Positions 1-64,000 of a DNA stretch of 64,000 nt are shown piece by piece. A program made the position numbers and the translations under genes. Under the pieces are notes generated by a model, which worked only from the letters and a program-made list of their open reading frames with translations, did no database searches and was not told where the DNA came from. Position 1 is the stretch's first letter. Each line of letters starts with the position of its first letter. Origin of the DNA: Sphingobium sp. SYK-6 (lineage in GTDB: Bacteria; Pseudomonadota; Alphaproteobacteria; Sphingomonadales; Sphingomonadaceae); contig NC_015974.1 of the NCBI RefSeq assembly GCF_000283515.1, forward strand, positions 1-64,000, given 5' to 3'.

Positions 1-1164
1 ATGGATGACGAGCAAGCCCTAGATCACGCTGTAACGCCCTCCCCCACCGGCGATGACGCTTCTCCGGGACGGGCGATGCGGGTGGCTGCCGCCCTGCAGG
101 CAAAGGGCGGTGACGAGTTCGCCAAGCCCGGCAGCATCGTCGAGGTCAAGTTCGTCAAAGGCCAGTCGCTTAGCCTGACTGCTTCGCGTTTGCTTGCGCT
201 GATGATTTTGACCGCGGGCGGTGATGCCTGGGAGGACCGCCCGCACAAGATGCGAAAGGCGGACATTCGCCGCGGCCACAAGGGCAATGAGCGCATCTCG
301 GATATGCTTGAGGAATTGCACCGCACGCTTTTCGCGGTCGACGACAAGTCCTGGCGCGGCAAGAAGGCGACGCTGCGCTTTTCGCTTATCTCGTCGTCGC
401 GCGAAGAAGCGGAAGACGAAGAGGGCGCGGACGCTGGGTGGATCGAGTGGGAGTTCACGCCCGAAGCCCGAAAGCTGATCCAGGAATCGGAGACCTATGC
501 GGTCCTGAACCGCCAGGCGGTGCTCGGCTTCCGATCAACCTATGCGCTCAAGCTGTACGAGATCGGGGCGCTGAGGCTGCATAGGCGCCAGTCGCTCTGG
601 AAGGGCGACATGACGGCGCTGCGTGCGCTGCTCGGCATCGCGCCGGACGTCTACAAGGATTTCGCGCAGCTGCGCCGCAAAGTTCTCGAAAAGGCGAAGG
701 CCGAAATCGACCAGCTCGCCCATTTTCGCGTGGAGTGGCGGGAGATCCGCCAGGGCAGAACTGTCACCGAAATCGAATTCCGCTTTGAGCCCAAGGATGC
801 TCCGGCCCAAATCGCGACCGTGGATGAGATCGGTCGGCACTCTGCGGGCAGAAAGGCGCGGCGCGAGGACGAGGTGGAGACCGTTGCCGTCGAGGCTGTC
901 ACACAGGCGGCGGTGGCGGCCTTGGTGTCAAAGGATAAGGCTGGGGCAGGGGAGGTCACCTTCCCGAACGGCACGATCCGCTTTGGCTCGGACACGCTCG
1001 CGGCCATCGGCCGTTCGGCTGGCGGCGGTTGGGACATCGATCTCATTGCCGATGCCTATCGCGCGCAGATGGGCGAAAGGCTGGCGAAGCTCAAGGGCGC
1101 CAAGCTGATCGCATCCTGGACCGGCTTCTGCGAGAGTTTCCTGGCACGACGCGGGCGCCCCTGA
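1..1164 (+). CDS. repA: Plasmid replication initiator, Rep_3-like (RepA)
   Basis: The 387-residue product resembles Rep_3-type initiators, which bind repeats at the plasmid origin and recruit the host replisome. The part from about residue 45 to 270 has the alternating helix and strand pattern of two winged-helix domains, including the stretch 'STYALKLYEIGALRLHRRQ', which is typical of these initiators. A short C-terminal tail follows (residues 290-387). parA and parB follow on the same strand, which is the usual replication-partition layout. The reading frame opens with ATG at the first base of the window, so upstream regulatory sequence, and perhaps more iterons, cannot be seen, and an earlier start cannot be excluded. 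Family assignment is by residue pattern only. Confidence 0.85.
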   Translation: MDDEQALDHAVTPSPTGDDASPGRAMRVAAALQAKGGDEFAKPGSIVEVKFVKGQSLSLTASRLLALMILTAGGDAWEDRPHKMRKADIRRGHKGNERISDMLEELHRTLFAVDDKSWRGKKATLRFSLISSSREEAEDEEGADAGWIEWEFTPEARKLIQESETYAVLNRQAVLGFRSTYALKLYEIGALRLHRRQSLWKGDMTALRALLGIAPDVYKDFAQLRRKVLEKAKAEIDQLAHFRVEWREIRQGRTVTEIEFRFEPKDAPAQIATVDEIGRHSAGRKARREDEVETVAVEAVTQAAVAALVSKDKAGAGEVTFPNGTIRFGSDTLAAIGRSAGGGWDIDLIADAYRAQMGERLAKLKGAKLIASWTGFCESFLARRGRP

Positions 1165-1165
1165 G

Positions 1166-1191
1166 CCGAAATTGCACCGGTGCAATTTCGG
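1166..1191. promoter_or_regulatory. 26-bp perfect palindrome, candidate parS or par operator (copy 1)
   Basis: A perfect inverted repeat centred on ATTGCACCGGTGCAAT begins just after the repA stop codon. The same core occurs again at 2572-2589 between parA and parB. Placement at both edges of parA suggests a binding site for ParB (centromere) or for the DNA-binding N-terminus of ParA (autoregulation). The role is inferred; the symmetry is seen directly. Confidence 0.6.
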
Positions 1192-1200
1192 GGTGAACTG

Positions 1201-1216
1201 CCCCCAAGGGGTCAGG
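1201..1216 (+). repeat. Iteron-like 16-mer (copy 1 of 3)
   Basis: The 16-mer CCCCCAAGGGGTCAGG lies between repA and parA. Two near-identical copies lie in tandem inside parB at 3430-3463. A Rep_3 initiator would be expected to bind direct repeats, so these may be iterons or remnants of them. Only three copies are seen, and they are far apart. Confidence 0.35.
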
Positions 1217-1359
1217 TTGCGAGGGGGCGCAAAAGGTCTGCGGCGCAGATTGGGCAAGTTTCGCCCTTCGGGCTGGGCCGACTTGCGAAAATCAGCCTTC
1301 GATTGACCTAAAAGTGCAAATTGAGCTATGCCCCCTCTAGTTTCGCAAGGGGGCCTCTC

Positions 1360-2562
1360 TTGGCTGCATCACTCGACATTGAGGGCACGCAGGACCTGCT
1401 GTCCGTCTCGACGCTCGCACAACGGACCAGCTCTGTCCTCGAGCGGCTCCGCGACTCCGCGCGGAGTGCCCGGGCGGACGAGCGGCGCGAGCCGACGTTC
1501 CCGATTGGCAAGGCCGCGGAACTGGTCGGCCGAACCGCGGCGGCCATTCGCGAGGCCGAGAAGGACGGCCGCTTGCCGCCGCCTCCGCGAACCGAGAATA
1601 ATCGGCGTGTCGGCTATACCCTGGCGCAGCTCAACGACATGCGCGGACTGTTCGGCACCCGGCCCTGGCGGGCCGCAACCGATCCCTGCTGCGTTATCGC
1701 GGTGCAGAACTTCAAGGGCGGGGTGGGGAAATCGACTCTTTCGGTGCACCTGGCCCAATATCTCGCGATCAAGGGCTACCGGGTGGCTCTCATCGATTGC
1801 GACAGCCAAGCGTCGGCAACCACGCTATTCGGCTATGTGCCCGACCTCGACCTGACCGAGGAGGACACGCTCTATCCATTCCTGCGGCACGACGACATGG
1901 AGTCGCTCGACTATGCCCTGCGCAAGACCCACTTCGACGGCCTCGAGCTTGTTCCGGCCAATCTGCGGCTGTTCCAGTCGGAATATGAAATCGCAGCGCG
2001 CATGGCGCGGGGGCAGGGGAACCTGATCGACCGCATGGCGCAAGGCATCGCGAGCATTGCCGATCGGTTCGATGTGGTGGTTCTCGATCCGCCTCCGGCG
2101 CTCGGCGCGATCTCGCTTTCGGTGCTGCGCGCGGCCAATGCGCTGGTGGTGCCGGTTCCGCCGACGGTGATGGACTTCTCGTCGACGGCGGCCTTCCTCG
2201 CCATGCTCGATGAGACCATAGAGACGCTGGCCGATCGCGGCTTGGCGCCGTCGCTGCAGTTCCTGCGCTTTGTGGCGTCCAAGGTCGATGAGAATAAGTC
2301 GATGCAGAAGGAACTGCTGAACCTGATGCGGACCCTTTTCGGTCACGCGATCGTCCGTACGCCGCTCAAGGATTCGGCCGAAATCGACAATGCAACGGCG
2401 CGGCTGATGACCGTCTACGAGCTGGACGGCCCGGTCACCAGTTCGACGGTGCGCAACCGCTGCCTTGCCTATCTTGATGGCGTGAACAGTGAAATTGAGG
2501 TCGACATTCGGTCGATGTGGCCGAGCCATTTGACGCGGCTTCGCAAGGAGGGACTCGCCTGA
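1360..2562 (+). CDS. parA: ParA partition ATPase with N-terminal DNA-binding domain
   Basis: This is a Walker-type ATPase that moves plasmid copies apart with ParB and the centromere. A deviant Walker A motif, FKGGVGKST, lies near residue 130, and the Walker B-like 'DVVVLDPPPALG' near residue 245. Residues 45-105 ('FPIGKAAELVGRTAAAIREA' onward) look like a MerR-like helix-turn-helix, as in P1-type ParA proteins that repress their own operon. I chose the TTG at 1360 because AAGGGGG sits a few bases upstream; a TTG at 1321 is also open. parB follows after a 44-bp gap that contains the second palindrome, so the two genes are probably co-transcribed. Confidence 0.9.
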   Translation: MAASLDIEGTQDLLSVSTLAQRTSSVLERLRDSARSARADERREPTFPIGKAAELVGRTAAAIREAEKDGRLPPPPRTENNRRVGYTLAQLNDMRGLFGTRPWRAATDPCCVIAVQNFKGGVGKSTLSVHLAQYLAIKGYRVALIDCDSQASATTLFGYVPDLDLTEEDTLYPFLRHDDMESLDYALRKTHFDGLELVPANLRLFQSEYEIAARMARGQGNLIDRMAQGIASIADRFDVVVLDPPPALGAISLSVLRAANALVVPVPPTVMDFSSTAAFLAMLDETIETLADRGLAPSLQFLRFVASKVDENKSMQKELLNLMRTLFGHAIVRTPLKDSAEIDNATARLMTVYELDGPVTSSTVRNRCLAYLDGVNSEIEVDIRSMWPSHLTRLRKEGLA

Positions 2563-2571
2563 TGCGAGCAA

Positions 2572-2589
2572 AATTGCACCGGTGCAATT
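2572..2589. promoter_or_regulatory. 18-bp perfect palindrome, candidate parS or par operator (copy 2)
   Basis: The palindrome core ATTGCACCGGTGCAAT recurs nine bases after the parA stop and upstream of parB. It shares its central 18 bp with the copy at 1166-1191. A site inside the par operon would fit a centromere bound by ParB. Confidence 0.6.
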
Positions 2590-2606
2590 CCGGGTAGAAG
2601 GGGTGG

Positions 2607-3623
2607 ATGATGAGCAAGAAGAACGCCAACTTCGCGGCTGATCTGGTCGCCGGAATCGACCCGGGGGCGCAAGCCCCAGCGGCGCGGCGCCCTGGCATCG
2701 GTGCGAGCGTGCTGGCGGGCCGGGAAAGCCGGCTTGCCGAATTGGCGACGGGCAGCGTCGTCTCGCGCACCCATGAGCTTGTCGATCCCGCGCGCTGCCG
2801 AATGTGGGCGGGGCATAACCGCGAATATGCGCTCCTCAATGAGGAGCGGTGCGCCGACCTCATCGAGAGCATCAAGGCGCAGGGCAAGCAAGAAATGCCC
2901 GCCATCGTTCGCCGCGTGAAGGACGATCCTGCCTTCGATTTCGAGGTGATTTGCGGCGCGCGCCGGCATTGGACGATCAGTTGGCTGCGCGCCCACAACT
3001 ATCCGGATTTCCGCTTTCTCGTCGATATCCGTAGCCTTACCGACGAGGAGGCCTTCCGTCTCGCTGACCTCGAGAATCGGGCGCGCGACGATCTCACCGA
3101 TCTGGAGCGCGCGCGCGACTATCTGCGCGCGCTCGACGCCTATTATGAGGGGCGCCAGAAGGTGATGGCCGAGCGGATCAATGTCACGGAAAGCTGGCTC
3201 AGCCGCTATCTCGACCTTGCCCGGCTGCCGGCGGAACTGATGGCGGCCTTCGCCCTTCCGCAGGATCTCAGGATCAAGCATGTCACCGCGATCAAGCCTC
3301 TCTTGAAACCGGAGGATCGGCGGCAGCGTGTGTTCGCCGAGGCGGGACGTCTCGCTCAGGTGCAGTCCGATCGCGCAGCACCGATGCCGGTCCCCGATAT
3401 CATACGCGCGCTCGCTCTGGCCGCCGATCCCCCCAAGAGGTCAGGATCCCCCAAGAAGTCAGGAAAGCCGGAAACGATCGTGTCCGAAGGGGGGAAACCA
3501 TTGCTGAAAGTGGAGGCGGTGGATCGTAAGGGTCTCAAACTTACCTTGCTCCCGCATGCCGGTGGTACGCGGGCTGAAGCGGAGGCCGCGTTGAAAGCGC
3601 TGCTCGATCAGCATTGGAGCTAG
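2607..3623 (+). CDS. parB: ParB partition protein
   Basis: The 338-residue product is a ParB/RepB-type centromere-binding protein. The N-terminal half carries the ParB/Srx-like domain with the 'VICGARRHWTISWLRA' segment, equivalent to the nucleotide-binding GERR box. The central 'NVTESWLSRYLDLARLP' is a helix-turn-helix. The C-terminal part would be the dimerisation region. An AGAAGGGG ribosome site lies just before the start; ATG codons at 2607 and 2610 are both possible. Two 16-base repeats at 3430-3463 encode the odd basic linker PPKRSGSPKKSGK, so this stretch may serve as DNA signal as well as protein. Confidence 0.9.
   Translation: MMSKKNANFAADLVAGIDPGAQAPAARRPGIGASVLAGRESRLAELATGSVVSRTHELVDPARCRMWAGHNREYALLNEERCADLIESIKAQGKQEMPAIVRRVKDDPAFDFEVICGARRHWTISWLRAHNYPDFRFLVDIRSLTDEEAFRLADLENRARDDLTDLERARDYLRALDAYYEGRQKVMAERINVTESWLSRYLDLARLPAELMAAFALPQDLRIKHVTAIKPLLKPEDRRQRVFAEAGRLAQVQSDRAAPMPVPDIIRALALAADPPKRSGSPKKSGKPETIVSEGGKPLLKVEAVDRKGLKLTLLPHAGGTRAEAEAALKALLDQHWS
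3430..3463 (+). repeat. Tandem iteron-like 16-mers inside parB (copies 2 and 3)
   Basis: Two copies of CCCCCAAGRRGTCAGG start at 3430 and 3448, 18 bp apart, in the parB reading frame. They match the copy at 1201. The 18-bp period keeps the reading frame, so each unit also encodes a short Ser/Lys/Pro linker. Confidence 0.4.
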
Positions 3624-3666
3624 GACAATCTTCAGCGGTTCTGAGACGTGAGAGTTTTGTCTTCAC

Positions 3667-4038
3667 ATGTTGAATATGGACTGCCCTATGACTGCAGCCT
3701 TCCAGGATGACATTCGCGAGAATGAGATCATCTCGCCCCGTCGTCTGGCGGAGCGCCTGCGCTTCTCCATGGCGCATTTGGCTCGCGTTGCTCGCCTGGA
3801 TCCTAAGGCCATGACTCTGTATCCCTCCGCCCCGACCGTGCAGATTAAACTGGAGGAAATAGCCCGAGTTATAACGCGAGCGGCAGAACTTGCAGGCGAA
3901 GAAGGCAAGGCGGTTATCTGGTTCAAGCATCAACCCATTTCTGGAGTTGGGAAAACGGCCGCGGAATTGGTTGCGAATGGCGATATCGATATCGTCATGG
4001 AAGATCTCGATCGTATGGCTGCCGGGGTCTATTCCTGA
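3667..4038 (+). CDS. Orphan Xre/MbcA/ParS-like antitoxin-fold protein
   Basis: The 123-residue protein ends with 'VGKTAAELVANGDIDIVMED' and 'MAAGVYS', which is close to the C-terminal toxin-binding domain (DUF2384-like) of the Xre/MbcA/ParS antitoxins. The front half ('ISPRRLAERLRFSMAHLARV') could be the helical DNA-binding part. No toxin gene follows on its own strand. The next gene runs convergently and is the RES toxin of a separate pair, so this may be a second or decoy antitoxin, or the remnant of another pair. No clear ribosome site is seen; starts at 3667, 3676 and 3688 are all possible. Confidence 0.55.
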   Translation: MLNMDCPMTAAFQDDIRENEIISPRRLAERLRFSMAHLARVARLDPKAMTLYPSAPTVQIKLEEIARVITRAAELAGEEGKAVIWFKHQPISGVGKTAAELVANGDIDIVMEDLDRMAAGVYS

Positions 4039-4082
4039 CAGGCGTCACTCAAGGCCGAAAGGTTAGCTTGTCCGCAGGACCT

Positions 4083-4766
4083 TTAGGCGAATGTCTTCTT
4101 CTCGTAGACGGTGACAATCGCCCGGCCATCCCAAACGTAGCACAGGTGCCGCTCCTGTCGGCTGTTGGCGAGTAGGCGAGGGCGGAACACCGCGGCGCAC
4201 TCGCCGTCGGCGTCGCGCACGCTTTGGTACACGATGCCATCCGAACCTTGCTCACGCAGGTGCCGGCCAAGCGCCTGGCCGGCGGCATAGCTGTCCGGGG
4301 CGTAGAGGGCAGGGCGTTCATCGCGCAGGCCGCGAATATCGTGGAGCATGGCGTCCAGGTCGACCGCGTAGACGCGCATGTCGAGTTCCTGCGCCGGTTC
4401 GTGGGTGTACGCCATGAAGCGGGTTCGGTGATGGCGCGTCTCGGCAACCGCAGTCTCGATGGTGCTGGCAGCGTAGAACAGCCCGAAACTGCCGTCACAG
4501 AACCGGCTGCCATCGGGATTTAGGTGGGTGAACGCTGCCATGATCGCCGATGTTCCGGGTCCCGATACGCGGTCCTCCGGTGGGACGAGGGCGAGGTCCC
4601 CGACCTCGTCGCGAAGCCGGTCGTTGGTCATCGCCTCGATCGCATAGACCGCTTCCAGGTCGGCCGGATCCGCGACATCCTCAAACAGCGATATGGGCGG
4701 GAACCGGCTTGCGACGATCCGGTAGCACGGTTGCCACCGCACTTGCGTCGTCGCAATGGCATCCAT
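4083..4766 (-). CDS. RES-domain toxin
   Basis: RES toxins are ADP-ribosyltransferase-like enzymes that deplete NAD or modify a metabolic enzyme when the partner antitoxin is lost. This 227-residue protein has the conserved arginine-rich start ('CYRIVASRFPPISLFED'), 'FGLFYAASTIETAVAETRHH' containing the family Tyr and Glu, and 'GSDGIVYQSVRDADGECAAV' near the end. Its start codon overlaps the antitoxin stop by one base (TGATG), so the two are translationally coupled in the usual antitoxin-first order. The length matches the family. Confidence 0.85.
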   Translation of the reverse strand: MDAIATTQVRWQPCYRIVASRFPPISLFEDVADPADLEAVYAIEAMTNDRLRDEVGDLALVPPEDRVSGPGTSAIMAAFTHLNPDGSRFCDGSFGLFYAASTIETAVAETRHHRTRFMAYTHEPAQELDMRVYAVDLDAMLHDIRGLRDERPALYAPDSYAAGQALGRHLREQGSDGIVYQSVRDADGECAAVFRPRLLANSRQERHLCYVWDGRAIVTVYEKKTFA

Positions 4767-5164
4767 CAGCCGCGCTGCGCGTCGATATATTGACGCACCA
4801 CGTAGAGATCGGCGACATTGCCCGAGGCCATCCGCTCGATCGCCGGGCGTCCGGCGAACAGCGGCGCCTCATTGGGTTTGCGTACCCATTCGTTGGCGGT
4901 ACGGGGCAGGAGCATCTTCAGCCCCTTGTAGATCCCCATGACATAGGAGATGCGCTCCAGCGCATCCTTGGGAATCGCCGCGACCGCGCCGCGCTTCCAG
5001 GTCTGGAAGGTCGAGCGGCTGTCGAGCCCGAGAAGCTTCATCTGCTCGGCTTCCTTGAGGTCCCAGGCGTCGGCAATGCGGAAAAAGGTGCGCAGCGCCG
5101 GACCGCTCAGATCCTTGCGGCTGGGCGCTTTGGCGGGGACGCCGGAATGGGCAGTTGTGGCCAT
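4766..5164 (-). CDS. Xre/MbcA/ParS-type antitoxin of the RES pair
   Basis: The 132-residue antitoxin has a helical Xre-like region ('KEAEQMKLLGLDSRSTFQTW') and a C-terminal toxin-binding half ('ISYVMGIYKGLKMLLPRTA', then 'MASGNVADLYVVRQYIDAQRG'). It should neutralise the RES protein encoded directly downstream and repress its own promoter. AGAAGGAG lies about seven bases before the ATG at 5164. Together with the toxin it would act as a plasmid addiction module near the replication genes. Confidence 0.85.
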   Translation of the reverse strand: MATTAHSGVPAKAPSRKDLSGPALRTFFRIADAWDLKEAEQMKLLGLDSRSTFQTWKRGAVAAIPKDALERISYVMGIYKGLKMLLPRTANEWVRKPNEAPLFAGRPAIERMASGNVADLYVVRQYIDAQRG

Positions 5165-5188
5165 TGGCCATCTCCTTCTTTCTCTGTC

Positions 5189-5216
5189 TATGTATGATAT
5201 CTGTACATAACGTCAA
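5189..5216 (-). promoter_or_regulatory. Promoter and likely operator of the RES-Xre pair
   Basis: On the minus strand TTGACG (5211-5216) is followed after 16 bp by TACATA (5189-5194). The spacer lies inside an imperfect inverted repeat with ATGTA and TACAT arms (5190-5208) and a central GATATC. This suits autorepression by the antitoxin. The -10 match is weak. Confidence 0.45.
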
Positions 5217-5260
5217 GAAGAGATCAGTTTTCATACACGCCGAATGCGCGCGATGCCGCG

Positions 5261-6427
5261 TCAGGGATGGCCAGAACTGCCGGCGAGCAGCCGGTCGATC
5301 TCACCCATCGCCGCGTCGAACTCGGCAAGAGCCGCATGGGGGAGGGCGGTAGCCTGGTCCAAAGACGCCGGCTGCCCATCCCTTCCCGGTTCTTCGACGA
5401 CCAGCAGGGCCTTCCCCTTGACCGTCTCCCGCCGTGCCATGCGCGCCGCCACAAGGGCGTCGCCGATCGCATAGGTGCCGCGCCGACTGATCCCGAACGC
5501 CCAGGTGATCTGATCGAGCCCGAGTGGCGCAAAACCAGCGAGCAGGATCCACACCTGCGGTGCCCGCGCGCTCGAGCGCAGGTGCCCCAACTGCTCGCGC
5601 ATCAGCACCGCGCGCCGCCGCGCTTGCGCGACCAGCTCGGCAAGCCGGGTCACGCTGCGCTGGAGGCTGCGGGCCGCCAGCATGGCGCGTTCGCCCGGCC
5701 AGAGCTGCGGCTGCAGCGTTTGCGCCGTCACCGCGCCGGGGCAGGGGAGGGCGCGGGCCCACGCGCCGGACGCGGTCAGCAGCCGCCCCAGCGCGGCATC
5801 GACCGCCCAGAGCGGGGTGCGCGTGGCGGCCTGCTCGATCGCCACCGCGCGGTTCCCAAACGAACGGATTTGCACCGCGCGCTCCAGCGGCGCGAACCGC
5901 GGATCGGCGCGCAGCAGCGCGTGCAGGCGGGCCAGACCCGCGAAGGGCAGGGGGGTCTCGTCATCCGCGCCGGCCTGTTTCATTAGCGTGATCGCCCTGC
6001 CGATCGCTTCCTCCGCCAGCGCGTCTTCGGCTTGCATCGGGCGGTCGGCCCCGAAGCGAGCGGCCAGAGCGATGGTCTGCGCGGCATCGGCGAGCGGTTC
6101 CCACGGATGACGGCTGAGTTCGCCGAGCAGGGCGCGGACCACGGCATAGGCGGAGCAGCCGGTGAGGGGTGTCTCTTGGGGGCCGCGGTCGAGCCCGGCG
6201 AACCAGGCGTTGAACCGGTGTTCGGCGTCCGCAAATCCCGCTTGCGCCAGGGATGAAAGCAACACCTCCCGCAGCAGCCCTACGCAGAACAGCCGTTTTT
6301 CGATATCGGTGAGGCTGGCGAGGAGCCCGTCGAGCCGGCCGAGCGCCAGCGCGCATTCGCCTTGCGCGAGGGCGAGCTCCTCGGGTGGGACGTCGGTGTC
6401 GGCGGCGAGGGGATGGAAGCGCTCCAT
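5261..6427 (-). CDS. Helix-turn-helix protein of unknown role, possibly DUF1612-like
   Basis: The 388-residue protein is mostly helical and rich in Ala, Leu and Arg. Near the C-terminus, 'LGLDQITWAFGISRRGTYAI' followed by 'GDALVAARMARRETVKGKAL' reads as a winged helix-turn-helix. This is reminiscent of the HTH/DUF1612 proteins common on alphaproteobacterial plasmids, but I cannot confirm the family. The start at 6427 (MERFHPLA) is preferred to one eleven codons earlier. It diverges from the tyrosine recombinase gene with about 145 bp between them. A role in plasmid maintenance is only an inference from position. Confidence 0.5.
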   Translation of the reverse strand: MERFHPLAADTDVPPEELALAQGECALALGRLDGLLASLTDIEKRLFCVGLLREVLLSSLAQAGFADAEHRFNAWFAGLDRGPQETPLTGCSAYAVVRALLGELSRHPWEPLADAAQTIALAARFGADRPMQAEDALAEEAIGRAITLMKQAGADDETPLPFAGLARLHALLRADPRFAPLERAVQIRSFGNRAVAIEQAATRTPLWAVDAALGRLLTASGAWARALPCPGAVTAQTLQPQLWPGERAMLAARSLQRSVTRLAELVAQARRRAVLMREQLGHLRSSARAPQVWILLAGFAPLGLDQITWAFGISRRGTYAIGDALVAARMARRETVKGKALLVVEEPGRDGQPASLDQATALPHAALAEFDAAMGEIDRLLAGSSGHP

Positions 6428-6573
6428 GCCGGATGTGTAGTGAATGCCAAAACACTGCACAACTACTCAGGTGGTTGGTGAACGAACATGTGATAATTGC
6501 ACTTATCACATAAGCAGATTTGACCGTTCTTTATAAGGTGGGCTACAAGCGCGGCTGAGGAGCGAGGCGCGTC

Positions 6574-7812
6574 GTGAGCACCGAAACCGCCCGGGAAGGG
6601 CCAGAAATCCCCGTAGCGCCGCCTGAGGCTGTCCTGCCGGCCGTCAGGGCGCCGGCCGACCTTGCGTGGACGATCGTGCAGATGCGCGCCGGCGAGCGCA
6701 TCACCGTCAACGAGGGCCTGATCGCCGCCTATCAGGCCGCTTCATCGCCCCATAGCATCCGTGCGCTCAAGTCCGACGTCGAGGCGTTCGATGCGTGGTG
6801 TAGGCGCAACAACCGGATCGCGCTGCCGGCCACGCCCGAGACCGTGGCCGATTATCTCGACGCGCGGGCCGGGAAGGGGAGCCGGCCGGCCTCGCTATCC
6901 CGCTACAAGGCGTCGATCGCCAAGATCCACCAGCTGCTCGAGCTCAAGGATCCGACGCCGGCGCCGCTGGTGAAGCTGCGGCTCCAGACGGTGCGCCGCG
7001 AGAAGGGGGCTGCGCAGAAGCAGGCGCGGCCGCTGCGGTTCAAGGGCCCGGTGCGCGACGTCGAGCGCGACAAGGCGCGGGGGCTCAACATCCGCGCGCT
7101 GCTCGAGAGTTGTGGCGAGGATCTGCCGGGGCTGCGTGATCGGGCGCTGCTATCGGCCGCTTATGACACCGGGCTGCGCGCCTCCGAACTGGTGGCGGTC
7201 GCCATTGAGCATATTGAGGAGGCGATCGATCCCGAAGCGCGGCTGCTGCAGATTCTGCGTCATAAGGGCGATCAAGACGGGGAGGGGGCGACCGCCTACC
7301 TCAGCCCGCGCACCGTCGCGGCGATCGCGGCGTGGACCGAAGCGGCGGGGATCACGACAGGGCCGCTGTTCCGGCGGGTGCAGGTGCGGCGCTACAAGGC
7401 GCGGGCAGCCGTGCGCGGTCGGCCGATCGACAGCATCTCGGGCCGGGAGACGTGGGATCTGCGCAAGACGCTGTCCAAGCCGGCGGTGAAGGCGCGCGTC
7501 GAATATGACATCGGCACCGTGGCGCTGCACCCGGGCTCGATCGGACCAATCTTTCGGTCGATCATCGGCCGCGCGTTCGACCGTGGCGCGCTGCCCGATT
7601 TGACGGCGGACGATCTGGCGCGGTTGCTGAAGGGGATCAGTGCGCACTCGACGCGGATCGGGCTCAATCAGGACCTGTTCGCCAGCGGGGAGGATTTGGC
7701 CGGCATCATGGACGCGCTGCGGTGGATGTCGCCGCGGATGCCGCTCGCTTATAATCGCAATCTCGCGGCAGAGCAGGGGGCGGCGGGGCGCCTTATGGCG
7801 AAGATTGGCTAG
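6574..7812 (+). CDS. Tyrosine recombinase/integrase
   Basis: The 412-residue protein has the tyrosine recombinase pattern. The N-terminal half is a SAM-like DNA-binding domain ('SPHSIRALKSDVEAFDAWCR'). The catalytic Arg is in 'YDTGLRASELVAV' (about residue 201), the HxxR box in 'HSTRIGLNQDLFASG' (about 358), and the nucleophile Tyr in 'MPLAYNRN' (about 392). Such enzymes next to rep and par genes commonly resolve plasmid multimers or integrate cassettes. The start is GTG with GAGGAGCGAGG upstream. No attachment core is evident beside it. Confidence 0.85.
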   Translation: MSTETAREGPEIPVAPPEAVLPAVRAPADLAWTIVQMRAGERITVNEGLIAAYQAASSPHSIRALKSDVEAFDAWCRRNNRIALPATPETVADYLDARAGKGSRPASLSRYKASIAKIHQLLELKDPTPAPLVKLRLQTVRREKGAAQKQARPLRFKGPVRDVERDKARGLNIRALLESCGEDLPGLRDRALLSAAYDTGLRASELVAVAIEHIEEAIDPEARLLQILRHKGDQDGEGATAYLSPRTVAAIAAWTEAAGITTGPLFRRVQVRRYKARAAVRGRPIDSISGRETWDLRKTLSKPAVKARVEYDIGTVALHPGSIGPIFRSIIGRAFDRGALPDLTADDLARLLKGISAHSTRIGLNQDLFASGEDLAGIMDALRWMSPRMPLAYNRNLAAEQGAAGRLMAKIG

Positions 7813-8158
7813 TCATGACGGCCTAAATAGGTCTTTGGATGATGCCGTGCGACCACACGACGGCGGCAGGTAGATCGAGGGATTTGCGCAGCGGCAAGAA
7901 CCGGAGAAGGGAGGCTGAGCCCCCGGGGTCTTGAGCTACAACGTTAAGCCTAAGAAACGGGCAGGGGCCTGGTAGCGCGTAGTGTATGAGCGAAGCCACC
8001 ATCGCTCAAACTCATCAGCACAGTCCAATTTCGAAGAGGAAACAAGAAGGGGTGACTACACGAAAGTGACGTATCTGCACGCTAAGGGCGAACAAATCCG
8101 GTACGATGCCAGCAGATGCTATTCGCAGGCTTTCCTGCCCCTTTTATGTGGTGCCGCC
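7813..8158. other. Gene-free stretch holding a possible group II intron 5' fragment
   Basis: No convincing protein gene lies between the recombinase and the broken dehydrogenase gene. From 7847 the sequence begins GTGCGACC, the form of a group II intron 5' end, and continues with purine-rich, hairpin-prone blocks such as GAGAAGGGAGGCTGAG, GTTAAGCC...GAAACGGGC and CGAAAGTGACGTATC. These resemble domain I of bacterial group II introns from memory. The likeness stops by about 8095, with no reverse transcriptase gene or domain V, so it would be a truncated relic. Confidence 0.35.
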
Positions 8159-8816
8159 CTACGGGCGCCGATATGGGAGGGCGGCAATCCGATTGACCAA
8201 CGATCGAGGTAGAACCCTGCTCGCCAAATATGTGAGCTGGTTGCCCATCCCCGGTATGGCGAAGGATTGCCGATAAACCAGAACGTGGACTGCATGGGCC
8301 GCGCACCGGTCAACGTCCATCAAACCCAACCTCCCCCACTTCAAATCGCTGAGGGCAGCCATGTCTGTGTCGATTCCACCGGGTGCAAAAGACCCAACAC
8401 TCACTCCCGTCCCGGCAAGCTCCACGGAAAGCGCTCGCATGAGGGTGCTCACATAGGCTTTCGACGCGCCGTAGACCGCTTGGAAGGGCACGGATGTTTC
8501 GCCCGCCAGGCTCGACACGGCGATTACTGAGGATTCAAACGGCTGCTCCCTGAAAATCGCAATCAGGCGAGCCAGCAAATCCGTGAAACCGAGTATGTTT
8601 GTTTCAATTACCTCGGCATAAGTGTCGGCACGGCCTGCATCAAATGAACCAACGCTCGTCATTCCGGCAACCAACAAAGCGGCTGTTACTTGCAATTCTG
8701 CAACCTTAGCCGCGATTTTCTCCCTGCCCTCGATTTCACGTTGATCAGCCACTATAATCTCGCACGGCACATTGAACCGCTCGTCAATTTCGGTCTGTAG
8801 CTCCCGCAAGTTGTCG
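8159..8816 (-). pseudogene. Short-chain dehydrogenase/reductase, N-terminus removed by IS insertion
   Basis: The frame encodes the last two thirds of an SDR-family oxidoreductase: 'NILGFTDLLARL', the serine of 'VSSLAGE', and the catalytic YxxxK in 'YGASKAYVSTLMRA', followed by 'SFAPGGIDTDM'. The glycine-rich NAD(P)-binding start of the Rossmann fold is absent, because the frame runs into the IS3 element at 8817. It is therefore an inactive fragment. Substrate unknown. Confidence 0.75.
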
Positions 8817-8868
8817 TGGACTTGCCCCGGAAAAGTGGAGAGTTCCCTTGAGGTGAAAGGCGAACTCG

Positions 8869-9162
8869 ATGACGAAGCAGCGACGTTTCACGAAGGAATT
8901 CGAGGAGGAAGCGGTCCGACTGGTGGCGACCAGTGGACGCACGCAACGGGAGATAGCGGAGGATCTGGGTGTCGGGCTATCGACGCTGGTGCGCTGGATC
9001 GGCCGCAGCCGGGATCGTTTGGTGGAGGCACCCGGTCAAGCGCCGCAGGCAGATATGGCTGCCGAGTTGAAGCGGCTTCGGCGGGAGAACGAGATCCTCC
9101 GGCAGGAGCGTGACATACTGAAGCGGGCGACCGCTTTTTTCGCCCGGGAGGGAAGTCGATGA
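8869..9162 (+). CDS. IS3-family transposase OrfA
   Basis: The 97-residue protein binds the element ends through an N-terminal helix-turn-helix ('RRFTKEFEEEAVRLVATSG' and 'IAEDLGVGLSTLVRWI') and ends in a leucine-zipper coiled coil ('LKRLRRENEILRQERDILKR'). It overlaps orfB by four bases (ATGA). A run of six T just upstream could allow the frameshift that makes OrfAB in this family. Confidence 0.85.
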   Translation: MTKQRRFTKEFEEEAVRLVATSGRTQREIAEDLGVGLSTLVRWIGRSRDRLVEAPGQAPQADMAAELKRLRRENEILRQERDILKRATAFFAREGSR

Positions 9163-9752
9163 AGTTCACGCTCATCGATCGGGCGAGAAAGGATTTCCCG
9201 GTCCACCGCCTCTGCCAGGTACTCGGCGTCAGCCAGAGCGGCTATTTCGCCTGGAAGGATCGCCCGGCCAGTCGGCGCCAGCGCGACGACATGGTGATGC
9301 TGGCGCATGTCCGCTCGGGGTTCGCGCTGTCGAACGGCACGTACGGCAGTCCACGCATGACGCGCGAGTTGCAGGATGATGGCTTTGCCATCGGGCGGCG
9401 TCGCACGGCGCGGCTGATGCGCGAGAACGGCCTGCGCGCCCGGCAGAAGCGCCGGTTCAAACGGACGACCGACAGCGAACACGCCTGGCCGATCGCGCCG
9501 AACATCATCGACCAGGATTTCACCGTGACCGCGCCCAACCAGAAGTGGGGCGTCGACATCTCGTATGTCTGGACCAGAGAGGGGTGGCTCTATCTGGCCG
9601 TGGTCATCGACCTGTTCTCCCGTCGCGTCGTCGGCTGGGCTGTCGGCGACCGGCTGCACCGCGATCTCGCGCTGGCGGCGCTGCGCAAGGCCCTCGTCCT
9701 GCGGCGTCCGCCCCAAGGGCTCATTCATCATTCGGACCGCGGCAGCCAATAT
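9159..9752 (+). pseudogene. IS3-family transposase OrfB, truncated
   Basis: The integrase core is recognisable: the first catalytic Asp is in 'WGVDISYVWT' and the second in 'HHSDRGSQYG'. The third residue (Glu) and the C-terminal part are missing, because the mercury transposon joins at 9753; the last residues of the open frame are read from its terminal repeat. About 200 of the usual 280 or so residues remain, so the enzyme is dead. Confidence 0.8.
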
Positions 9753-9800
9753 GGCGTCACCTCAAGGTTTGTTCGCCAGACAACGATTTCTCGGACATAA
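9753..9800 (+). repeat. Left terminal inverted repeat of the mercury transposon
   Basis: It starts GGCGTCACCTCAAG and ends CGGACATAA, and pairs with 16312-16359 with about seven mismatches. The tnpA stop codon lies 12 bp further in, the normal spacing for a Tn3-type end. Confidence 0.85.
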
Positions 9801-9812
9801 GCGGAACATGGG

Positions 9813-12782
9813 CTACGCTACACGCTTCAACCGCGCCATTGGCTCGTTGAGTGGGTGGAATTCACCTGCTGGAAGTCGCCTGGCCTGCTCCCAGAGGTAA
9901 TCGCCGGTCAGACTGATGTGCGCCCAGCCCATCGGAGAAAGGTGCGCAAGCAGTGCCGCATCGAACGTCGTGCCGACAGCGTTGAGGTGCTGGGCGGCCC
10001 GGTCGAGATAGACCGTGTTCCAGTAGGAAATCGCCGCAATCAGCAGGTTCAGCCCAGATGCGCGAAATTCCTGATTTTCCAGCGAGCGATCGGTGAACCG
10101 ACCCTGCCGGTTGGTATAGATGGCGGCGGCAAGCGTGTGCCTCGCCTCGCCTTTGTTGAGACCGGCCTGACAGGCACGTCGCAGTTCCGGTTGTTCAAGC
10201 CAATCGAGCGTGAACAAAGTGCGCTCGATACGGCCCAGTTCAGCCAATGCAAAATCCAGCCTGTTCTGGCGTTTGTAGGCGGCAAGTTTTCGCAAGATTA
10301 CTGACGGCGCCACCGTGCCATCCTTGATTGAGGCGACAATCCTGACGATGTCATCCCAATCGGCCTCGATCGCTGCCGTTTTGATGGTGCGGCCCATCAG
10401 ATTTTCGATGCCCTTGTATGTCGATGGCGCAGCGATCGAACCCAGCTTGCGGTCGCCAATATCGCGCAGCCGGGGCGCGAAGCGGAACCCGAGTAGGTGG
10501 CAGAGTGCGAAAACATGATCGGTGGCGCCGCCGGTATCGGTATAGTGCTCATGCAACGGAAGGTTGCCGGCGCCCAGGACAAGCCCGTCGAGCACGTAAG
10601 GCGCTTCACCTGCCGTCGCGGACATGATCCGTGATCCGAATGATGCGAAGTGATCGGAAAGGTGAGAATAGATTTTCACGCCAGGTTCGGCGCCATATTT
10701 GGCATTGACGTCCGCCGCCCCTGAACGGCTCCGCCCCGACCGGAAGAACTGGCCATCGGACGACGAACTGGTGCCAGCGCCCCAATGCCGCGCGAAGGGT
10801 AATTCGTGATGGGCTGAGATGATCATGGCCAGCGCGGCCTGATAGTTCTCGGGTGAAAGATACCAGTTGTGGGTCCATGCGAGTTGGGCATAGCTGACGC
10901 CTTCGCTGGCATTGGCCATCCGCTCCAGCCCGAGGTTGGTGCCATCAGCCAGAATTGCGGCGAGTACCGTGCTGGGGTTGTCGTGCTCCTTGCCTGAGCG
11001 CAGGTCACGGAATGCGTTCAAAAAACCAGTGCGTTCGGCGACTTCAAGCAGCAGCTCGGTGATGCGCACGCGGGGAAGCAGGGTATCGAGCTTGCGATCG
11101 AGGGCTTCAGCTTCCGGTGGGGTGACAGGCGGCATTTGCTGAAGCTTGAGCCGGTCTCGTTCGAGCGACACTCCCTCAAGCTTGTTTGTTTTCAACTGCT
11201 TGGCAAATCGGCGCAGCCGCCAGTCAAGATTTCGTGCCCGGTCAGCGAGGTAGGATGCAGCATTTGAATCGAACGGAAGCACATCCGCCACTTTGGCGGC
11301 GTCGCGCCGACCCAGCAAATAGGCATCGAAGCGCTGATAGTTGCGGGTTCCCTCGATCCATACATCACCGGCGCGCAAACGATCACGCAAGGTTGCCATG
11401 ATCGCAATTTCATAACGTCGGCGGTCGATACGGCCGCTTTCGGTGATGAGACGCTTCCACTGCCGATTGGGGAATGGCAGTGGAACGCCATCGGGAAGGT
11501 CGCGCGACTTTCGTGTGTTCGCATCGCGAATGACATCGATGGCTTTGATCAGTGCCGTCCCTGTTCCAGACGCCTTGAAGGTGAAGGCGTCCAGAAATGC
11601 CGGGCTGAAACGCCGTAGCGTGGCGTAACGCTCGGTTGCCGTTACCAGTGCGTCCTCGCCGGCAAGATCAGCAAGGGCATCTACTTGGGCCTTTGCCGCA
11701 ACAAGCCGGTGCCAGCCCACCGCTTCGTCAATCAATTCGAGCGGATCGCCGCCATTCTGGACAGCCTCATCAAGTGCTGTAATCGTGGCGCCAAACAGCC
11801 GCATGAGTTGCCCCACCGACTGAATACTATCTTGGTAGCGACGCTCGCGCCCACGCCGCGCGCGCGTGAACATGCCGCCGATAAGTCGGTCAAACATTTG
11901 GATCGCGGCATCGGCAAGTCTGGCCTCAAGGTCGATCACTGCGGCCGTCAACGTCGCCCGCCTGCGATTGACGCTGTAATCCGAAAGCAGGAATGCCGGT
12001 GCCACGCCGCCCTCGCGGACAAATTGGGCAAAGCGGAATTCCGGAATGGCGCCCCCAACTACCGGGTGGATACCTATGCCGCGAACATAGCGCAGGCGCT
12101 CAAGCAAGCCATTGATATTGGCCGCAGTCGGGGCTTCTTCGAAATTACGCAACCACGCCAGCGGTGTCATGCCGAAATCCGGGTTGTTGATTACGAGTTC
12201 GTCTAGCCGTGTCAGTTCAGCAGAGCTGAGGCCTTCGACGATTGCGGCTGCGGCAGCTTTGCGTGCGCGTGCCCGGCCAGCAAGACCGGCGCGTTCCAGT
12301 GTGTCGCCTGACGGAAGAATGAACCGCTCACCCTTCAGGCCAACCATGAGGGCGCGAACAATCGGTTCACCTCTGTCTGTATACTCGGCGGCTTGCGCGG
12401 CAAGATTCAGGGCAAGTGCCAGGTCGCCGCGTCGAAACGGGCGTATGCCAAGATAACGCGCCACGAGATCGGCATGATCGGTACGGGTTTGCGCGCGCTG
12501 ACCATATGCAGAGAAGGAGGAAGGATCGACGAATAACTGTGCCGCGAGGTACTGAAGAATGACGTCGGGAAGCCCGATCTCGGGTTGCAGACCAAAGCCG
12601 GGATGTCGCATCAAAGCGATTTGTGCAGCCAGACCGAGGCGATTTGCTGGACCATAGCGGCGCCCAACCAATTCAACATCTTCCGCAGAAAGGGTATAAT
12701 GCCCAATGATCGCGGTTTCTTGGACAGGAGGATCGAACAGGCGCCGGCGCTCGTCTCCGGTCAGAAGTCGGCGTCGTGCCAT
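9813..12782 (-). CDS. tnpA: Tn3-family transposase TnpA
   Basis: The 989-residue DDE transposase catalyses replicative transposition. The start (MARRRLLTGDERRRLF) and length fit the family. Catalytic region signatures are 'SSSDGQFF' (first Asp), 'YTDTGGATDHVFALC' (second Asp) and the C-terminal 'NLLIAAISYWNTVYLDRA' following the family's Glu region. I chose the ATG at 12782, where homology begins; the open frame extends 44 codons upstream without it. merA ends 91 bp upstream on the same strand, so mer transcription could read into tnpA. Confidence 0.92.
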   Translation of the reverse strand: MARRRLLTGDERRRLFDPPVQETAIIGHYTLSAEDVELVGRRYGPANRLGLAAQIALMRHPGFGLQPEIGLPDVILQYLAAQLFVDPSSFSAYGQRAQTRTDHADLVARYLGIRPFRRGDLALALNLAAQAAEYTDRGEPIVRALMVGLKGERFILPSGDTLERAGLAGRARARKAAAAAIVEGLSSAELTRLDELVINNPDFGMTPLAWLRNFEEAPTAANINGLLERLRYVRGIGIHPVVGGAIPEFRFAQFVREGGVAPAFLLSDYSVNRRRATLTAAVIDLEARLADAAIQMFDRLIGGMFTRARRGRERRYQDSIQSVGQLMRLFGATITALDEAVQNGGDPLELIDEAVGWHRLVAAKAQVDALADLAGEDALVTATERYATLRRFSPAFLDAFTFKASGTGTALIKAIDVIRDANTRKSRDLPDGVPLPFPNRQWKRLITESGRIDRRRYEIAIMATLRDRLRAGDVWIEGTRNYQRFDAYLLGRRDAAKVADVLPFDSNAASYLADRARNLDWRLRRFAKQLKTNKLEGVSLERDRLKLQQMPPVTPPEAEALDRKLDTLLPRVRITELLLEVAERTGFLNAFRDLRSGKEHDNPSTVLAAILADGTNLGLERMANASEGVSYAQLAWTHNWYLSPENYQAALAMIISAHHELPFARHWGAGTSSSSDGQFFRSGRSRSGAADVNAKYGAEPGVKIYSHLSDHFASFGSRIMSATAGEAPYVLDGLVLGAGNLPLHEHYTDTGGATDHVFALCHLLGFRFAPRLRDIGDRKLGSIAAPSTYKGIENLMGRTIKTAAIEADWDDIVRIVASIKDGTVAPSVILRKLAAYKRQNRLDFALAELGRIERTLFTLDWLEQPELRRACQAGLNKGEARHTLAAAIYTNRQGRFTDRSLENQEFRASGLNLLIAAISYWNTVYLDRAAQHLNAVGTTFDAALLAHLSPMGWAHISLTGDYLWEQARRLPAGEFHPLNEPMARLKRVA

Positions 12783-12873
12783 TTTGCTCTCCCGCTGAGG
12801 CGAATAACAAAATTGACACCAAAGCGGCTTGCACTGGAGGGAGGCCATTCGTTGCCGGTTGATCCCCGAGCAA

Positions 12874-14292
12874 TCACCCGGCGCAGCAAGACAGTTTGGC
12901 GACATCCTTATCAAACGTTTGGGCCGCCAGTTTGAGGCCTTCCACAGTGGTCAGGTAAGGAAATATCGTTGCACCCAATTCCAGGGTGGTCATGCCGTGT
13001 TTGATCGCCAGCACCAGTGTCTGGATCGAATCCGCGCCTTCGGGTGCCATGATCTGGCCGCCCAGCAAACGGTCGTTCGCCTTGTCGGCAATCAGTTTGA
13101 TGAGACCCCGCGTATCGCGTGCTGCCAGTGCCCTTGGCACAGCATCGAGCGGGAGCAGCGAAACCTTGATGTCCAGGCCTTGCGCCCGTGCTGTCGTTTC
13201 AGTGAGGCCGGCGCTGGCGACTTGCGGGTCGGTGAAGACGACGGATGGCATGGAGGAATTGTCGTAGCGGTATTGGTTGCCCGTCACCGCGTTGCGCGCG
13301 GCCAGTTTTGCGCCATAGGCGGCCATGTAGACGAACTGGTCCCGTCCCGTTACATCGCCCGCCGCGTAAATGCCTGGAACCGACGTTTCGAGGTGGTCAT
13401 CGACGACGATTCCACCATTACGGGCAAGCACTATGCCGCGCTCCTCCAGCCCAAGCCCGTCGCTATTGGGTCGGCGTCCGGTGGCGATGAGCACCTGTTC
13501 CGCCGCGACGGTGTCACAATGCCCCTCGCAGGTCAATTCGACCCCGCTCTGTGTTTGGGCGATACGCTGATAGCCGACACCTGCGCAAACCCGCACGCCC
13601 TCGGCTTCCAAATAGTTTTTCAGCGCGGCACTCACTTCCGGGTCCATTTCGGGGAGCAGGCGGCTTCGGCAGCAGATGGTGACATCAACGCCCAGACGCG
13701 AAAACATCTGTCCCAGTTCTACCCCGATCACCCCGCCACCGATCACCAGCAGCGATTTGGGCAAGCGATCCAGCGCCAGCGCCGATGTGCTGGTTAGGTA
13801 GGGCACGCTGTCCATCCCCGGAATCGGCGGCACGGCGGCGTGCGCACCCATCGCCAATATGACCTTGCCGACCTTCATGGGCGCATCGCCGACAATCAGC
13901 GCACCATCGGCAAAGCGTGCCTTGCCCTCGATATAGCTCACACCGTCATAGGCGGGCAGCAGATCGACATATTTTTTTTGGCGCAGCGTCGTGACAAGAT
14001 CGTCCTTCGACGCCGCCAATACGGACCAGTCATCCATCTGGACAGCGCCCCCAAGGCCGGGAAAGCGCGCGGCGGCAAGCCCACCATGCACCGCTTCGGC
14101 GGCGCGGATCAGCGTCTTGGAAGGAACGCAGCCAACATTGACACAGGTGCCGCCAATCGTGCCGTGACCGACGAGCGCCACTTTCGCGCCCAGATCGGCA
14201 GCGGCGATCGCGGCGGAGAACCCGGCAGAACCCGCGCCGATGACGGCCACGTCAAATCCTTCCTGCCCGGGGCGGTTGCAACAGTCGTTCAT
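12874..14292 (-). CDS. merA: Mercuric reductase MerA, short form
   Basis: This cytoplasmic flavoenzyme reduces Hg(II) to volatile Hg(0) with NADPH. The 472 residues include the FAD-binding 'VAVIGAGSAGFSAAIAA', the redox-active disulfide 'GGTCVNVGCVPSK', the NADPH-binding 'LLVIGGGVIGVELGQMF', and the C-terminal mercury-binding Cys pair 'LSCCAG'. The N-terminal heavy-metal-associated domain found in many MerA proteins is absent, but a Cys pair remains at the start (MNDCCN). It is the last gene of merT-merP-merA. Confidence 0.95.
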   Translation of the reverse strand: MNDCCNRPGQEGFDVAVIGAGSAGFSAAIAAADLGAKVALVGHGTIGGTCVNVGCVPSKTLIRAAEAVHGGLAAARFPGLGGAVQMDDWSVLAASKDDLVTTLRQKKYVDLLPAYDGVSYIEGKARFADGALIVGDAPMKVGKVILAMGAHAAVPPIPGMDSVPYLTSTSALALDRLPKSLLVIGGGVIGVELGQMFSRLGVDVTICCRSRLLPEMDPEVSAALKNYLEAEGVRVCAGVGYQRIAQTQSGVELTCEGHCDTVAAEQVLIATGRRPNSDGLGLEERGIVLARNGGIVVDDHLETSVPGIYAAGDVTGRDQFVYMAAYGAKLAARNAVTGNQYRYDNSSMPSVVFTDPQVASAGLTETTARAQGLDIKVSLLPLDAVPRALAARDTRGLIKLIADKANDRLLGGQIMAPEGADSIQTLVLAIKHGMTTLELGATIFPYLTTVEGLKLAAQTFDKDVAKLSCCAG

Positions 14293-14329
14293 TGCTTATC
14301 GCTTTCTTGAGGCGCTGGCGGCGCCCCGC

Positions 14330-14659
14330 TCAGTTTTGAATAGCGCGCGCCGGATAACCCGCGTTGGTTGATGCAGCGGCAATCGCAGCAGCATTGGTGC
14401 GGCGCGGGTTATAGGTTGCGCGCGCGGTCTTGGCTGCGAAATCGACCGTGACCGCCGTTACCCCGGCGACGCCTTCCATCGCCTTCTTCACGGTGATCGG
14501 GCAGGTGGCGCAGGTCATGTTCTCTATGGCAAAGGTGGTTTGCTTCTGAGCGGTTGCGGTAGCCGCGGGGCGATCTTGCGCCGTGCCACTAACTGCATAG
14601 GCGACCCCGCCGCCAGCCATAGCCAGCACGGCCATAGCGATACATACTGTCTTTTTCAT
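14330..14659 (-). CDS. merP: Periplasmic mercury-binding protein MerP
   Basis: The 109-residue protein has a signal peptide and one heavy-metal-associated domain with the 'MTCATCPITVKKAM' Cys pair, which passes Hg(II) to MerT. It lies 12 bp after merT and 37 bp before merA on the same strand. Residues 28-45 form an Ala/Thr/Gln-rich linker between signal peptide and domain. Confidence 0.92.
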   Translation of the reverse strand: MKKTVCIAMAVLAMAGGGVAYAVSGTAQDRPAATATAQKQTTFAIENMTCATCPITVKKAMEGVAGVTAVTVDFAAKTARATYNPRRTNAAAIAAASTNAGYPARAIQN

Positions 14660-14671
14660 GGGTATTTCCTT

Positions 14672-15067
14672 TCAATAGAACCAGGGTGCCCACCAGTCGA
14701 TGGTGAGCGCCAGGATGGCGACGGCAAGGCCCAGCCACAGCACCGCCTTGGTGGTCCAAGCCGATTGTGGACGAGCGCAGTAGGAACCGTCTTCACAGGG
14801 CGGTTTCGGCTTGAAATAGACATGCCAGAAGCCGTAGCCGAGCAGCGCGAGCGTTACGCCTGCGACATAGGGCTTGTAAGGTTCGAGCGCCGTCAGGTTG
14901 GCGATCCACGCGCCGGAAATTCCGAGCATAACCAACAGTAGCGGGACGACGCAGCAAGCCGAGGCGAGCCCCGCGCCGATCAATGCGCCCGCCGCAACCC
15001 AGTTTGCCTGCTTCGGCTCGTGGTTTTCGGTGAGGGCTGGCTGTCCCGCTTCCGGCGTTGAGACCAT
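14672..15067 (-). CDS. merT: Mercuric ion transporter MerT
   Basis: The 131-residue inner-membrane protein imports Hg(II) and delivers it to MerA. It has three predicted membrane segments. The first contains the Cys pair 'ASACCVVPLLLVMLG', and the loop between the second and third carries 'CEDGSYC'. The start at 15067 (MVSTPEAG) is chosen because the promoter and operator occupy 15102-15132; the open frame upstream of it crosses the operator. Confidence 0.92.
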   Translation of the reverse strand: MVSTPEAGQPALTENHEPKQANWVAAGALIGAGLASACCVVPLLLVMLGISGAWIANLTALEPYKPYVAGVTLALLGYGFWHVYFKPKPPCEDGSYCARPQSAWTTKAVLWLGLAVAILALTIDWWAPWFY

Positions 15068-15101
15068 GGCTTGAATCCCTTGTTCCAACTGAGTGATTCG
15101 C

Positions 15102-15132
15102 AGTGTAGGCTCTGTAGCCACTACAGACTCAA
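15102..15132 (-). promoter_or_regulatory. MerR-controlled mer promoter and operator
   Basis: On the minus strand TTGAGT (15127-15132) and TACACT (15102-15107) are separated by 19 bp, the long spacer typical of MerR-regulated promoters. Within the spacer lies the perfect dyad CTGTAG-TGG-CTACAG, the expected MerR site. It would drive merT-merP-merA and lies beside the divergent merR start. Confidence 0.85.
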
Positions 15133-15143
15133 GAGGTATTTTC

Positions 15144-15566
15144 ATGGAGCAACAGGTCGGCATCTTGCGTGCCCAGCTTGCCCGGAAAACAGGCTGCAAT
15201 CTCGAAACCATCCGCTATTACGAGAAGGTGGGATTGCTGCCGGGGCCGCCTCGCAGTTCCAACGGCTACCGCGTCTATTCGCCGGAACTGGTGCAAAGGT
15301 TGCAGTTCATCCTGCGCGCGCGCGACCTTGGCTATGCAATGGATGAGATACGGTCATTGTTGTCGCTCACCGATACCGGTGCACAAACCTGCGCGGAGGT
15401 TATGGCGAGAACCGAACTCCACCTTGAAGATGTCCGCCGCCGCATTGCAGATTTGCAGAAGATAGAGGTGACGCTGGCGACCACGTTAGCCAGATGCACT
15501 GGAGATGACGTTGCCGAATGTCCCATCCTGGAAGCACTCCAGTTTTTACCCCATCAAGGCAATTGA
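15144..15566 (+). CDS. merR: Mercury-responsive regulator MerR
   Basis: The 140-residue protein has a MerR helix-turn-helix ('CNLETIRYYEKVGLLPGPPR'), a dimerisation helix, and three Cys placed as in Hg(II) sensors: 'QTCAEVMART', 'LARCTGDD' and 'AECPILEAL'. It should repress the divergent mer promoter without metal and untwist it when mercury binds. The start at 15144 (MEQQVG) lies 11 bp beyond the operator, so the longer open frame upstream is not used. Confidence 0.92.
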   Translation: MEQQVGILRAQLARKTGCNLETIRYYEKVGLLPGPPRSSNGYRVYSPELVQRLQFILRARDLGYAMDEIRSLLSLTDTGAQTCAEVMARTELHLEDVRRRIADLQKIEVTLATTLARCTGDDVAECPILEALQFLPHQGN

Positions 15567-15736
15567 CGCCATCTTTGAGGGATTTGATTTTGTGATGTCA
15601 GCTTGGAGTATAGCCTAACCGGACGTCAGGGCGCTACCGCGGTTTCTGTCAGATTAGGGTACTAAACGGAATTTGTTGACGAATGTCGTTGCGTATCATA
15701 GATTTCAACCTGACATTTTGATGGAGAGAGTGCGCA
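15567..15736. other. Probable resolution (res) site region of the mercury transposon
   Basis: This 170-bp gene-free stretch lies directly upstream of tnpR, where Tn3-family res sites are found. It contains TGTC/GACA half-site-like pieces such as TGTCAGATTA near 15648 and CTGACATT near 15711. Sub-sites cannot be assigned by eye. Confidence 0.4.
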
Positions 15737-16297
15737 GTGAAGGGGCAACGGATCGGCTATGTCCGGGTCAGCACGTTCGATCAGAATGTGGATCGCCAAT
15801 TGGAAGGTCAGTCGCTCGATCGGACCTTCACCGACAAGGCATCGGGCAAGGACGTCAACCGCCCCCAGCTTGAGGCTCTGCTCACTTTCGCCCGCGAAGG
15901 CGATACCGTCGTCGTCCACAGCATGGATCGGTTGGCCCGCAATCTGGATGACCTGCGCAAGCTGGTCCAGGGCCTCACCAAGCGAGGTATCCGGATCGAG
16001 TTTGAGAAGGAAAGCCTGTCCTTCTCGGGGGAGGACTCCCCGATGGCCAATCTGATGCTCTCGGTCATGGGTGCGTTTGCTGAGTTCGAGCGCGCCCTGA
16101 TCCGCGAACGGCAACGCGAAGGCATTGCGATCGCTCGGCAGCGCGGCGCCTATCGGGGGCGGAAACGGTCGCTCTCGGATGAGATGATTGCCGATCTGCA
16201 CCGCCGCGTTGCCGCCGGTGAACGCAAGGCGACCATCGCGCGCGACATGGGCATCAGCCGCGAAACCCTCTACCAGTACCTTCGCGCCGCTGCCTGA
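15737..16297 (+). CDS. tnpR: Serine resolvase TnpR
   Basis: The 186-residue site-specific recombinase resolves transposon cointegrates. The catalytic Ser is in 'GYVRVSTFDQN' near the N-terminus, with 'VVVHSMDRLARNLDDLRKLV' and 'GAFAEFERALIRERQREGI' of the catalytic domain, and a C-terminal helix-turn-helix ('KATIARDMGISRETLYQYL'). The start is GTG. It sits next to the right terminal repeat, at the opposite end of the element from tnpA. Confidence 0.92.
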   Translation: MKGQRIGYVRVSTFDQNVDRQLEGQSLDRTFTDKASGKDVNRPQLEALLTFAREGDTVVVHSMDRLARNLDDLRKLVQGLTKRGIRIEFEKESLSFSGEDSPMANLMLSVMGAFAEFERALIRERQREGIAIARQRGAYRGRKRSLSDEMIADLHRRVAAGERKATIARDMGISRETLYQYLRAAA

Positions 16298-16311
16298 CAC
16301 CAATGTTCACA

Positions 16312-16359
16312 TTATGTCCGGAAAATCGTTGTTCAGCGTACAAAGCTTGAGGTGACGCC
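16312..16359 (-). repeat. Right terminal inverted repeat of the mercury transposon
   Basis: Read on the minus strand it begins GGCGTCACCTCAAG, the same as the left end, and ends CGGACATAA. It starts 14 bp after the tnpR stop. Confidence 0.85.
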
Positions 16360-16505
16360 CTGTAGGCCACGAGGACCGCGCCGGCAGCGATCAGGGCCAC
16401 GCCCAGCCAGTTAGACCCGGACAGACGTTCGCCGAGGAACACTACCCCGAACACCGCAACGAGCACGACGCTCAACTTGTCGATCGGCGCGACCCGTGCG
16501 GCTTG
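16360..16505 (-). pseudogene. EamA/DMT-type transporter C-terminal remnant
   Basis: The minus-strand frame encodes 'ARVAPIDKLSVVLVAVFGVV' and then 'FLGERLSGSNWLG' and 'LIAAGAVLVAYRA', the last two membrane helices of a drug/metabolite transporter of the EamA type. The front is missing (an in-frame TGA precedes it, next to the CBS fragment), and the tail runs into the transposon end at 16359. It is a relic truncated on both sides. Confidence 0.6.
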
Positions 16506-16511
16506 CCACGC

Positions 16512-16775
16512 TCATAGAAAAGCGCCGCGTCGAGCGAGAAGGTAGCGCCGTCGCACATAGCTTTCCGAGACGATGCCCAAGACGCGGTGATCGGCGGACA
16601 GCACCGCCAGCTCGCCCGTGCGCGCCTCGTCAAAGCTCGCCATGACCGCGCTGATGTCCATGTCGGGAGAGAACGCCTCGCTCGCGCGGAGCCATCCCCG
16701 GAAGTCGCGGGCCAGCAGGCGCGTACACCGACGCGACAGGACCTGGACGGCCGCCATGCGCCGGGCGTCGATCAT
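16512..16775 (-). pseudogene. CBS-domain fragment, possibly from a ClC-type chloride channel
   Basis: The 87-residue frame resembles one CBS domain ('VMASFDEARTGELAVLSADH', 'VLGIVSESYVRRRYLLARRG'), like the last CBS repeat of ClC chloride channels. The membrane part is not present. The first codon overlaps the lgt stop (ATGA), so it could be translated as a stand-alone CBS protein, but it looks like the tail of a deleted gene. Confidence 0.5.
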
Positions 16776-17614
16776 GCCTTGACGCTATCGGCCGCCCTTT
16801 CCAGGTGCGGCGCGCGACGGCTCGCGGTGGAGATCAGGTAGAGCCCGGCGACGAACATCGGCAAGGTGAGCCATTGGCCCATATGGAGTCCAGTTCGCGC
16901 CGCGAACGCCACGAGCTGGGCATCGGGCTCACGGAAGAACTCGACGGTGAACCGGGCCAGTCCATAGCCGATGAGGAAGGTGCCGACGAGAAGCCCAGGC
17001 TTGCGCCGCGCATCGGTGAACCAGAAGAGGAAGGCCAGCACGGTGAACAGGGCCAGCCCCTCCAGCCCGGCCTCGTAGAGCTGGCTGGGATGACGGGCTA
17101 GGCCATCGTGGCTTCCGGGGAAGACGATCGCCCAAGGGATGTCGGACGGCTTGCCCCAAAGCTCGCCGTTCACGAAGTTCGCGAGGCGGCCGAGGAACAG
17201 GCCGATCGGCACCGTGCAGGCGACATAATCGTGGACCCGCAGCCAATCGAGACGGTGCCGTCGCGCGAACAGGATCAGCGCGAGCGAGACGCCGGCGGCA
17301 CCCCCGTGGAATGACATGCCGCCGTCCCAGAGCTTTAGGATTTGCAGGGGGTGAAGGATCATCTCGGGGCCATAGAAGATCACATAGCCTAGCCGACCAC
17401 CCAGGATTACGCCGAGCGTTGCGTAGAATACGAGATCATCCGCCTGCTGGCGGTTCATGGGAGCGGCCGGTTGAGCGATCAGCCGCAGCAGATACCACCA
17501 TCCGGCAATGATGCCGATGATATAAGCCAGCGAGTACCACCTGATGTCGAGCGGCCCGATGGAAAGGGCGATCGGACTTAAGCCGAGGCTGGAAAAAGCA
17601 ATGTGGCTATCCAA
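16772..17614 (-). CDS. lgt: Prolipoprotein diacylglyceryl transferase (extra Lgt)
   Basis: Lgt transfers diacylglycerol to the lipobox Cys of prolipoproteins in the inner membrane. The 280 residues have about seven membrane segments and the Lgt signature region '[13 protein letters not shown]', as well as '[15 protein letters not shown]' and '[11 protein letters not shown]'. It is the last full gene of the sulfur cassette on this strand. A host must already have a chromosomal copy, so this is an accessory one. The number of lipoproteins encoded on the same plasmid may explain it, though that is an inference. Confidence 0.9.
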
Positions 17615-17660
17615 TGATCATTTCCTCCAGCGAGAACGGGCGCCTGATCGCACTTTGGGC

Positions 17661-18047
17661 CTATTCCGGTGCGATCGAGGCACCAGCCTCTTTGAGCGCC
17701 GAAAACCCGCCCGGAACGTGGACGACGTTCTCAACGCCCATTTCCTTGAGTGATTTCGCGGCAAGAGCCGAGCGGGCACCGGACCCACAATAGAGCACCA
17801 ACCGCGATGAGGCGGCGAGTTTCGCATTGTGAGTAGGGCTTTCCGGGTCAACCTGGAACTCCAGCAGGCCACGCGGCACATGCACCGCGCTAGCGACGAG
17901 GCCCGTTTTCGCGACCTCCGCCGGCTCTCGGATGTCAACAAATTGCACGTCGGGAGCCCCGACGAGCCGGGCCGCATCCTCGGGCGAGAGACTTTCAACA
18001 ACGGCATTGGCTTCAGAAACCAGCTGTTTCGAGGTACGTGTCAGCAT
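17661..18047 (-). CDS. Rhodanese-like sulfurtransferase
   Basis: This 128-residue single-domain rhodanese moves sulfane sulfur between persulfides and acceptors. The active-site loop is 'YCGSGARSALAA' with the catalytic Cys, preceded by 'VQFVDIREPAEVA' and followed by 'VVHVPGGFSALKEAG'. No signal peptide is seen. The start at 18047 follows an AGGAGAAG ribosome site. It lies 34 bp downstream of the persulfide dioxygenase, a pairing found in sulfide-oxidation operons. Confidence 0.9.
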   Translation of the reverse strand: MLTRTSKQLVSEANAVVESLSPEDAARLVGAPDVQFVDIREPAEVAKTGLVASAVHVPRGLLEFQVDPESPTHNAKLAASSRLVLYCGSGARSALAAKSLKEMGVENVVHVPGGFSALKEAGASIAPE

Positions 18048-18081
18048 CAATCTTCTCCTAAAATGAACCTGTATAAGTCTC

Positions 18082-18831
18082 TCAGCCTTGTTCGGACTTG
18101 CCGCCAATCTGGCGTAGCAGCTCGGGCAGGTCTGTCGGGCAATCACCGCACAGCTTGTTCGCGGGAACGGCAACATCGATCTTCTTGGGATATGGAAGAT
18201 CGAGAGCATCCATGATCGCCACGAATTCCTGAACGGTCTTGCCCGCAAGACGGGGGTTCCGCTCGCGCTCCTGCGCCACCGTCGTGATATGGCGATGATT
18301 GTAGTCATGGGCGGGGAAGATCAGGCCATCGCCTGGCAGGGTGAAAATCTTCTGCGTCACCGACTGATAGAGCGTGGCGGCGTCACCGTTCTGGAAGTCG
18401 GTGCGGCCACAGCCGTCGATGAGCAGTGCGTCGCCCGTGAAAGCGCGGAGAACGCCGGGCTGATCAACAAGGTAGGTGTGATGGGCGTCGGTATGCCCCG
18501 GCGTAAACAGTGGCTGAAGGGTGAGCGCGCCGACCGTCAATGGCTGGTCCTCGGCGACCCCAACGTCAGCACAGGGCAGGCCGTCCATGGCGGGGTACGC
18601 GATTTTGGAGCCGGTCAGGCTTCGCAGGTAGCAGGCCGATGTGACGTGGTCCGCATGCACATGGGTTTCCAGCGTATAGGCCAGTTCAAGATCCAGTTCC
18701 TGAAGTGCCGCCAGGTCGCGTTCGATCGTCTCCAGGACAGGATCGATCAGGACTGCCTTGCGCGTCTCGGGACAGGCGAGGAGATAGGTGTAAGTCGAGG
18801 ACTCCGGCTCGAAAAGCTGACGAAAGATCAT
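18082..18831 (-). CDS. ETHE1-like persulfide dioxygenase (metallo-beta-lactamase fold)
   Basis: The 249-residue enzyme should oxidise glutathione persulfide to sulfite with a mononuclear iron. The metal-binding motif 'ETHVHADHVTSACYLR' is followed by 'TPGHTDAHHTYLV' and 'FTGDALLIDGCGRTDFQNGD', as in ETHE1/SDO enzymes. The start at 18831 (MIFRQLFEPES) is where homology begins. Upstream is the TauE-type exporter, which could remove the sulfite made here; downstream is the rhodanese. Confidence 0.88.
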   Translation of the reverse strand: MIFRQLFEPESSTYTYLLACPETRKAVLIDPVLETIERDLAALQELDLELAYTLETHVHADHVTSACYLRSLTGSKIAYPAMDGLPCADVGVAEDQPLTVGALTLQPLFTPGHTDAHHTYLVDQPGVLRAFTGDALLIDGCGRTDFQNGDAATLYQSVTQKIFTLPGDGLIFPAHDYNHRHITTVAQERERNPRLAGKTVQEFVAIMDALDLPYPKKIDVAVPANKLCGDCPTDLPELLRQIGGKSEQG

Positions 18832-18850
18832 GATCGGTCTCCAAGGGTGC

Positions 18851-19630
18851 TTAGCTGCCGATCGCGCCCAGGCTGCGGAACAGCATGTAGGCGGCCACGG
18901 CCAACAGGACGAAGGCGAAGATTCGAGTGAGCAGGCTCTTGTGGTCGGCAAGGCGGACTGCGGTTCGCATGCCAGCGATGCCGCCGCCGACGCCGCCCGC
19001 GATGAAGAAGCCGGCCACGCGCCAGTCCACGAGCCCTGACAGTGCGTAGTTGAGGGCTGTCGCCGAGCCGAACGCTCCCACGGAAAACAGCGAGGACCCG
19101 ACCGCATTGAGGATTGGCATGCCGCTTCCCAGCATGATGCCGGGTACGATCAGAAAGCCGCCGCCGATGCCGAAGAACCCGGACAGCAGGCCGGCGAGAA
19201 GCCCGATAACGACGAGCCGTACAGCGATCGGCCGCGTGATGTGCACGCCGGGATCACCGCCGCCGGATTTACCTCTCAGCATGGAAACCCCGACCACGAC
19301 CATGACGCCTGCGAACAGCACCAGCAGGTGCTGACCCGCCACCATCTTGCCGAGGGTCGAACCAATCAGGGCACCGGTGACACCCGATGCTCCGAAAACA
19401 AGGGCGCACGGCCACTTCACGGTTCCGGCGCGTGCGTGCTGGACCAGGTTAGCAAAGGCATTGGCGGCGACCGCCAGCGCGCTCGTGCCGATCGCGACGT
19501 GCGGGTCCTTCATGCCGACGACGTAAAGGAGCAACGGCATAGCCAGGATCGAGCCGCCGCCGCCGATCACGCCCAACGTGAAACCAACGATCACGCCGGA
19601 TAGGAGGGTGAGGAGATCGACCGGCGTCAT
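18851..19630 (-). CDS. TauE/SafE-family sulfite exporter
   Basis: The 259-residue membrane protein has about eight predicted helices and two similar halves, with glycine-rich starts ('GVIVGFTLGVIGGGGSILAM' and 'GFFGIGGGFLIVPGIML') characteristic of the TauE/SafE family. In this setting it probably exports sulfite or another sulfur anion produced by the persulfide dioxygenase 19 bp downstream. It starts 3 bp after the preceding YeeE-type gene. Confidence 0.88.
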   Translation of the reverse strand: MTPVDLLTLLSGVIVGFTLGVIGGGGSILAMPLLLYVVGMKDPHVAIGTSALAVAANAFANLVQHARAGTVKWPCALVFGASGVTGALIGSTLGKMVAGQHLLVLFAGVMVVVGVSMLRGKSGGGDPGVHITRPIAVRLVVIGLLAGLLSGFFGIGGGFLIVPGIMLGSGMPILNAVGSSLFSVGAFGSATALNYALSGLVDWRVAGFFIAGGVGGGIAGMRTAVRLADHKSLLTRIFAFVLLAVAAYMLFRSLGAIGS

Positions 19631-19633
19631 AGG

Positions 19634-20104
19634 TTAGCTTCCCACCCTCGCCGCCCGATAGCGTTCGAGAAGAGCGAAGGAGCCCATGCCGACCAGCATC
19701 GCCATGACGAACACCAGCGCCGCCGGCGCACCCAGGCTCAAGGCGACGAGGGCGGGGCCAGGACAATATCCGACAAGGCCCCATCCGATGCCGAACAGGG
19801 CGGCGCCGACGAGAAGCTTTCCATCAAGGGCCCGGTTCGATGGTCCGTTGAACGTAGCGGCGAAAAGCGGGGCAGTGCGCCTTCGGCCGAGTGCGAACCC
19901 TAACGCTGCAACGATGACCGCCGAGACCAGCACCAGGACGAGGCTCGGGTCCCAAGATGGCGAGGTGACATCGAGGAACGCCAGAACCTTGCTTGGGCTG
20001 ACCATGGCGGAGACGATCAGGCCCAAGCCGAAAATGAACCCCGAGGCTAAGGCGGCGAGGAGCTTCGTCACTGTCTCAGAGTCCGACGATGTGGCGGGCG
20101 ACAT
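19634..20104 (-). CDS. YeeE/YedE-type (DUF6691-like) membrane protein, second copy
   Basis: The 156-residue protein has four predicted membrane helices and the family signature 'GIGWGLVGYCPGPALVALSL', in which a Cys lies in the membrane. YeeE proteins take up sulfur compounds such as thiosulfate. This copy overlaps the first copy by 29 bp, so the two halves probably pair as one transporter. Confidence 0.82.
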   Translation of the reverse strand: MSPATSSDSETVTKLLAALASGFIFGLGLIVSAMVSPSKVLAFLDVTSPSWDPSLVLVLVSAVIVAALGFALGRRRTAPLFAATFNGPSNRALDGKLLVGAALFGIGWGLVGYCPGPALVALSLGAPAALVFVMAMLVGMGSFALLERYRAARVGS

Positions 20105-20504
20105 ACACAGTCACCGCAGCGGTGATGAGGAAGACGCTGGTTGCGGCAAGTGAGCGCGGCGAGAGCCTGGCTATCCCGCAGACGCCATGCCCGCTGGTGC
20201 AGCCACTTCCTAGTCGCGTCCCAAATCCTACCAGGAGACCGGCCGCGACCACGACCATGAGGGGTGCAGGCATCGTGAGGTCTGGCAGCGCGCGCCCTGC
20301 CGCACGATAGAGCAAGGGCGCGGCGATCAGGCCGGCCAGGAACGTTGCGCGCCACGCTGCATCGCCTCGAGCCGGCGCAAGAATGCCTCCGACGATGCCG
20401 CTGATGCCGGCGATCCGTCCGTTCGCAATCCAGAGGAGCGCGGCCGAGAGGCCGATGAGCGCACCGCCCAGGATAGCCGAATATGGGGTGAAGCCCTCCA
20501 TCAT
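20076..20504 (-). CDS. YeeE/YedE-type membrane protein, first copy
   Basis: The 142-residue protein has the complementary YeeE half signature 'GFGTRLGSGCTSGHGVCGIA', with two Cys in a membrane loop. It starts with ATG at 20504, overlapping the repressor stop by one base (TGATG). With the next gene it forms a split YeeE transporter under persulfide control. Confidence 0.85.
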   Translation of the reverse strand: MMEGFTPYSAILGGALIGLSAALLWIANGRIAGISGIVGGILAPARGDAAWRATFLAGLIAAPLLYRAAGRALPDLTMPAPLMVVVAAGLLVGFGTRLGSGCTSGHGVCGIARLSPRSLAATSVFLITAAVTVYVARHIVGL

Positions 20505-20824
20505 CAGGATGGACCTTGCTCGACGCCGCCCTCGGCGCAGAACAGCTTGTAGAGTTCGGTAAGGATCGGCAGCACGCGCTCGGACGTGATCCGGTAGTAG
20601 ATCGTAGTTCGCGCGCGGCGCGTTCCCACCAGGCCTTCGTCGCGCAGCGTTGCCAGATGCCGGGACAGATTGGACTGTGTCAGCCCAAGGCGTTCGCCCA
20701 GTTCGCCGACCGACAATTCCCCGCCAAGCAGGCTGCACAGGATCATCAGCCGGTGCCGGCTCGCAAGCGAGCGCAAGAACGCTTCAGCTTCGCCGGCTTT
20801 TTCCTCCAAAAGCTCCGGAGACAT
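20504..20824 (-). CDS. ArsR-family repressor of the BigR/SqrR persulfide-sensing type
   Basis: The 106-residue protein has a winged helix-turn-helix ('LSVGELGERLGLTQSNLSRH', then 'LATLRDEGLVGTRRARTTIY'). It keeps two Cys, at residues 30 ('MILCSLL') and 96 ('YKLFCAE'). Their spacing of 66 equals that of the reactive pair in SqrR and BigR, which form a tetrasulfide link with persulfide and leave the DNA. It heads the YeeE-YeeE-TauE-dioxygenase-rhodanese-Lgt train and should derepress it when reactive sulfur rises. An alternative start at 20899 would cross the likely promoter. Confidence 0.82.
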   Translation of the reverse strand: MSPELLEEKAGEAEAFLRSLASRHRLMILCSLLGGELSVGELGERLGLTQSNLSRHLATLRDEGLVGTRRARTTIYYRITSERVLPILTELYKLFCAEGGVEQGPS

Positions 20825-20854
20825 CGCAGCGAGAAAAAGTGACACGGCTACTCC

Positions 20855-20884
20855 AAGAATCCTATATGAGGCATATATGATAGA
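20855..20884 (-). promoter_or_regulatory. Candidate promoter/operator of the sulfur cassette
   Basis: The AT-rich segment around CTATATGAGGCATATATGAT lies about 35-60 bp upstream of the repressor start and stands out from GC-rich surroundings. It has repeated TCATATA units on the minus strand and outer CTAT/ATAG arms. Position and composition suit an autoregulated operator; no clean -35/-10 pair is assigned. Confidence 0.4.
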
Positions 20885-21071
20885 ACGGCGTTGAATCAAG
20901 CGCCCGCTTAGGAGGTTCGTTGTGAGCTGCTATTTCGCCAGAACTGTCGAGGCACCTTGTAAGCGAACGGTAAGCCGAACCGCTGAGGCGCTTGAGCGCC
21001 AAGCGGCGGAGCCGATCGACGCGACTGCCCAGCTGGCTTCCAGGCTGCGTCTCGTCTTGGATCAGATGTAG

Positions 21072-22541
21072 ATGTTGGACCGACGCTCGCTGTTGGTCGG
21101 CGGAGCGGCCTTGTTCGCCACCGCCGCTTGCTCGCGCTCCGCCTCGACTGGCAGCGGCGGGCAGACTCCGCTTCCGGTGCCGCCCCTGCTGGACGCAGGG
21201 GCGAGCCGCTCGTTCGCCCTACGTGTCCAATCGGGAACGACCTCTTTTTATCCCGGCCGCCCGAGCGACACGCTCGGGTACAATGGCAGCTATCTCGGGC
21301 CAACGATCAGGGTGCGTCGCGGGGATGATGTCGCGGCTGCCGTGACCAACGGGCTTGGGGCGGACACGACTGTGCATTGGCACGGGCTTCTGGTCCCCGG
21401 AGAACTGGACGGAGGCCCTCATCAGCTGATCGCGCCGGGTGCGACCTGGCGACCCACGCTCCCGATCCGGCAGCCAGCAGCGACGCTGCTTTATCACTCT
21501 CACGTCCATGGTTTGACGGCCGAGCAAGTCTATTCAGGGTTGGCCGGGGCATTGCTGGTAACCGATGACGAAGAGCAGGGCCTGGGCCTGCCCTCCGAAT
21601 ATGGCGTGGATGACCTGCCGCTGCTTATTCAGGATCGCCAGTTTGAAGATGGTCGCCTTGTCCTGCCGGGCGGCATGATGGTCGCCATGCAGGGGCGACG
21701 CGGCGACACGATCCTGGTGAACGGCGCGGTTAACCCTTCCGCGGTGGTCCCCAATCGGTTGGTCCGCCTGCGGCTCGTCAACGCATCGAACGCCAGGATC
21801 TACGAACTATCGTTCAGCGATCAGCGCAGCTTTCACTGGATCGGCACCGAAGGCGGCCTGCTAGAAAGGGCAGTGGAGATCGCGGCTATAGCCTTGGCCC
21901 CAGGGCAGCGCGCTGAGCTTCTCGTGGATTTCACGGACGGCAGAGCCGCTTCGCTTGTGACGGCGATCGATAGCAACAACTCGATGACGGGCGGGATGGG
22001 GATGATGGGGCGAAGCGCCGGCAGGGGCAATGCCAACGCGCCCGCGACCGTGGTGCGGTTCGAGCCGCGGCCGATGGGACAGGCTCGTGCCAGCGGGGCG
22101 GTGCCGGCCCTTCTCGCATCGCGAGCTCGGCCTGACGCCAGCAAGGCGGTGCGCCGCCGCCGCCTCGTCCTTAACATGGGCATGGGCGGCATGATGGGAT
22201 CAGCAAGCGGAGGTGGCGGGCTGACGATCAACGGCAAGCCATTCGACATGAACCGCATCGATGAGACCGTGAAGCTCGGCTCCACCGAGATATGGGAGGT
22301 GTCTGGCGAAATGATGCGCCACCCGATCCATATTCATGGCGTCCACTTTGATGTTCTCAGCCGGGCCGGCGGGAGGCCGGACGTTCTTGATCAGGGGCCG
22401 CGCGACACGGTGCTTGTCAGGGAGCCCGTGGAGCTTCTCATCCGCTTCGATCATCCGGCCAAGAGTGCTCCCTTCATGTACCACTGCCATATCCTTGAAC
22501 ATGAGGATAACGGGATGATGGGCCAGTTTAGTGTTGCTTAG
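21072..22541 (+). CDS. Multicopper oxidase, CueO-like, Tat-exported
   Basis: The 489-residue periplasmic oxidase probably oxidises Cu(I) or a phenolic substrate with oxygen. An N-terminal Tat-like signal (MLDRRSLLVGGAALFATAACS) includes a possible lipobox Cys. The copper ligands appear in order: 'TVHWHGLLV', 'YHSHVHG', 'HPIHIHGVHF' and the type 1 site 'YHCHILEHEDNGMM'. Met-rich segments ('TGGMGMMGRSAG', 'MGMGGMMGSA') are like those that bind Cu(I) in CueO. It is divergent from the sulfur cassette and followed by the DsrE-like gene. Confidence 0.92.
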   Translation: MLDRRSLLVGGAALFATAACSRSASTGSGGQTPLPVPPLLDAGASRSFALRVQSGTTSFYPGRPSDTLGYNGSYLGPTIRVRRGDDVAAAVTNGLGADTTVHWHGLLVPGELDGGPHQLIAPGATWRPTLPIRQPAATLLYHSHVHGLTAEQVYSGLAGALLVTDDEEQGLGLPSEYGVDDLPLLIQDRQFEDGRLVLPGGMMVAMQGRRGDTILVNGAVNPSAVVPNRLVRLRLVNASNARIYELSFSDQRSFHWIGTEGGLLERAVEIAAIALAPGQRAELLVDFTDGRAASLVTAIDSNNSMTGGMGMMGRSAGRGNANAPATVVRFEPRPMGQARASGAVPALLASRARPDASKAVRRRRLVLNMGMGGMMGSASGGGGLTINGKPFDMNRIDETVKLGSTEIWEVSGEMMRHPIHIHGVHFDVLSRAGGRPDVLDQGPRDTVLVREPVELLIRFDHPAKSAPFMYHCHILEHEDNGMMGQFSVA

Positions 22542-22601
22542 CGGCAGGTCACCGTTTTCGCGGTGCGCATCCAGCCTCTGCGGCTCAAGGGGAGAGCAAC
22601 G

Positions 22602-23156
22602 TTGTCGAAAAGAGTTCTTACCGGGCTTTTACTCGCGGCCACGACGCTGATGGGCGGGACTTCGGTGGCGGCACCACCTGACCTCCTCTATCCCGTGATA
22701 CCGCGTTTTGGCGGCATAGTGGCCGTGCCGAGCGCCGCTGAGCGCCCCGATCCCAAGCTCCGCTACCGTGTCCTGTTCAACATCACCAAGGCCGCAAGCG
22801 CACCCGACCACTTGAATCCCAGCCTTGAAAAGGTTGCGCGCTTCGTCAATCTGCTCGGCGCCGACAAGGTGCGTCCAGGGCCTGGCGATATCGTCGTGAT
22901 CATCCATGGCCCCGCAACCCCCGTCATCCTGCAGAACGCGCCCTACGCCGCCCGCATGAAAGTGGCCGAGAACCCGAATGTCATGCTCATCGAGGCTCTC
23001 CGGACCGCGGGCGTTTGGGTCCATGTGTGCAGCCAAGCCATGATCGCCAACAAAATAACGTCGGATCAGGTAACGCCCGGCGTGGTGATCGACGATTCCG
23101 CGCTCACGACATTAGCCAATCTCCAGCTTCGAGGCTTCGCGCTAATACCCGATTGA
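22602..23156 (+). CDS. Exported DsrE/DsrF-like protein
   Basis: The 184-residue protein has a signal peptide and then a DsrE-like fold ('RYRVLFNITKAASAP', 'DIVVIIHGPATPVILQNA', 'VWVHVCSQAMIANKI'). The single Cys in the last segment sits where DsrE-family sulfur carriers have their active Cys. I chose the TTG at 22602 because GGGGAGAG is just upstream and a good signal peptide follows; a GTG at 22563 is in frame. It may carry sulfur or bind copper in the periplasm beside the multicopper oxidase. Confidence 0.75.
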   Translation: MSKRVLTGLLLAATTLMGGTSVAAPPDLLYPVIPRFGGIVAVPSAAERPDPKLRYRVLFNITKAASAPDHLNPSLEKVARFVNLLGADKVRPGPGDIVVIIHGPATPVILQNAPYAARMKVAENPNVMLIEALRTAGVWVHVCSQAMIANKITSDQVTPGVVIDDSALTTLANLQLRGFALIPD

Positions 23157-23190
23157 TAAGGGACACTTACTGGGGCGAGGCGCAGCAGTT

Positions 23191-23967
23191 TTAATCGCGG
23201 CTCGGTCGATTGGGATGCTCTCCGGCCCGTTGGGGGAGGACCACGATCAGGAGCAGGATTGCGGCCGTTAGCACCGCCGACGCGAGCGGCCGACTGAAGG
23301 CGAGGCCGCCATGATCGAGCGGCTTGTCAAGAAAATCGCCGACCGCTGCGCCCAGCGGGCGGGTCAGGATGAAGGCCGCCCAGAACAGCAGCACGCGGCT
23401 TGCATTGGTCAGGTAGTAGAGCAGCGCCAACACGGCGAGCAGCGCCGCGAAGATACCCGCTGCGCCGATATAGCCGAGGTTGCCGGTATCGGCCGTCCAG
23501 TCCCCGAGCGCCGTGCCAAGCGTTTGCGAGAGGGTGATCGTGATCCAGTAGAACAGCTCGGCTTTCGGCTCGCGCACGGTATCGACTGAAATCGATCCGA
23601 GCGCCCGATGCCAGACGATCAGCGAGGCCAGAACGCAGCCGAGCAGCAGCGCCGATCCTCCGGTATAGCCAATACCGAGCGAGCGCGTGGCGAAGTCCGC
23701 CATCGTCGTCCCCGCCGTCGTCGAGGCGATGATCGTTGCCCAATAGAGGAAAGGGTGAAAGCGTGTCGCCATTACCTGCCACCAGACCAGGGCGATCAGC
23801 ACCGTCAGGAAGATCGCGGTGCCGACTAGGTAGCCGAGGTTCATGGTCATTGAGACGGTATCGCCGCCCGTCTCGCCGAGGGTGGTCGCGAGTATCTTAA
23901 TGATCCAGAAACCCAGCGTGACCGCGGGCACTTTGCTTGCCAATTCCTGCTTTGTCATTTCGTTCAC
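23191..23967 (-). CDS. COG4705-type multi-pass membrane protein, function unknown
   Basis: The 258-residue protein has seven or eight hydrophobic helices with repeated 'TLGETGGDTVSMT', 'TTAGTTMADF', 'TLGTALGDW' and 'PLGAAVGDFLDKPL' motifs. These internal repeats mark the COG4705 membrane proteins, which often sit beside metal genes. A GTG at 23967 follows AAAGGAAAG at good spacing; a GTG eight codons earlier is also open. Substrate unknown. Confidence 0.75.
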   Translation of the reverse strand: MNEMTKQELASKVPAVTLGFWIIKILATTLGETGGDTVSMTMNLGYLVGTAIFLTVLIALVWWQVMATRFHPFLYWATIIASTTAGTTMADFATRSLGIGYTGGSALLLGCVLASLIVWHRALGSISVDTVREPKAELFYWITITLSQTLGTALGDWTADTGNLGYIGAAGIFAALLAVLALLYYLTNASRVLLFWAAFILTRPLGAAVGDFLDKPLDHGGLAFSRPLASAVLTAAILLLIVVLPQRAGEHPNRPSRD

Positions 23968-24137
23968 GGCGTCTTTCCTTTCAAGTTTCACGCCGCGCTG
24001 ACGGTTTGATCAGAGGCGCAGGCCAAAACGCGGGCCGACCCCCATAGTCGCGAGGATAGGGCGATCGTCAGCAGGCAAGCGGCCACCCCCTTCCTACCAA
24101 ATCGAATCGTAACGGCTATCAGCTATGCCTCAACCGG

Positions 24138-24159
24138 GTCAAAACCGGTCGGTTTTGAC
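24138..24159. promoter_or_regulatory. 22-bp inverted repeat upstream of the COG4705-type gene
   Basis: GTCAAAACCG and its exact complement CGGTTTTGAC are separated by GT. The repeat lies about 170 bp upstream of the membrane protein gene and 31 bp outside the Tn402-like left end. It looks like a dimeric regulator site; no adjacent regulator gene is evident. Confidence 0.35.
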
Positions 24160-24190
24160 ACCAGCAACTCGCCCCAGCTTTTCCATGGGT

Positions 24191-24237
24191 TGTAAACGCT
24201 CGCGCTAAATGGCGGCGTTCTGATCGCGCTATTTGTC
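24191..24237 (+). repeat. Left inverted repeat of the Tn402-like element
   Basis: It starts TGTAAACGCTCGCGCTAA and ends TGATCGCGCTATTTGTC. It differs from the right end at two positions. Inside it, TCGCGCTAAAT and TCGCGCTATTT look like two copies of a transposase-binding unit. Confidence 0.85.
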
Positions 24238-25114
24238 AGTTGCCGGGTCCGATGACGAGGCAATCGCGCGCGGCCTGAACGATGTCAGCGGTGACCTCCT
24301 CGACGCGGTTGAGGGTCATGATCCGCCGCATCTGCGCGAACAGGCGCTCCATGAGCCGGAAGTTGCCGCGCGTGATGCGGATCACGGCTGCCTGCGCTTC
24401 GATCGCGTCGAGTTGGGCCGGGTCGAAGCTGATCCCGAAATCGCCGGCGTGGGTCGCGAGCAGCAGCCGCATTTCGGTCTCGGTAAGCGGTTTGAACTCG
24501 TGGACGAAGCCGATCCGCGAGTAGAGCTGGGCATAGCGGGCGAGGCGCTTCTCCAAGCCCGGCATACCCATCAGGATCAGCCCGAAGCCGTGGCGATCGG
24601 CCATGTCGCGGAGATGTTCGAGCGACTTTATGGTCAGGCGGTCGGCCTCGTCGACGATGACGAGGGGGCAGGCGATGCGGGCGGCGTCATGGGTGATTTC
24701 GTCCTGCGAGCCGCCCGCGACCGTCAGCCGGGCATAGCCCAGCTTAATGAGGTTGAGGCCCAACACCGCGTCGATCGTCTTGGGCGTGTTGCTGACCGAC
24801 ACGGTGTAGAAGACGGCGCGGCAGCGAGCGACCTTTTCGCCAAGGAGCGCGGCAATGGGACGGAGCGCGGCATATTCCCCCAGGTCGGGGAAGCTGGAAA
24901 ACTCGCGCGCCGATCGCGTCTTTCCGACGCCCGGCCGGCCATGACACACGCCGATATAGCGGTAGTGCGCGCAGGCTTCGGCAAACTCGACGAACCGGGC
25001 ATGTTCGCGGGTCGCCAGGAACGGCTGCTCGACCAGGAACTCAATCGTCAGCGGCGTAGAGCCGGAGCCCTCGGTAGGTGGTGGGCCGGGAAGCCGTATC
25101 CTCTTGGTCGCCAT
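24236..25114 (-). CDS. tniB: TniB-like AAA+ ATP-binding transposition protein
   Basis: The 292-residue ATPase selects targets and activates TniA, like MuB and TnsC. Walker A is 'GRPGVGKTRSA' (about residue 60) and Walker B 'PLVIVDEADRLT' (about residue 130), followed by 'ILMGMPGLEKRLARY', typical of TniB/MuB. The start at 25114 (MATKRIRLPG) lies inside the end of tniA, with a 74-bp overlap, so the genes are coupled. Confidence 0.85.
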   Translation of the reverse strand: MATKRIRLPGPPPTEGSGSTPLTIEFLVEQPFLATREHARFVEFAEACAHYRYIGVCHGRPGVGKTRSAREFSSFPDLGEYAALRPIAALLGEKVARCRAVFYTVSVSNTPKTIDAVLGLNLIKLGYARLTVAGGSQDEITHDAARIACPLVIVDEADRLTIKSLEHLRDMADRHGFGLILMGMPGLEKRLARYAQLYSRIGFVHEFKPLTETEMRLLLATHAGDFGISFDPAQLDAIEAQAAVIRITRGNFRLMERLFAQMRRIMTLNRVEEVTADIVQAARDCLVIGPGN

Positions 25115-26519
25115 CGAAGGTCTCCGTGGGGGCAGGCACCTGCTTGTCGCGCTCCTTCGCGCCGCGCCGGGCGCGCTGGATCGCGCGCAACGACGGGTGC
25201 CCAGCGTGCTCGGAGCTGAGCGCACGGCAGACGAACCGGCCCTGGTGGTAGACGTGGATCTCGGTCAGGTCGCGGGGGTCATAGACCGCCTCGACCTGCT
25301 CGCCGACGAAGGCCGCGAGCGTGGGTTCGACATAGCGCCTGCCCATCAGACGGATGCCGTCGCGCAGCACTTTACGGGGCTTGGGCACGTGCACGAGCAG
25401 CATGTCGAGCTGTTCAAGGCTGTCGGGCATTGCGGGCAGGAACCCGCCCTTCTGCCAGCGCGTGATCGGCGGTTCGCCGGTGCTGCCATGCGGGCGACGA
25501 TGATAGACGCCGCACACGAACGCCTCGAAGCGGGCGCGCAGCTCGTCGAGCGTGAGCACTGGCGCCGACAGCGGCTTGCCCGCGATCAGGTGGCCGGGCA
25601 GGTCGGGCAGGAACATGTCGTTGATGGTGCGGAACAGCCGCTCGATCTTGCCGCGCCCGCGAGGACGCCCCGGCAGCGAATGGATGAGGCGGATTTTGAG
25701 GGCGATGCACGCCTGCTCGATATGCTCGGAGATGAAATCCGAGCCGTTGTCGACGTAAAGCTGTTCGGGAATGCCGCTGACGATCCATTCGGGATTGGGC
25801 TTGCGCCAGATCGCCTGCCGCAAGGCGAGCGCCGTGTTGAGGGCACTGGGGGCATCGAGGCTGAGGAAGTAACCGGCGATGGCTCGGCTGTGATCGTCAA
25901 CGATGACGGTCAGCCAAGGACGCACCGGGGTTCCGGCATCATCGAGCACGAGAATGTCGAGAACGGTATGATCGGCCTGCCACATCTCGTTCGAGGTCGC
26001 GGCTTCGCGCCGATGCACTAGCTCGTGCTGGTCGCGGTAGACGGCCGGATCGGAGGCTGCGGCGATCTGGCTTGCCGGTATCGCCCTGACGACACGCGCG
26101 ACGGCCGCATAGCTGGGGGTTCGGTGTCCATGCGCGATGGCGAGTTCCTGCACCTTTCGGTGAATGGCGGCGACCGGGGGTCGCGGGCGCTTGGTGGCGA
26201 GAGTGCGGGTCAGTTCGACCAGATGTTCCGGCAGGTGCAGCCTGCCCCGATCGTTGCGCGGCAGACGCGCGAGACCGGCAAGTCCTTCGGCACGGTAGCG
26301 CCCGAGCCAGCGCTGCAACGTCCGCTCGCTCAGCGTGCCGGTGCGGGCGAGGTCCGCGAGCGGGATGCCATCGGCGAGGTGCGGTTCAAGGACGCGGTAG
26401 CGCTCGATCGCCAGCGGCGGGACAAGCGCCGGATGCGTCACCGCCGACGGTCCGTGTCGCAGGTAAGGAAAACGGAGATTTGCCTGCCCATCGCCATGCG
26501 AGTCCGCTCGCGTTGCCAA
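25041..26519 (-). CDS. tniA: TniA-like DDE transposase (Mu/Tn7 TnsB superfamily)
   Basis: The 492-residue transposase has N-terminal helix-turn-helix domains ('LADLARTGTLSERTLQRWLG', 'LARLPRNDRGR') and an rve/DDE core: Asp in 'QADHTVLDILVLD', Asp in 'LYVDNGSDFISEH' and Glu in 'GRGKIERLFRTIND'. A C-terminal beta-barrel region ('YDPRDLTEIHVYHQGRFVCR') follows. The start is TTG at 26519; a GTG at 26441 is also possible. It shares the element with tniB and the divergent resolvase. Confidence 0.88.
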   Translation of the reverse strand: MATRADSHGDGQANLRFPYLRHGPSAVTHPALVPPLAIERYRVLEPHLADGIPLADLARTGTLSERTLQRWLGRYRAEGLAGLARLPRNDRGRLHLPEHLVELTRTLATKRPRPPVAAIHRKVQELAIAHGHRTPSYAAVARVVRAIPASQIAAASDPAVYRDQHELVHRREAATSNEMWQADHTVLDILVLDDAGTPVRPWLTVIVDDHSRAIAGYFLSLDAPSALNTALALRQAIWRKPNPEWIVSGIPEQLYVDNGSDFISEHIEQACIALKIRLIHSLPGRPRGRGKIERLFRTINDMFLPDLPGHLIAGKPLSAPVLTLDELRARFEAFVCGVYHRRPHGSTGEPPITRWQKGGFLPAMPDSLEQLDMLLVHVPKPRKVLRDGIRLMGRRYVEPTLAAFVGEQVEAVYDPRDLTEIHVYHQGRFVCRALSSEHAGHPSLRAIQRARRGAKERDKQVPAPTETFDGDQEDTASRPTTYRGLRLYAADD

Positions 26520-26632
26520 ACCGGCCTGTTCGACGTAAATCTACCCGGTAAAGAAAACTAGGGCAACATAGACCTGCCGATGACGACTTTCTTCCCAAAC
26601 CGCGCCCGATCGGGGCGCCACCGGCCCTACGC
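26520..26632. other. Probable resolution site and divergent promoter region of the Tn402-like element
   Basis: The 113-bp gap between divergent tniA and the resolvase gene is where a res site and both promoters would lie. The AT-rich TAAATCTACCCGGTAAAGAA near 26540 stands out. No sub-sites can be assigned by eye. Confidence 0.3.
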
Positions 26633-27205
26633 ATGAAAATCGGTTACGCCCGCGTATCGACCGCCGAGCAGAACCTGGACCTCCAGCGTGATGCGCTGAA
26701 GGCTGCCGGCTGCGAGAAGGTCATCACCGACAAGGCCTCCGGGGCGACTGCCGCTCGCCCTGGATTGGAAAAGGTGAAGGAGCTGCTTCGCGCCGGCGAC
26801 ACACTGGTGGTCTGGCGCCTCGACAGGCTCGGCCGCTCGCTCCGTGATCTGATCGGATGGATGACCTACCTCGACGAGGAAAAGGTCGGGCTGCTGAGCC
26901 TGCACGAGGCGATCGACACGACCACCACGTCGGGCAAGCTTACCTTCCACCTGTTCGGGGCATTGGCGGAGTTCGAGCGCAACCTGATCCGCGAGCGGAC
27001 CCAGGCCGGTCTCACCGCAGCCCGCGCTCGCGGCAAGAAGGGTGGCCGGCCGGCCGCACTCGGCAAGGACAAGCGCGACCTGCCCGTCAGGCTCTACCAC
27101 GAGAACACGATGCCGATCGCCAAGATTTGCTCGATGCTCGGCATCTCCAAGCCAAAACTCTACGCCTATGTGCGATCGGCCGAGACCAAGCCGGTAGCCG
27201 CGTAG
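26633..27205 (+). CDS. Serine resolvase of the Tn402-like element
   Basis: The 190-residue recombinase has the catalytic Ser in 'IGYARVSTAEQNLDLQRDAL', the core 'VVWRLDRLGRSLRDLIGWM' and 'GALAEFERNLIRERTQAGL', and a C-terminal helix-turn-helix ('AKICSMLGISKPKLYAYV'). It would resolve cointegrates made by TniA/TniB. It ends 11 bp before the right inverted repeat. Confidence 0.9.
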   Translation: MKIGYARVSTAEQNLDLQRDALKAAGCEKVITDKASGATAARPGLEKVKELLRAGDTLVVWRLDRLGRSLRDLIGWMTYLDEEKVGLLSLHEAIDTTTTSGKLTFHLFGALAEFERNLIRERTQAGLTAARARGKKGGRPAALGKDKRDLPVRLYHENTMPIAKICSMLGISKPKLYAYVRSAETKPVAA

Positions 27206-27216
27206 CGACGCTCGCC

Positions 27217-27263
27217 GACAAATAGCGCGATCAGAATGCCGCCACTTAGCGCGAGCGTTTACA
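27217..27263 (-). repeat. Right inverted repeat of the Tn402-like element
   Basis: Read on the minus strand it starts TGTAAACGCTCGCGCTAA, matching the left end with two differences over 47 bp. Confidence 0.85.
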
Positions 27264-27467
27264 CCGTTCGCGGTCCCGATCGGCCCAGCGTCCCCCGGAA
27301 CCGTTCGTTATCGGGAAGGCATCTAAGCGGTCTGCACCATCCTTCATCTAAAGTTCTCCAAGCGCTTCTGAGGATTTTCGGGCGCACCAAAAGCACTTGC
27401 TCCTCCAGTGGCTGGAGCATGTAACCGCAATTTGCTCTCCTGCGGACGGGGGGCTGGAGGTGGCTTT

Positions 27468-28697
27468 TTGACGGCCCGTGTTGAAGCAATCGGTATGTCT
27501 CGACGCTCATTAGTGGCGCGGCTGGTGGCCTGTGGAACCGGCTTGGTGCTCGGTTCTCCAACGCTCGCGCGACAGACTTCCCGGTCTGCGGGCTCGTGGA
27601 ACTTCGGTGCGGCTCACCTCGAATGGGAGCCGCTGGAAGTCGGCACGGGTGATACCCTCCTTGTTTCGGCACAAGTGCGCGGAGTGCCGGTGCGGGCGGT
27701 GCTCGACAGTGGCAGCGGCGCGTCGATCATGAGCACGGCGCTCGCGGCGAAGCTCGGCTTGAACGATGGTGAGCGGCGCATGATTAGCGGGCTGAGCGCC
27801 AAGGCCCCGGTGCTGCTGGTCCGCGACATCGACGTACAGCTCGCCCGCGAAACCCGTCGCTTACCCTTTGCCGTCGTTGGTGATCTGAGTTCAGTGTCGG
27901 CGGCCTTCGGACGACCGATCGATATCCTCCTCGGTGCCGATATGTTCACGGGTAGCTGCATCGCGCTCGATTTCGCGAAAAGGCGTATGGCGGTCGTCAA
28001 GTCAGGCACGTTTCTCGCCGGTCCCGACTGGCGCGCTGTCGCGCTCGGGCGCGGTGCCAAGCAGGAGCTGTTCATTCGAGCTTCCGTCTCGGGTTTGCCT
28101 CCCGTGCCCTTGATGATCGATCTTGGCAGCTCGGCCGCGCTGATGCTCTCGTCGGCCTATGCCCGCGATCAAGGGCTGTTGAACGGGAAGCTCGTCTCGA
28201 CCGCGGCGATCGGCGGCGTCGATGGTGTGCGTATCAACGATGCTTTCACGATCCAGAACATCAACATCGAAGGGCTTGGCGTCTCGAACGTCCCCACACT
28301 CGGGATGAGAGCTTGGCTCTCCACCAGCACGGTTGGCAATGTCGGCCTACCGCTGATCGCTCAATTCGACGTGGTGTTCGACGTGACCGCCGGATTCGTG
28401 TGGCTCCGGCCACTCGGTCCTCGTCGTCGCCTGCCGATGCTGAAGGACCGTAGCGGCCTTGGCCTCGCAGCCTCACCAACGGCGCTCACCGTTGTTCATG
28501 TGGCGGCGAACAGTCCCGCGGAAAAGGCTGGCTGGGCGGTCGGCGACCGGATCGTGGCGGTGAACGGCCATTCGATCGATGCGAACTATACGCGTGGGGA
28601 GCTCTGGCAAGTGCGCTCCCGGCCTGCTGGCACCCTCGTAAAGCTGACGATGGCCTCGGGTGATGTGCGCGAGCTCAGGCTGGCCGATTATTATTGA
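27468..28697 (+). CDS. Exported retropepsin-like aspartic protease with PDZ domain
   Basis: The 409-residue protein has a signal peptide and then two aspartyl-protease-like halves: 'AVLDSGSGASIMSTALAAKL' (first catalytic Asp in DSGS) and 'LMIDLGSSAALMLSSAY' (DLGS). A C-terminal PDZ domain (about residues 325-405) contains 'AANSPAEKAGWAVGDRIVAV'. Such proteins are predicted periplasmic proteases of unknown target. The TTG at 27468 has GGAGG seven bases upstream; an ATG at 27495 (MSRRSLVARL) also gives a good signal peptide. The gene is convergent with the MerR regulator and overlaps it by 7 bp. Confidence 0.78.
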   Translation: MTARVEAIGMSRRSLVARLVACGTGLVLGSPTLARQTSRSAGSWNFGAAHLEWEPLEVGTGDTLLVSAQVRGVPVRAVLDSGSGASIMSTALAAKLGLNDGERRMISGLSAKAPVLLVRDIDVQLARETRRLPFAVVGDLSSVSAAFGRPIDILLGADMFTGSCIALDFAKRRMAVVKSGTFLAGPDWRAVALGRGAKQELFIRASVSGLPPVPLMIDLGSSAALMLSSAYARDQGLLNGKLVSTAAIGGVDGVRINDAFTIQNINIEGLGVSNVPTLGMRAWLSTSTVGNVGLPLIAQFDVVFDVTAGFVWLRPLGPRRRLPMLKDRSGLGLAASPTALTVVHVAANSPAEKAGWAVGDRIVAVNGHSIDANYTRGELWQVRSRPAGTLVKLTMASGDVRELRLADYY

Positions 28698-29110
28698 TCG
28701 GCTTGAGGGTGGCCTTTGCCGATCGCCTTCATGATCCGACAATCGGCCATGCGCGCCTTGGTGCAGCTCTGGCTGAGCATTGCCAACTCATCCCGCAACA
28801 CCGCGAGTTGCGCCAGTCTCTCCTCCACATCCTTGAGGTGCTGAGCAGCGATAGCTGAGGCGGCACCACAATCCTGGTCCGGGTTCTGCGCCAGCCCCAT
28901 CAACGAACGGATCTCGTCGACGGAGAAGCCAAGCCGGCGACCGTTGCGGATGAAGTGCAAACGCTCAATGTCACTGGCATCGTAGGTTCTGCGACCCGAC
29001 GCCGTGCGAGGGGCGGATCGGAGCAACCCGATCGACTCATAAAAGCGGATCGTCGTCACCTTCGTCGAGGTCTCGCTGGCGAGCTGCCCAATCATCACCG
29101 GCTTCATCAT
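28691..29110 (-). CDS. MerR-family metal regulator, ZntR/CadR-like
   Basis: The 139-residue regulator has a MerR helix-turn-helix ('TKVTTIRFYESIGLLRSAPR') and a metal loop with 'DQDCGAAS', 'QSCTKARMADCRI'. The Cys in the dimer helix plus the Cys-x7-Cys loop fits divalent sensors (Zn, Cd, Pb, Hg) rather than Cu(I) sensors. It diverges from the CDF exporter gene, with a 19-bp-spacer promoter between them, and probably controls the whole czc island. The start at 29110 (MMKPVMIGQ) is where homology begins. Confidence 0.85.
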   Translation of the reverse strand: MMKPVMIGQLASETSTKVTTIRFYESIGLLRSAPRTASGRRTYDASDIERLHFIRNGRRLGFSVDEIRSLMGLAQNPDQDCGAASAIAAQHLKDVEERLAQLAVLRDELAMLSQSCTKARMADCRIMKAIGKGHPQADQ

Positions 29111-29147
29111 GCCATCCTTGCTTATGCGAACGTGTCGCACATTTCGC

Positions 29148-29178
29148 TTGCTTCTACAGCGACTGGAGGTGGTAAGGA
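29148..29178 (+). promoter_or_regulatory. MerR-type promoter of the metal island
   Basis: TTGCTT (29148-29153) and TAAGGA (29173-29178) are separated by 19 bp. The spacer holds the imperfect dyad CTACAG-CGA-CTGGAG, the form bound by MerR-family metal sensors. The -10 overlaps the ribosome site, and the expected transcription start falls next to the ATG at 29186. Confidence 0.7.
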
Positions 29179-29185
29179 AGGCCGC

Positions 29186-29812
29186 ATGAATGCTTCTACC
29201 GAAAGCTGCGGGTGCCACGGGGAGCCCGCGCGCGCGCAAACCGATCCGGCCTATCGCCGTGCGCTGCTGACCGTCGTGGTGCTCAACCTCGGCTTCGGAG
29301 TCGCCGAGCTGTTCGGCGGGTTCATCGCCGATAGCCAAGCGCTGAAAGCGGATTCCCTCGATTTTCTCGGGGACGGGTCGATCAGCCTTATCGGTCTTCT
29401 CGCGCTTGCCTGGTCCGCACGGGCGAGGGCAAAGGTCGCGCTGACGCAGGGGTTGTTTCTCGGTGCGCTTGGCGTGGGCGTAATCGGTTTCGCGATTTGG
29501 CGCGCCCTGAACGCAACCGCGCCCGATGCCGAACTGATGGGCACAATCGGCGTTGTCGCGCTCGCGATCAATGTCGTGTCCGCCTTGGTGCTTGCGCGTT
29601 TCCGGGAAGGGGACGCCAATGTTCGCGCGATCTGGCTGTTCAGCCGCAACGACGCGCTCGCCAACGTGGCGGTGATCGCCGCGGCCGGTCTGGTGGCGTG
29701 GACAGGAAGCGCCTGGCCGGACCTCGCCGTCGCCGGCCTCATCGCCCTCCTGTTCCTCCACTCCGCTTATGAAATCGTCACTGGCGCTCGGCGCGAATTG
29801 GGAGAGCGGTAG
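29186..29812 (+). CDS. CDF-family cation exporter
   Basis: The 208-residue inner-membrane protein resembles cation diffusion facilitators, which exchange Zn, Cd or Co for protons. The CDF metal site in the second helix is seen as 'ADSQALKADSLDFLGDGSIS' (Asp pair), and the fifth helix has 'FSRNDALANVAVIAAAG'. The N-terminus has 'ESCGCHGE', a Cys/His patch that could bind metal. The C-terminal cytoplasmic domain is missing, so this is a short form. It is the first gene after the MerR-type promoter and overlaps the FTR1 start by one base. Confidence 0.82.
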   Translation: MNASTESCGCHGEPARAQTDPAYRRALLTVVVLNLGFGVAELFGGFIADSQALKADSLDFLGDGSISLIGLLALAWSARARAKVALTQGLFLGALGVGVIGFAIWRALNATAPDAELMGTIGVVALAINVVSALVLARFREGDANVRAIWLFSRNDALANVAVIAAAGLVAWTGSAWPDLAVAGLIALLFLHSAYEIVTGARRELGER

Positions 29813-31779
29813 TGCGTCTGCTCGCGTTGATCCGGGCAATGCTCTCGTTGCGGCTGCTCTCCGCGCTCGCGGCGCTGCTGATCCCTGCTGCGGCAATCGC
29901 CGAACCCGGCGACGTGCAAACCGCATGGCGGCTGCTCGACTATATGGCCGTCGATTATGGCGGCGCGGTCGCCAACGGTCGGATCAAGAGCACGTCGGAA
30001 TATGCCGAGATGACGGAGTTCGCCGCGTCGGTCTCGACACGGCTTCAGGGCCTGCCGGCGAAGCCGGAGCGTCAAGCCCTCATCCAGCGGGCTGCCAACC
30101 TCCAGGCGGTGATCGCGGAAAAGGGACCGACTGAACAGGTGGCAACATTGGCGCACGGGCTCGCGGCCGATCTGTTGCGCGCCTACCCGGTGCCGCTCGC
30201 GCCCGATAAGGCTCCGAACCTCGTCTCCAGCGATGCACTGTTCCGACAATCCTGCGCGTCCTGCCACGGGATGACGGGCAACGGCCGTGGCCCTGACGCC
30301 GCCAAGCTCGCTACGCCCCCGATTGCTTTCACCGATGCCGAGCGCGCGCGCCAGCGCAGCGTGTTCGCGCTCTATCAGGTGGTGACGCAAGGCATCGACG
30401 GGACCGCGATGCAGAGCTTCGCCGATCTGCCCAACGATCAGCGCTGGGCGTTAGCATTCCGAGCCGGGAGCTTCGCCTTCACGGATGCGCAGGCGCGCGA
30501 AGGCGAGCGGCTTTGGAAATCCGACCCGACCCTTCGCCGGCGCATTCCGGACCTGAAAACCCTGGTCGCGCTCACCCCGGCCGCGCTCGGCGCGGCGATC
30601 GGCGACGCCAAGGCTGACCCAGTGCTCGCGTTCCTGCGTCGTCATCCCGAACAGGTGATACAACAGGCTCCCGGCTCGCTCGCGGTCGCCCGCGCCAAAC
30701 TCGCCGAAAGCGTGGCGGCTGCGCGGCGCGGCGATGCGCGCATGGCGAAAGAGCTGGCGCTGTCGGCCTATCTCGATGGGTTCGAGCCGATCGAGCCAAC
30801 ACTCACCGCGCGCGACGCGACGCTGATGGGTCGAATCGAGGGCGCGATGGGGGAGTTCCGCGCCTCGATCGACCGGGGCGCGTCGCCCGATGATCTCGCG
30901 GAGAAGGTCGCAGTACTGGGCGGCCTTTTCGACGATGCGGAAGCGGCGCTCGCGCCTGATGCCGCCACCGAAGCGTCCACGTTCCTGGGCGCGTTCACGA
31001 TCCTGCTGCGTGAAGGGCTCGAAGCCCTGCTCATCGTTGTCGCCATGATCGCGTTCCTGCGTAAAGCCGAGCGCGGCGAGGCGCTGCGGTACGTGCATGG
31101 CGGCTGGGTCAGCGCGATCATCGCGGGCGGGATCACCTGGGCGGTCGCCACCTATGCGATCGGGATCAGCGGTGCGAGCCGGGAGCTGACGGAAGGGTTT
31201 GGCTCGCTGTTCGCCGCGGTCGTGCTGCTCTCGGTCGGGATTTGGATGCACGGCAAGGCGCAGGCCGATCAGTGGCAGCGCTATATTCGCGAGAAGATGT
31301 CGCGGGCGCTCTCGGGCGGGTCGGGCTGGTTCCTGTTCGGGCTGGCGTTCGTCGTAGTTTATCGCGAGGTCTTCGAGACGATCCTGTTCTATGCCGCGCT
31401 TTCGGCGCAAGGTGACAACGGGATGCTTCTCGCGGGGGCCGGGTCGGCGATTGGACTGCTCAGCCTGATCGCTTGGGCCATGCTTCGCTACAGTCGCAAG
31501 CTGCCGATCGCGCAGTTCTTCCGCTATAGCTCCTGGCTCATGGCGGTCCTGACCGTCGTGCTGGCGGGTAAAGGCGTCGCCGCGCTCCAGGAAGCCGGCC
31601 TTATCAACATCGCACCGCTCGCGGACGTGCCACGGCTGTCGATGCTCGGCGTGTTTCCCACTTGGCAATCGGTGCTGGCGCAACTCCTGATGGCGGTCGC
31701 CATTGCGGTCGGGTTCGCCTGGAACGGGCGCGACCGATCCCGCTCGGGTTCCGGCTCAGTGACCCTTGGTTCGAATTAG
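29812..31779 (+). CDS. FTR1-family iron permease fused to a cytochrome c domain
   Basis: The 655-residue protein has a signal peptide, a periplasmic region with one heme c site ('RQSCASCHGMTGNGRGPDAA', about residue 145), a helical periplasmic region, then seven predicted membrane helices. The two FTR1 iron motifs are 'LLREGLEALLIVVAM' and 'YREVFETILFYAAL'. FTR1 permeases move Fe(III) after oxidation of Fe(II). The fused cytochrome could take the electron. The start is GTG at 29812, sharing a base with the CDF stop. Its presence in an efflux operon suggests iron supply during metal stress. Confidence 0.85.
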   Translation: MRLLALIRAMLSLRLLSALAALLIPAAAIAEPGDVQTAWRLLDYMAVDYGGAVANGRIKSTSEYAEMTEFAASVSTRLQGLPAKPERQALIQRAANLQAVIAEKGPTEQVATLAHGLAADLLRAYPVPLAPDKAPNLVSSDALFRQSCASCHGMTGNGRGPDAAKLATPPIAFTDAERARQRSVFALYQVVTQGIDGTAMQSFADLPNDQRWALAFRAGSFAFTDAQAREGERLWKSDPTLRRRIPDLKTLVALTPAALGAAIGDAKADPVLAFLRRHPEQVIQQAPGSLAVARAKLAESVAAARRGDARMAKELALSAYLDGFEPIEPTLTARDATLMGRIEGAMGEFRASIDRGASPDDLAEKVAVLGGLFDDAEAALAPDAATEASTFLGAFTILLREGLEALLIVVAMIAFLRKAERGEALRYVHGGWVSAIIAGGITWAVATYAIGISGASRELTEGFGSLFAAVVLLSVGIWMHGKAQADQWQRYIREKMSRALSGGSGWFLFGLAFVVVYREVFETILFYAALSAQGDNGMLLAGAGSAIGLLSLIAWAMLRYSRKLPIAQFFRYSSWLMAVLTVVLAGKGVAALQEAGLINIAPLADVPRLSMLGVFPTWQSVLAQLLMAVAIAVGFAWNGRDRSRSGSGSVTLGSN

Positions 31780-31819
31780 TGCAATGACATGAAAACCCTT
31801 CCGTGATAGAGGCAAGCTA

Positions 31820-32149
31820 GTGCGAGCCTTTTTGCCTTTCCTGACATGCCTGATGCTGGTCCTGACCAGCTTCTCCGGCATGGCCCATGCCGCCGATCTG
31901 GCGGGGGGAAGCATCGCGGGCGTTGAGTTCACGGTCCATACCGCCGGTGACATCGATCAGGTGCCATCGGACTCGGACAAGAATGTCCCGCATCATCACA
32001 ATTATTGTCACGGACACGACGTCGGCGCGCCTGCGCGCACGACGATGGAATATACCCCCGTCCTCACAGTGCCCAAGCCGACAATCTCCGCCTCTGCGTC
32101 GCTCGACGGCCGCACCGGCATGGTCCATTTGAGGCCCCCCCAAGCCTGA
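31820..32149 (+). CDS. Small exported His-rich protein of unknown function
   Basis: The 109-residue product has a signal peptide ending near 'SGMAHAADL' and a mature part with 'HHHNYCHGHDVG', a cluster of His with one Cys that could bind metal. The start is GTG with GAGGCAAG upstream. It directly precedes czcC and is probably co-transcribed. I do not recognise the family. Confidence 0.6.
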   Translation: MRAFLPFLTCLMLVLTSFSGMAHAADLAGGSIAGVEFTVHTAGDIDQVPSDSDKNVPHHHNYCHGHDVGAPARTTMEYTPVLTVPKPTISASASLDGRTGMVHLRPPQA

Positions 32150-32209
32150 CGTCCGATTTGGGCGTGCGTTGGCGCGCCCCTGTCGATCATCGTCAGGAGT
32201 CCTATTTTC

Positions 32210-33487
32210 ATGAATCGTATCCTCGCGGCCATGCTGGCCGCAGCGTCTTGCGCCACGATGGCGCAGGCGCAGGTCGGACCGTCCGCGCCTGTTGCGCAGG
32301 ATGCGCCGGTCTACACGCTTGACCAAGCGGTCAGTGCAGCGGGCGGTTCGGCCCCTGCTGCGGAAGCGGCGACAGCTGGAATCGACGCGGCCCGTGCAGG
32401 TCGCACAGTCGCCGGCTTGCGGCCCAATCCGGTGGTTCAAGGCCAAGTCGAGAATGTCATCGGCTCCGGGCCGTATCGGGGGGTCCGCAGCGCGGAAACC
32501 ACGGTCGGCTTTGCGATCCCGATCGAGCTAGGCGGCAAGCGCGGCGCCCGCGTCGCGGTCGCCAATGCGCAATTGTCCCGGGCCGAGATCCAGGCCGCGA
32601 TCATCGCGGCGGATGTCCGGCTTCAGGTAACGCAGCTCTATGTCGAAGCGGTCGCGGCCGATCGCCGGGTAATGACAGCCCGCGATCAGGCCCGGATCGC
32701 CAGCGATGCGCTGCGGGCCGCGAGCGTTCGCGTGCAGGCAGGGCGGGCATCGCCACTCGAGCAACAGCGCGCGGATGTCGCGCGTATCAATGCCGACGCC
32801 AATGTGGAGCGGCAGCTTCGCTTGGCCGAGGCGGCCCGCGCCAATCTGGCGCGTCGGATCGGACGGCCGATCGACGGCCTGCTCGATGACACGCTGCTCG
32901 ATCGCCTTCCCGATGTGAACGTCTATGGGCCGTTGGCACCGGTCAACACGACCGGCACACTCGCGCTGGCGGCAGCCAACGCGGATTTCTCCATTGCCGA
33001 AGCCGGCGTGCGGCTCGCGCGCGCCAATCGCGTGCCTGACCTGAACGTCGGGCCGTCGATCCGCCGCCTGGAAGCGACCAACGACATGGCGGCGGTGTTC
33101 AGCGTGTCGATCCCGATCCCGGTGTTCAACAATGGTCGCGCCGCGATTGCGCAGGCGACCGCGCAGCGGACCCAGGCGGATGCGCAGCGCCGCGTGACCG
33201 CGCTCGACATCGAACAGGCGATCACGGACGCGCAGGCGCAGGCGGCCAATGCCGCAACGACGGCTCGTGCGGCGTCGGGGCCGGCGCTGGCGGCTGCACA
33301 GGAGGCCGCCCGCATCGCGCGGATCGGCTATCGCGAGGGCAAGTTCGGCCAGCTCGAATTGCTCGATGCTGAACGCACGCTCGCCGAAACGCGGGTCGCC
33401 GCGATCGACGCGCTTGCCAATTACCAGAATGCCCGCGCGCAAGTGGAGCGACTGACCGCTCGTGCGCCCAATGGGGGGAATCAGTGA
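32210..33487 (+). CDS. czcC: Outer-membrane factor CzcC (TolC family)
   Basis: The 425-residue protein has a signal peptide and two long helical repeats with TolC/OEP character ('LYVEAVAADRRVMTARDQAR' and 'YREGKFGQLELLDAERTLAE'). It forms the outer-membrane channel of the CzcCBA efflux pump for Zn, Cd and Co. CAGGAG precedes the ATG. The stop overlaps the czcB start (TGATG). Confidence 0.88.
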   Translation: MNRILAAMLAAASCATMAQAQVGPSAPVAQDAPVYTLDQAVSAAGGSAPAAEAATAGIDAARAGRTVAGLRPNPVVQGQVENVIGSGPYRGVRSAETTVGFAIPIELGGKRGARVAVANAQLSRAEIQAAIIAADVRLQVTQLYVEAVAADRRVMTARDQARIASDALRAASVRVQAGRASPLEQQRADVARINADANVERQLRLAEAARANLARRIGRPIDGLLDDTLLDRLPDVNVYGPLAPVNTTGTLALAAANADFSIAEAGVRLARANRVPDLNVGPSIRRLEATNDMAAVFSVSIPIPVFNNGRAAIAQATAQRTQADAQRRVTALDIEQAITDAQAQAANAATTARAASGPALAAAQEAARIARIGYREGKFGQLELLDAERTLAETRVAAIDALANYQNARAQVERLTARAPNGGNQ

Positions 33488-34665
33488 TGAAGAGCTTTTA
33501 TCTCGCGGGCGCGGCGTCGCTCGCCCTGCTCTTGGCTGCCTGCGGCGGCAAGGATGGCGGAAACGAGGCAACTGCCGAAGGCGCAGCTGCCAATGAGACG
33601 GCAGCGGGCACGGAAAAGGGCGGTGCTGAAGGCGGTCATGCCGGTGAAGGCGTCGTCACATTGGGTGCCGACCAGATCGCCACAGCGGGCGTCCAGGTCG
33701 GACGGCCGATCATCGGCGGGGCCGGGACGATCGAGCTGCCCGCGATCATCGAGGGCGACCCACAGGGAACGCAGGTCGTCTCGGCCGCAATTGCGGGACG
33801 CGTGGTCGCGCTCACCCGTAACCTCGGCCAATCGGTCGGACGCGGCCAGACCATTGCGGTCATCGAAAGCCGCGAGGCGGCGCAGATCAAGGGCGAGGTC
33901 GAGGCGGCGCGGGCGCGGCTTCAGCTCGCTAATTCGAACCTCGCGCGCGAACAGCGGCTGTTCGCGCAGAGAGTCTCCCCTGAACAGGATCTGATCGCCG
34001 CCCGCACAGCGGCGACGGAGGCGCGGATCGCCCTGACGCAGGCGCAGAGCATGGTTTCGGCGGCGGGTGTCGGCGGCGGCGGGCTCAACCGGCTCGGCAT
34101 TGCCGCGCCGATCTCGGGCCAGATCATTGCGCGCCCCGTGACGCTGGGACAAACGGTCGCGGCGGATGCCGAACTCTATCGCATCGCCAACCTGAGCCAG
34201 GTGTCGATCGCGCTTAATCTCAAGCCCGAGGATGCGGGCCGGGTGCGTCCCGGCAATACGGTGCTGGTGAAGGCGGCAGGCCGTCAGGCGACCGCCCGCG
34301 TGACCTTCGTGTCGCCGGCGCTTGATCCGCAGACGCGGCTCGTGCCTGCGCTCGCCACCCTCGACAATCGCGGTGGCGAATGGCGGGTCGGCGAGCCTGT
34401 GACGGCAGCCGTGCAGCTGACGGGCAGCGGCGGGAGCGGGGCGGTCCGCGTGCCGACGACGGCGGTCCAGAGTTTCGAGGGCAAGTCGGTCGTGTTCGTG
34501 CGCACGCCCACCGGCTTCAAGGCGACCCCGGTCCAGCTCGGCGATGCGTCGGGCGACACGGTGATCGTCCGGTCGGGCCTGACCGGCAACGAACAGATCG
34601 CCACCACCGGAAGTTTCACGCTCAAGGCCGAGATCGGCAAGGGCGAAGCGAGCCACGAGGATTAA
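33487..34665 (+). CDS. czcB: Periplasmic adaptor CzcB (membrane fusion protein)
   Basis: The 392-residue lipoprotein (lipobox 'LLLAAC') has a Gly/Glu/Ala-rich linker, a lipoyl-like half ('GRVVALTRNLGQSVGRGQTI'), a helical hairpin (residues 135-190), and beta-barrel parts. It joins CzcA to CzcC. The His-rich N-terminal domain of classical CzcB is only weakly present ('GGHAGEG'). The ATG at 33487 is preferred to a GTG three bases earlier. Confidence 0.88.
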   Translation: MKSFYLAGAASLALLLAACGGKDGGNEATAEGAAANETAAGTEKGGAEGGHAGEGVVTLGADQIATAGVQVGRPIIGGAGTIELPAIIEGDPQGTQVVSAAIAGRVVALTRNLGQSVGRGQTIAVIESREAAQIKGEVEAARARLQLANSNLAREQRLFAQRVSPEQDLIAARTAATEARIALTQAQSMVSAAGVGGGGLNRLGIAAPISGQIIARPVTLGQTVAADAELYRIANLSQVSIALNLKPEDAGRVRPGNTVLVKAAGRQATARVTFVSPALDPQTRLVPALATLDNRGGEWRVGEPVTAAVQLTGSGGSGAVRVPTTAVQSFEGKSVVFVRTPTGFKATPVQLGDASGDTVIVRSGLTGNEQIATTGSFTLKAEIGKGEASHED

Positions 34666-34668
34666 GCC

Positions 34669-37600
34669 ATGATCGCCCGTATCGTAACCTGGGCGGTCGA
34701 GAAGCGCTGGCTAGTCCTGCTCCTCACCGTCATCGTCGCCGCCATCGGCGCCTTTTCCCTCTACCGGCTACCGATCGACGCGGTGCCGGACATCACCAAC
34801 AATCAGGTCCAGATCAACGTCCGCGCGCCTGCCCTCTCGCCCGAGCTGGTCGAGAAGCAGGTGTCGTTTCCAATCGAAACCGCGCTCGCCGGCACCCCCG
34901 GCCTGGAATATACGCGCTCGTTGAGCCGCAACGGCTTCGCGCAGATCACGGCGGTCTTTTCGGACGCGACGGACATCTATTTCGCCCGCCAGCAGGTGGG
35001 CGAGCGTCTGCGGGGCGTGCAAGAGAATCTGCCCGACGGCGTGAACCCTGAAATGGGTCCGATCGCGACAGGCCTGGGCGAGGTGTACATGTACACCGTT
35101 CGTCTCGATCATCGCGAGGACGACAAGCACAAGCCCGGTGAACCGGGCCAACAGCCCGATGGCAGCTACATCACGCCAGAGGGCGAGCGACTGACGACCG
35201 AAGAGGACAAGGCGACCTACCTGCGCACCGCGCAGGACTGGATCGTGACGCCGCTTCTGAAGACCACACCGGGCCTCGCCGGTGTCGACTCGATTGGCGG
35301 TTACGCCAAGCAGTTCCTCGTCGTGCCCGACGTGCAGAAGCTGGCCTCGCTCGGCATCACGCTGACGGACCTGGGAAATGCGCTGGAGCGCAATAACACC
35401 AGCGTCGGCGGTGGCTTCGTCAATCGCAATGGCGAAGGTCTGGCTGTTCGCTCGGATGCGCTCGTTCGCAATGCCAGCGAGTTGGCCAGGACCGTGATCG
35501 CGACACGTAACGGCGTGCCGATCACGGTCGAACAAGTTGCGACTGTGAAGACGGGTCAGGCGATCCGCATGGGTTCGGCATCGGAGAACGGTACCGAAGT
35601 CGTCGTCGGCACGGCGATCATGCGGATCGGCGAGAACAGCCGCATCGTGTCGACCGCGGTCGCTGAGAAACTGAAGACGATCAACGCTTCGCTGCCTCCT
35701 GACGTCGTAATTCAGCCGGTGCTGAACCGCACCGAGCTGGTCAATTCGACGATCAAGACGGTCGCGAAAAACCTGTCCGAAGGCGCGGTGCTGGTCATCG
35801 TCGTGCTCTTCCTGCTGCTCGGCAACTTCCGTGCGGCCCTGATCGCGGCGTTGGTCATCCCGATCACCATGATGCTGACAGGCTTTGGTATGCTGCGCGC
35901 TGGGGTCTCGGCCAATCTGATGAGCCTTGGGGCTTTGGACTTCGGTCTGATCGTCGACGGCGCCGTCATCATTGTCGAAAACGCGCTGCGCCGGCTTGCC
36001 GAGCAACAGCATCATGAAGGCCGATTGCTCAGCGTCAAGGAACGGCTCGCGACCGTGGCAGCCGCTGCGCGTGAGATGATCCGTCCCTCTGTGTACGGGC
36101 AGGCAATCATCATCCTCGTCTACGTACCGCTGCTCACGCTGACCGGCGTGGAGGGTAAAACGTTCGGACCGATGGCGCTGACCGTCATCATCGCGCTCGC
36201 CTTCGCCTTCATCCTCTCTCTCACCTTCGTGCCGGCGATGATTGCGATCTGGCTGTCGAAGAAGGTCGAGGAGAAGGACGGCCGCATCATCACGTGGCTG
36301 AAGAAGCGCTACGAACCCGGTCTCGACCGGGCCATGAAGCGCCCGACGCTGACGATCGGTGCGGGTGTGGGAAGCCTTGTGGTGGCGGCGCTTGCTTTCA
36401 CTACGCTCGGCTCGGTGTTCCTGCCGCAGCTCGACGAAGGCGATTTGCTGATCCAGTCGCTCCGCATTCCGGCAACGTCGGTCCAGCAGAGCCAGGCGAT
36501 GCAGGTGCCGATCGAGCGGATGATGTCGAAGCAGCCGGAGGTGCAATTCGTCTATTCCAAGACGGGCACCGCCGAGCTGGCGGCCGACCCGATGCCGCCG
36601 AACGCGACCGACATGTTCGTCATCCTGAAGCCGCGCAAGGATTGGCCGGATCCTGAGCTTCCCAAGGAGGAGCTGGTCAGCCGGATCGAGGGTAATCTCG
36701 CGAAGATTCCGGGAAATGCCTACGAGATCACCCAGCCCATCCAGATGCGCTTCAACGAGCTGATCGCCGGCGTGCGCGGCGACATCGCGGTGAAGGTGTT
36801 CGGGGACGACTTCAACCAGATGAACCGGACGGCCGAGCAAATCGCGGCGGTGCTGCGCAGAACGCAAGGCGCAGCGGACGTGAAGGTGGAGCAGACGACC
36901 GGTCTTCCCATGCTCGACATTCGCGTCAACCGCGACGCGATGGCGCGGTTGGGCGTTACGGCTCAGGATGTGCAGGACACCGTGACTGCGACGATCGGCG
37001 GGCGAACATCGGGCCAGATCTTCGAGGGCGACCGTCGCTTCCCCGTGGTGATCCGCCTGTCGGAGGCGCAGCGTGCCGACATCGGCCTGCTCCAACAGGT
37101 GCAGGTGCCGGTGGCAGGCGGCGGCTATGTACCGCTGTCCAGCGTCGCCGAGATCAAGGTGGTCGATGGTCCGAACCAGATCAGCCGCGAGAACGGCAAG
37201 CGGCGCGTGGTGGTGCAAGCCAACGTGCGTGGCCGCGACGTCGGATCCGTCGTGGCGGATGCGCAGGCGGCGATCGGCAGCCAACTCCGGCTGCCTGCCG
37301 GCACCTATCTCGAATGGGGCGGCCAGTTCGAGAACCTCCAATCGGCAAGCGAACGGCTGAAGCTGGTCATTCCGGCTTGCTTCATTTTGATCCTGCTGCT
37401 CCTCTACGGGGCGTTGGGATCGGTCCGCGACGCCGCGATCGTGTTCACCGGCGTGCCTTTCGCGCTGGTGGGCGGCGTCCTGTTGCTGTTCCTGCGGGGC
37501 ATGGACTTCTCGATCTCGGCGGCAGTGGGCTTCATCGCCCTCTCGGGCATCGCGGTCCTCAACGGCCTCGTCATGGTCAGCTCGATCCAAGATCTGATCC

Positions 37601-37914
37601 GATCAGGGATGAGCCGCGAGGAAGCCGCGCATGTTGGCGCGATGCAGCGTCTGCGACCCGTCATCATGACCGCGCTAGTCGCCAGCCTCGGCTTCGTGCC
37701 GATGGCGCTGGGCGAAGGCGCCGGCGCAGAGGTTCAAAAGCCTTTGGCGACGGTCGTCATCGGCGGTCTGATCTCGGCGACGCTTCTTACGCTGTTCGTG
37801 CTGCCGACACTCTATGCCCGGTTCGGGCAGAAAGTGATCGAGAAACCCGAGCACTACAATGAGGAGCATGAAGGGGACGACCACGGTCAGACCTTCGTGA
37901 ACAACTTGGCCTGA
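34669..37914 (+). CDS. czcA: Heavy-metal RND pump CzcA
   Basis: The 1081-residue proton/cation antiporter is the motor of CzcCBA. The fourth membrane helix has 'LGALDFGLIVDGAVIIVENA', which carries the two Asp and one Glu that define the divalent-cation (Zn/Co/Cd) HME-RND class. Twelve membrane helices and two large periplasmic loops are evident. The C-terminal tail is rich in His, Asp and Glu ('HYNEEHEGDDHGQ'). It starts 3 bp after czcB and ends before a strong hairpin. Confidence 0.93.
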   Translation: MIARIVTWAVEKRWLVLLLTVIVAAIGAFSLYRLPIDAVPDITNNQVQINVRAPALSPELVEKQVSFPIETALAGTPGLEYTRSLSRNGFAQITAVFSDATDIYFARQQVGERLRGVQENLPDGVNPEMGPIATGLGEVYMYTVRLDHREDDKHKPGEPGQQPDGSYITPEGERLTTEEDKATYLRTAQDWIVTPLLKTTPGLAGVDSIGGYAKQFLVVPDVQKLASLGITLTDLGNALERNNTSVGGGFVNRNGEGLAVRSDALVRNASELARTVIATRNGVPITVEQVATVKTGQAIRMGSASENGTEVVVGTAIMRIGENSRIVSTAVAEKLKTINASLPPDVVIQPVLNRTELVNSTIKTVAKNLSEGAVLVIVVLFLLLGNFRAALIAALVIPITMMLTGFGMLRAGVSANLMSLGALDFGLIVDGAVIIVENALRRLAEQQHHEGRLLSVKERLATVAAAAREMIRPSVYGQAIIILVYVPLLTLTGVEGKTFGPMALTVIIALAFAFILSLTFVPAMIAIWLSKKVEEKDGRIITWLKKRYEPGLDRAMKRPTLTIGAGVGSLVVAALAFTTLGSVFLPQLDEGDLLIQSLRIPATSVQQSQAMQVPIERMMSKQPEVQFVYSKTGTAELAADPMPPNATDMFVILKPRKDWPDPELPKEELVSRIEGNLAKIPGNAYEITQPIQMRFNELIAGVRGDIAVKVFGDDFNQMNRTAEQIAAVLRRTQGAADVKVEQTTGLPMLDIRVNRDAMARLGVTAQDVQDTVTATIGGRTSGQIFEGDRRFPVVIRLSEAQRADIGLLQQVQVPVAGGGYVPLSSVAEIKVVDGPNQISRENGKRRVVVQANVRGRDVGSVVADAQAAIGSQLRLPAGTYLEWGGQFENLQSASERLKLVIPACFILILLLLYGALGSVRDAAIVFTGVPFALVGGVLLLFLRGMDFSISAAVGFIALSGIAVLNGLVMVSSIQDLIRSGMSREEAAHVGAMQRLRPVIMTALVASLGFVPMALGEGAGAEVQKPLATVVIGGLISATLLTLFVLPTLYARFGQKVIEKPEHYNEEHEGDDHGQTFVNNLA

Positions 37915-37917
37915 TGG

Positions 37918-37950
37918 ATGGGCGGGGCGATCCGCGATCGCCCCGCCCAT
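37918..37950. terminator. Perfect 15-bp hairpin after czcA
   Basis: ATGGGCGGGGCGATC pairs exactly with GATCGCCCCGCCCAT around a CGC loop, three bases after the czcA stop. No T-run follows (CTCTGGG), so it is not a standard intrinsic terminator. It could stabilise or punctuate the czcCBA mRNA, or slow transcription before the genes that follow. Confidence 0.6.
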
Positions 37951-37967
37951 CTCTGGGAGATGGGGAT

Positions 37968-38456
37968 ATGCCTCGCACCATAACCAGCTCGATGCTTCAC
38001 GGCGGGCCACTGCGCATCTGGTCGGCACTCACCGATCCGGATCATCGCCGGGCGTGGAGTCCGCTCGTATTTCTCGATGATCCGTCCCGGCTCGGCGACA
38101 CAGAATGCACCTTTGCGATCCAGGGCATCACCCGGCCAATTCGGACGCCAGCACGGATTGATCGATTCGATAAACCGCACGCCTTCGCTTGGTCCTGCGG
38201 CATCCCCTATCTGTTCACGCTCGAAGAGCGGTACGAGCTGGCGGGGGACGATGGCGGCACCAGGCTAACGCATAGCTGCACGCTGCGCGGGGCGCTCTCC
38301 CTGCCGTTCGCGGCGATGATGTTGCGCCGCCTGCGATCCCTGATGGTCGAATCTGACGATCGCCTCGCAACCTATCTCCGCTGGCGGGTAGGTCAGCCTG
38401 CCCGGGCTATCAATCGTCAGCGCGTCCCCTTCCGCTGCAGGAGGAAGGCGCGATGA
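37968..38456 (+). CDS. SRPBCC-family (START-like) protein
   Basis: The 162-residue protein has the SRPBCC fold pattern: 'PLRIWSALTDPDHRRAWSPL' at the start, a hydrophobic-cavity strand region, and a long C-terminal helix ('MMLRRLRSLMVESDDRLATY'). Such proteins bind small hydrophobic ligands. The ATG at 37968 follows GGAGATGGGG. The stop overlaps the next start (ATGA). Its link to metal resistance is unknown. Confidence 0.65.
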   Translation: MPRTITSSMLHGGPLRIWSALTDPDHRRAWSPLVFLDDPSRLGDTECTFAIQGITRPIRTPARIDRFDKPHAFAWSCGIPYLFTLEERYELAGDDGGTRLTHSCTLRGALSLPFAAMMLRRLRSLMVESDDRLATYLRWRVGQPARAINRQRVPFRCRRKAR

Positions 38457-38830
38457 TGATGCACTGTAAGCGGGTGCTGCCCGCCGTCATCCTCGTTGTC
38501 GGGCTCGCGGCGTGCTCGGAAAGAAAGCCGCCAGCCCCGCCAACGGAGCAGCAGATCCATTCGTCCGACAGCGCCGTGGCGACCGGGGAAATGGGGCGGC
38601 ATAGATATCGCTGTTCCGACGGGGAACCGCTGTTCGTCGATTACAAGGACAACGGCCTGCAGATCGATTTGCGGCGCTCCAACGGGGGACCGCCGATGAT
38701 GCTGACCGCGCCAGCGCAGGGCCTGCAATATGTCGGCGAAACAGCCACCGCGACCTTCAAGGGGTCGCAGCTCACCATCGTGGAAGGCGATGGCCGTACC
38801 CGGATCTGCGAGCAGGAAGGCACGCGATGA
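38453..38830 (+). CDS. Small lipoprotein, MliC-like fold
   Basis: The 125-residue lipoprotein has a lipobox 'VGLAAC' and a mature part like membrane-bound lysozyme inhibitors: 'YRCSDGEPLFVDYKDNGLQI', 'LQYVGETATATFKGSQLTI' and a closing 'RICEQEG', with the two Cys that form the family disulfide. It overlaps both neighbours by four bases, so it belongs to the operon. Its role beside metal pumps is unclear. Confidence 0.65.
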   Translation: MMMHCKRVLPAVILVVGLAACSERKPPAPPTEQQIHSSDSAVATGEMGRHRYRCSDGEPLFVDYKDNGLQIDLRRSNGGPPMMLTAPAQGLQYVGETATATFKGSQLTIVEGDGRTRICEQEGTR

Positions 38831-39291
38831 ACTGCCCTGCCTTCGAACGCCACAGGGCGCTTCGTCGGAAGAGACCGATGTCTGACACGTCGATTTCAAA
38901 TGTGACAACCTTGTGCGGCCTGAATCGGGCCGGTCTGGCGATCGCGCGCCTCGGCGTCGTTCTCGTCTCCGGGGCGGTTATAGGGGCGTGTAATCCAGCG
39001 CCGACCCAGCCTACCGAGCCGGCGCATGAAAAGCATCTGACGTCGAAACTAATCGCGCAGCGCATCATGTACTGCGACGACGGCACACGCGCCGATGTCG
39101 ACTTCATCGATGACGGCTTGAAAATGGCCGTCACCTGGCTGCCGAAGGGCAGGACCGAGATCCTGCGCGCGCAGCGAACCGGTGACGAGTTTCGCGGCGA
39201 CCATTCGCGGGCTGTCGTGGCGGGCGGATCGATCGCGTTCACGCGACGCGGGAAGATCCGCGTCTGCCACCGAACCCCGGAGGAGTCCTAG
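38827..39291 (+). CDS. Second small lipoprotein, MliC-like
   Basis: The product of 154 residues (137 if started at the ATG at 38878) has a lipobox 'AVIGAC' and a mature domain echoing the previous gene: 'RIMYCDDGTRADVDFIDDGL' and 'RGKIRVCHRTPEES', with the paired Cys. The two genes look like a diverged tandem duplication. The coupled start at 38827 overlaps the preceding stop (ATGA). Confidence 0.55.
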   Translation: MNCPAFERHRALRRKRPMSDTSISNVTTLCGLNRAGLAIARLGVVLVSGAVIGACNPAPTQPTEPAHEKHLTSKLIAQRIMYCDDGTRADVDFIDDGLKMAVTWLPKGRTEILRAQRTGDEFRGDHSRAVVAGGSIAFTRRGKIRVCHRTPEES

Positions 39292-39294
39292 GAA

Positions 39295-39981
39295 ATGCAG
39301 GCACTGCTCTATACGCTTGCGCCTGTGCTGGCGGTCGTGCTCGGCGCGATTGTCGCGAGCCGCACCAAGTTGAAACCTGGCCTCGTGGCGGGCCTACAGC
39401 ATCTCGCTGCCGGCGTCGTGTTCGCGGCGGCAGCGACCGAAATCCTGCCGCAGGTCAAGCATGAGGCATCGCCCAGCGCGACGTTGATCGGCGGGGCGGC
39501 GGGCGTCGCGACCATGCTGGGGCTCAAGGCTCTTGAGGCCCGCTTCAAGGGGCCGATGGCGCTACTCGCCGCGATCGGCATCGACATTCTGGTCGACGGC
39601 CTGGTGCTCGGCCTCGCTTTCGTGGCGGGCGAGAAGGCAGGTCTCCTGCTGACGATCGCGCTCACTCTGGAAGTGTTATTTCTGGGACTGACGCTGACCG
39701 ACGAGCTGGCGGAAACCTATCGCTCGCGCTTGCGCATCATCGTGATCGTCTCGGCATTGGCCCTGCTGCTGCCGATCGGCGCGCTCGCTGCCGTGCCGGT
39801 CGCCGCGCTGTCGCCGGTGATGATCGCCGGCTTCCTCAGCTTCGGGCTGATGGCGCTGCTCTACCTCGTCACGGAGGAGTTGCTGGTCGAGGCGCACGAG
39901 AAACCCGACACCCCGCTCATCAGCTCGATGTTTTTCGTCGGCTTCCTGGCCCTGCTGACACTTGAGGAGATGATGGGATGA
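39295..39981 (+). CDS. ZIP-family metal transporter
   Basis: The 228-residue membrane protein has about eight helices in the ZIP arrangement. Helix 2 has 'LQHLAAGVVFAAAATEILPQ', the helix 4 site is 'IGIDILVDGLVLGLAF', and helix 5 has 'LTLEVLFLGLTLTDELAE'. The usual His of helix 4 is replaced by Asp, so selectivity may differ from zinc importers. It starts 3 bp after the lipoprotein gene and overlaps the second CDF by four bases. Confidence 0.78.
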   Translation: MQALLYTLAPVLAVVLGAIVASRTKLKPGLVAGLQHLAAGVVFAAAATEILPQVKHEASPSATLIGGAAGVATMLGLKALEARFKGPMALLAAIGIDILVDGLVLGLAFVAGEKAGLLLTIALTLEVLFLGLTLTDELAETYRSRLRIIVIVSALALLLPIGALAAVPVAALSPVMIAGFLSFGLMALLYLVTEELLVEAHEKPDTPLISSMFFVGFLALLTLEEMMG

Positions 39982-40586
39982 TCCCGGGCAACGACAACAA
40001 TGGCGGGCAGGAGCGCCGCACACTGTGGATCGTCCTGCTGCTGAACGCGGCGATCGCTGCGGGCTTCTTCGTTTCCGGCTTCTTCGCGGACTCGAGCGCG
40101 CTGATCGCCAACGGCGTCGACAACCTGTCCGATACGGCTGTGTATGCGCTGAGCCTTGTGGCGCTCACCCGGGGCCAGACATGGAAGACACGCGCCGCGG
40201 TCGCTTCGGGCGTCATGCTGCTGATCTTCGCGGGCGGCATCTTGATCGATGTCGGACGGCGCTACGTGCAGGGCAGCGAGCCCATCGGACCTACCATGAT
40301 GGTCATGTCCGCGATCGCCGGCGTCGTGAATTACCTCTGCCTGCGGCTGCTCCAGCGCCTCAAGGATCCGGACGTCAATCTCCGGGCCGCAACCACCTTC
40401 AGCTTCAACGACTTCATTTCCAACGGCGGCATCCTGATCGCCGGCGTGCTGGTGCTGTGGTTGGGTACCAATTGGCCGGACCTGCTGGTCGGCTTCGCCA
40501 CCGCCATCATCGCCATCAAGGGCGGTGTCGAAATCCTGCGCGACGCGCGCGCCGAAACCAAGAAAAGCGAAAGGAGGTCGTCATGA
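39978..40586 (+). CDS. Second CDF-type cation transporter
   Basis: The 202-residue protein has six predicted helices and the CDF site 'ADSSALIANGVDNLSDTAVY', with 'FSFNDFISNGGILIAGVLV' later. It lacks the cytoplasmic C-terminal domain, like the first CDF in this island. It overlaps the P-type ATPase start by four bases (ATGA). It probably exports a divalent cation. Confidence 0.78.
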   Translation: MIPGNDNNGGQERRTLWIVLLLNAAIAAGFFVSGFFADSSALIANGVDNLSDTAVYALSLVALTRGQTWKTRAAVASGVMLLIFAGGILIDVGRRYVQGSEPIGPTMMVMSAIAGVVNYLCLRLLQRLKDPDVNLRAATTFSFNDFISNGGILIAGVLVLWLGTNWPDLLVGFATAIIAIKGGVEILRDARAETKKSERRSS

Positions 40587-43084
40587 ACGACAAGCTCGAA
40601 CTCGACATTCCAGTGTTGTTGCCGGACCTTCCTGACGCGGCCGATGCCTGCCTGGACCGTCTCGTATCAACCCTGTCAAAGCGCGAAGGTGTCGAGCGGG
40701 CGCATGTGATCTGTCTCGACGGCAACACGCCAGCGGCGCTGTGCATCCATTTCGATGCCGCCAAGCTGCCGCTGCCACGGTTGCGCGAAATGGTGCGCGC
40801 CGCAGGTGCCGAAATCACCGAGCGCTACGGCCATGCGATCTGGCAGGTGACGGGGATCAACCACGAACGTCGGGCGCGCACGGTCAGCGATGCGCTGTGC
40901 GCCTTGCCCGGCGTGGTCCAGGCAAGCGCCAGCACCAGCGGGTCTGTCCGGGTCGAATATGATCGCCGCGAAACCACCGAAGAGGAGGTGCGCGCTGCGC
41001 TTCGCAAGCTGAAGGTGAGGGTGGGCAAGCGGGTCGCTGCCGATGAACATGCCGGCCACGACCACGGCCCCGGGGGCCACGGCGCGGGCGAAGAGAAGCA
41101 CGGCCCCGGCGATGGCCACGACCATAGCCACGCCGAATTTCTCGGCCCCAATACCGAGCTGATCTTCGCGCTCGCCTGTGGCGCGCTGCTGGGGATCGGC
41201 TACGCGATCGAGAGGCTGGTCGCTGGCGCGCCCGAATGGCTGCCGACCGCCTGCTATATCGCAGCCTATTTCTTCGGCGGATTCTTCACGCTGCGCGAGG
41301 CGATCGACAACCTCCGGATGAAGAAGTTCGAGATCGACACGCTGATGTTGGTCGCTGCGGCCGGCGCCGCTGCGCTGGGCGCATGGGCCGAAGGTGCGCT
41401 GCTGCTGTTCCTGTTCAGCCTCGGCCATGCGCTTGAGCATTATGCAATGGGCCGCGCCAAGAAGGCGATCGAGGCGCTGGCGAAGCTCGCGCCCGAAACC
41501 GCGACCGTGCGACGCGGCGGGCAGACCAGCGAAATCCCGGTCGAGCAGATGGTCGTCGGGGACATTGCCATCGTCCGCCCGAACGAGCGCCTGCCTGCCG
41601 ACGGCTTCGTCATCAAGGGCACCAGCGCGATCAACCAGGCCCCGGTCACGGGTGAAAGCATCCCGGTCGACAAGGTGCCGGTCGCAGATGCCGCAGCGGC
41701 ACGCGCCAAGCCCGATGCAGTCGACGCGGAAAGCCGGGTTTTTGCTGGTACGATCAACGGCGGCGGCGCGATCGAGATCGAGGTGACACGCCGTTCCAAT
41801 GAAAGCGCGCTTGCCAAGGTCGTGAAGATGGTGAGCGAAGCGGAGACGCAGAAGTCGCCGACGCAGCGCTTCACCGACCGGTTCGAACGGATCTTCGTGC
41901 CCGCCGTCCTGGTCCTGTCAGTGCTCCTGCTGTTCGCATGGGTGGTCGTCGACGAGCCGTTCCGCGACAGCTTCTATCGCGCGATGGCGGTGCTGGTGGC
42001 GGCAAGCCCGTGCGCGCTCGCGATCGCAACGCCGAGCGCGGTCCTGTCGGGCGTTGCCCGTGCAGCGCGGGGCGGCGTGCTCGTGAAGGGCGGTGCACCG
42101 CTCGAAAACCTCGGGTCGCTCAAAGCGATCGCTTTCGACAAGACGGGCACGCTGACCGAAGGTCGTCCGCGCATCACTGATGTCGTGCCCGTCGATGGCG
42201 CCGATGAAGGCGAGTTGCTGGCGCTGGCTGTCGCCGTCGAAGCGTTGAGCGACCATCCCCTGGCCCAAGCGATCGTCAAGGACGGCCGCGAACGTCTGAA
42301 CGATCGTGCCGTGCCGACTGCCGGCGACCTCAAGAGCCTGACCGGTCGGGGCGTCACCGCGAGCGTGGATGGCGAGACGGTGTGGATCGGCAAGGCCGAG
42401 ATGTTCGGAAGTGAGGGCATTCCGGCGCTGGGGCAGGGCGCGCAGGACGCAATCGCGAAGCTGCGCGAGAACGGCCGCACGACAATGGTGGTCCGCAAGG
42501 GGGACCGCGACCTGGGCGCGATCGGCCTGATGGACACGCCTCGCGAAGCTGCCAAGACCGCGTTGCGTCGGCTGCACGAGATGGGCGTGTCGCGGATGAT
42601 AATGATCTCCGGCGATCACCAGAAAGTCGCCGAAGCGATCGCCGACGAAGTCGGGATCGACGAAGCGTGGGGCGACCTCATGCCCGAAGACAAGGTTGCC
42701 GCGATCAAGAAGCTCGCCGGCGAAGACAAGGTCGCGATGGTGGGCGACGGCGTGAACGATGCGCCGGCGATGGCAAGCGCCACGGTCGGCATCGCGATGG
42801 GCGCGGCGGGGTCGGACGTTGCGCTGGAGACAGCCGACGTGGCGCTGATGGCCGACGATCTGGCGCACCTGCCATTCGCAGTCGGTCTTAGCCGCCATAC
42901 CCGTGGAATCATCCGGCAGAACGTCTTCGTCAGCCTGGGTGTCGTCGCCTTCCTGGTGCCTGCTACCATCCTCGGCCTCGGCATTGGGCCAGCGGTGGCG
43001 GTTCATGAGGGATCGACGCTGCTCGTCGTCATCAATGCGCTCAGGCTGCTCGCCTACCGCGATCCGGCAGGGAAGGCGGCATGA
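40583..43084 (+). CDS. P1B-type heavy-metal ATPase (ZntA/CadA-like)
   Basis: The 833-residue ATPase pumps divalent metal from the cytoplasm. The membrane CPx site is 'ASPCALAIATPSA', the phosphorylated Asp is in 'AFDKTGTLTEGRP', the HP motif in 'EALSDHPLAQA', and the hinge is 'MVGDGVNDAPAMA'. Two N-terminal ferredoxin-like domains are present without the usual CxxC, followed by a His-rich linker ('HAGHDHGPGGHGAG', 'GDGHDHSHAEF'). The ATG at 40583 follows AAAGGAGG; frame extensions further upstream lie inside the CDF gene and are not used. Confidence 0.92.
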   Translation: MNDKLELDIPVLLPDLPDAADACLDRLVSTLSKREGVERAHVICLDGNTPAALCIHFDAAKLPLPRLREMVRAAGAEITERYGHAIWQVTGINHERRARTVSDALCALPGVVQASASTSGSVRVEYDRRETTEEEVRAALRKLKVRVGKRVAADEHAGHDHGPGGHGAGEEKHGPGDGHDHSHAEFLGPNTELIFALACGALLGIGYAIERLVAGAPEWLPTACYIAAYFFGGFFTLREAIDNLRMKKFEIDTLMLVAAAGAAALGAWAEGALLLFLFSLGHALEHYAMGRAKKAIEALAKLAPETATVRRGGQTSEIPVEQMVVGDIAIVRPNERLPADGFVIKGTSAINQAPVTGESIPVDKVPVADAAAARAKPDAVDAESRVFAGTINGGGAIEIEVTRRSNESALAKVVKMVSEAETQKSPTQRFTDRFERIFVPAVLVLSVLLLFAWVVVDEPFRDSFYRAMAVLVAASPCALAIATPSAVLSGVARAARGGVLVKGGAPLENLGSLKAIAFDKTGTLTEGRPRITDVVPVDGADEGELLALAVAVEALSDHPLAQAIVKDGRERLNDRAVPTAGDLKSLTGRGVTASVDGETVWIGKAEMFGSEGIPALGQGAQDAIAKLRENGRTTMVVRKGDRDLGAIGLMDTPREAAKTALRRLHEMGVSRMIMISGDHQKVAEAIADEVGIDEAWGDLMPEDKVAAIKKLAGEDKVAMVGDGVNDAPAMASATVGIAMGAAGSDVALETADVALMADDLAHLPFAVGLSRHTRGIIRQNVFVSLGVVAFLVPATILGLGIGPAVAVHEGSTLLVVINALRLLAYRDPAGKAA

Positions 43085-43830
43085 AGTGGCTGATCGCCTT
43101 CGACCTCGACGGCACGCTTGCCGAGAGCAAGCGGCCGTTATCGGAGGATATGGCCGCAATCCTCGCCCGATTGCTCGCCATCACGGATGTGGCGGTGATC
43201 TCGGGCGGGGACTGGCCGCAGTTCGAAAAGCAGATCGCCTCGCGCCTTCCTGCCGGCGTCGCGCTCGACCGTCTCTGGTTGATGCCGACCACAGGCACGA
43301 AACTCTATCGGTTCATCAATGGCGCTTGGCGCGCGGTCTATGCCGAACTGTTCGACGACGCGGAGAAGGCGAAGATCCGCACGGCCTTCGATCAGGCGCT
43401 GACCGATGCCGGTCTCGCCGACGAACGTATCTGGGGCGAACGGATCGAGGACCGGGGCAGCCAGATCACCTTTTCGGGCCTGGGGCAGGCAGCGCCGCTG
43501 AAGGAAAAGGAAGCGTGGGATCCTGACCGAAAGAAGAGGACCGCGTTGCAGGCCACGTTGCGCGCGAAGCTGCCGGAGCTCTCGATCAATCTCGGTGGCA
43601 CGACATCGATCGACGTGACCAGAGCAGGGATCGACAAGGGCTATGGCCTGAAGCGCCTGAGTGCCGAGAGCGGTGTCCCGCTCGACGGGATGCTGTTCAT
43701 TGGGGATGCGATATTCCCCGGTGGGAATGACTATCCCGCTGCTGAAATCGGCCTCGACACAGTGAGGGTGCGCGACGTCGCGGAAACCACCGCCGTCGTG
43801 ACCGCCATCATCGCGTGTCTGCACCGATAG
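43081..43830 (+). CDS. HAD-superfamily (type IIB) phosphatase, phosphomannomutase-like
   Basis: The 249-residue enzyme has the HAD motif I 'FDLDGTLAESKRPLSEDM', 'AVISGGDWPQFEKQI' and the motif IV region 'MLFIGDAIFPGGNDYPAAE', as in the HAD-IIB family that includes eukaryotic-type phosphomannomutase and sugar phosphatases. It closes the long operon, overlapping the ATPase by four bases. Substrate unknown. Confidence 0.75.
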   Translation: MKWLIAFDLDGTLAESKRPLSEDMAAILARLLAITDVAVISGGDWPQFEKQIASRLPAGVALDRLWLMPTTGTKLYRFINGAWRAVYAELFDDAEKAKIRTAFDQALTDAGLADERIWGERIEDRGSQITFSGLGQAAPLKEKEAWDPDRKKRTALQATLRAKLPELSINLGGTTSIDVTRAGIDKGYGLKRLSAESGVPLDGMLFIGDAIFPGGNDYPAAEIGLDTVRVRDVAETTAVVTAIIACLHR

Positions 43831-43998
43831 GATCAAGATACATGGTCGGCTCCATCGCGGAATGCCGCATTGTCAAAGCTCTGGCTTCTGTCGCTTAGGG
43901 CAGCGCTTCCTAAAACGAAAAGAAGGCAATGTGCGCGTCTCCGCGAACAAAGCCTCCAGCGATCAATCTAAGAGATTCCGCCGCGCTTCTCAATCGTA
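43831..43998. other. Short gene-free flank of the second Tn3-family element
   Basis: These 168 bases lie between the HAD gene stop and the transposon end. I see no promoter, terminator or reading frame that I can support. Confidence 0.4.
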
Positions 43999-44036
43999 GG
44001 GGGCGTTTGCGGGAGGGGGCGGAATCCTACGCTAAG
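43999..44036 (+). repeat. Left terminal inverted repeat of the second Tn3-family element
   Basis: It begins GGGGGCGTTTGCGGG and ends CCTACGCTAAGG; the copy at 48218-48255 differs at one clear position. The tnpA stop codon falls inside the repeat. Confidence 0.88.
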
Positions 44037-46918
44037 GATTTGGGCCAGCGATATTCCCCGGTTAGATTGATGTGTTCCCATCCCAACGGCGAGACGTGGG
44101 CGAGTAGATCAGGCGCGATATGGGTACCGCTGGCGGCCCGGGTATTGACGACCTCGCCGAGCTTCATGGTGTTCCAGAATATGATGATGGCGGCGAGCAG
44201 GTTCATTCCGGCGATGCGATAGTGCTGGCCTTCGCCGGATCGATCCCGGATTTCACCTCGGCGGTGGAAGCTGATGGCGCGCTTTAGGGCGTGGTGGGCC
44301 TCACCCTTGTTGAGGCCGATCTGAGCCTGGCGCTGGAGGCCGGCATCAAGAATCCAGTCGATCATGAACAGGGTTCGCTCGATGCGGCCCACCTCTCGCA
44401 ATGCGAGGGCCAGCTCATTCTGGCGCGGGTAAGAGGCGAGCTTGCGAAGAATCTGGCTGGGGGCGACGATCCCCGCTGCGATCGTCGCCATGATGCGCAG
44501 GATGTCGGGCCAGTTGCGCTCGATGAGCGGTTCATTGATCTTACCTCCGACCAGCGCTCGCACATTGGCCGGCGTCGCGTTGGGCGTGAAGGCATAGAGT
44601 CTTTTCTGAGGGAGATCGCGGATACGGGGGGCGAACCTGTAGCCGAGCAAGGCGCAGGCGGCGAACACATGATCGGTGAAGCCGCCCGTGTCGGCAAAAT
44701 GCTGGCGAACGCGGCGGCCCGCGTCATTCATGAGCAGCCCGTCCAGGATATAGGGAGCCTCGCTGACCGTTGCCGGGATCACCTGGGTTGCGAACGGCGC
44801 ATATTGATCGGACACATGGCTGTATCCCTTGAGGCCCGGGACGTTGCCATATTTCGCGTTGATCAGATTCATCGCCTCGCCCTGCTCGGTAGCAAGGAAG
44901 AACTGCCCGTCGCTGGATGCCGATTGCCCTTGTCCCCAGAAGGCGGCCATGGGCAGGGCGGCGTGGGCCTCCACGATCATGGCGAGCGCCCGATCATAGG
45001 CGCTGCCTTCGACATGCCAGCGCGCGATCCGCAGCAATTCCCAGAAGCTGTGCGTGTTGGTCGCCGCCGCCATCTTGCGCAAACCGAGATTGACGCCTTC
45101 CGCCAGCAACACGTTCATCAGGCCGATCCGGTCGCTGCAGGGCGCGCCGGTGCGCAGATGCGTGAACGCCTCGGAAAATCCGGTTCGCTCATCGACTTCC
45201 AGCAACAGATCGGTGATCCTCGCGGGCGGGAGCTGTTGATAGAGATCGAGCACGAGATCCTCGGCCCCTTCGGGCGTGTCGGCCCTCAGCTTGTCGATGT
45301 GCAGCTTGCCGTTCTCGATGATGCCGCCTGGGATCGTGCCGGTTCGCGCCGCGCGGCCAAACTCCTTCAGCCGTGTATCCAGTCGAGCCCTGCGCTCGGC
45401 CAGCCATTCGCCGGGTCGCAGCGGCACGGCGAGCCGCGCGGTCTGCTCTATCGCCTGTGGCGGGACCAGAAGCTGCTTGAGGTCGCCATAGCGGCGCGAT
45501 CCCGCCAACCATATGTCACCGGACCGGAAGGCGTCGCGGATGTGGAACAGCACCGCGATTTCCCAAAGCCGGTGGTCGCCGCTGGGCTCAGCGCAAAGAT
45601 GACGATGCCATTTCGAGTTGGGACGTAGAAAATCCACCGGCGGATCGACCTTGATCCCGTTACGCAGCATCGCAACGGCCGCCAGAAGAGGCGTGGCGAT
45701 CGGCGCCGCCTGCATGTCGAGCAGGCGCAGCATCCTGGGCGCGTAGAGGCGGAAACGGTGATAGCCGTCCAGCACACGGCTGAGCGGGTCGGCCGCGAGC
45801 ACGTTGGTCAGCGCGGAGGCCGTGGCGACAAGGGTTCTGAACCGTTCCCAGCCAGGACCGGTGGCGATTATCCCGTCCAGGGCCGTGCCATCGTCCTGCG
45901 CTCCAAGCAAAGCACCACCGATTTCGGCAAAGGACTTCAGCGTGTCCCGAACGGCCGCCTTTTCGTCGGCGATCCTGGTGTTGCAAAGGCGTTCGGAGGC
46001 CCGATAGAGACGGCCTACGATGCGATCGTGGGTCTCCACGATGACATCGGCCAGCGATGACCGCCATTCCAGGGTGCAGACAGCGAGGATCGCAAGCCGC
46101 CTGTCTTCGGGCAGATCACGCATGCCGTCGGCGTAATAGCGCTCGCCCTGCCGGCGAAGCCGGGTCACACGATGCGCCGGCACGCCGTCCAGCAAATCCG
46201 CCGGAAGATCGAACCTTTGAAGATATTCCAGTCGATCCATCAGCCGGTTAGCGGCTGCTGAATTTGCGCCAACCTCGAACTGTCGCAGCCATACGAAGCG
46301 CGTGACGCGACCATCCACCGTATCCTCCAACAGGTGAGCCAAATTCTCGCTCAGGGTTGGCGTGATGCGATGGGCGATAAGATCCTCGATCCGGCGCTCG
46401 GCCTCAACCAGCGCATCGGCGCAAAGGCGCTCGATCGTCGAGGAGCCGGGAAGGATCGTGCGGGTGCGGCGACACTCCGCAACGAAGCGACGGGCAAGAT
46501 CCTCATTCGATGTCGCCGCCTCGGCTTCCCGAGCGATCCATTCGCGCAAATCCCGTGCGCCCCGCCCCGAAAAGGAGCGATAGCCGTAGATTCGGCGAAG
46601 GTCCGCCAGATGCTCGTGCCGGGTCTCCTCGCGCGCGGCATAGAGGAGTAGATCGTCGCTGGTCAGGCCGAGCTGGGCCGCGATGAAATCCGATACCTGC
46701 GCCGGGATCAACTCGCCAGGAGCGAGCACCCGGCCCGGGTAGCGCAGGACGCACAGTTGCAGCGCGAAGCCAAAACGATTGTGGGCGCGCCGGCGCTGGC
46801 GGATATGCCCGAGATCCTCATCGCTGAGGGTATAGTGCCGCAGCAGCTCACCTTGATCGACCGGCAAGTGAAGCAGCGCCTCGCGCTGTCGATCGGTCAG
46901 GGTCACGCGACGCGGCAT
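44027..46918 (-). CDS. tnpA: Tn3-family transposase TnpA (second element)
   Basis: The 963-residue DDE transposase has the family start (MPRRVTLTDRQREALLHLPV) and the catalytic signatures 'SSDGQFFLATEQGE', 'FADTGGFTDHVFAACALLG' and 'GMNLLAAIIIFWNTMKLGE' near the end. Its C-terminus reads into the left terminal repeat. It differs strongly from the mercury-transposon TnpA, so the two elements are independent arrivals. Confidence 0.93.
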   Translation of the reverse strand: MPRRVTLTDRQREALLHLPVDQGELLRHYTLSDEDLGHIRQRRRAHNRFGFALQLCVLRYPGRVLAPGELIPAQVSDFIAAQLGLTSDDLLLYAAREETRHEHLADLRRIYGYRSFSGRGARDLREWIAREAEAATSNEDLARRFVAECRRTRTILPGSSTIERLCADALVEAERRIEDLIAHRITPTLSENLAHLLEDTVDGRVTRFVWLRQFEVGANSAAANRLMDRLEYLQRFDLPADLLDGVPAHRVTRLRRQGERYYADGMRDLPEDRRLAILAVCTLEWRSSLADVIVETHDRIVGRLYRASERLCNTRIADEKAAVRDTLKSFAEIGGALLGAQDDGTALDGIIATGPGWERFRTLVATASALTNVLAADPLSRVLDGYHRFRLYAPRMLRLLDMQAAPIATPLLAAVAMLRNGIKVDPPVDFLRPNSKWHRHLCAEPSGDHRLWEIAVLFHIRDAFRSGDIWLAGSRRYGDLKQLLVPPQAIEQTARLAVPLRPGEWLAERRARLDTRLKEFGRAARTGTIPGGIIENGKLHIDKLRADTPEGAEDLVLDLYQQLPPARITDLLLEVDERTGFSEAFTHLRTGAPCSDRIGLMNVLLAEGVNLGLRKMAAATNTHSFWELLRIARWHVEGSAYDRALAMIVEAHAALPMAAFWGQGQSASSDGQFFLATEQGEAMNLINAKYGNVPGLKGYSHVSDQYAPFATQVIPATVSEAPYILDGLLMNDAGRRVRQHFADTGGFTDHVFAACALLGYRFAPRIRDLPQKRLYAFTPNATPANVRALVGGKINEPLIERNWPDILRIMATIAAGIVAPSQILRKLASYPRQNELALALREVGRIERTLFMIDWILDAGLQRQAQIGLNKGEAHHALKRAISFHRRGEIRDRSGEGQHYRIAGMNLLAAIIIFWNTMKLGEVVNTRAASGTHIAPDLLAHVSPLGWEHINLTGEYRWPKSLA

Positions 46919-47043
46919 ACATGCTCCTTATTCTTTCCGAGCTACGGTTTGAGATAGCTTGATTGAGATGCTGGTTAAGATACACAATAGCCCAATCTTA
47001 TGTGCTCATGTTCGTCACCGCCTCAAACCTTCGTTTGTGATCC

Positions 47044-47664
47044 ATGCTGATCGGCTACGCCCGCGTGTCCAAAGCCGACGGCTCGCAGTCGCTCGACCTG
47101 CAGCACGATGCCCTTCGCGCTGCCGGTGTCGAGCCAGGCAATATCTATGATGATCGTGCATCCGGTAGCCGTGATGATCGCCCCGGTCTTGCCGCCTGCC
47201 TGAAATCGTTGCGCGACGGCGATGTCCTCATCGTTTGGAAGCTCGACCGGCTCGGCCGAACGCTCACCCACCTGGTCAGCACGGTGCAGAATCTGTCGGA
47301 TCGCGGTATCGGTCTGCGGGTGCTCACCGGCAAGGGCGCGCAGATCGACACCACGACGCCATCGGGCCGGATGGTGTTCGGCATTTTTGCCACACTGGCG
47401 GAGTTTGAGCGGGATATGATCCGCGAGCGCACCATGGCTGGCCTGGCCGCTGCCCGCGCGCGGGGACGCAAGGGTGGCCGCAAGTTCGCCCTCTCCAAGG
47501 CCCAGGTGCGGCTCGCTCAGGCTGCTATGGCCCAACGCGACACGTCCGTTTCCGACCTCTGCAAGGAACTCGGGATCGAGCGCGTCACTCTCTACCGCTA
47601 TGTCGGTCCCAACGGGGAACTCCGGGATTACGGTCAGCGCGTGCTTGCTGCCAAAACGCGATGA
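47044..47664 (+). CDS. tnpR: Serine resolvase of the second Tn3-family element
   Basis: The 206-residue recombinase has 'IGYARVSKADGSQSLDLQHD' (catalytic Ser), 'LIVWKLDRLGRTLTHLVSTV', 'FATLAEFERDMIRERTMAGL' and a C-terminal helix-turn-helix ('VSDLCKELGIERVTLYRYV'). It diverges from tnpA with about 125 bp between them, the expected place for res. Its stop overlaps the acetyltransferase start. Confidence 0.92.
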   Translation: MLIGYARVSKADGSQSLDLQHDALRAAGVEPGNIYDDRASGSRDDRPGLAACLKSLRDGDVLIVWKLDRLGRTLTHLVSTVQNLSDRGIGLRVLTGKGAQIDTTTPSGRMVFGIFATLAEFERDMIRERTMAGLAAARARGRKGGRKFALSKAQVRLAQAAMAQRDTSVSDLCKELGIERVTLYRYVGPNGELRDYGQRVLAAKTR

Positions 47665-48191
47665 TGATGACGGGAGCCCCGATCAAACTTACCCAAGCGG
47701 ACGCCGCAGACGTTGCAGACCTGTACAACCGTTGCAGCGACTATTTCCTGTTGCAGGACGGGGCCGCGCCCACGCTGGACGATGCTCGCGAGCTTTTCTC
47801 CGATGTGCCGCCCGAAAAGAGCGCCCACAATCAAGCTGTCCTGGGATGGAAGGGGCCTGGCGGCCTATATGCAATCGCGGCCATCCTCCGCGATTATCCG
47901 CGTGATGGCACATGGTATCTCGGCTTCATGATCGTAGATGCCGCACAGCGTGGTCGTGGCGTCGGACGCTCAATTTACTCGACGGTCGAAAGCTGGGCCG
48001 CTGCGAGAGGTGCCACAGAGATTCGGTTGGCCGTGCTGGAAGCGAATGAAGCGGCAGAGCGATTTTGGCGTTCTCTCGGCTTCATTGAGTATCGGCGCGT
48101 TGGGCCAGACACCTTCAAAATGCGTAGCCATCGCCGGATAGAACTGAGCCGTCGCCTTTCTGGCGCGACCGTAGAAGGCAGCAACAAGTAA
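47661..48191 (+). CDS. GNAT-family N-acetyltransferase (transposon passenger)
   Basis: The 176-residue enzyme has the GNAT fold. The acetyl-CoA loop is 'AAQRGRGVGRSIYSTVESWA', followed by 'RLAVLEANEAAERFWRSLGF', the usual last strands. The start (three ATG codons) overlaps the resolvase stop, so it is translated together with tnpR. It lies inside the transposon and moves with it. The substrate (drug, toxin or metabolite) cannot be told from sequence. Confidence 0.82.
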   Translation: MMMTGAPIKLTQADAADVADLYNRCSDYFLLQDGAAPTLDDARELFSDVPPEKSAHNQAVLGWKGPGGLYAIAAILRDYPRDGTWYLGFMIVDAAQRGRGVGRSIYSTVESWAAARGATEIRLAVLEANEAAERFWRSLGFIEYRRVGPDTFKMRSHRRIELSRRLSGATVEGSNK

Positions 48192-48217
48192 GATCTCGCG
48201 CCGGCTATCTGGGCGAG

Positions 48218-48255
48218 CTTGGCGTAGGATTCCGCCCCCTCCCGCAAACGCCCCC
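48218..48255 (-). repeat. Right terminal inverted repeat of the second Tn3-family element
   Basis: Read on the minus strand it begins GGGGGCGTTTGCGGG. It ends two bases before the stop codon of the neighbouring minus-strand gene. Confidence 0.88.
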
Positions 48256-48257
48256 TT

Positions 48258-49553
48258 TCAGGGAAGGGGGCTTGAGATCGCCTTGATGGCCTTCAATCCC
48301 GTTCCAAAACGAGCGATCGCGTCCCTGTTTCTCTCCAGCTCGCCATAGGGCAGATAGGCGAAGTCGAGATCGGCAATACGGCTGAAAGCCGGGCGACGGA
48401 GTTGCGCGCGAACGTCCTGCTCGCGCGCATTCGGTGCGACCAGGAATAGCCCGGCGGCAGCGTGCAGATCGCTCCCCGACAGCGCCAGATCGAGCATGCG
48501 CACGATCCCCGAGTAGATCGAGGTCGAATGTTCAACCTCGAACGCGGCGGCGACGCCGTCGCCACCCTTCGCCAGCCACAACACGTCGATGAGGCGGATC
48601 GAGTCCGCTCCGGGAGAGGTCGCAATGGCGTCTGGAAGGCGCTCGAGGCATCCCTGTCCAAGCGGGCAGCCAGCGTGAAGTCGACCGCGGTCATTGGCGG
48701 CGATCCACACATCGTAACCGAGGGCATGGCCGAGGTCGCGCAGCCAGGCCTGGATTTCGGCGTGCGTGCGATCGGTTTCGCCCTGCGCGGCGGCTGTCTT
48801 GTCGAGCCGGCTTGCCTCCGCTCTGGCATGTTCCAATCTGCCGAGCCAGTCGTCGGCCGCCGTTGCGTCATCCTCCAGCGGTGGCGCGGGATAGCGGCCC
48901 GAGCCAATGTCGAACAACAGTCCGCCGATCGCGCCGAGATCGTTGGAGAGCAACTCGCGGTAACGGTCGTTGAGGTCGAGGATGCCGGCGCGCATGGCGA
49001 GAAAATGATCCCATGACCCGAGCTTCACCTTGGCGCCGGTGACGGCATTGTAGCCCTTGACGATCGCGGTATTGAAGGGCGGCACCAGCGTCGGGTGAAG
49101 GAAATAGAGCAGGTTGGCCGCCGCCGGCCCCAGCCCCTTGATCTTGAGCGCGTCTATGCTGCGGATGTGGCTGATGATCTCCTCGGCGGTATCGCAGCAC
49201 GAGCAATTGTCGAGCAGGCGACCGAACGCCCGCTGGTTGTCCGGGCTTTCGTAGATGTCTGGAATGCGCAGCTTGGGCTTCCACAGCCAGGCATGGTCGG
49301 CGCCCTTGAAGATCTGCCGCTGTTCGGCGATCGAGTGGACAACCGTTTCCAGTGACGAGCCGCGATAGGCGACGCCGAACCGCCCACTTTCGATTTCTGC
49401 GACCACCTGCTGCAGCCCGCGACGGATGGAGCGGAAGTTTTTCAGCCGTTCGTCCCACAGAAACCAGGAGCGATAGGTGGCGCCGGGATCGTCTCGCCAA
49501 CGACGGACAAGCTCGCTCACGAGATCATGATGTGTCGCGGGTAACAAGGTCAT
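48258..49553 (-). CDS. Helix-hairpin-helix plus PD-(D/E)XK-like protein, possible nuclease
   Basis: The product has about 431 residues (455 if a TTG at 49625 is used). The middle has a helix-hairpin-helix-like stretch ('LKIKGLGPAAANLLYFLHP'), a DNA-binding element of glycosylases and repair proteins. The C-terminal part has 'LIDVLWLAKGGDGVAAAFEV' followed by 'EHSTSIYSGIVRMLDLAL', whose Asp, Glu-x-Glu and following helix resemble a restriction-endonuclease-like core. A Cys pair ('CSCC') lies before the hairpin. A defence or repair nuclease is an inference. The stop codon lies beside the transposon end, so the last residues may not be original. Confidence 0.5.
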   Translation of the reverse strand: MTLLPATHHDLVSELVRRWRDDPGATYRSWFLWDERLKNFRSIRRGLQQVVAEIESGRFGVAYRGSSLETVVHSIAEQRQIFKGADHAWLWKPKLRIPDIYESPDNQRAFGRLLDNCSCCDTAEEIISHIRSIDALKIKGLGPAAANLLYFLHPTLVPPFNTAIVKGYNAVTGAKVKLGSWDHFLAMRAGILDLNDRYRELLSNDLGAIGGLLFDIGSGRYPAPPLEDDATAADDWLGRLEHARAEASRLDKTAAAQGETDRTHAEIQAWLRDLGHALGYDVWIAANDRGRLHAGCPLGQGCLERLPDAIATSPGADSIRLIDVLWLAKGGDGVAAAFEVEHSTSIYSGIVRMLDLALSGSDLHAAAGLFLVAPNAREQDVRAQLRRPAFSRIADLDFAYLPYGELERNRDAIARFGTGLKAIKAISSPLP

Positions 49554-49801
49554 ACTGGCTGGGTCATCTAAACTGGGCTCCTTGCCGTTCAGGCTATCGC
49601 GAGCAAGGGCGGCTTGCACGTTCAATGTGCGATCCGCGAAGCGTGCTCAAATTGTCGGTGATCGCGCAGGGAAACGCCGCTGGCATTGGGCGTTGCCGGT
49701 CGCAACCGTCGACCGGGCGCACAGCCAGGCAGACGGCCGGCACGGGCGTCGCCGCCCGGGAGCGGCGCCGCAACCAGCTTTTTCCGGTCGAACTTAGCGG
49801 A

Positions 49802-50191
49802 TCACTGCTTTGCGATCGCGGTGACCTCGCCATCGCTGCCCTTGAGCGAGAGGTCGAAATCGACCTTGTCGCCGACCTTGACCGCATCGGTGATCGACGG
49901 CGCGGCCTTGAACGCCATCGTCATCGCGGGCCACTTGGCCTCCGGGATCGGACCATGATCGAGCGTGATCGTGCCTGCCGCCTTGTCGATCGCGGTGACG
50001 GTGCCATGGCCCTTGGCCTTGATCGCGGCGTTCGCGTCAGGCGCCATCGACATGTTGCCCATGTCGCCGCTCATGGTCGCGGCGGGCGCCGCCTCGTTGG
50101 TCTCAGTCGCAACGGGGGCCTCCGCCTTCTTGCCGCACGCGGCAGTCAGGGCGGCGAGGCCGAGGGCAATGGTCAGTCGTGCATGGTTCAT
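49802..50191 (-). CDS. cusF: CusF-like periplasmic copper-binding protein
   Basis: The 129-residue protein has a lipobox-like 'LAALTAAC', a Met-rich linker ('MSGDMGNMSMAP') and a CusF domain with 'IPEAKWPAMTMAFKA', holding the Trp and Met ligands that bind Cu(I) and Ag(I) in CusF. It delivers metal to the CusCBA pump. The ATG at 50191 follows AAGGAG. It is the last gene of the minus-strand cus operon, 11 bp after cusA. Confidence 0.88.
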   Translation of the reverse strand: MNHARLTIALGLAALTAACGKKAEAPVATETNEAAPAATMSGDMGNMSMAPDANAAIKAKGHGTVTAIDKAAGTITLDHGPIPEAKWPAMTMAFKAAPSITDAVKVGDKVDFDLSLKGSDGEVTAIAKQ

Positions 50192-50202
50192 CGTCTTCTC
50201 CT

Positions 50203-53200
50203 TCATGATGAAACGGGTTGAGGGATGGGATCGGTCTTGGGCCGGCGCAACAGCAGGTAGGCGGCGGGCAGGACGAACATTGAGAGCAAGGGCGCGGTCA
50301 GCATGCCGCCGATCATCGGCGCGGCAATCCGGCTCATGACCTCCGAACCCGCGCCTGATCCCAGCAGGATCGGCAGCAGGCCGGCCAGGATCACCGCCAC
50401 CGTCATCGCCTTGGGACGGACGCGCAGCAGCGCGCCTTCGCGCACGGCGGCCTCGACCTCGGCAGCGTCCGGATGTGCGCCGCGCTCGGCCAGCGCGTTC
50501 TTGAGATAGATCAGCATCACCACCCCGAACTCGGCGGAGACGCCGGCGAGCGCGATGAACCCGACCCCGGTGGCGATCGACTGGTTGAACCCCAGCAGAT
50601 AAAGCGTCCAGATGCCGCCGGTCAGCGCAAACGGCAGCGTCCCCATGATCAGCGCCGCCTCGTCGAAGCGGCCGAAGATGAGGTAGAGCAGCACGAAGAT
50701 GATCAGCAGCGTCGCGGGCACGACCAGCTTCAAGCGGTCGACCGCGCGCTCGAGATATTCGAACTGGCCAGAGTAAGCGATGCTGACCCCAGGCGAGAGC
50801 CTGACCTGTTTCGCCACCGCACGCTGCAGATCGCCGACCACCGAGGCAAGATCGCGCCCGCGCACATCGACGTAGACCCAGGTCGAAGGCCGGGCATTCT
50901 CGGTCTTGAGCATCGGCGGTCCCTCGGCGATCGAGACGTTTGCCACGGTGCCCAAGGTGATCTGCTGGCCCGCGGGCGTCAGGATCGGTAGCGCCCGCAG
51001 CCTTTCGAGGCTGTCGCGCAATTCGCGCGGATAGCGCACGCTGATCGGATAGCGGGCGAGGCCCTCGACCGTCTCGCCGATCGTCTCGCCGCCGATCGCG
51101 CCGGAGACGATGGCCTGGACGTCGGCGATGTTGAGCCCGAACCGCGCGGCGGCGGCGCGGTCTATGTCGACATCGACATAGCGTCCGCCGGTCAGCCGCT
51201 CGGCGAGCGCCGAGCTGACGCCGGGCACGCTCCTGGCCACGGTCTCGACATCATGCGCGATGCGGTCGAGCTCGGCGAGGTCACTGCCCGACACCTTGAC
51301 CCCGATCGGGCTCTTGATGCCCGTCGCGAGCATGTCGATGCGGTTGCGGATCGGCGGCACCCAGATATTGGCGAGACCCGGAAGCTTCACCCGGCGATCG
51401 AGCTCGTCGACAAGGCGTTCGGGCGTCATGCCCGACCGCCACTGGTCGCGGGGCTTGAATTGGATCGTCGTCTCGAACATTTCGAGCGGCGCGGGATCGG
51501 TCGCGGTCTCGGCGCGGCCGGCCTTGCCGAACACGCTTTCGACTTCGGGCACGGTCTTGATCAGGCGGTCGGTCTGCTGGAGCAGCTCACTCGCCTTGGC
51601 GGCCGAGAGGCCCGGCAGCGCCGAGGGCATGTAGAGCAGGTCGCCCTCGTCGAGATTGGGCATGAACTCGCCGCCGAGCCGGCTGAGCGGCCAGGCCGTG
51701 GTGGCGAACACCAGAGCCGCGATCAGCAGCACTGCCTTGGGCCGCTTCATCGTCCAGTCGATCGCGGGCCGGTAGATATTGGTGAGCCAGCGATTGACCG
51801 GATTGGCCTGCTCGGCCGGAATGCGGCCCCGGATCAGCCAGCCCATCAGGATCGGCACCAGGGTCACCGACAGGATCGCGGCCGCGCCCATCGCATAGGT
51901 CTTGGTGAAGGCGAGCGGCGCGAACAGCCGGCCTTCCTGCGCCTCCAGGGTGAAGACCGGAATGAACGACAGCGTGATGATCAGCAGGCTGAAGAACAGC
52001 GCCGGCCCGACCTCGGCCGCCGCCTCGGTGACGACGATCCAGCGCATCTCGCCATCGAGATGTCTGTCCGGGTGATCCTGCTCCCAGCGTTCGATCCTCT
52101 TGTGGGCGTTCTCGATCATGACGACCGCCGCATCCACCATCGCGCCGATGGCGATGGCGATGCCGCCCAGCGACATGATGTTGGCGTTCACCCCCTGGAA
52201 CCGCATTACGACGAACGCGGCCAGCACACCGAGCGGCAAGGTCAGGATCGCGACCAGCGCCGAGCGGACGTGCCAGAGGAACAGGGCGCAGACCAATGCG
52301 ACGACGATGAACTCCTCGACCAGCTTGCGGGTGAGGTTCTCGACCGCGCGATCGATCAGCTGCGAGCGGTCATAGACCGTGACCACCTCGACGCCCGGCG
52401 GCAGGCTTTTCCTGAGATCGGCGAGCTTGTCCTTGACCGCCGCGATGGTCTCACGGGCGTTCTTGCCTGACCGAAGAATAACGACGCCGCCGGCGACCTC
52501 GCCTTCGCCGTTCAGTTCGGCGATGCCGCGCCGCATCTCGGGGCCGACCTGGATCGTGGCGACATCGCCGAGCCGGACGGGCACGCCGCCCGCCGCAGTC
52601 TTGAGCGGGATTGCCCGGAAATCGTCGAGCGTTTTCAGATAGCCCGAGGCGCGGACCATATATTCGGCCTCGGCCATTTCCAGCACCGAGCCGCCGGCTT
52701 CCTGATTGGCTTGGCTGATCGCCTGCACTGCCTGGGCGTGGGTTACGCCGTAGGCCGCGAGCTTCACCGGATCGAGCAGCACCTGGTACTGCTTGACCAT
52801 GCCGCCGATGCTGGCGACTTCGGCCACGCCGGTCACGGTCTTCAGCTCGTAGCGCAGGAACCAGTCCTGCAACCCGCGAAGCTGCGAGAGATCGTGCCGG
52901 CCGGTGCGGTCGACCAGCGCATATTCATAGACCCAGCCGACCCCGGTCGCGTCCGGCCCGAGCGCGCTGCGGGCGCTGGCCGGCAACCGACCCTGGACCT
53001 GGTTGAGATATTCGAGCACGCGGCTGCGCGCCCAGTAGAGATCGGTGCCGTCCTCGAAGATCACATAGACGAAGCTGTCGCCGAAGAAGCTATAGCCGCG
53101 CACCGTCTTGGCGCCGGGCACCGACAGCATGGTGGTGGTGAGCGGATAGGTGATCTGGTTCTCGACGATCTGCGGCGCCTGACCCGGATAGGAAGTGCGG

Positions 53201-53346
53201 ATCACGACCTGCACGTCGGAAAGATCGGGCAGCGCGTCGATCGGGGTCGAGCGCACCGCCCACAGGCCCGCGCCGACCAGCGCGAGCATGCCGAGCACGA
53301 CGAAGAAGCGGTTCCTCACCGACCAGCGGATGAGATGGGCGATCAC
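50203..53346 (-). CDS. cusA: Copper/silver RND efflux pump CusA
   Basis: The 1047-residue pump exports Cu(I)/Ag(I). Helix 4 contains '[20 protein letters not shown]', the monovalent-class pattern of HME-RND pumps. Three Met residues suited to the copper-binding cleft are in '[12 protein letters not shown]', 'PLEMFETTI' and '[10 protein letters not shown]'. Twelve membrane helices are evident. It overlaps cusB by four bases (ATGA). Confidence 0.93.
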
Positions 53347-54833
53347 TGGCCCGCCACCTTCGCCATATGCCGCAGCGTCGGTCCCGCCGGGGGCCGGTCG
53401 AACCCGAACCGGACCCGGTCACCCGCCTTGAAGCCGCGCGCGATGCCCGGATTGGCGAGCGCGAAGGTCATCGTCATCGCCGGCCAGTCGAGCGCGGGAA
53501 CGGGCTCGTGGCTGAGCGTCACCGAATTGGCCGTGATCCGCTCGATCTTGCCCGTCGTCTCGTACAGCGTGGCTTTCGACGCCGGCGCGGCGATGGTCGC
53601 CGATGCCGCACCGCCGCCGATCGGCCGCGCCTCGATTCCCGACAGGCTCGCCTCGGAATCGATCAGGAACTGCCCCGAGACGACGACGTTCTCGCCGGGC
53701 GACAGGCCGGCAAGGATCTCGGTCTCGCCGCCTGCCTCGCGGCCGATGCGGACCTCGGCGGGATGATAGCGCCCGTCGCCTGCGGCCAGCATGACGAGCG
53801 TGCGCCTGCCCGTGCGGATCACCGCTTCGCTCGGCACCAGCAGCGCCGGCTTGGCATCGCCGCCAAGCGCGACGCTGGCGAACATGCCCGGCCGCAACCG
53901 GCCGTCCCGGTTGGGCAGCTCGATCCGCACGGTGAGCGTGCGGCTGTCGGCCTGCGTGGTCGGCAGGATCGCGATCACCCGGCCGGCGAAGCGCTCGCCG
54001 GGGAAGCCCGCCAGCGTGGTGCTGGCATTCTGGCCGACCCGGACATCGCCCGCGCGCGCTTCGGGCACCGCGGCATTGAGCCAGACGGTGCCGAGCCCGC
54101 TTACCTGGGCGAGCGTCTGGCCCATGGCGAGCGTCACGCCGGCACGGGCGTCGAGCGTCTGGATCGTGCCCGAGATCGGCGTCGTGATCGTCACCACGCC
54201 GTTCGGGCGTCCGCTCCGCTCGACGCTGGCGATGAGGCCGTCGGACATGCCCATCAGCCGCAGTCGCTGGCGCGCGGCCGCGGTGAGGTCGGGCTTGCCG
54301 AGCCGCCTGACGCTCAGATATTCGGTCTGCGCGCCGCCCCATTCGGGCAGGAGCAGGTCCGCGATCGGCGCGCCGGCGCGGACCACGTCCCCGGGCGCTC
54401 GCGCATAGACGCGGCTCACGAACCCGCCCGAACGCGCCTGGATGACGGCGACGTCGCGCTGGTTGAAGTCGATCGTGCCGGTGACCTCGAGGGCCGAGGC
54501 AAGGCTGCCCATCTTCGCCGCGACGACCCGCAATCCCAGGCTCTGCCGCGCGGCGGGATCGACGGCGACCGTGGGGGCCGCGCCGGCGCTTCCTCCGTCC
54601 GCGTATCGCGGCACGAGCTGCATATCCATGAAGGGCGACTTGCCGGGCTTGTCGAACTTCTGGTTGGGGAACATCGGATCGTACCAGTAAAGGACTTTGC
54701 CTGCCCCGGCGGGCGTGGTCGCCTCCGATTGCGGTGCCTGGCGATGGCCAGCCCAATAGCCTGTGCCGCCGGCCAGCAGCGCGACAGCCAGGATCGATGC
54801 GCCCCAGCGCAGCGCGGATTTATCGAGCGTCAT
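53343..54833 (-). CDS. cusB: Adaptor CusB with fused C-terminal CusF domain
   Basis: The 496-residue membrane fusion protein has an N-terminal anchor, the heavy-metal-binding motif '[20 protein letters not shown]' (typical YHS/CusB start), lipoyl and barrel parts, and from about residue 420 a CusF-like domain ending in '[15 protein letters not shown]'. The fused domain would hand copper directly to CusA, in addition to the separate CusF. It overlaps cusC and cusA by four bases each. Confidence 0.9.
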
Positions 54834-56092
54834 GGCCGCTCCTCCCCATAGGTGATAGTGATGCGGACCGCGTCGCGCGCGACGTCGGCTTCGCGGTTGA
54901 GCGCCTCGACCTCGGCCTCCGCGAGCCCGAGCGTCGTGAGCAGCGCGGCGCCAAGGTCGAGCTTGCCGGCGCCATAGCTGTCGCGGTCGAGCTCGGCGCG
55001 GTGCCTGGCGAGTGGCACCAGCGTCTCGCGGGCATTGCGCAACCGGGAGAGATGCATGGCATGGTCTGCGAGATCGGCGTCGAGCTGCGCCACCAGCTCG
55101 CGGCGGATCGCCTCGCGGTCGAACCGACCCCCTTGCGCAAGGCTCTCGCTTGCAGCGATCCTGGGGTTCTGGCGCTTGCCGGCGAACAGCGGCAGGTCGA
55201 TCGACACGCCGACCGAGGCCATGTCGCCGTACATGGGATCGCGCCGGCCATAGGTGACGCCGACCTTCCAGTCGGGGCGCTTGTCGGCGCGCGCGAGACG
55301 CACGTCCGCTTCGGCGACTGCGATCCGCGCGTCCTGCGCGCGCAGGGCGGGAAGCGCATCGATCCCGGCCCGCAGCCGGATCGGATCGACATCGAGCATC
55401 GGCGGGTCGCCCGTCGCCTGCGGGTCGGGGTCGCCGGTATAGCGCGCGAGCCGGGCCCGCGCCTGCGCCACCACCGCAGCCATCTCGGCGCGGCGATCGG
55501 CGATGGCGGCGCGGAGCTGGTCGGGCTCGAGCGCCTGGCTCGGGCGCGCGCTGCCCGACGCCAGGCGTGCGGTCACGGTCTTCTGCAGGTCGTCGAGGCT
55601 GGCATCGAGCAGGTCGAGCTGCCGGAGCCGGCGTTCTCCATAATAGAGATCGACCCAGGCGAGGGCGGTCTCGAGCCGCACGTTGCGGCCTTCGACCAGC
55701 TCGCCCGCCTCGGCGATACCGATATCGGCCGCGGCGCGCGCGGCGCGTGCATGGCGCTTGGCGAGATTGGGGAAGGTCTGGCTGAACCCGATCGTCGCCA
55801 TAGTGAAATCGTCGCGCGTGAAGCTGCCGGCATTGGGGCCGCTCACCGGGAAGTTCTGCAGGCCCAGGTCGAGCGTCGGATCGGGCAGGCGATCGGCCGC
55901 GACCGCCGAAGAGCGGGCGCCGGCTGTCGCCGCCGCGCGCGCCTTGAGGCTTGGCGCGTTGGCGGCAGCGAGCCTCACTGCCTGCTCGTAGGTGAGCGGG
56001 CCGGCCGACACCGGCACGGCCCAGGCGCTCGCAAGCGTCGCACCGATAGAGAGCAACAGGCGTCGCACAGCGCGCCTCGGCATCATGATCAT
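54830..56092 (-). CDS. cusC: Outer-membrane factor CusC (TolC family)
   Basis: The 420-residue protein has a signal peptide ending near 'AVPVSAGPLTYEQ' and the two repeats of the TolC/OEP family ('LAWVDLYYGERRLRQLDLLD' and 'LSRLRNARETLVPLARHRAE'). It makes the outer-membrane exit of CusCBA. I chose the ATG at 56092 because GAGGGG lies about nine bases upstream; two other ATGs nearby are in frame. Confidence 0.88.
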   Translation of the reverse strand: MIMMPRRAVRRLLLSIGATLASAWAVPVSAGPLTYEQAVRLAAANAPSLKARAAATAGARSSAVAADRLPDPTLDLGLQNFPVSGPNAGSFTRDDFTMATIGFSQTFPNLAKRHARAARAAADIGIAEAGELVEGRNVRLETALAWVDLYYGERRLRQLDLLDASLDDLQKTVTARLASGSARPSQALEPDQLRAAIADRRAEMAAVVAQARARLARYTGDPDPQATGDPPMLDVDPIRLRAGIDALPALRAQDARIAVAEADVRLARADKRPDWKVGVTYGRRDPMYGDMASVGVSIDLPLFAGKRQNPRIAASESLAQGGRFDREAIRRELVAQLDADLADHAMHLSRLRNARETLVPLARHRAELDRDSYGAGKLDLGAALLTTLGLAEAEVEALNREADVARDAVRITITYGEERP

Positions 56093-56155
56093 GGATATCA
56101 TCCCCTCATGACAGAGGCGGCGCGCCAAGATGTGACGCGCCGCTCCGGAGCGGGT

Positions 56156-56413
56156 TTAGCCCTTGTCCGACCTGACTGCGCCGCGCATGCAGTCGGCGGC
56201 GCTTGCCTGCATCATCGCGCAATCGCAGCTGGCCATGTCCCGGCTGTCGGGCACCCATATGCGGACACGCGCAGGGCCAGTCGCCCGCGGACCATATTGC
56301 GGCGCCGACCGCCATTCCCAATGGCCTTGCGGCGTGCGGCTCGCGTCGGTTGCAAGCGCAGGCGCGGCGAGACTGAGGGCCGCCACAAGGGCGGCCGGAA
56401 GCAGTTTGATCAT
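56156..56413 (-). CDS. Small exported Cys/Met protein in the cus operon
   Basis: The 85-residue product has a signal peptide ('LVAALSLAAPALA') and a mature part with 'SRDMASCDCAMMQASAADCM', a Cys/Met cluster likely to bind copper. It lies 63 bp upstream of cusC on the same strand. I do not recognise the family. Confidence 0.6.
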   Translation of the reverse strand: MIKLLPAALVAALSLAAPALATDASRTPQGHWEWRSAPQYGPRATGPARVRIWVPDSRDMASCDCAMMQASAADCMRGAVRSDKG

Positions 56414-56490
56414 CACGAAAACCTTTGACTGAAAAGAAGGAAACCGGGCGCGCACGCATCGATCGATGCGCGCAGCCCGTGCTCGTTCAA

Positions 56491-56853
56491 TCAGGCAAGG
56501 CTGGTGGGAGGATCCGGCTCGGGCGCAACCGCCTTGCCGGTCAATATCGTGTCGGTCGTCCAGAAGCTGGGCGCGTCGTAGAGACGCGCAGGCGCAACGC
56601 CGCCTGCCAGGTCCGCTGCGACCAGCGGGATCACGCACCCCATCGCGGCGATGCAATCGAGCGTCAGGCCCTTGCAGGGCTTTTCGCTGGGCGCAGGCTG
56701 CTGCTTGGCCATCATCGCCATGCAGTCCGCATCCATGCCCTTGGCCAGCGGCGCGCCTGCCGCCTGCGGCACGCTGTGCGCGGCCGCCATCTGGGCTCCG
56801 AAGAGACCGGACAGCGCTCCGATGACGAGCAGGAGGGCGAGCAGGCGTTTCAC
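56491..56853 (-). CDS. Exported Cys/Met-rich protein, first gene of the cus operon
   Basis: The 120-residue product has a signal peptide and a mature part with 'KGMDADCMAMMAKQQPAPSE' and 'CKGLTLDCIAAMGCVIPL', four Cys and many Met, suggesting Cu(I) binding. It is the first gene on the minus strand after the divergent operator region. It is loosely reminiscent of small leader proteins of copper operons such as CopL, but the family is not certain. Confidence 0.6.
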   Translation of the reverse strand: MKRLLALLLVIGALSGLFGAQMAAAHSVPQAAGAPLAKGMDADCMAMMAKQQPAPSEKPCKGLTLDCIAAMGCVIPLVAADLAGGVAPARLYDAPSFWTTDTILTGKAVAPEPDPPTSLA

Positions 56854-57008
56854 GGGCCTCGATATCTAGCGGGTTTCGCGGGCGCAGCCAACCAAAGTCT
56901 CGCGCCGCGCGGATTTTGAAGTGCTGACGGCTGATTCCGTCAACTCCGCGTCAATAAAGATCCGGCCCGGGGAAGAAGATCGGCTGCGGCCTCTACGTAT
57001 ATCGAGGC

Positions 57009-57036
57009 TGGACCCGGGACCGTAGTCCCAAGCCTG
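57009..57036 (+). promoter_or_regulatory. MerR/CueR-type operator copy 1
   Basis: TGGACC is followed by the dyad GGGAC-CGTA-GTCCC (57016-57029), then AAGCCTGAAG. It matches the copies at 57550 and 63522 in GCTkGACCC and GGACC. It lies in the gap between the divergent cus operon and the 57097 gene and could serve either. Confidence 0.5.
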
Positions 57037-57096
57037 AAGAGACGCTCTTCCCCTCGGCAAAGTCCGGGCGGTGGCTTACCATCCAAGGAGGTGAAT

Positions 57097-57453
57097 ATGG
57101 TCAGAAAAACTCTCATGGTCGCGCTTGCCGGCATTTCGATGCTTGCTGCCGTCCCCGCTATGGCCCAGGGCATCGGGCACAGCCTGTTCATGCGCGGCTC
57201 GATCGTCGACACGGGCAGCAACGGCACGGTCGTCTGCATCGGCAAGGCCGATGGCGCCGAGGTCGGCCAGAAGCTCGAGGTCTATCGCGTCGTGACCCAT
57301 CCGGGTCCGTCCAAGGGCGTGGCGCCGACCTATCACCGCCAGCTCGTCGGCCATGTGACGATCGACCATATCTTTGACGATCACTTCGCGCACGTGTCCG
57401 TCGCCGACGGCACGCCTGCCAGGCACGACATCGTCGAGCTTCGCAAGAACTGA
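57097..57453 (+). CDS. Small exported protein of unknown function in the copper island
   Basis: The 118-residue product has a signal peptide ending at 'AVPAMAQG', then a compact beta-rich domain ('VVCIGKADGAEVGQKLEVYR', 'RQLVGHVTIDHIFDDHFAHV'). It has one Cys and several His. AAGGAGGTG precedes the ATG at 57097, a strong ribosome site. An SH3-like barrel is possible but not shown. Confidence 0.65.
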   Translation: MVRKTLMVALAGISMLAAVPAMAQGIGHSLFMRGSIVDTGSNGTVVCIGKADGAEVGQKLEVYRVVTHPGPSKGVAPTYHRQLVGHVTIDHIFDDHFAHVSVADGTPARHDIVELRKN

Positions 57454-57549
57454 CAAGCCGGTGGCCCGGCGGCACGGGCTGCCCTGCGACGCGTCGGGGC
57501 AGCGGGCCGCCGGCGACGAGGAGACCGTTCGGGGTCAAAGCGAAACCGC

Positions 57550-57581
57550 TTGACCCTGGACCATGGTCCAACCGGCATGAT
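57550..57581 (+). promoter_or_regulatory. MerR/CueR-type operator and promoter copy 2, upstream of the regulator
   Basis: TTGACC (57550-57555) and CATGAT (57576-57581) are 20 bp apart, and the spacer holds the perfect palindrome TGGACCATGGTCCA (57557-57570). The regulator ATG is at 57594. This suits autoregulation. Confidence 0.65.
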
Positions 57582-57593
57582 CGAGCGGATGAC

Positions 57594-58073
57594 ATGGGCA
57601 ATTTCAAGATCGGCGAACTGGCCGCGGCCGCAGGCGTGGGGCGGGATACGATCCGCTATTATGAGCGGATGGGCCTGCTGCGCGAGCCCGCGCGCACGGC
57701 AGCGGGCTACAGGCTCTACGACGCGACCGACCTCGAGCGCGTCAATTTCATCCGCTCGGCGCAGGAGCTTGGTTTCACACTCGAACAGGCCCGGCAGCTG
57801 CTGGCACTCAGGGCGTCGGACACCGCGCATGCCCAGGCCGTGCTCGATATCACGCTTGCCAAGATCGCGGACGCCGAAGCCCGGCTCGAGCGCCTGTCGG
57901 ATATCCGCGACATGCTGCGGATGCTCGCCGACGAATGCCCGGGCGAAGTGCCGGTCTCCGATTGCCCGATCCTCGCCTTCCTGACGGCGCGGCGGAAAGA
58001 CCAGCAGCATAACAAGAAACATCAGGCAGCGCAGGACGAACGATCACCACGAGCGAAAGGGGTTTTGTCATGA
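57594..58073 (+). CDS. MerR-family copper regulator, CueR-like
   Basis: The 159-residue regulator has a MerR helix-turn-helix ('VGRDTIRYYERMGLLREPAR') and a metal loop 'ADECPGEVPVSDCPILAFL' with two Cys. The third Cys that divalent sensors carry in the dimer helix is absent ('LRASDTAHAQAV'), as in CueR, so Cu(I)/Ag(I) sensing is likely. A Lys/Gln-rich C-terminal extension of about 25 residues follows. It overlaps the next lipoprotein gene by four bases. Confidence 0.82.
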   Translation: MGNFKIGELAAAAGVGRDTIRYYERMGLLREPARTAAGYRLYDATDLERVNFIRSAQELGFTLEQARQLLALRASDTAHAQAVLDITLAKIADAEARLERLSDIRDMLRMLADECPGEVPVSDCPILAFLTARRKDQQHNKKHQAAQDERSPRAKGVLS

Positions 58074-58291
58074 AGAAAATGCGTTTGATCGCCGTCCTCA
58101 CGCCGGCGCTGCTTCTAGGCGCCTGTGTGACCACGCGGCCGACCTCGGCGCAGGTCGAGAGTTGCCGGGCGATGGAGGGCAATATGGGTCTCCAGACGCC
58201 GCATGATCATGGCGAGATGAAGGGGCAGGGGCGCAACCCGATGAACCTCTCGCACGACCGGTGTCTCCGGATTCTGCGCAGCGCGCAATGA
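58070..58291 (+). CDS. Small lipoprotein of unknown function
   Basis: The 73-residue product has a lipobox 'ALLLGAC' and a short mature part with two more Cys ('VESCRAMEGNMGLQTPHDHG', 'RCLRILRS') and several Met and His. The start overlaps the regulator stop (ATGA). Copper binding is likely from composition only. Confidence 0.6.
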   Translation: MKKMRLIAVLTPALLLGACVTTRPTSAQVESCRAMEGNMGLQTPHDHGEMKGQGRNPMNLSHDRCLRILRSAQ

Positions 58292-58350
58292 GCCGGTCCG
58301 GACGCCAGGGATGGCGCCCGGACACAGTTTTCAAGCCAAGGAGCAAAGCC

Positions 58351-58671
58351 ATGATCGACCATGCGAAGAAAGCCCTTCCACTTGTCGGCGGAAGCCTGTT
58401 GCTGGCGCTCGCGCTTTCGGGCTGCGACCGCCAGGCCGACCAGACGGTGCCGCCCGCGGCGAACAGCGTCGCCGCCACCCCGGTCCTGACCGACAGCGGC
58501 AACGCTGCAGACGCGGCGCCGATGGACGCGATGAGCAACCAGGCCGAGATGGAGCGGCATCACCGTCAGGCGATGGACCATGACGCGATGCGCGCCGGGG
58601 CCGGCAACCAGACCGCGCCGGCACCCGATCCCGCGCCGGGCAATGCGGCGATGCCGATGAAGGATATGTAG
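58351..58671 (+). CDS. Met/His-containing lipoprotein
   Basis: The 106-residue product has a lipobox 'LALSGC' and an Ala/Pro-rich mature part with 'MDAMSNQAEMERHHRQAMDH' and a tail ending 'AMPMKDM'. AAGGAG precedes the ATG at 58351. It lies in the copper gene train between the regulator and the electron-transfer module, and probably binds copper in the periplasm. Confidence 0.6.
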   Translation: MIDHAKKALPLVGGSLLLALALSGCDRQADQTVPPAANSVAATPVLTDSGNAADAAPMDAMSNQAEMERHHRQAMDHDAMRAGAGNQTAPAPDPAPGNAAMPMKDM

Positions 58672-58694
58672 GCTCGCACACTAAGGGGATGAGG

Positions 58695-60605
58695 ATGTCC
58701 AGGCGGATCAGCCTTCGACGCTTGAGCCTCGGCTGCGCAATCGCTCTCAGCCTGTCCGCGAGCGCGGGCGCGCAGGAGGGCGAGGATCATGCCGCGCATC
58801 ATGGCGCAGGCATGCCGGCCGGCGGGGGCATGTCCGCACCGGCAGAGCCGGGGTCGTCGGACATGGCGAAGATGATGAACCCCATGATGGATCGCATGAT
58901 CAATGGGGAAGGGGAGAATGAGCACGGCCACGAATCGCGCCGGACCGGCTTCATCTCGCAGCTGCTCGCCTTTCCCGCGCTTGACGAAGCGGCAAGGCAG
59001 CGGGTCGCTGCGCAGGCCGGCGAACGGGTAAGCACGGGTCTGGCGATGATCAACGCCGCCTCGGCCGACGGCGCGCGTGCGACCACGGTCTCGGCCCGGC
59101 TCGATGCGGCGCGGCGCCTGCGCGAGGGAACCGACCTGTTCCGCTCCGGCACCGCCGCGCAGGGCGCGATCGGGGGCTTGCAGCCGCCCCGGGAGGTCGG
59201 GCTTGCCTGGCTGCGCGATCAGCTCGACATCGACCAGGCCGCGCCCGGCCATGCCGATCACTGGTTCGGCATCTCGCCCTCGCACCTCCTTCTCATGCTG
59301 TTCCTGGGGCTGGTGAGCGCCACGCTTATCGCGCTGCAGATCTTCCGCCTGCGGCGGATCGGGGCGATCGCCGGCGGTGTCGCCACCGCCAAGGTTCCAG
59401 CAAAGCCGGAGCCGAAGGCTGCCCCTCCCGCTACCAGGGTTGCGCCCGCGCCTGCACCCGTTGCCGACAGCGCCGGGCTCGCGCCGAGCAATGCGGCCGC
59501 ACCCGCTGGGGCGTCGCTGCGCAAGCCCAAAAGCTGGGCGGGGCAGCTGCGCGTGGTCCAGATCGTGCGAGAGACGCCGAGCGTGCTGACCTTCCGGCTC
59601 GCGGACCCGACCGCCGACCGGCTGCCGTTCGACTTCCTGCCGGGCCAGTTCCTGCAGGTCGAGGTAGAGCCCGAAGCGGGCAAGACCGCGCGCCGTTCCT
59701 ACACGATCGCCTCTTCGCCGACCCAGCGGGCCTATGTCGAACTGACGGTCAAGCGCGAGGAGCAGGGCGTGGTCTCGCGATACCTGCACGACAAGGTCGT
59801 CGCCGACGATCTGCTGAAGGTCAGCGGACCGTTCGGCGCCTTCACCTTCACGGGAACGGATGCCCAGAGCATCGTGCTGATCGCGGGCGGGGTCGGCATC
59901 ACCCCGATGATGTCGGTGCTGCGCTATCTCACCGACACCGCGTGGAAGGGTGATATCTTCTTCTTCTACGGCGCACGGTCGACCGAGGAATTCGTGTTCC
60001 GCGACGAGCTCGAGCGGCTCGAACGCCGTTTTCCCAACCTCCATGTCGTCGCCGCGATGCAGCGCGCGCCCGGCACCGTCTGGATGGGCCCCGAAGGGCC
60101 GATCACGCGCGAGATGATCCTGGCCGCGGTGCCGGAGATCGCGAGCCGGCGCATCCATATGTGCGGCCCGCCGGCGATGATGGGCGCGATGCGCGGCGTG
60201 CTGGCGGAACTCGGCGTCCCCGACGCGCAGCTGCACACCGAGGCGTTCGGTCCGGCCTCGCTGCCGGCCGACCACGAGGATCTCGAGGTCAAGCCCGCGC
60301 CCCCGCCAGCGGATAAGCCGGCCCCGAGCGCCGAGGTGGCGCCGAGCACGGTGACCTTCTCCGTGTCGGGGGTGTCGGCGGCCTTGCCCGCGGACGAGAC
60401 CGTGCTGGAGGCGGCCGAGGGCGCGGGCGTCGAGATCCCCTATGCATGCCGTGCGGGCACATGCGGCGCCTGCGTGGTCAAGCTGCTGCAGGGCGAAGTG
60501 ACGATGGAGGTCGAATCCGGCCTTGCGCCCGCCGACAAGGCGCAAGGCTATGTGCTCGCGTGCCAGGCGAAGGGGACGGGCACGCCGCTCGTGGTCGAAG
60601 CCTGA
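58695..60605 (+). CDS. Membrane-anchored FAD/NAD(P)H reductase with 2Fe-2S ferredoxin domain
   Basis: The 636-residue protein has a signal peptide, a periplasmic region rich in His and Met ('EDHAAHHGAGMPAGGGM', 'MAKMMNPMMDRMI'), one membrane helix (about residues 196-216), then cytoplasmic redox domains. These are FAD-binding 'RRSYTIASSPTQRAYVELTV', NAD(P)H-binding 'VLIAGGVGITPMMSVLRYL' and 'MCGPPAMMG', and a plant-type 2Fe-2S site 'YACRAGTCGACVVKLL' with a fourth Cys in 'VLACQAKG'. It would take electrons from NAD(P)H and pass them to the cytochrome b encoded next. The start at 58695 follows AAGGGG at good spacing. Confidence 0.82.
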   Translation: MSRRISLRRLSLGCAIALSLSASAGAQEGEDHAAHHGAGMPAGGGMSAPAEPGSSDMAKMMNPMMDRMINGEGENEHGHESRRTGFISQLLAFPALDEAARQRVAAQAGERVSTGLAMINAASADGARATTVSARLDAARRLREGTDLFRSGTAAQGAIGGLQPPREVGLAWLRDQLDIDQAAPGHADHWFGISPSHLLLMLFLGLVSATLIALQIFRLRRIGAIAGGVATAKVPAKPEPKAAPPATRVAPAPAPVADSAGLAPSNAAAPAGASLRKPKSWAGQLRVVQIVRETPSVLTFRLADPTADRLPFDFLPGQFLQVEVEPEAGKTARRSYTIASSPTQRAYVELTVKREEQGVVSRYLHDKVVADDLLKVSGPFGAFTFTGTDAQSIVLIAGGVGITPMMSVLRYLTDTAWKGDIFFFYGARSTEEFVFRDELERLERRFPNLHVVAAMQRAPGTVWMGPEGPITREMILAAVPEIASRRIHMCGPPAMMGAMRGVLAELGVPDAQLHTEAFGPASLPADHEDLEVKPAPPPADKPAPSAEVAPSTVTFSVSGVSAALPADETVLEAAEGAGVEIPYACRAGTCGACVVKLLQGEVTMEVESGLAPADKAQGYVLACQAKGTGTPLVVEA

Positions 60606-61333
60606 TGCGCGAACGCAGCGACATTGCCGTGGGCCTGCTGGTCGCGTTCCTGCTGCTGTTCCCGTTCGGCTATCTCGTGCATGTGTCGCCCCGCTTTCCG
60701 GGTAGCCTGGCCGGCGGGATCATCGGGATCGCAGCGCTCGTGCTGATGCTGCTGACGCTTCCTTATGTCGCGGCCAAGCACATCGCCTGGGTCGACAAGG
60801 CGCTCTCCCGGGTCGTCAGCAAGCCAACCCTGCTCGCCATCCACATCTATGCCGGCGTGCTGGCGCCGATCCTGGGTCTGGTCCACGCCGCGCACAAGCT
60901 CGAAAGCCCGGTCGGCCTGCTTCTGACCGTCCTCCTGCTGATGACGGTCATCACCGGCTTCATCGGCCGCTACCTGCTTGCCCAGCTTGGTCGGGCGCTG
61001 CGCGGACGCAGGTCAGAACTGGCCTCGCTTCGCGCCGCCTTCCTCGAGGAGCCGGCGGCGCCGACGCAGGCCGATACCGCAGCCCCGCCGCTGTCGGGCT
61101 GGAAGCGCTATCTGTTCGTCGCCGGGGATGCGTCCGCGGGCCAGCGCCCCCAGGACAAGGCGGGGATCGCCGCAGCGCTGGCCGATACCGAATTCGCGAT
61201 CCGTGCCGAAGAGGCAACCAACACCCTGTTCGCGCGGTGGCGGTTCCTGCACATCCTGCTGGGCTGTCTCATCTTCGCGCTGCTCGCGCTCCACGTCGGC
61301 GCGGCGATCTATTACGGGCTGCGCTGGCTATGA
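60605..61333 (+). CDS. b-type cytochrome membrane subunit
   Basis: The 242-residue protein has about five membrane helices. Two contain His pairs 14 residues apart: 'HIYAGVLAPILGLVHAAHK' and 'HILLGCLIFALLALHVG'. This is the bis-His spacing used for stacked hemes in ferric reductase and b-type cytochromes. A cytoplasmic loop of about 85 residues separates the fourth and last helices. It starts on the reductase stop (TGATG) and overlaps the multiheme gene by four bases. It should carry electrons across the membrane. Confidence 0.75.
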   Translation: MRERSDIAVGLLVAFLLLFPFGYLVHVSPRFPGSLAGGIIGIAALVLMLLTLPYVAAKHIAWVDKALSRVVSKPTLLAIHIYAGVLAPILGLVHAAHKLESPVGLLLTVLLLMTVITGFIGRYLLAQLGRALRGRRSELASLRAAFLEEPAAPTQADTAAPPLSGWKRYLFVAGDASAGQRPQDKAGIAAALADTEFAIRAEEATNTLFARWRFLHILLGCLIFALLALHVGAAIYYGLRWL

Positions 61334-62052
61334 GCTGGCAGCGTCTTTCCTACGCCGTCTTCATCGCAGCCCTGCTGGTGATGGTCGCCGCGGTCGCGAT
61401 CCGGATGCGATCGGACGCGCCGAGGGATGCCGGCCTGGTGGCGCAGCTCGTCTCGCCCGGCCCGCTCTCGAGCGCGCACCAGTCCTTTGCCGGCCAATGC
61501 ACGGCCTGCCACACGCCGGGCAAGGGCGTCGAAACCCGGACCTGTCTCACCTGCCATGCGGGCACCGATTTCGGGACGAAGCAGTCGACGCAGTTCCACG
61601 CGAAAGCGACGCAGTGCACCTCCTGCCACGTCGAACATGAGGGAGAGCGCGGCATCATCCGCATGGATCACGCCGCGTTGCTCGACATGGCGAAGTGGCG
61701 GCAGCCTTTGGCGGGCATGTCGACAAACACTCGAAGCCTGACCCCCGAGACCGCGCTCAATTGCGCGAGCTGCCATGCGTTCCGCGATCCGCACCAGGGC
61801 CTGTTCGGCACCGACTGCGCGAGCTGCCACAAGACCGACAGCTGGAAGATCGCCAATTACCGCCATCCATCGGTCAATTCGACGCAGTGCGCCGAGTGCC
61901 ATAAGGCGCCGCCCAGTCACTTCATGGAGCATTTCAGCATGGTCTCGCAGCGCGCAGCCGGATCGAAGGCGCGCGTCGACCAATGCTATGCCTGTCACGC
62001 CACCGACAGCTTCAACAATATCCGCAAGCGAGGCTGGTATGATCACCATTGA
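61330..62052 (+). CDS. Seven-heme c-type cytochrome
   Basis: The 240-residue protein has an N-terminal membrane anchor and seven CxxCH heme sites: CTACH, CLTCH, CTSCH, CASCH, CASCH, CAECH and CYACH, spread over residues 57-220. Additional His residues could be the distal ligands, as in cytochrome c3/NrfB-type proteins. It lies in the periplasm, coupled by ATGA overlap to the cytochrome b gene. It is the likely terminal electron donor of the module, with copper or another periplasmic oxidant as the acceptor. Confidence 0.85.
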   Translation: MSWQRLSYAVFIAALLVMVAAVAIRMRSDAPRDAGLVAQLVSPGPLSSAHQSFAGQCTACHTPGKGVETRTCLTCHAGTDFGTKQSTQFHAKATQCTSCHVEHEGERGIIRMDHAALLDMAKWRQPLAGMSTNTRSLTPETALNCASCHAFRDPHQGLFGTDCASCHKTDSWKIANYRHPSVNSTQCAECHKAPPSHFMEHFSMVSQRAAGSKARVDQCYACHATDSFNNIRKRGWYDHH

Positions 62053-62482
62053 GGCCGACTGGCTGAGCGCCTTCTTCCGGCTCGCCGTGATCGGCCTGGA
62101 ACTGGCGGGCACGCTGACCATCCTGGTCGGCGCGGGGCTCGCAACCTTTCTGTTTGCGCGGCGGGCGAGGGCGGGCGACCGAACCGAGGCCTATAGCACG
62201 TTCCGCTCGGCGCTCGGCCGCAGCATCCTGCTCGGCCTGGAATTTCTGGTCGCCGGCGACATCGTCAAGTCGCTGGTGATCAACCCGACGCTCGACGATC
62301 TCATCGTGCTGGCCGGGCTTGTGCTGGTGCGGACCTTCCTGAGCATCTCGCTCGGGGTCGAGATCAACGGTCACTGGCCCTGGGAGGAAACCCGGATGGC
62401 GCGGGAGAAGGCGCGTGCGGCGTCGGATGGGTCGCCGGCGACGGCTGAGGCCGCCGGATGCGGCACACCGCGCAAGGGATAG
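62039..62482 (+). CDS. DUF1622-like membrane protein
   Basis: The 147-residue protein has three predicted membrane helices with 'FRSALGRSILLGLEFLVAGD' and 'VRTFLSISLGVEINGHWPWE', the conserved pattern of DUF1622 proteins. Function unknown. It overlaps the end of the heme protein gene by 14 bp, so it is part of the same operon. Confidence 0.7.
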   Translation: MITIEADWLSAFFRLAVIGLELAGTLTILVGAGLATFLFARRARAGDRTEAYSTFRSALGRSILLGLEFLVAGDIVKSLVINPTLDDLIVLAGLVLVRTFLSISLGVEINGHWPWEETRMAREKARAASDGSPATAEAAGCGTPRKG

Positions 62483-62496
62483 CCGATGGAGGGTGC

Positions 62497-62937
62497 ATGA
62501 TGATCGAGAGACGCGAATTGCTGATGGCGGGCGCCGGCCTTGCCGCCGCCGGAACGCTGGCTGCGCCGGCGGCGGGGCAGCAGCATCGAATGGAAGGGAT
62601 GGCGATGTCGATGACGGACTGCATCGACGATTGCCTGGCTTCACACCGCATGTGCCTCGAAACCGCCGCCTGGCTGACGAAGCAAAGCAGCGCGCTGGCG
62701 AGCGCGTCGTTGATCGCCATGCTGAACGACTGTGCGGAACTGTGCCAGGCGACAGCCAACTCGATGCTGCGGGAATCGGCTCTGCACCGCATCCTGTGCC
62801 GCGCCTGCGCCGATGCTTGCGAGCGCTGCGCCGAGGAATGCGGGCGTCATAGCGAGGACCAGCGGATCGCGCGTTGCTCGGCCACCTGCAAGAAATGCGC
62901 GGCGAGCTGCCGAATGATGGCGGACATGACCGGCTGA
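62497..62937 (+). CDS. Tat-exported Csp1-like four-helix-bundle copper storage protein
   Basis: The 146-residue protein has a Tat-like signal (RRELLMAGAGLAAAGTLAAP) and a mature helical bundle with 14 Cys arranged as CxxxC pairs: 'CIDDCLASHRMC', 'CAELC', 'CRACADACERCAEEC' and 'CSATCKKCAASC'. Csp proteins line the inside of a four-helix bundle with Cys that hold many Cu(I) ions. A Tat signal implies that it folds before export. GGAGG precedes the ATG at 62497. Confidence 0.88.
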   Translation: MMIERRELLMAGAGLAAAGTLAAPAAGQQHRMEGMAMSMTDCIDDCLASHRMCLETAAWLTKQSSALASASLIAMLNDCAELCQATANSMLRESALHRILCRACADACERCAEECGRHSEDQRIARCSATCKKCAASCRMMADMTG

Positions 62938-63068
62938 CCACCCGCTTCGCATATTACGTATACTGCCGGGTCAGGACCGATACCATCTCAAGGGCAAGCT
63001 CCCGGAGGAGCGAGAAACGACCGGATCTGAAGCCGGTCGAACGGAAACCAGACTTGAAGGAATCGATA

Positions 63069-63359
63069 GTGCGCAAGAAAACGGTAGTTATCACTTCGCT
63101 CGCAGCCCTCGGCCTCCTTGCCCTCGGTGCCGGGCCTGTTCTCGCCGATGGCATGCCGTCGGACATGCCGGATCTCGAGGAGACGCTCAAGGCCAAGCCT
63201 GCGCCGGCTCAGTCCGGCACGGCCCATATGGAGGGCATGCGGCACGGCAAGGACCAGATGCACGGTGAGATGATGCGAGGCCACCGGATGGCCATGCGGG
63301 AATCGGGGAGCCAGGAGGGGGCTTCTGACATGTCGCATCGGTCGGGCGGGGGGTGCTGA
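63069..63359 (+). CDS. Exported Met/His-rich small protein
   Basis: The 96-residue product has a signal peptide ending at 'AGPVLADG' and a mature part with 'HMEGMRHGKDQMHGEMMRGH' and a C-terminal Cys. The GTG start at 63069 follows AAGGA. The Met and His clusters suggest binding of Cu(I)/Cu(II). It begins 131 bp after the Csp1-like gene and may have its own promoter. Confidence 0.65.
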   Translation: MRKKTVVITSLAALGLLALGAGPVLADGMPSDMPDLEETLKAKPAPAQSGTAHMEGMRHGKDQMHGEMMRGHRMAMRESGSQEGASDMSHRSGGGC

Positions 63360-63677
63360 ACCAAAAGCCCATCAGAGGTCGGTTGATCAAAGCCTCACCA
63401 TACAAGGCGTTGGTATCGTTTGACCGGGCCGCAACGTTGGTCCGCCGTTTCCCCGGCGGGCCAATTGCGTTTCAGAATAAAGGTCTGCACGAGCTTTAAT
63501 GCGATGCAGTCATGAATCCGCTGGACCCTTGGACCATGGTTTCGCCCGCAAGATCGCGGGCCTGCCAGTCCTGATCCAGTGCGGATTCGTAACTTACGTA
63601 TTCAGACCAAAGGGCCAAGCCCGCATGAGGGGTCGGTATGGTCGCGGTCGCAAACGGCGATCGGGCAAGGACTCATC
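63360..63677. other. Gene-free stretch with a copper operator and hairpin
   Basis: No protein gene is supported in these 318 bases. The stretch holds the third MerR/CueR-type site (63522-63540) and a GCCCGC...GCGGGC hairpin just after it (about 63545-63562). The sequence TAACTTACGTATTC near 63590 resembles ATATTACGTATACTG at 62951, upstream of the other Met/His-rich gene. Confidence 0.5.
63522..63549 (+). promoter_or_regulatory. MerR/CueR-type operator copy 3
   Basis: TGGACC (63522-63527) is followed by TTGGACCATGGT, sharing the 11-mer TGGACCATGGT with the operator in front of the regulator gene. It lies about 155 bp upstream of the last gene in the window and probably puts it under copper control. 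Confidence 0.5.
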
Positions 63678-64000
63678 ATGCGGAGAACCACAATGCGAAA
63701 GACGAAACTTCTAGTCGGCGCGATCGGCTGCCTGGCGACCCTGAACTTCGCTGGCGCGGGTCTGGCGCAATCGGCACCCGCCGCGCCCCAGCACGCCCCT
63801 GCGCAGCCGAAGCCATCCACCGCCCATGCCCATCAGCAGGGGATGGATCATGGAGGGCAGCAGATGCACGACCAAATGATGCAGGATCACCAAGCCGGCA
63901 TGCAGAAGCCGCAAGGCCAGCAGGGCGCTGCGGGCATGGCCGGAATGTCTGGTGGCTCGTCGCAGGGGAGCGGTTCGAGCAAGGCTGGCAAGCCCAAGAG
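63678..64000 (+). CDS. Exported Met/His/Gln-rich protein, cut by the window end
   Basis: The frame runs from the ATG at 63678 (AAGGA six bases upstream) to the end of the window without a stop, 107 codons. It has a signal peptide (to about 'GAGLAQSAP') and a low-complexity mature part: 'HAHQQGMDHGGQQMHDQMMQ' and Gly/Met/Ser repeats. Composition suggests periplasmic copper binding, like the two genes before it. An ATG at 63693 is in frame. Confidence 0.6.
   Translation, partial: MRRTTMRKTKLLVGAIGCLATLNFAGAGLAQSAPAAPQHAPAQPKPSTAHAHQQGMDHGGQQMHDQMMQDHQAGMQKPQGQQGAAGMAGMSGGSSQGSGSSKAGKPK

Follow-up and report, generated by a model that had tools for sequence, protein, structure and literature searches.

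A rightward operon behind a MerR-type operator

The window (the whole 64,000-nucleotide stretch of DNA that was analysed) belongs to a 148.8-kb replicon with plasmid features. It contains an operon on the + strand that runs rightward from 57594, in the order merR, a small lipoprotein gene, a gene for a Met/His-rich protein, a reductase, a cytochrome b, a heptaheme cytochrome c, a DUF1622 gene and a Csp1-like gene, with internal gaps that never exceed 60 bases. The reductase and the two cytochromes are referred to below as the trio. Divergent genes of the copper/silver efflux type lie on the - strand (49802..56128) and encode a CusF-like protein, an RND permease, an adaptor and a TolC-family protein, as recognized from their open reading frames (ORFs) and from identity to annotated genes on pTK1.

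The first gene, merR (57594..58073), encodes a heavy-metal-responsive regulator of the MerR family (PF13411, E 8.5e-20). In NCBIfam it scores highest against MerR, ZntR and CueR, in each case under the equivalog cut-off, and the metal is therefore not assigned. A MerR-type operator/promoter precedes it on the same strand (57550..57581), consisting of TTGACC-CTGGACCATGGTCCAACCGG-CATGAT with a 20-bp spacer that holds the dyad TGGACCATGGTCCA; the dyad taken by itself, a 16-mer in which three mismatches at most are tolerated, would be expected 0.14 times per 64 kb. Diverged loci keep the operator upstream of merR, both where MerR is only 64-86% identical (L033, L061, L062, L069, L075 and L089) and at L043, L044 and L076. 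Because of this conservation, a MerR-type metal switch most likely controls the operon. Two small genes known from their ORFs follow: the putative lipoprotein gene (58070..58291), which shares an ATGA overlap with merR and has homologues in several loci, and the gene for a small secreted Met/His-rich protein (58351..58671), which sphingomonads and Caulobacter also keep ahead of the trio.

The trio genes are tightly joined. The reductase ORF spans 58689..60605, RefSeq using the next ATG, at 58695, as the start; the cytochrome b gene occupies 60605..61333 and the cytochrome c gene 61330..62052. The ORF coordinates bear out the TGATG overlap of reductase and cytochrome b and the ATGA overlap of cytochrome b and cytochrome c that had been read from the sequence. 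The DUF1622 membrane protein gene (62039..62482; PF07784, E 1.3e-21) overlaps the cytochrome c gene by 14 bp and belongs to the same train, as had been claimed. The last gene (62497..62937) encodes a Cys-rich, four-helix candidate copper-binding protein with 14 Cys and a twin-arginine-like N-terminus, and a homologue is named a four-helix bundle copper-binding protein in RefSeq. The original prediction of a Csp1-like store in the train holds as to the gene, its cysteines and its match to TIGR04401 (E 2.2e-6); for membership of the Csp1 family proper the score of 28 bits falls short of the cut-off of 100.

Architecture of the three proteins

The reductase was characterized with Pfam, a structure model searched with Foldseek, and an alignment of 41 diverse rows (A5). 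The protein begins with a signal, continues through a stretch rich in His and Met into a helical domain in the periplasm, and crosses the membrane in a single helix, after which come the cytoplasmic domains FAD_binding_6, NAD_binding_1 and a C-terminal Fer2, all above their Pfam cut-offs. The helical domain (approximately residues 80-180) is modelled confidently, the membrane helix spans residues 200-218, and H34, H37 and H38 are nearly invariant. The top Foldseek match of the model is phthalate dioxygenase reductase (PDB 2pia, E 2.9e-23), with which the protein shares the fold and the order of FAD, NAD and 2Fe-2S domains; the three domains that define reductases of that type are thus all present, whereas the signal, the periplasmic His/Met domain and the membrane anchor in front are additions. 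Pfam, model and topology agree with the prediction of an NAD(P)H reductase that has FAD and 2Fe-2S domains and a His/Met-rich periplasmic stretch.

Cytochrome b, a five-helix, di-heme-type membrane protein by hydropathy and alignment (A4, 37 rows), contains two H-x13-H pairs, H80/H94 and H216/H230, as had been noted from the sequence. These four residues are invariant, as are two further histidines on the periplasmic side, H26 and H97. The K/R-rich loops between the five hydrophobic helices alternate sides in a positive-inside arrangement, and the predicted topology gives each membrane face one His of each pair. No Pfam family reached its cut-off in a Pfam scan of the protein. The ferric-reductase transmembrane domain (PF01794) scores 16.5 bits against a cut-off of 28, and a profile-profile comparison with the relatives' FRD proteins gives E 0.078 at a probability of 0.7%. 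Cytochrome b561/Ni_hydr_CYTB (PF01292) scores 19 bits against 30.1, with E 0.067 and 0.8% in the profile-profile comparison with the relatives' b561 members; both identities were rejected. The structure model, from a prediction that used alignments of 20 and 24 rows rather than the full 37, has a pLDDT of 78 and matches no PDB entry at E<=0.001 in Foldseek, NOX5 and b561 appearing only at E ~3. Two His-x12/14-His pairs in two membrane helices characterize the NOX/FRD group (PMC5676040), and cytochrome b has two such pairs, both x13 and invariant over the 37 rows. The H(PSA)F[TS][LIMV] FAD motif of that group is absent, the FAD domain residing in a separate protein with RRSYTIASS, and NOX/FRD membership was rejected.

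The third protein, a membrane-tethered periplasmic cytochrome c, has exactly seven CxxCH motifs; shuffled sequences have at most two (20,000 shuffles). All seven are invariant over 39 rows (alignment A6), in keeping with the predicted seven-heme periplasmic protein, as are nine further His, two more than seven bis-His hemes would require, and the motif PPSHxMxHFxM. Copper binding by the Met and His residues of that motif is a hypothesis, because hydrogenase-linked copies of the protein, described below, retain the motif too. Pfam places the protein among c3/c7-type multiheme proteins, and assignment to a DmsE/NrfB-like subfamily was rejected (DmsE-family model 29.7 bits, NCBIfam cut-off 192). 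The host encodes CcmF, which is required for c-type heme attachment in such a protein.

Spread of the trio and its copper neighbours

At nearly every one of the roughly 100 loci examined, the three genes keep their order and overlap or almost overlap. These loci span two phyla, with hosts as different as sphingomonads, Legionella, Variovorax, Alteromonas and Bacteroidota. Relatives on plasmids occur in Caulobacter, Qipengyuania, Acetobacter, Roseomonas, Variovorax, Methylophaga, Legionella, Alteromonas, Salinimonas, Bradyrhizobium, Methylocystis, Pontibacter and Spirosoma. Coverage of the 4.25-kb block that contains the trio reaches at least 80% in 25 plasmid records, most of them conjugative and from sphingomonads, and several are identical across its full length; from this it is concluded that the block spread recently between genera by horizontal transfer. 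A genome scan returned at least 409 relatives of the heptaheme cytochrome c, of which 80 were retained. In even-handed samples (E<=1e-40) the protein occurs in 2 of 385 genomes of the window's class, the window's own included, and in 1 of 369 genomes of another proteobacterial class, and on these counts the trio is a rare accessory module. Weak cytochrome c matches in other genomes (E ~1e-25) belong to a different operon type, whose proteins have 24 to 49 CxxCH, and were excluded.

Co-occurrence with copper genes had been set beforehand as a check on the original prediction, and it proved strongly positive. Among 37 non-redundant loci (cytochrome b <88% identical), 32 have a copper or metal gene within ~10 kb, as against 5 of 40 control stretches of 20 kb taken from only six genomes, all trio-bearing (Fisher p 2.5e-11). 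The genes counted were those for multicopper oxidase, CopB, CusF, DUF411, Csp1, P-type ATPase, CopC, CopD and RND permease, so that the count includes RND and P-type ATPases that are not all copper-specific; some flanks were shorter than 10 kb, and the reference proteins came partly from these same islands. Two or more such genes flank 27 of the 37 loci and 2 of the 40 controls. Individual partners follow the same pattern, with DUF1622 genes near the trio at 22/37 loci and Csp1 genes at 13/37, each against 0/40 controls. The CusA, Csp1 and DUF1622 partners are not universal among trio loci.

In the window's half of the tree (36 loci in total), all 18 rows are copper-linked. The five of 37 loci that lack a copper gene with the reference set used are scattered on the tree and call for five separate changes. 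A further locus of the gammaproteobacterial class, drawn from a genome sample and not from the plasmid collection, again has copper and metal neighbours, namely CopA, CopB, an RND pump and a sensor for heavy metals. The linkage of the trio to copper genes is real, and a role in copper or other metal handling is likely.

A putative cupric reductase and its rivals

The trio very probably acts as an electron wire that leads from NAD(P)H across the membrane. The path to the periplasm given in the original prediction agrees with the way the proteins are predicted to sit in the membrane and with their invariant ligands; the direction of flow and the heme occupancy we infer, as we do the way in which the b hemes pair, the role of Cu(II) as substrate and the choice between NADH and NADPH. 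As proposed, a horizontally transferred, metal-regulated transmembrane reductase would take electrons from cytoplasmic NAD(P)H. Within the anchored reductase they would move from FAD to the 2Fe-2S cluster, then to two stacked cytochrome b hemes (cytoplasmic side H80-H216, periplasmic side H94-H230), and on to the tethered heptaheme cytochrome c. The latter, perhaps with the His/Met domain of the reductase, would most likely convert Cu(II) to Cu(I), which would be taken by Cu(I)-specific partners: the Csp1-like store, CusF/CusA-type efflux and P-type ATPases. Because these recurring partners handle Cu(I), periplasmic Cu(II) reduction is the most economical reading of the gene content, and the chance that it is the main reaction of the trio falls a little short of even. 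Multicopper oxidases oxidize Cu(I), the reverse of the proposed reaction. They are encoded at many trio loci and would count against Cu(II) reduction unless both activities operate under different conditions. The full reading, which would make the trio a dedicated plasmid-borne, NAD(P)H-driven periplasmic cupric reductase, a new functional class of copper-resistance determinant in at least two phyla that is built on a heptaheme cytochrome c and on a cytochrome b family lacking named relatives, is tentatively given a probability of about one in three.

The original prediction is supported in part. The tie to copper suggested from the window alone stands as linkage, and the two uses proposed for it, Cu(II) reduction and copper as an electron sink, are putative. 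The linkage is not exclusive, since the same trio is embedded in [NiFe]-hydrogenase operons, which goes part of the way towards one of the refuting outcomes named beforehand, homologues that serve another electron acceptor. In Glaciecola and Alteromonas it is followed by a 407-aa protein, hynD, hupH, hynS, hynL and hyp genes, matching the published order orf1/cyt/orf2/hynD/hupH/hynS/hynL of the Alteromonas macleodii HynSL operon (PMC3102683). Orf1 and Cyt, paired with the trio by gene order alone, would be homologues of cytochrome b and the heptaheme cytochrome c, although their context is hydrogenase rather than copper and their sequences are divergent. Either the hydrogenase recruited the trio, or the trio is a general connector between NAD(P)H and the periplasm, whose heptaheme protein docks on varied redox partners: hydrogenase in Alteromonas, and elsewhere multicopper oxidase, DUF1622, Spy/CpxP-like or other proteins. 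With hydrogenase, flow may even be inward. The hydrogenase neighbours imply that the trio is not bound to one partner, and it may be a general module that serves mostly but not only copper. However, the hydrogenase-linked row sits on the tree's longest branch (1.27) and has an odd composition, so these copies look derived; the Salinimonas relative, whose plasmid carries hypE, lies near a heavy-metal P-type ATPase as well; and Orf1 and Cyt are dispensable for maximal HynSL activity in E. coli, in an assay that is silent on electron delivery (PMC3102683). The connector in its general form is a doubtful competitor.

An unlikely alternative is that metal-resistance islands carry the trio as a passenger and that its function, in stress or redox, has nothing to do with copper; an example would be periplasmic protein repair with Spy/CpxP (LTXXQ) proteins. 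LTXXQ genes do lie immediately upstream of the reductase in several loci, and the islands hold assorted stress genes, but copper genes recur across separate replicons, classes and two phyla with differing island layouts, and at this locus a metal-type MerR heads the operon and a Csp1-like gene ends it. Quite improbable is a reductant outlet or respiratory bypass, which would pass surplus NAD(P)H electrons to copper, other periplasmic acceptors or oxidases when copper damages the normal chain, making copper resistance indirect: the architecture suits electron export and alcohol and aldehyde dehydrogenase genes lie downstream at 8/37 loci, but no terminal reductase or outer-membrane conduit recurs in the neighbourhoods examined, and the neighbours are mostly classical detoxification genes.

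A cupric reductase of this kind would have parallels. The eukaryotic metalloreductases FRE, STEAP and Dcytb are able to reduce Cu(II) (PMC7558416), and with NOX they resemble the trio in using NAD(P)H or a cytosolic reductant, in carrying b hemes on spaced His of membrane helices and in delivering electrons outside; FRE and NOX also share the flavin. Unlike these, the trio is split over three proteins and has an extra 2Fe-2S cluster and seven c hemes, and relative to FRE and NOX its FAD motif is of the phthalate dioxygenase reductase type. In MsrPQ with Fre, electrons pass from a flavin reductase through a membrane heme b protein to a periplasmic protein for methionine sulfoxide repair. The working principle is like that of the trio, which has a heptaheme cytochrome c in place of molybdenum MsrP and an anchored reductase with its own 2Fe-2S cluster; no molybdenum MsrP domain was found by Pfam among the ten proteins scanned. 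The trio thus resembles FRE/NOX and MsrPQ in principle, yet does not qualify as a member of either. CcoG is likewise a membrane protein with a proposed Cu(II)-to-Cu(I) activity and a link to copper tolerance, but is reported to have two tetranuclear Fe-S clusters and a donor that is unknown, whereas the trio would draw on NAD(P)H through FAD, a 2Fe-2S cluster and hemes of the b and c types; a CcoG identity was rejected, the only Fe-S domain found by Pfam being the plant-type 2Fe-2S Fer2.

No description of the trio module was found in the open-access literature, the sole literature covered. The work defines a three-gene set for direct testing and ties the orphan cytochrome pair of a hydrogenase operon to a wider module. 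Cu(I) is the form that CusA-type efflux, Csp1 storage and P1B-1 ATPases accept, and to our knowledge the supply of periplasmic Cu(I) in aerobic bacteria is largely open. If the proposed function is correct, this gap would be closed by a mobile transmembrane reductase that is linked to copper and driven by NAD(P)H, and the trio would be the bacterial equivalent of FRE metalloreductases. The trio's association with copper genes, seen in many bacteria that are unrelated to one another, suggests an undescribed form of reductive copper handling.

Surroundings of the operon

Downstream of the operon, the first part of a gene for another secreted His/Met-rich protein occupies window positions 63694-64000, and ahead of it, near 63529, lies a half-similar CTTGGACCATGGTTT element. 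The island's downstream stretch (L125, G000:C2:60001-80000) carries genes for aldehyde and alcohol dehydrogenases, the multicopper oxidase CopA, CopB, an MFS transporter and DUF411; beyond these, copAB occurs a second time, encoded on the opposite strand.

A paired thymidine-phosphorylase-family gene and ribose-phosphate pyrophosphokinase gene recur beside the trio in unrelated hosts (loci L021, L023, L074, L075, L076, L078, L080 and L132); the pair was present at 5 of the 37 non-redundant loci, versus none of the 40 control stretches.

Relatives of the heptaheme protein and possible relatives of the reductase domain

Weak heptaheme relatives reside in a different type of operon, encoding very large multiheme proteins (L134:9193-11887, L137:8982-15525 and L133:5346-8984), in which single ORFs hold 24, 34 and 49 CxxCH motifs. 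ccmF lies nearby in L134 and L137, and in L134 a weak relative of the window's cytochrome b is found immediately upstream.

At several trio loci a Spy/CpxP-type LTXXQ gene is directly upstream of the reductase (L131:5995-6741, L126:12987-13697 and L129:13165-13887). A distant relationship is also possible for the helical periplasmic domain that the reductase itself carries.
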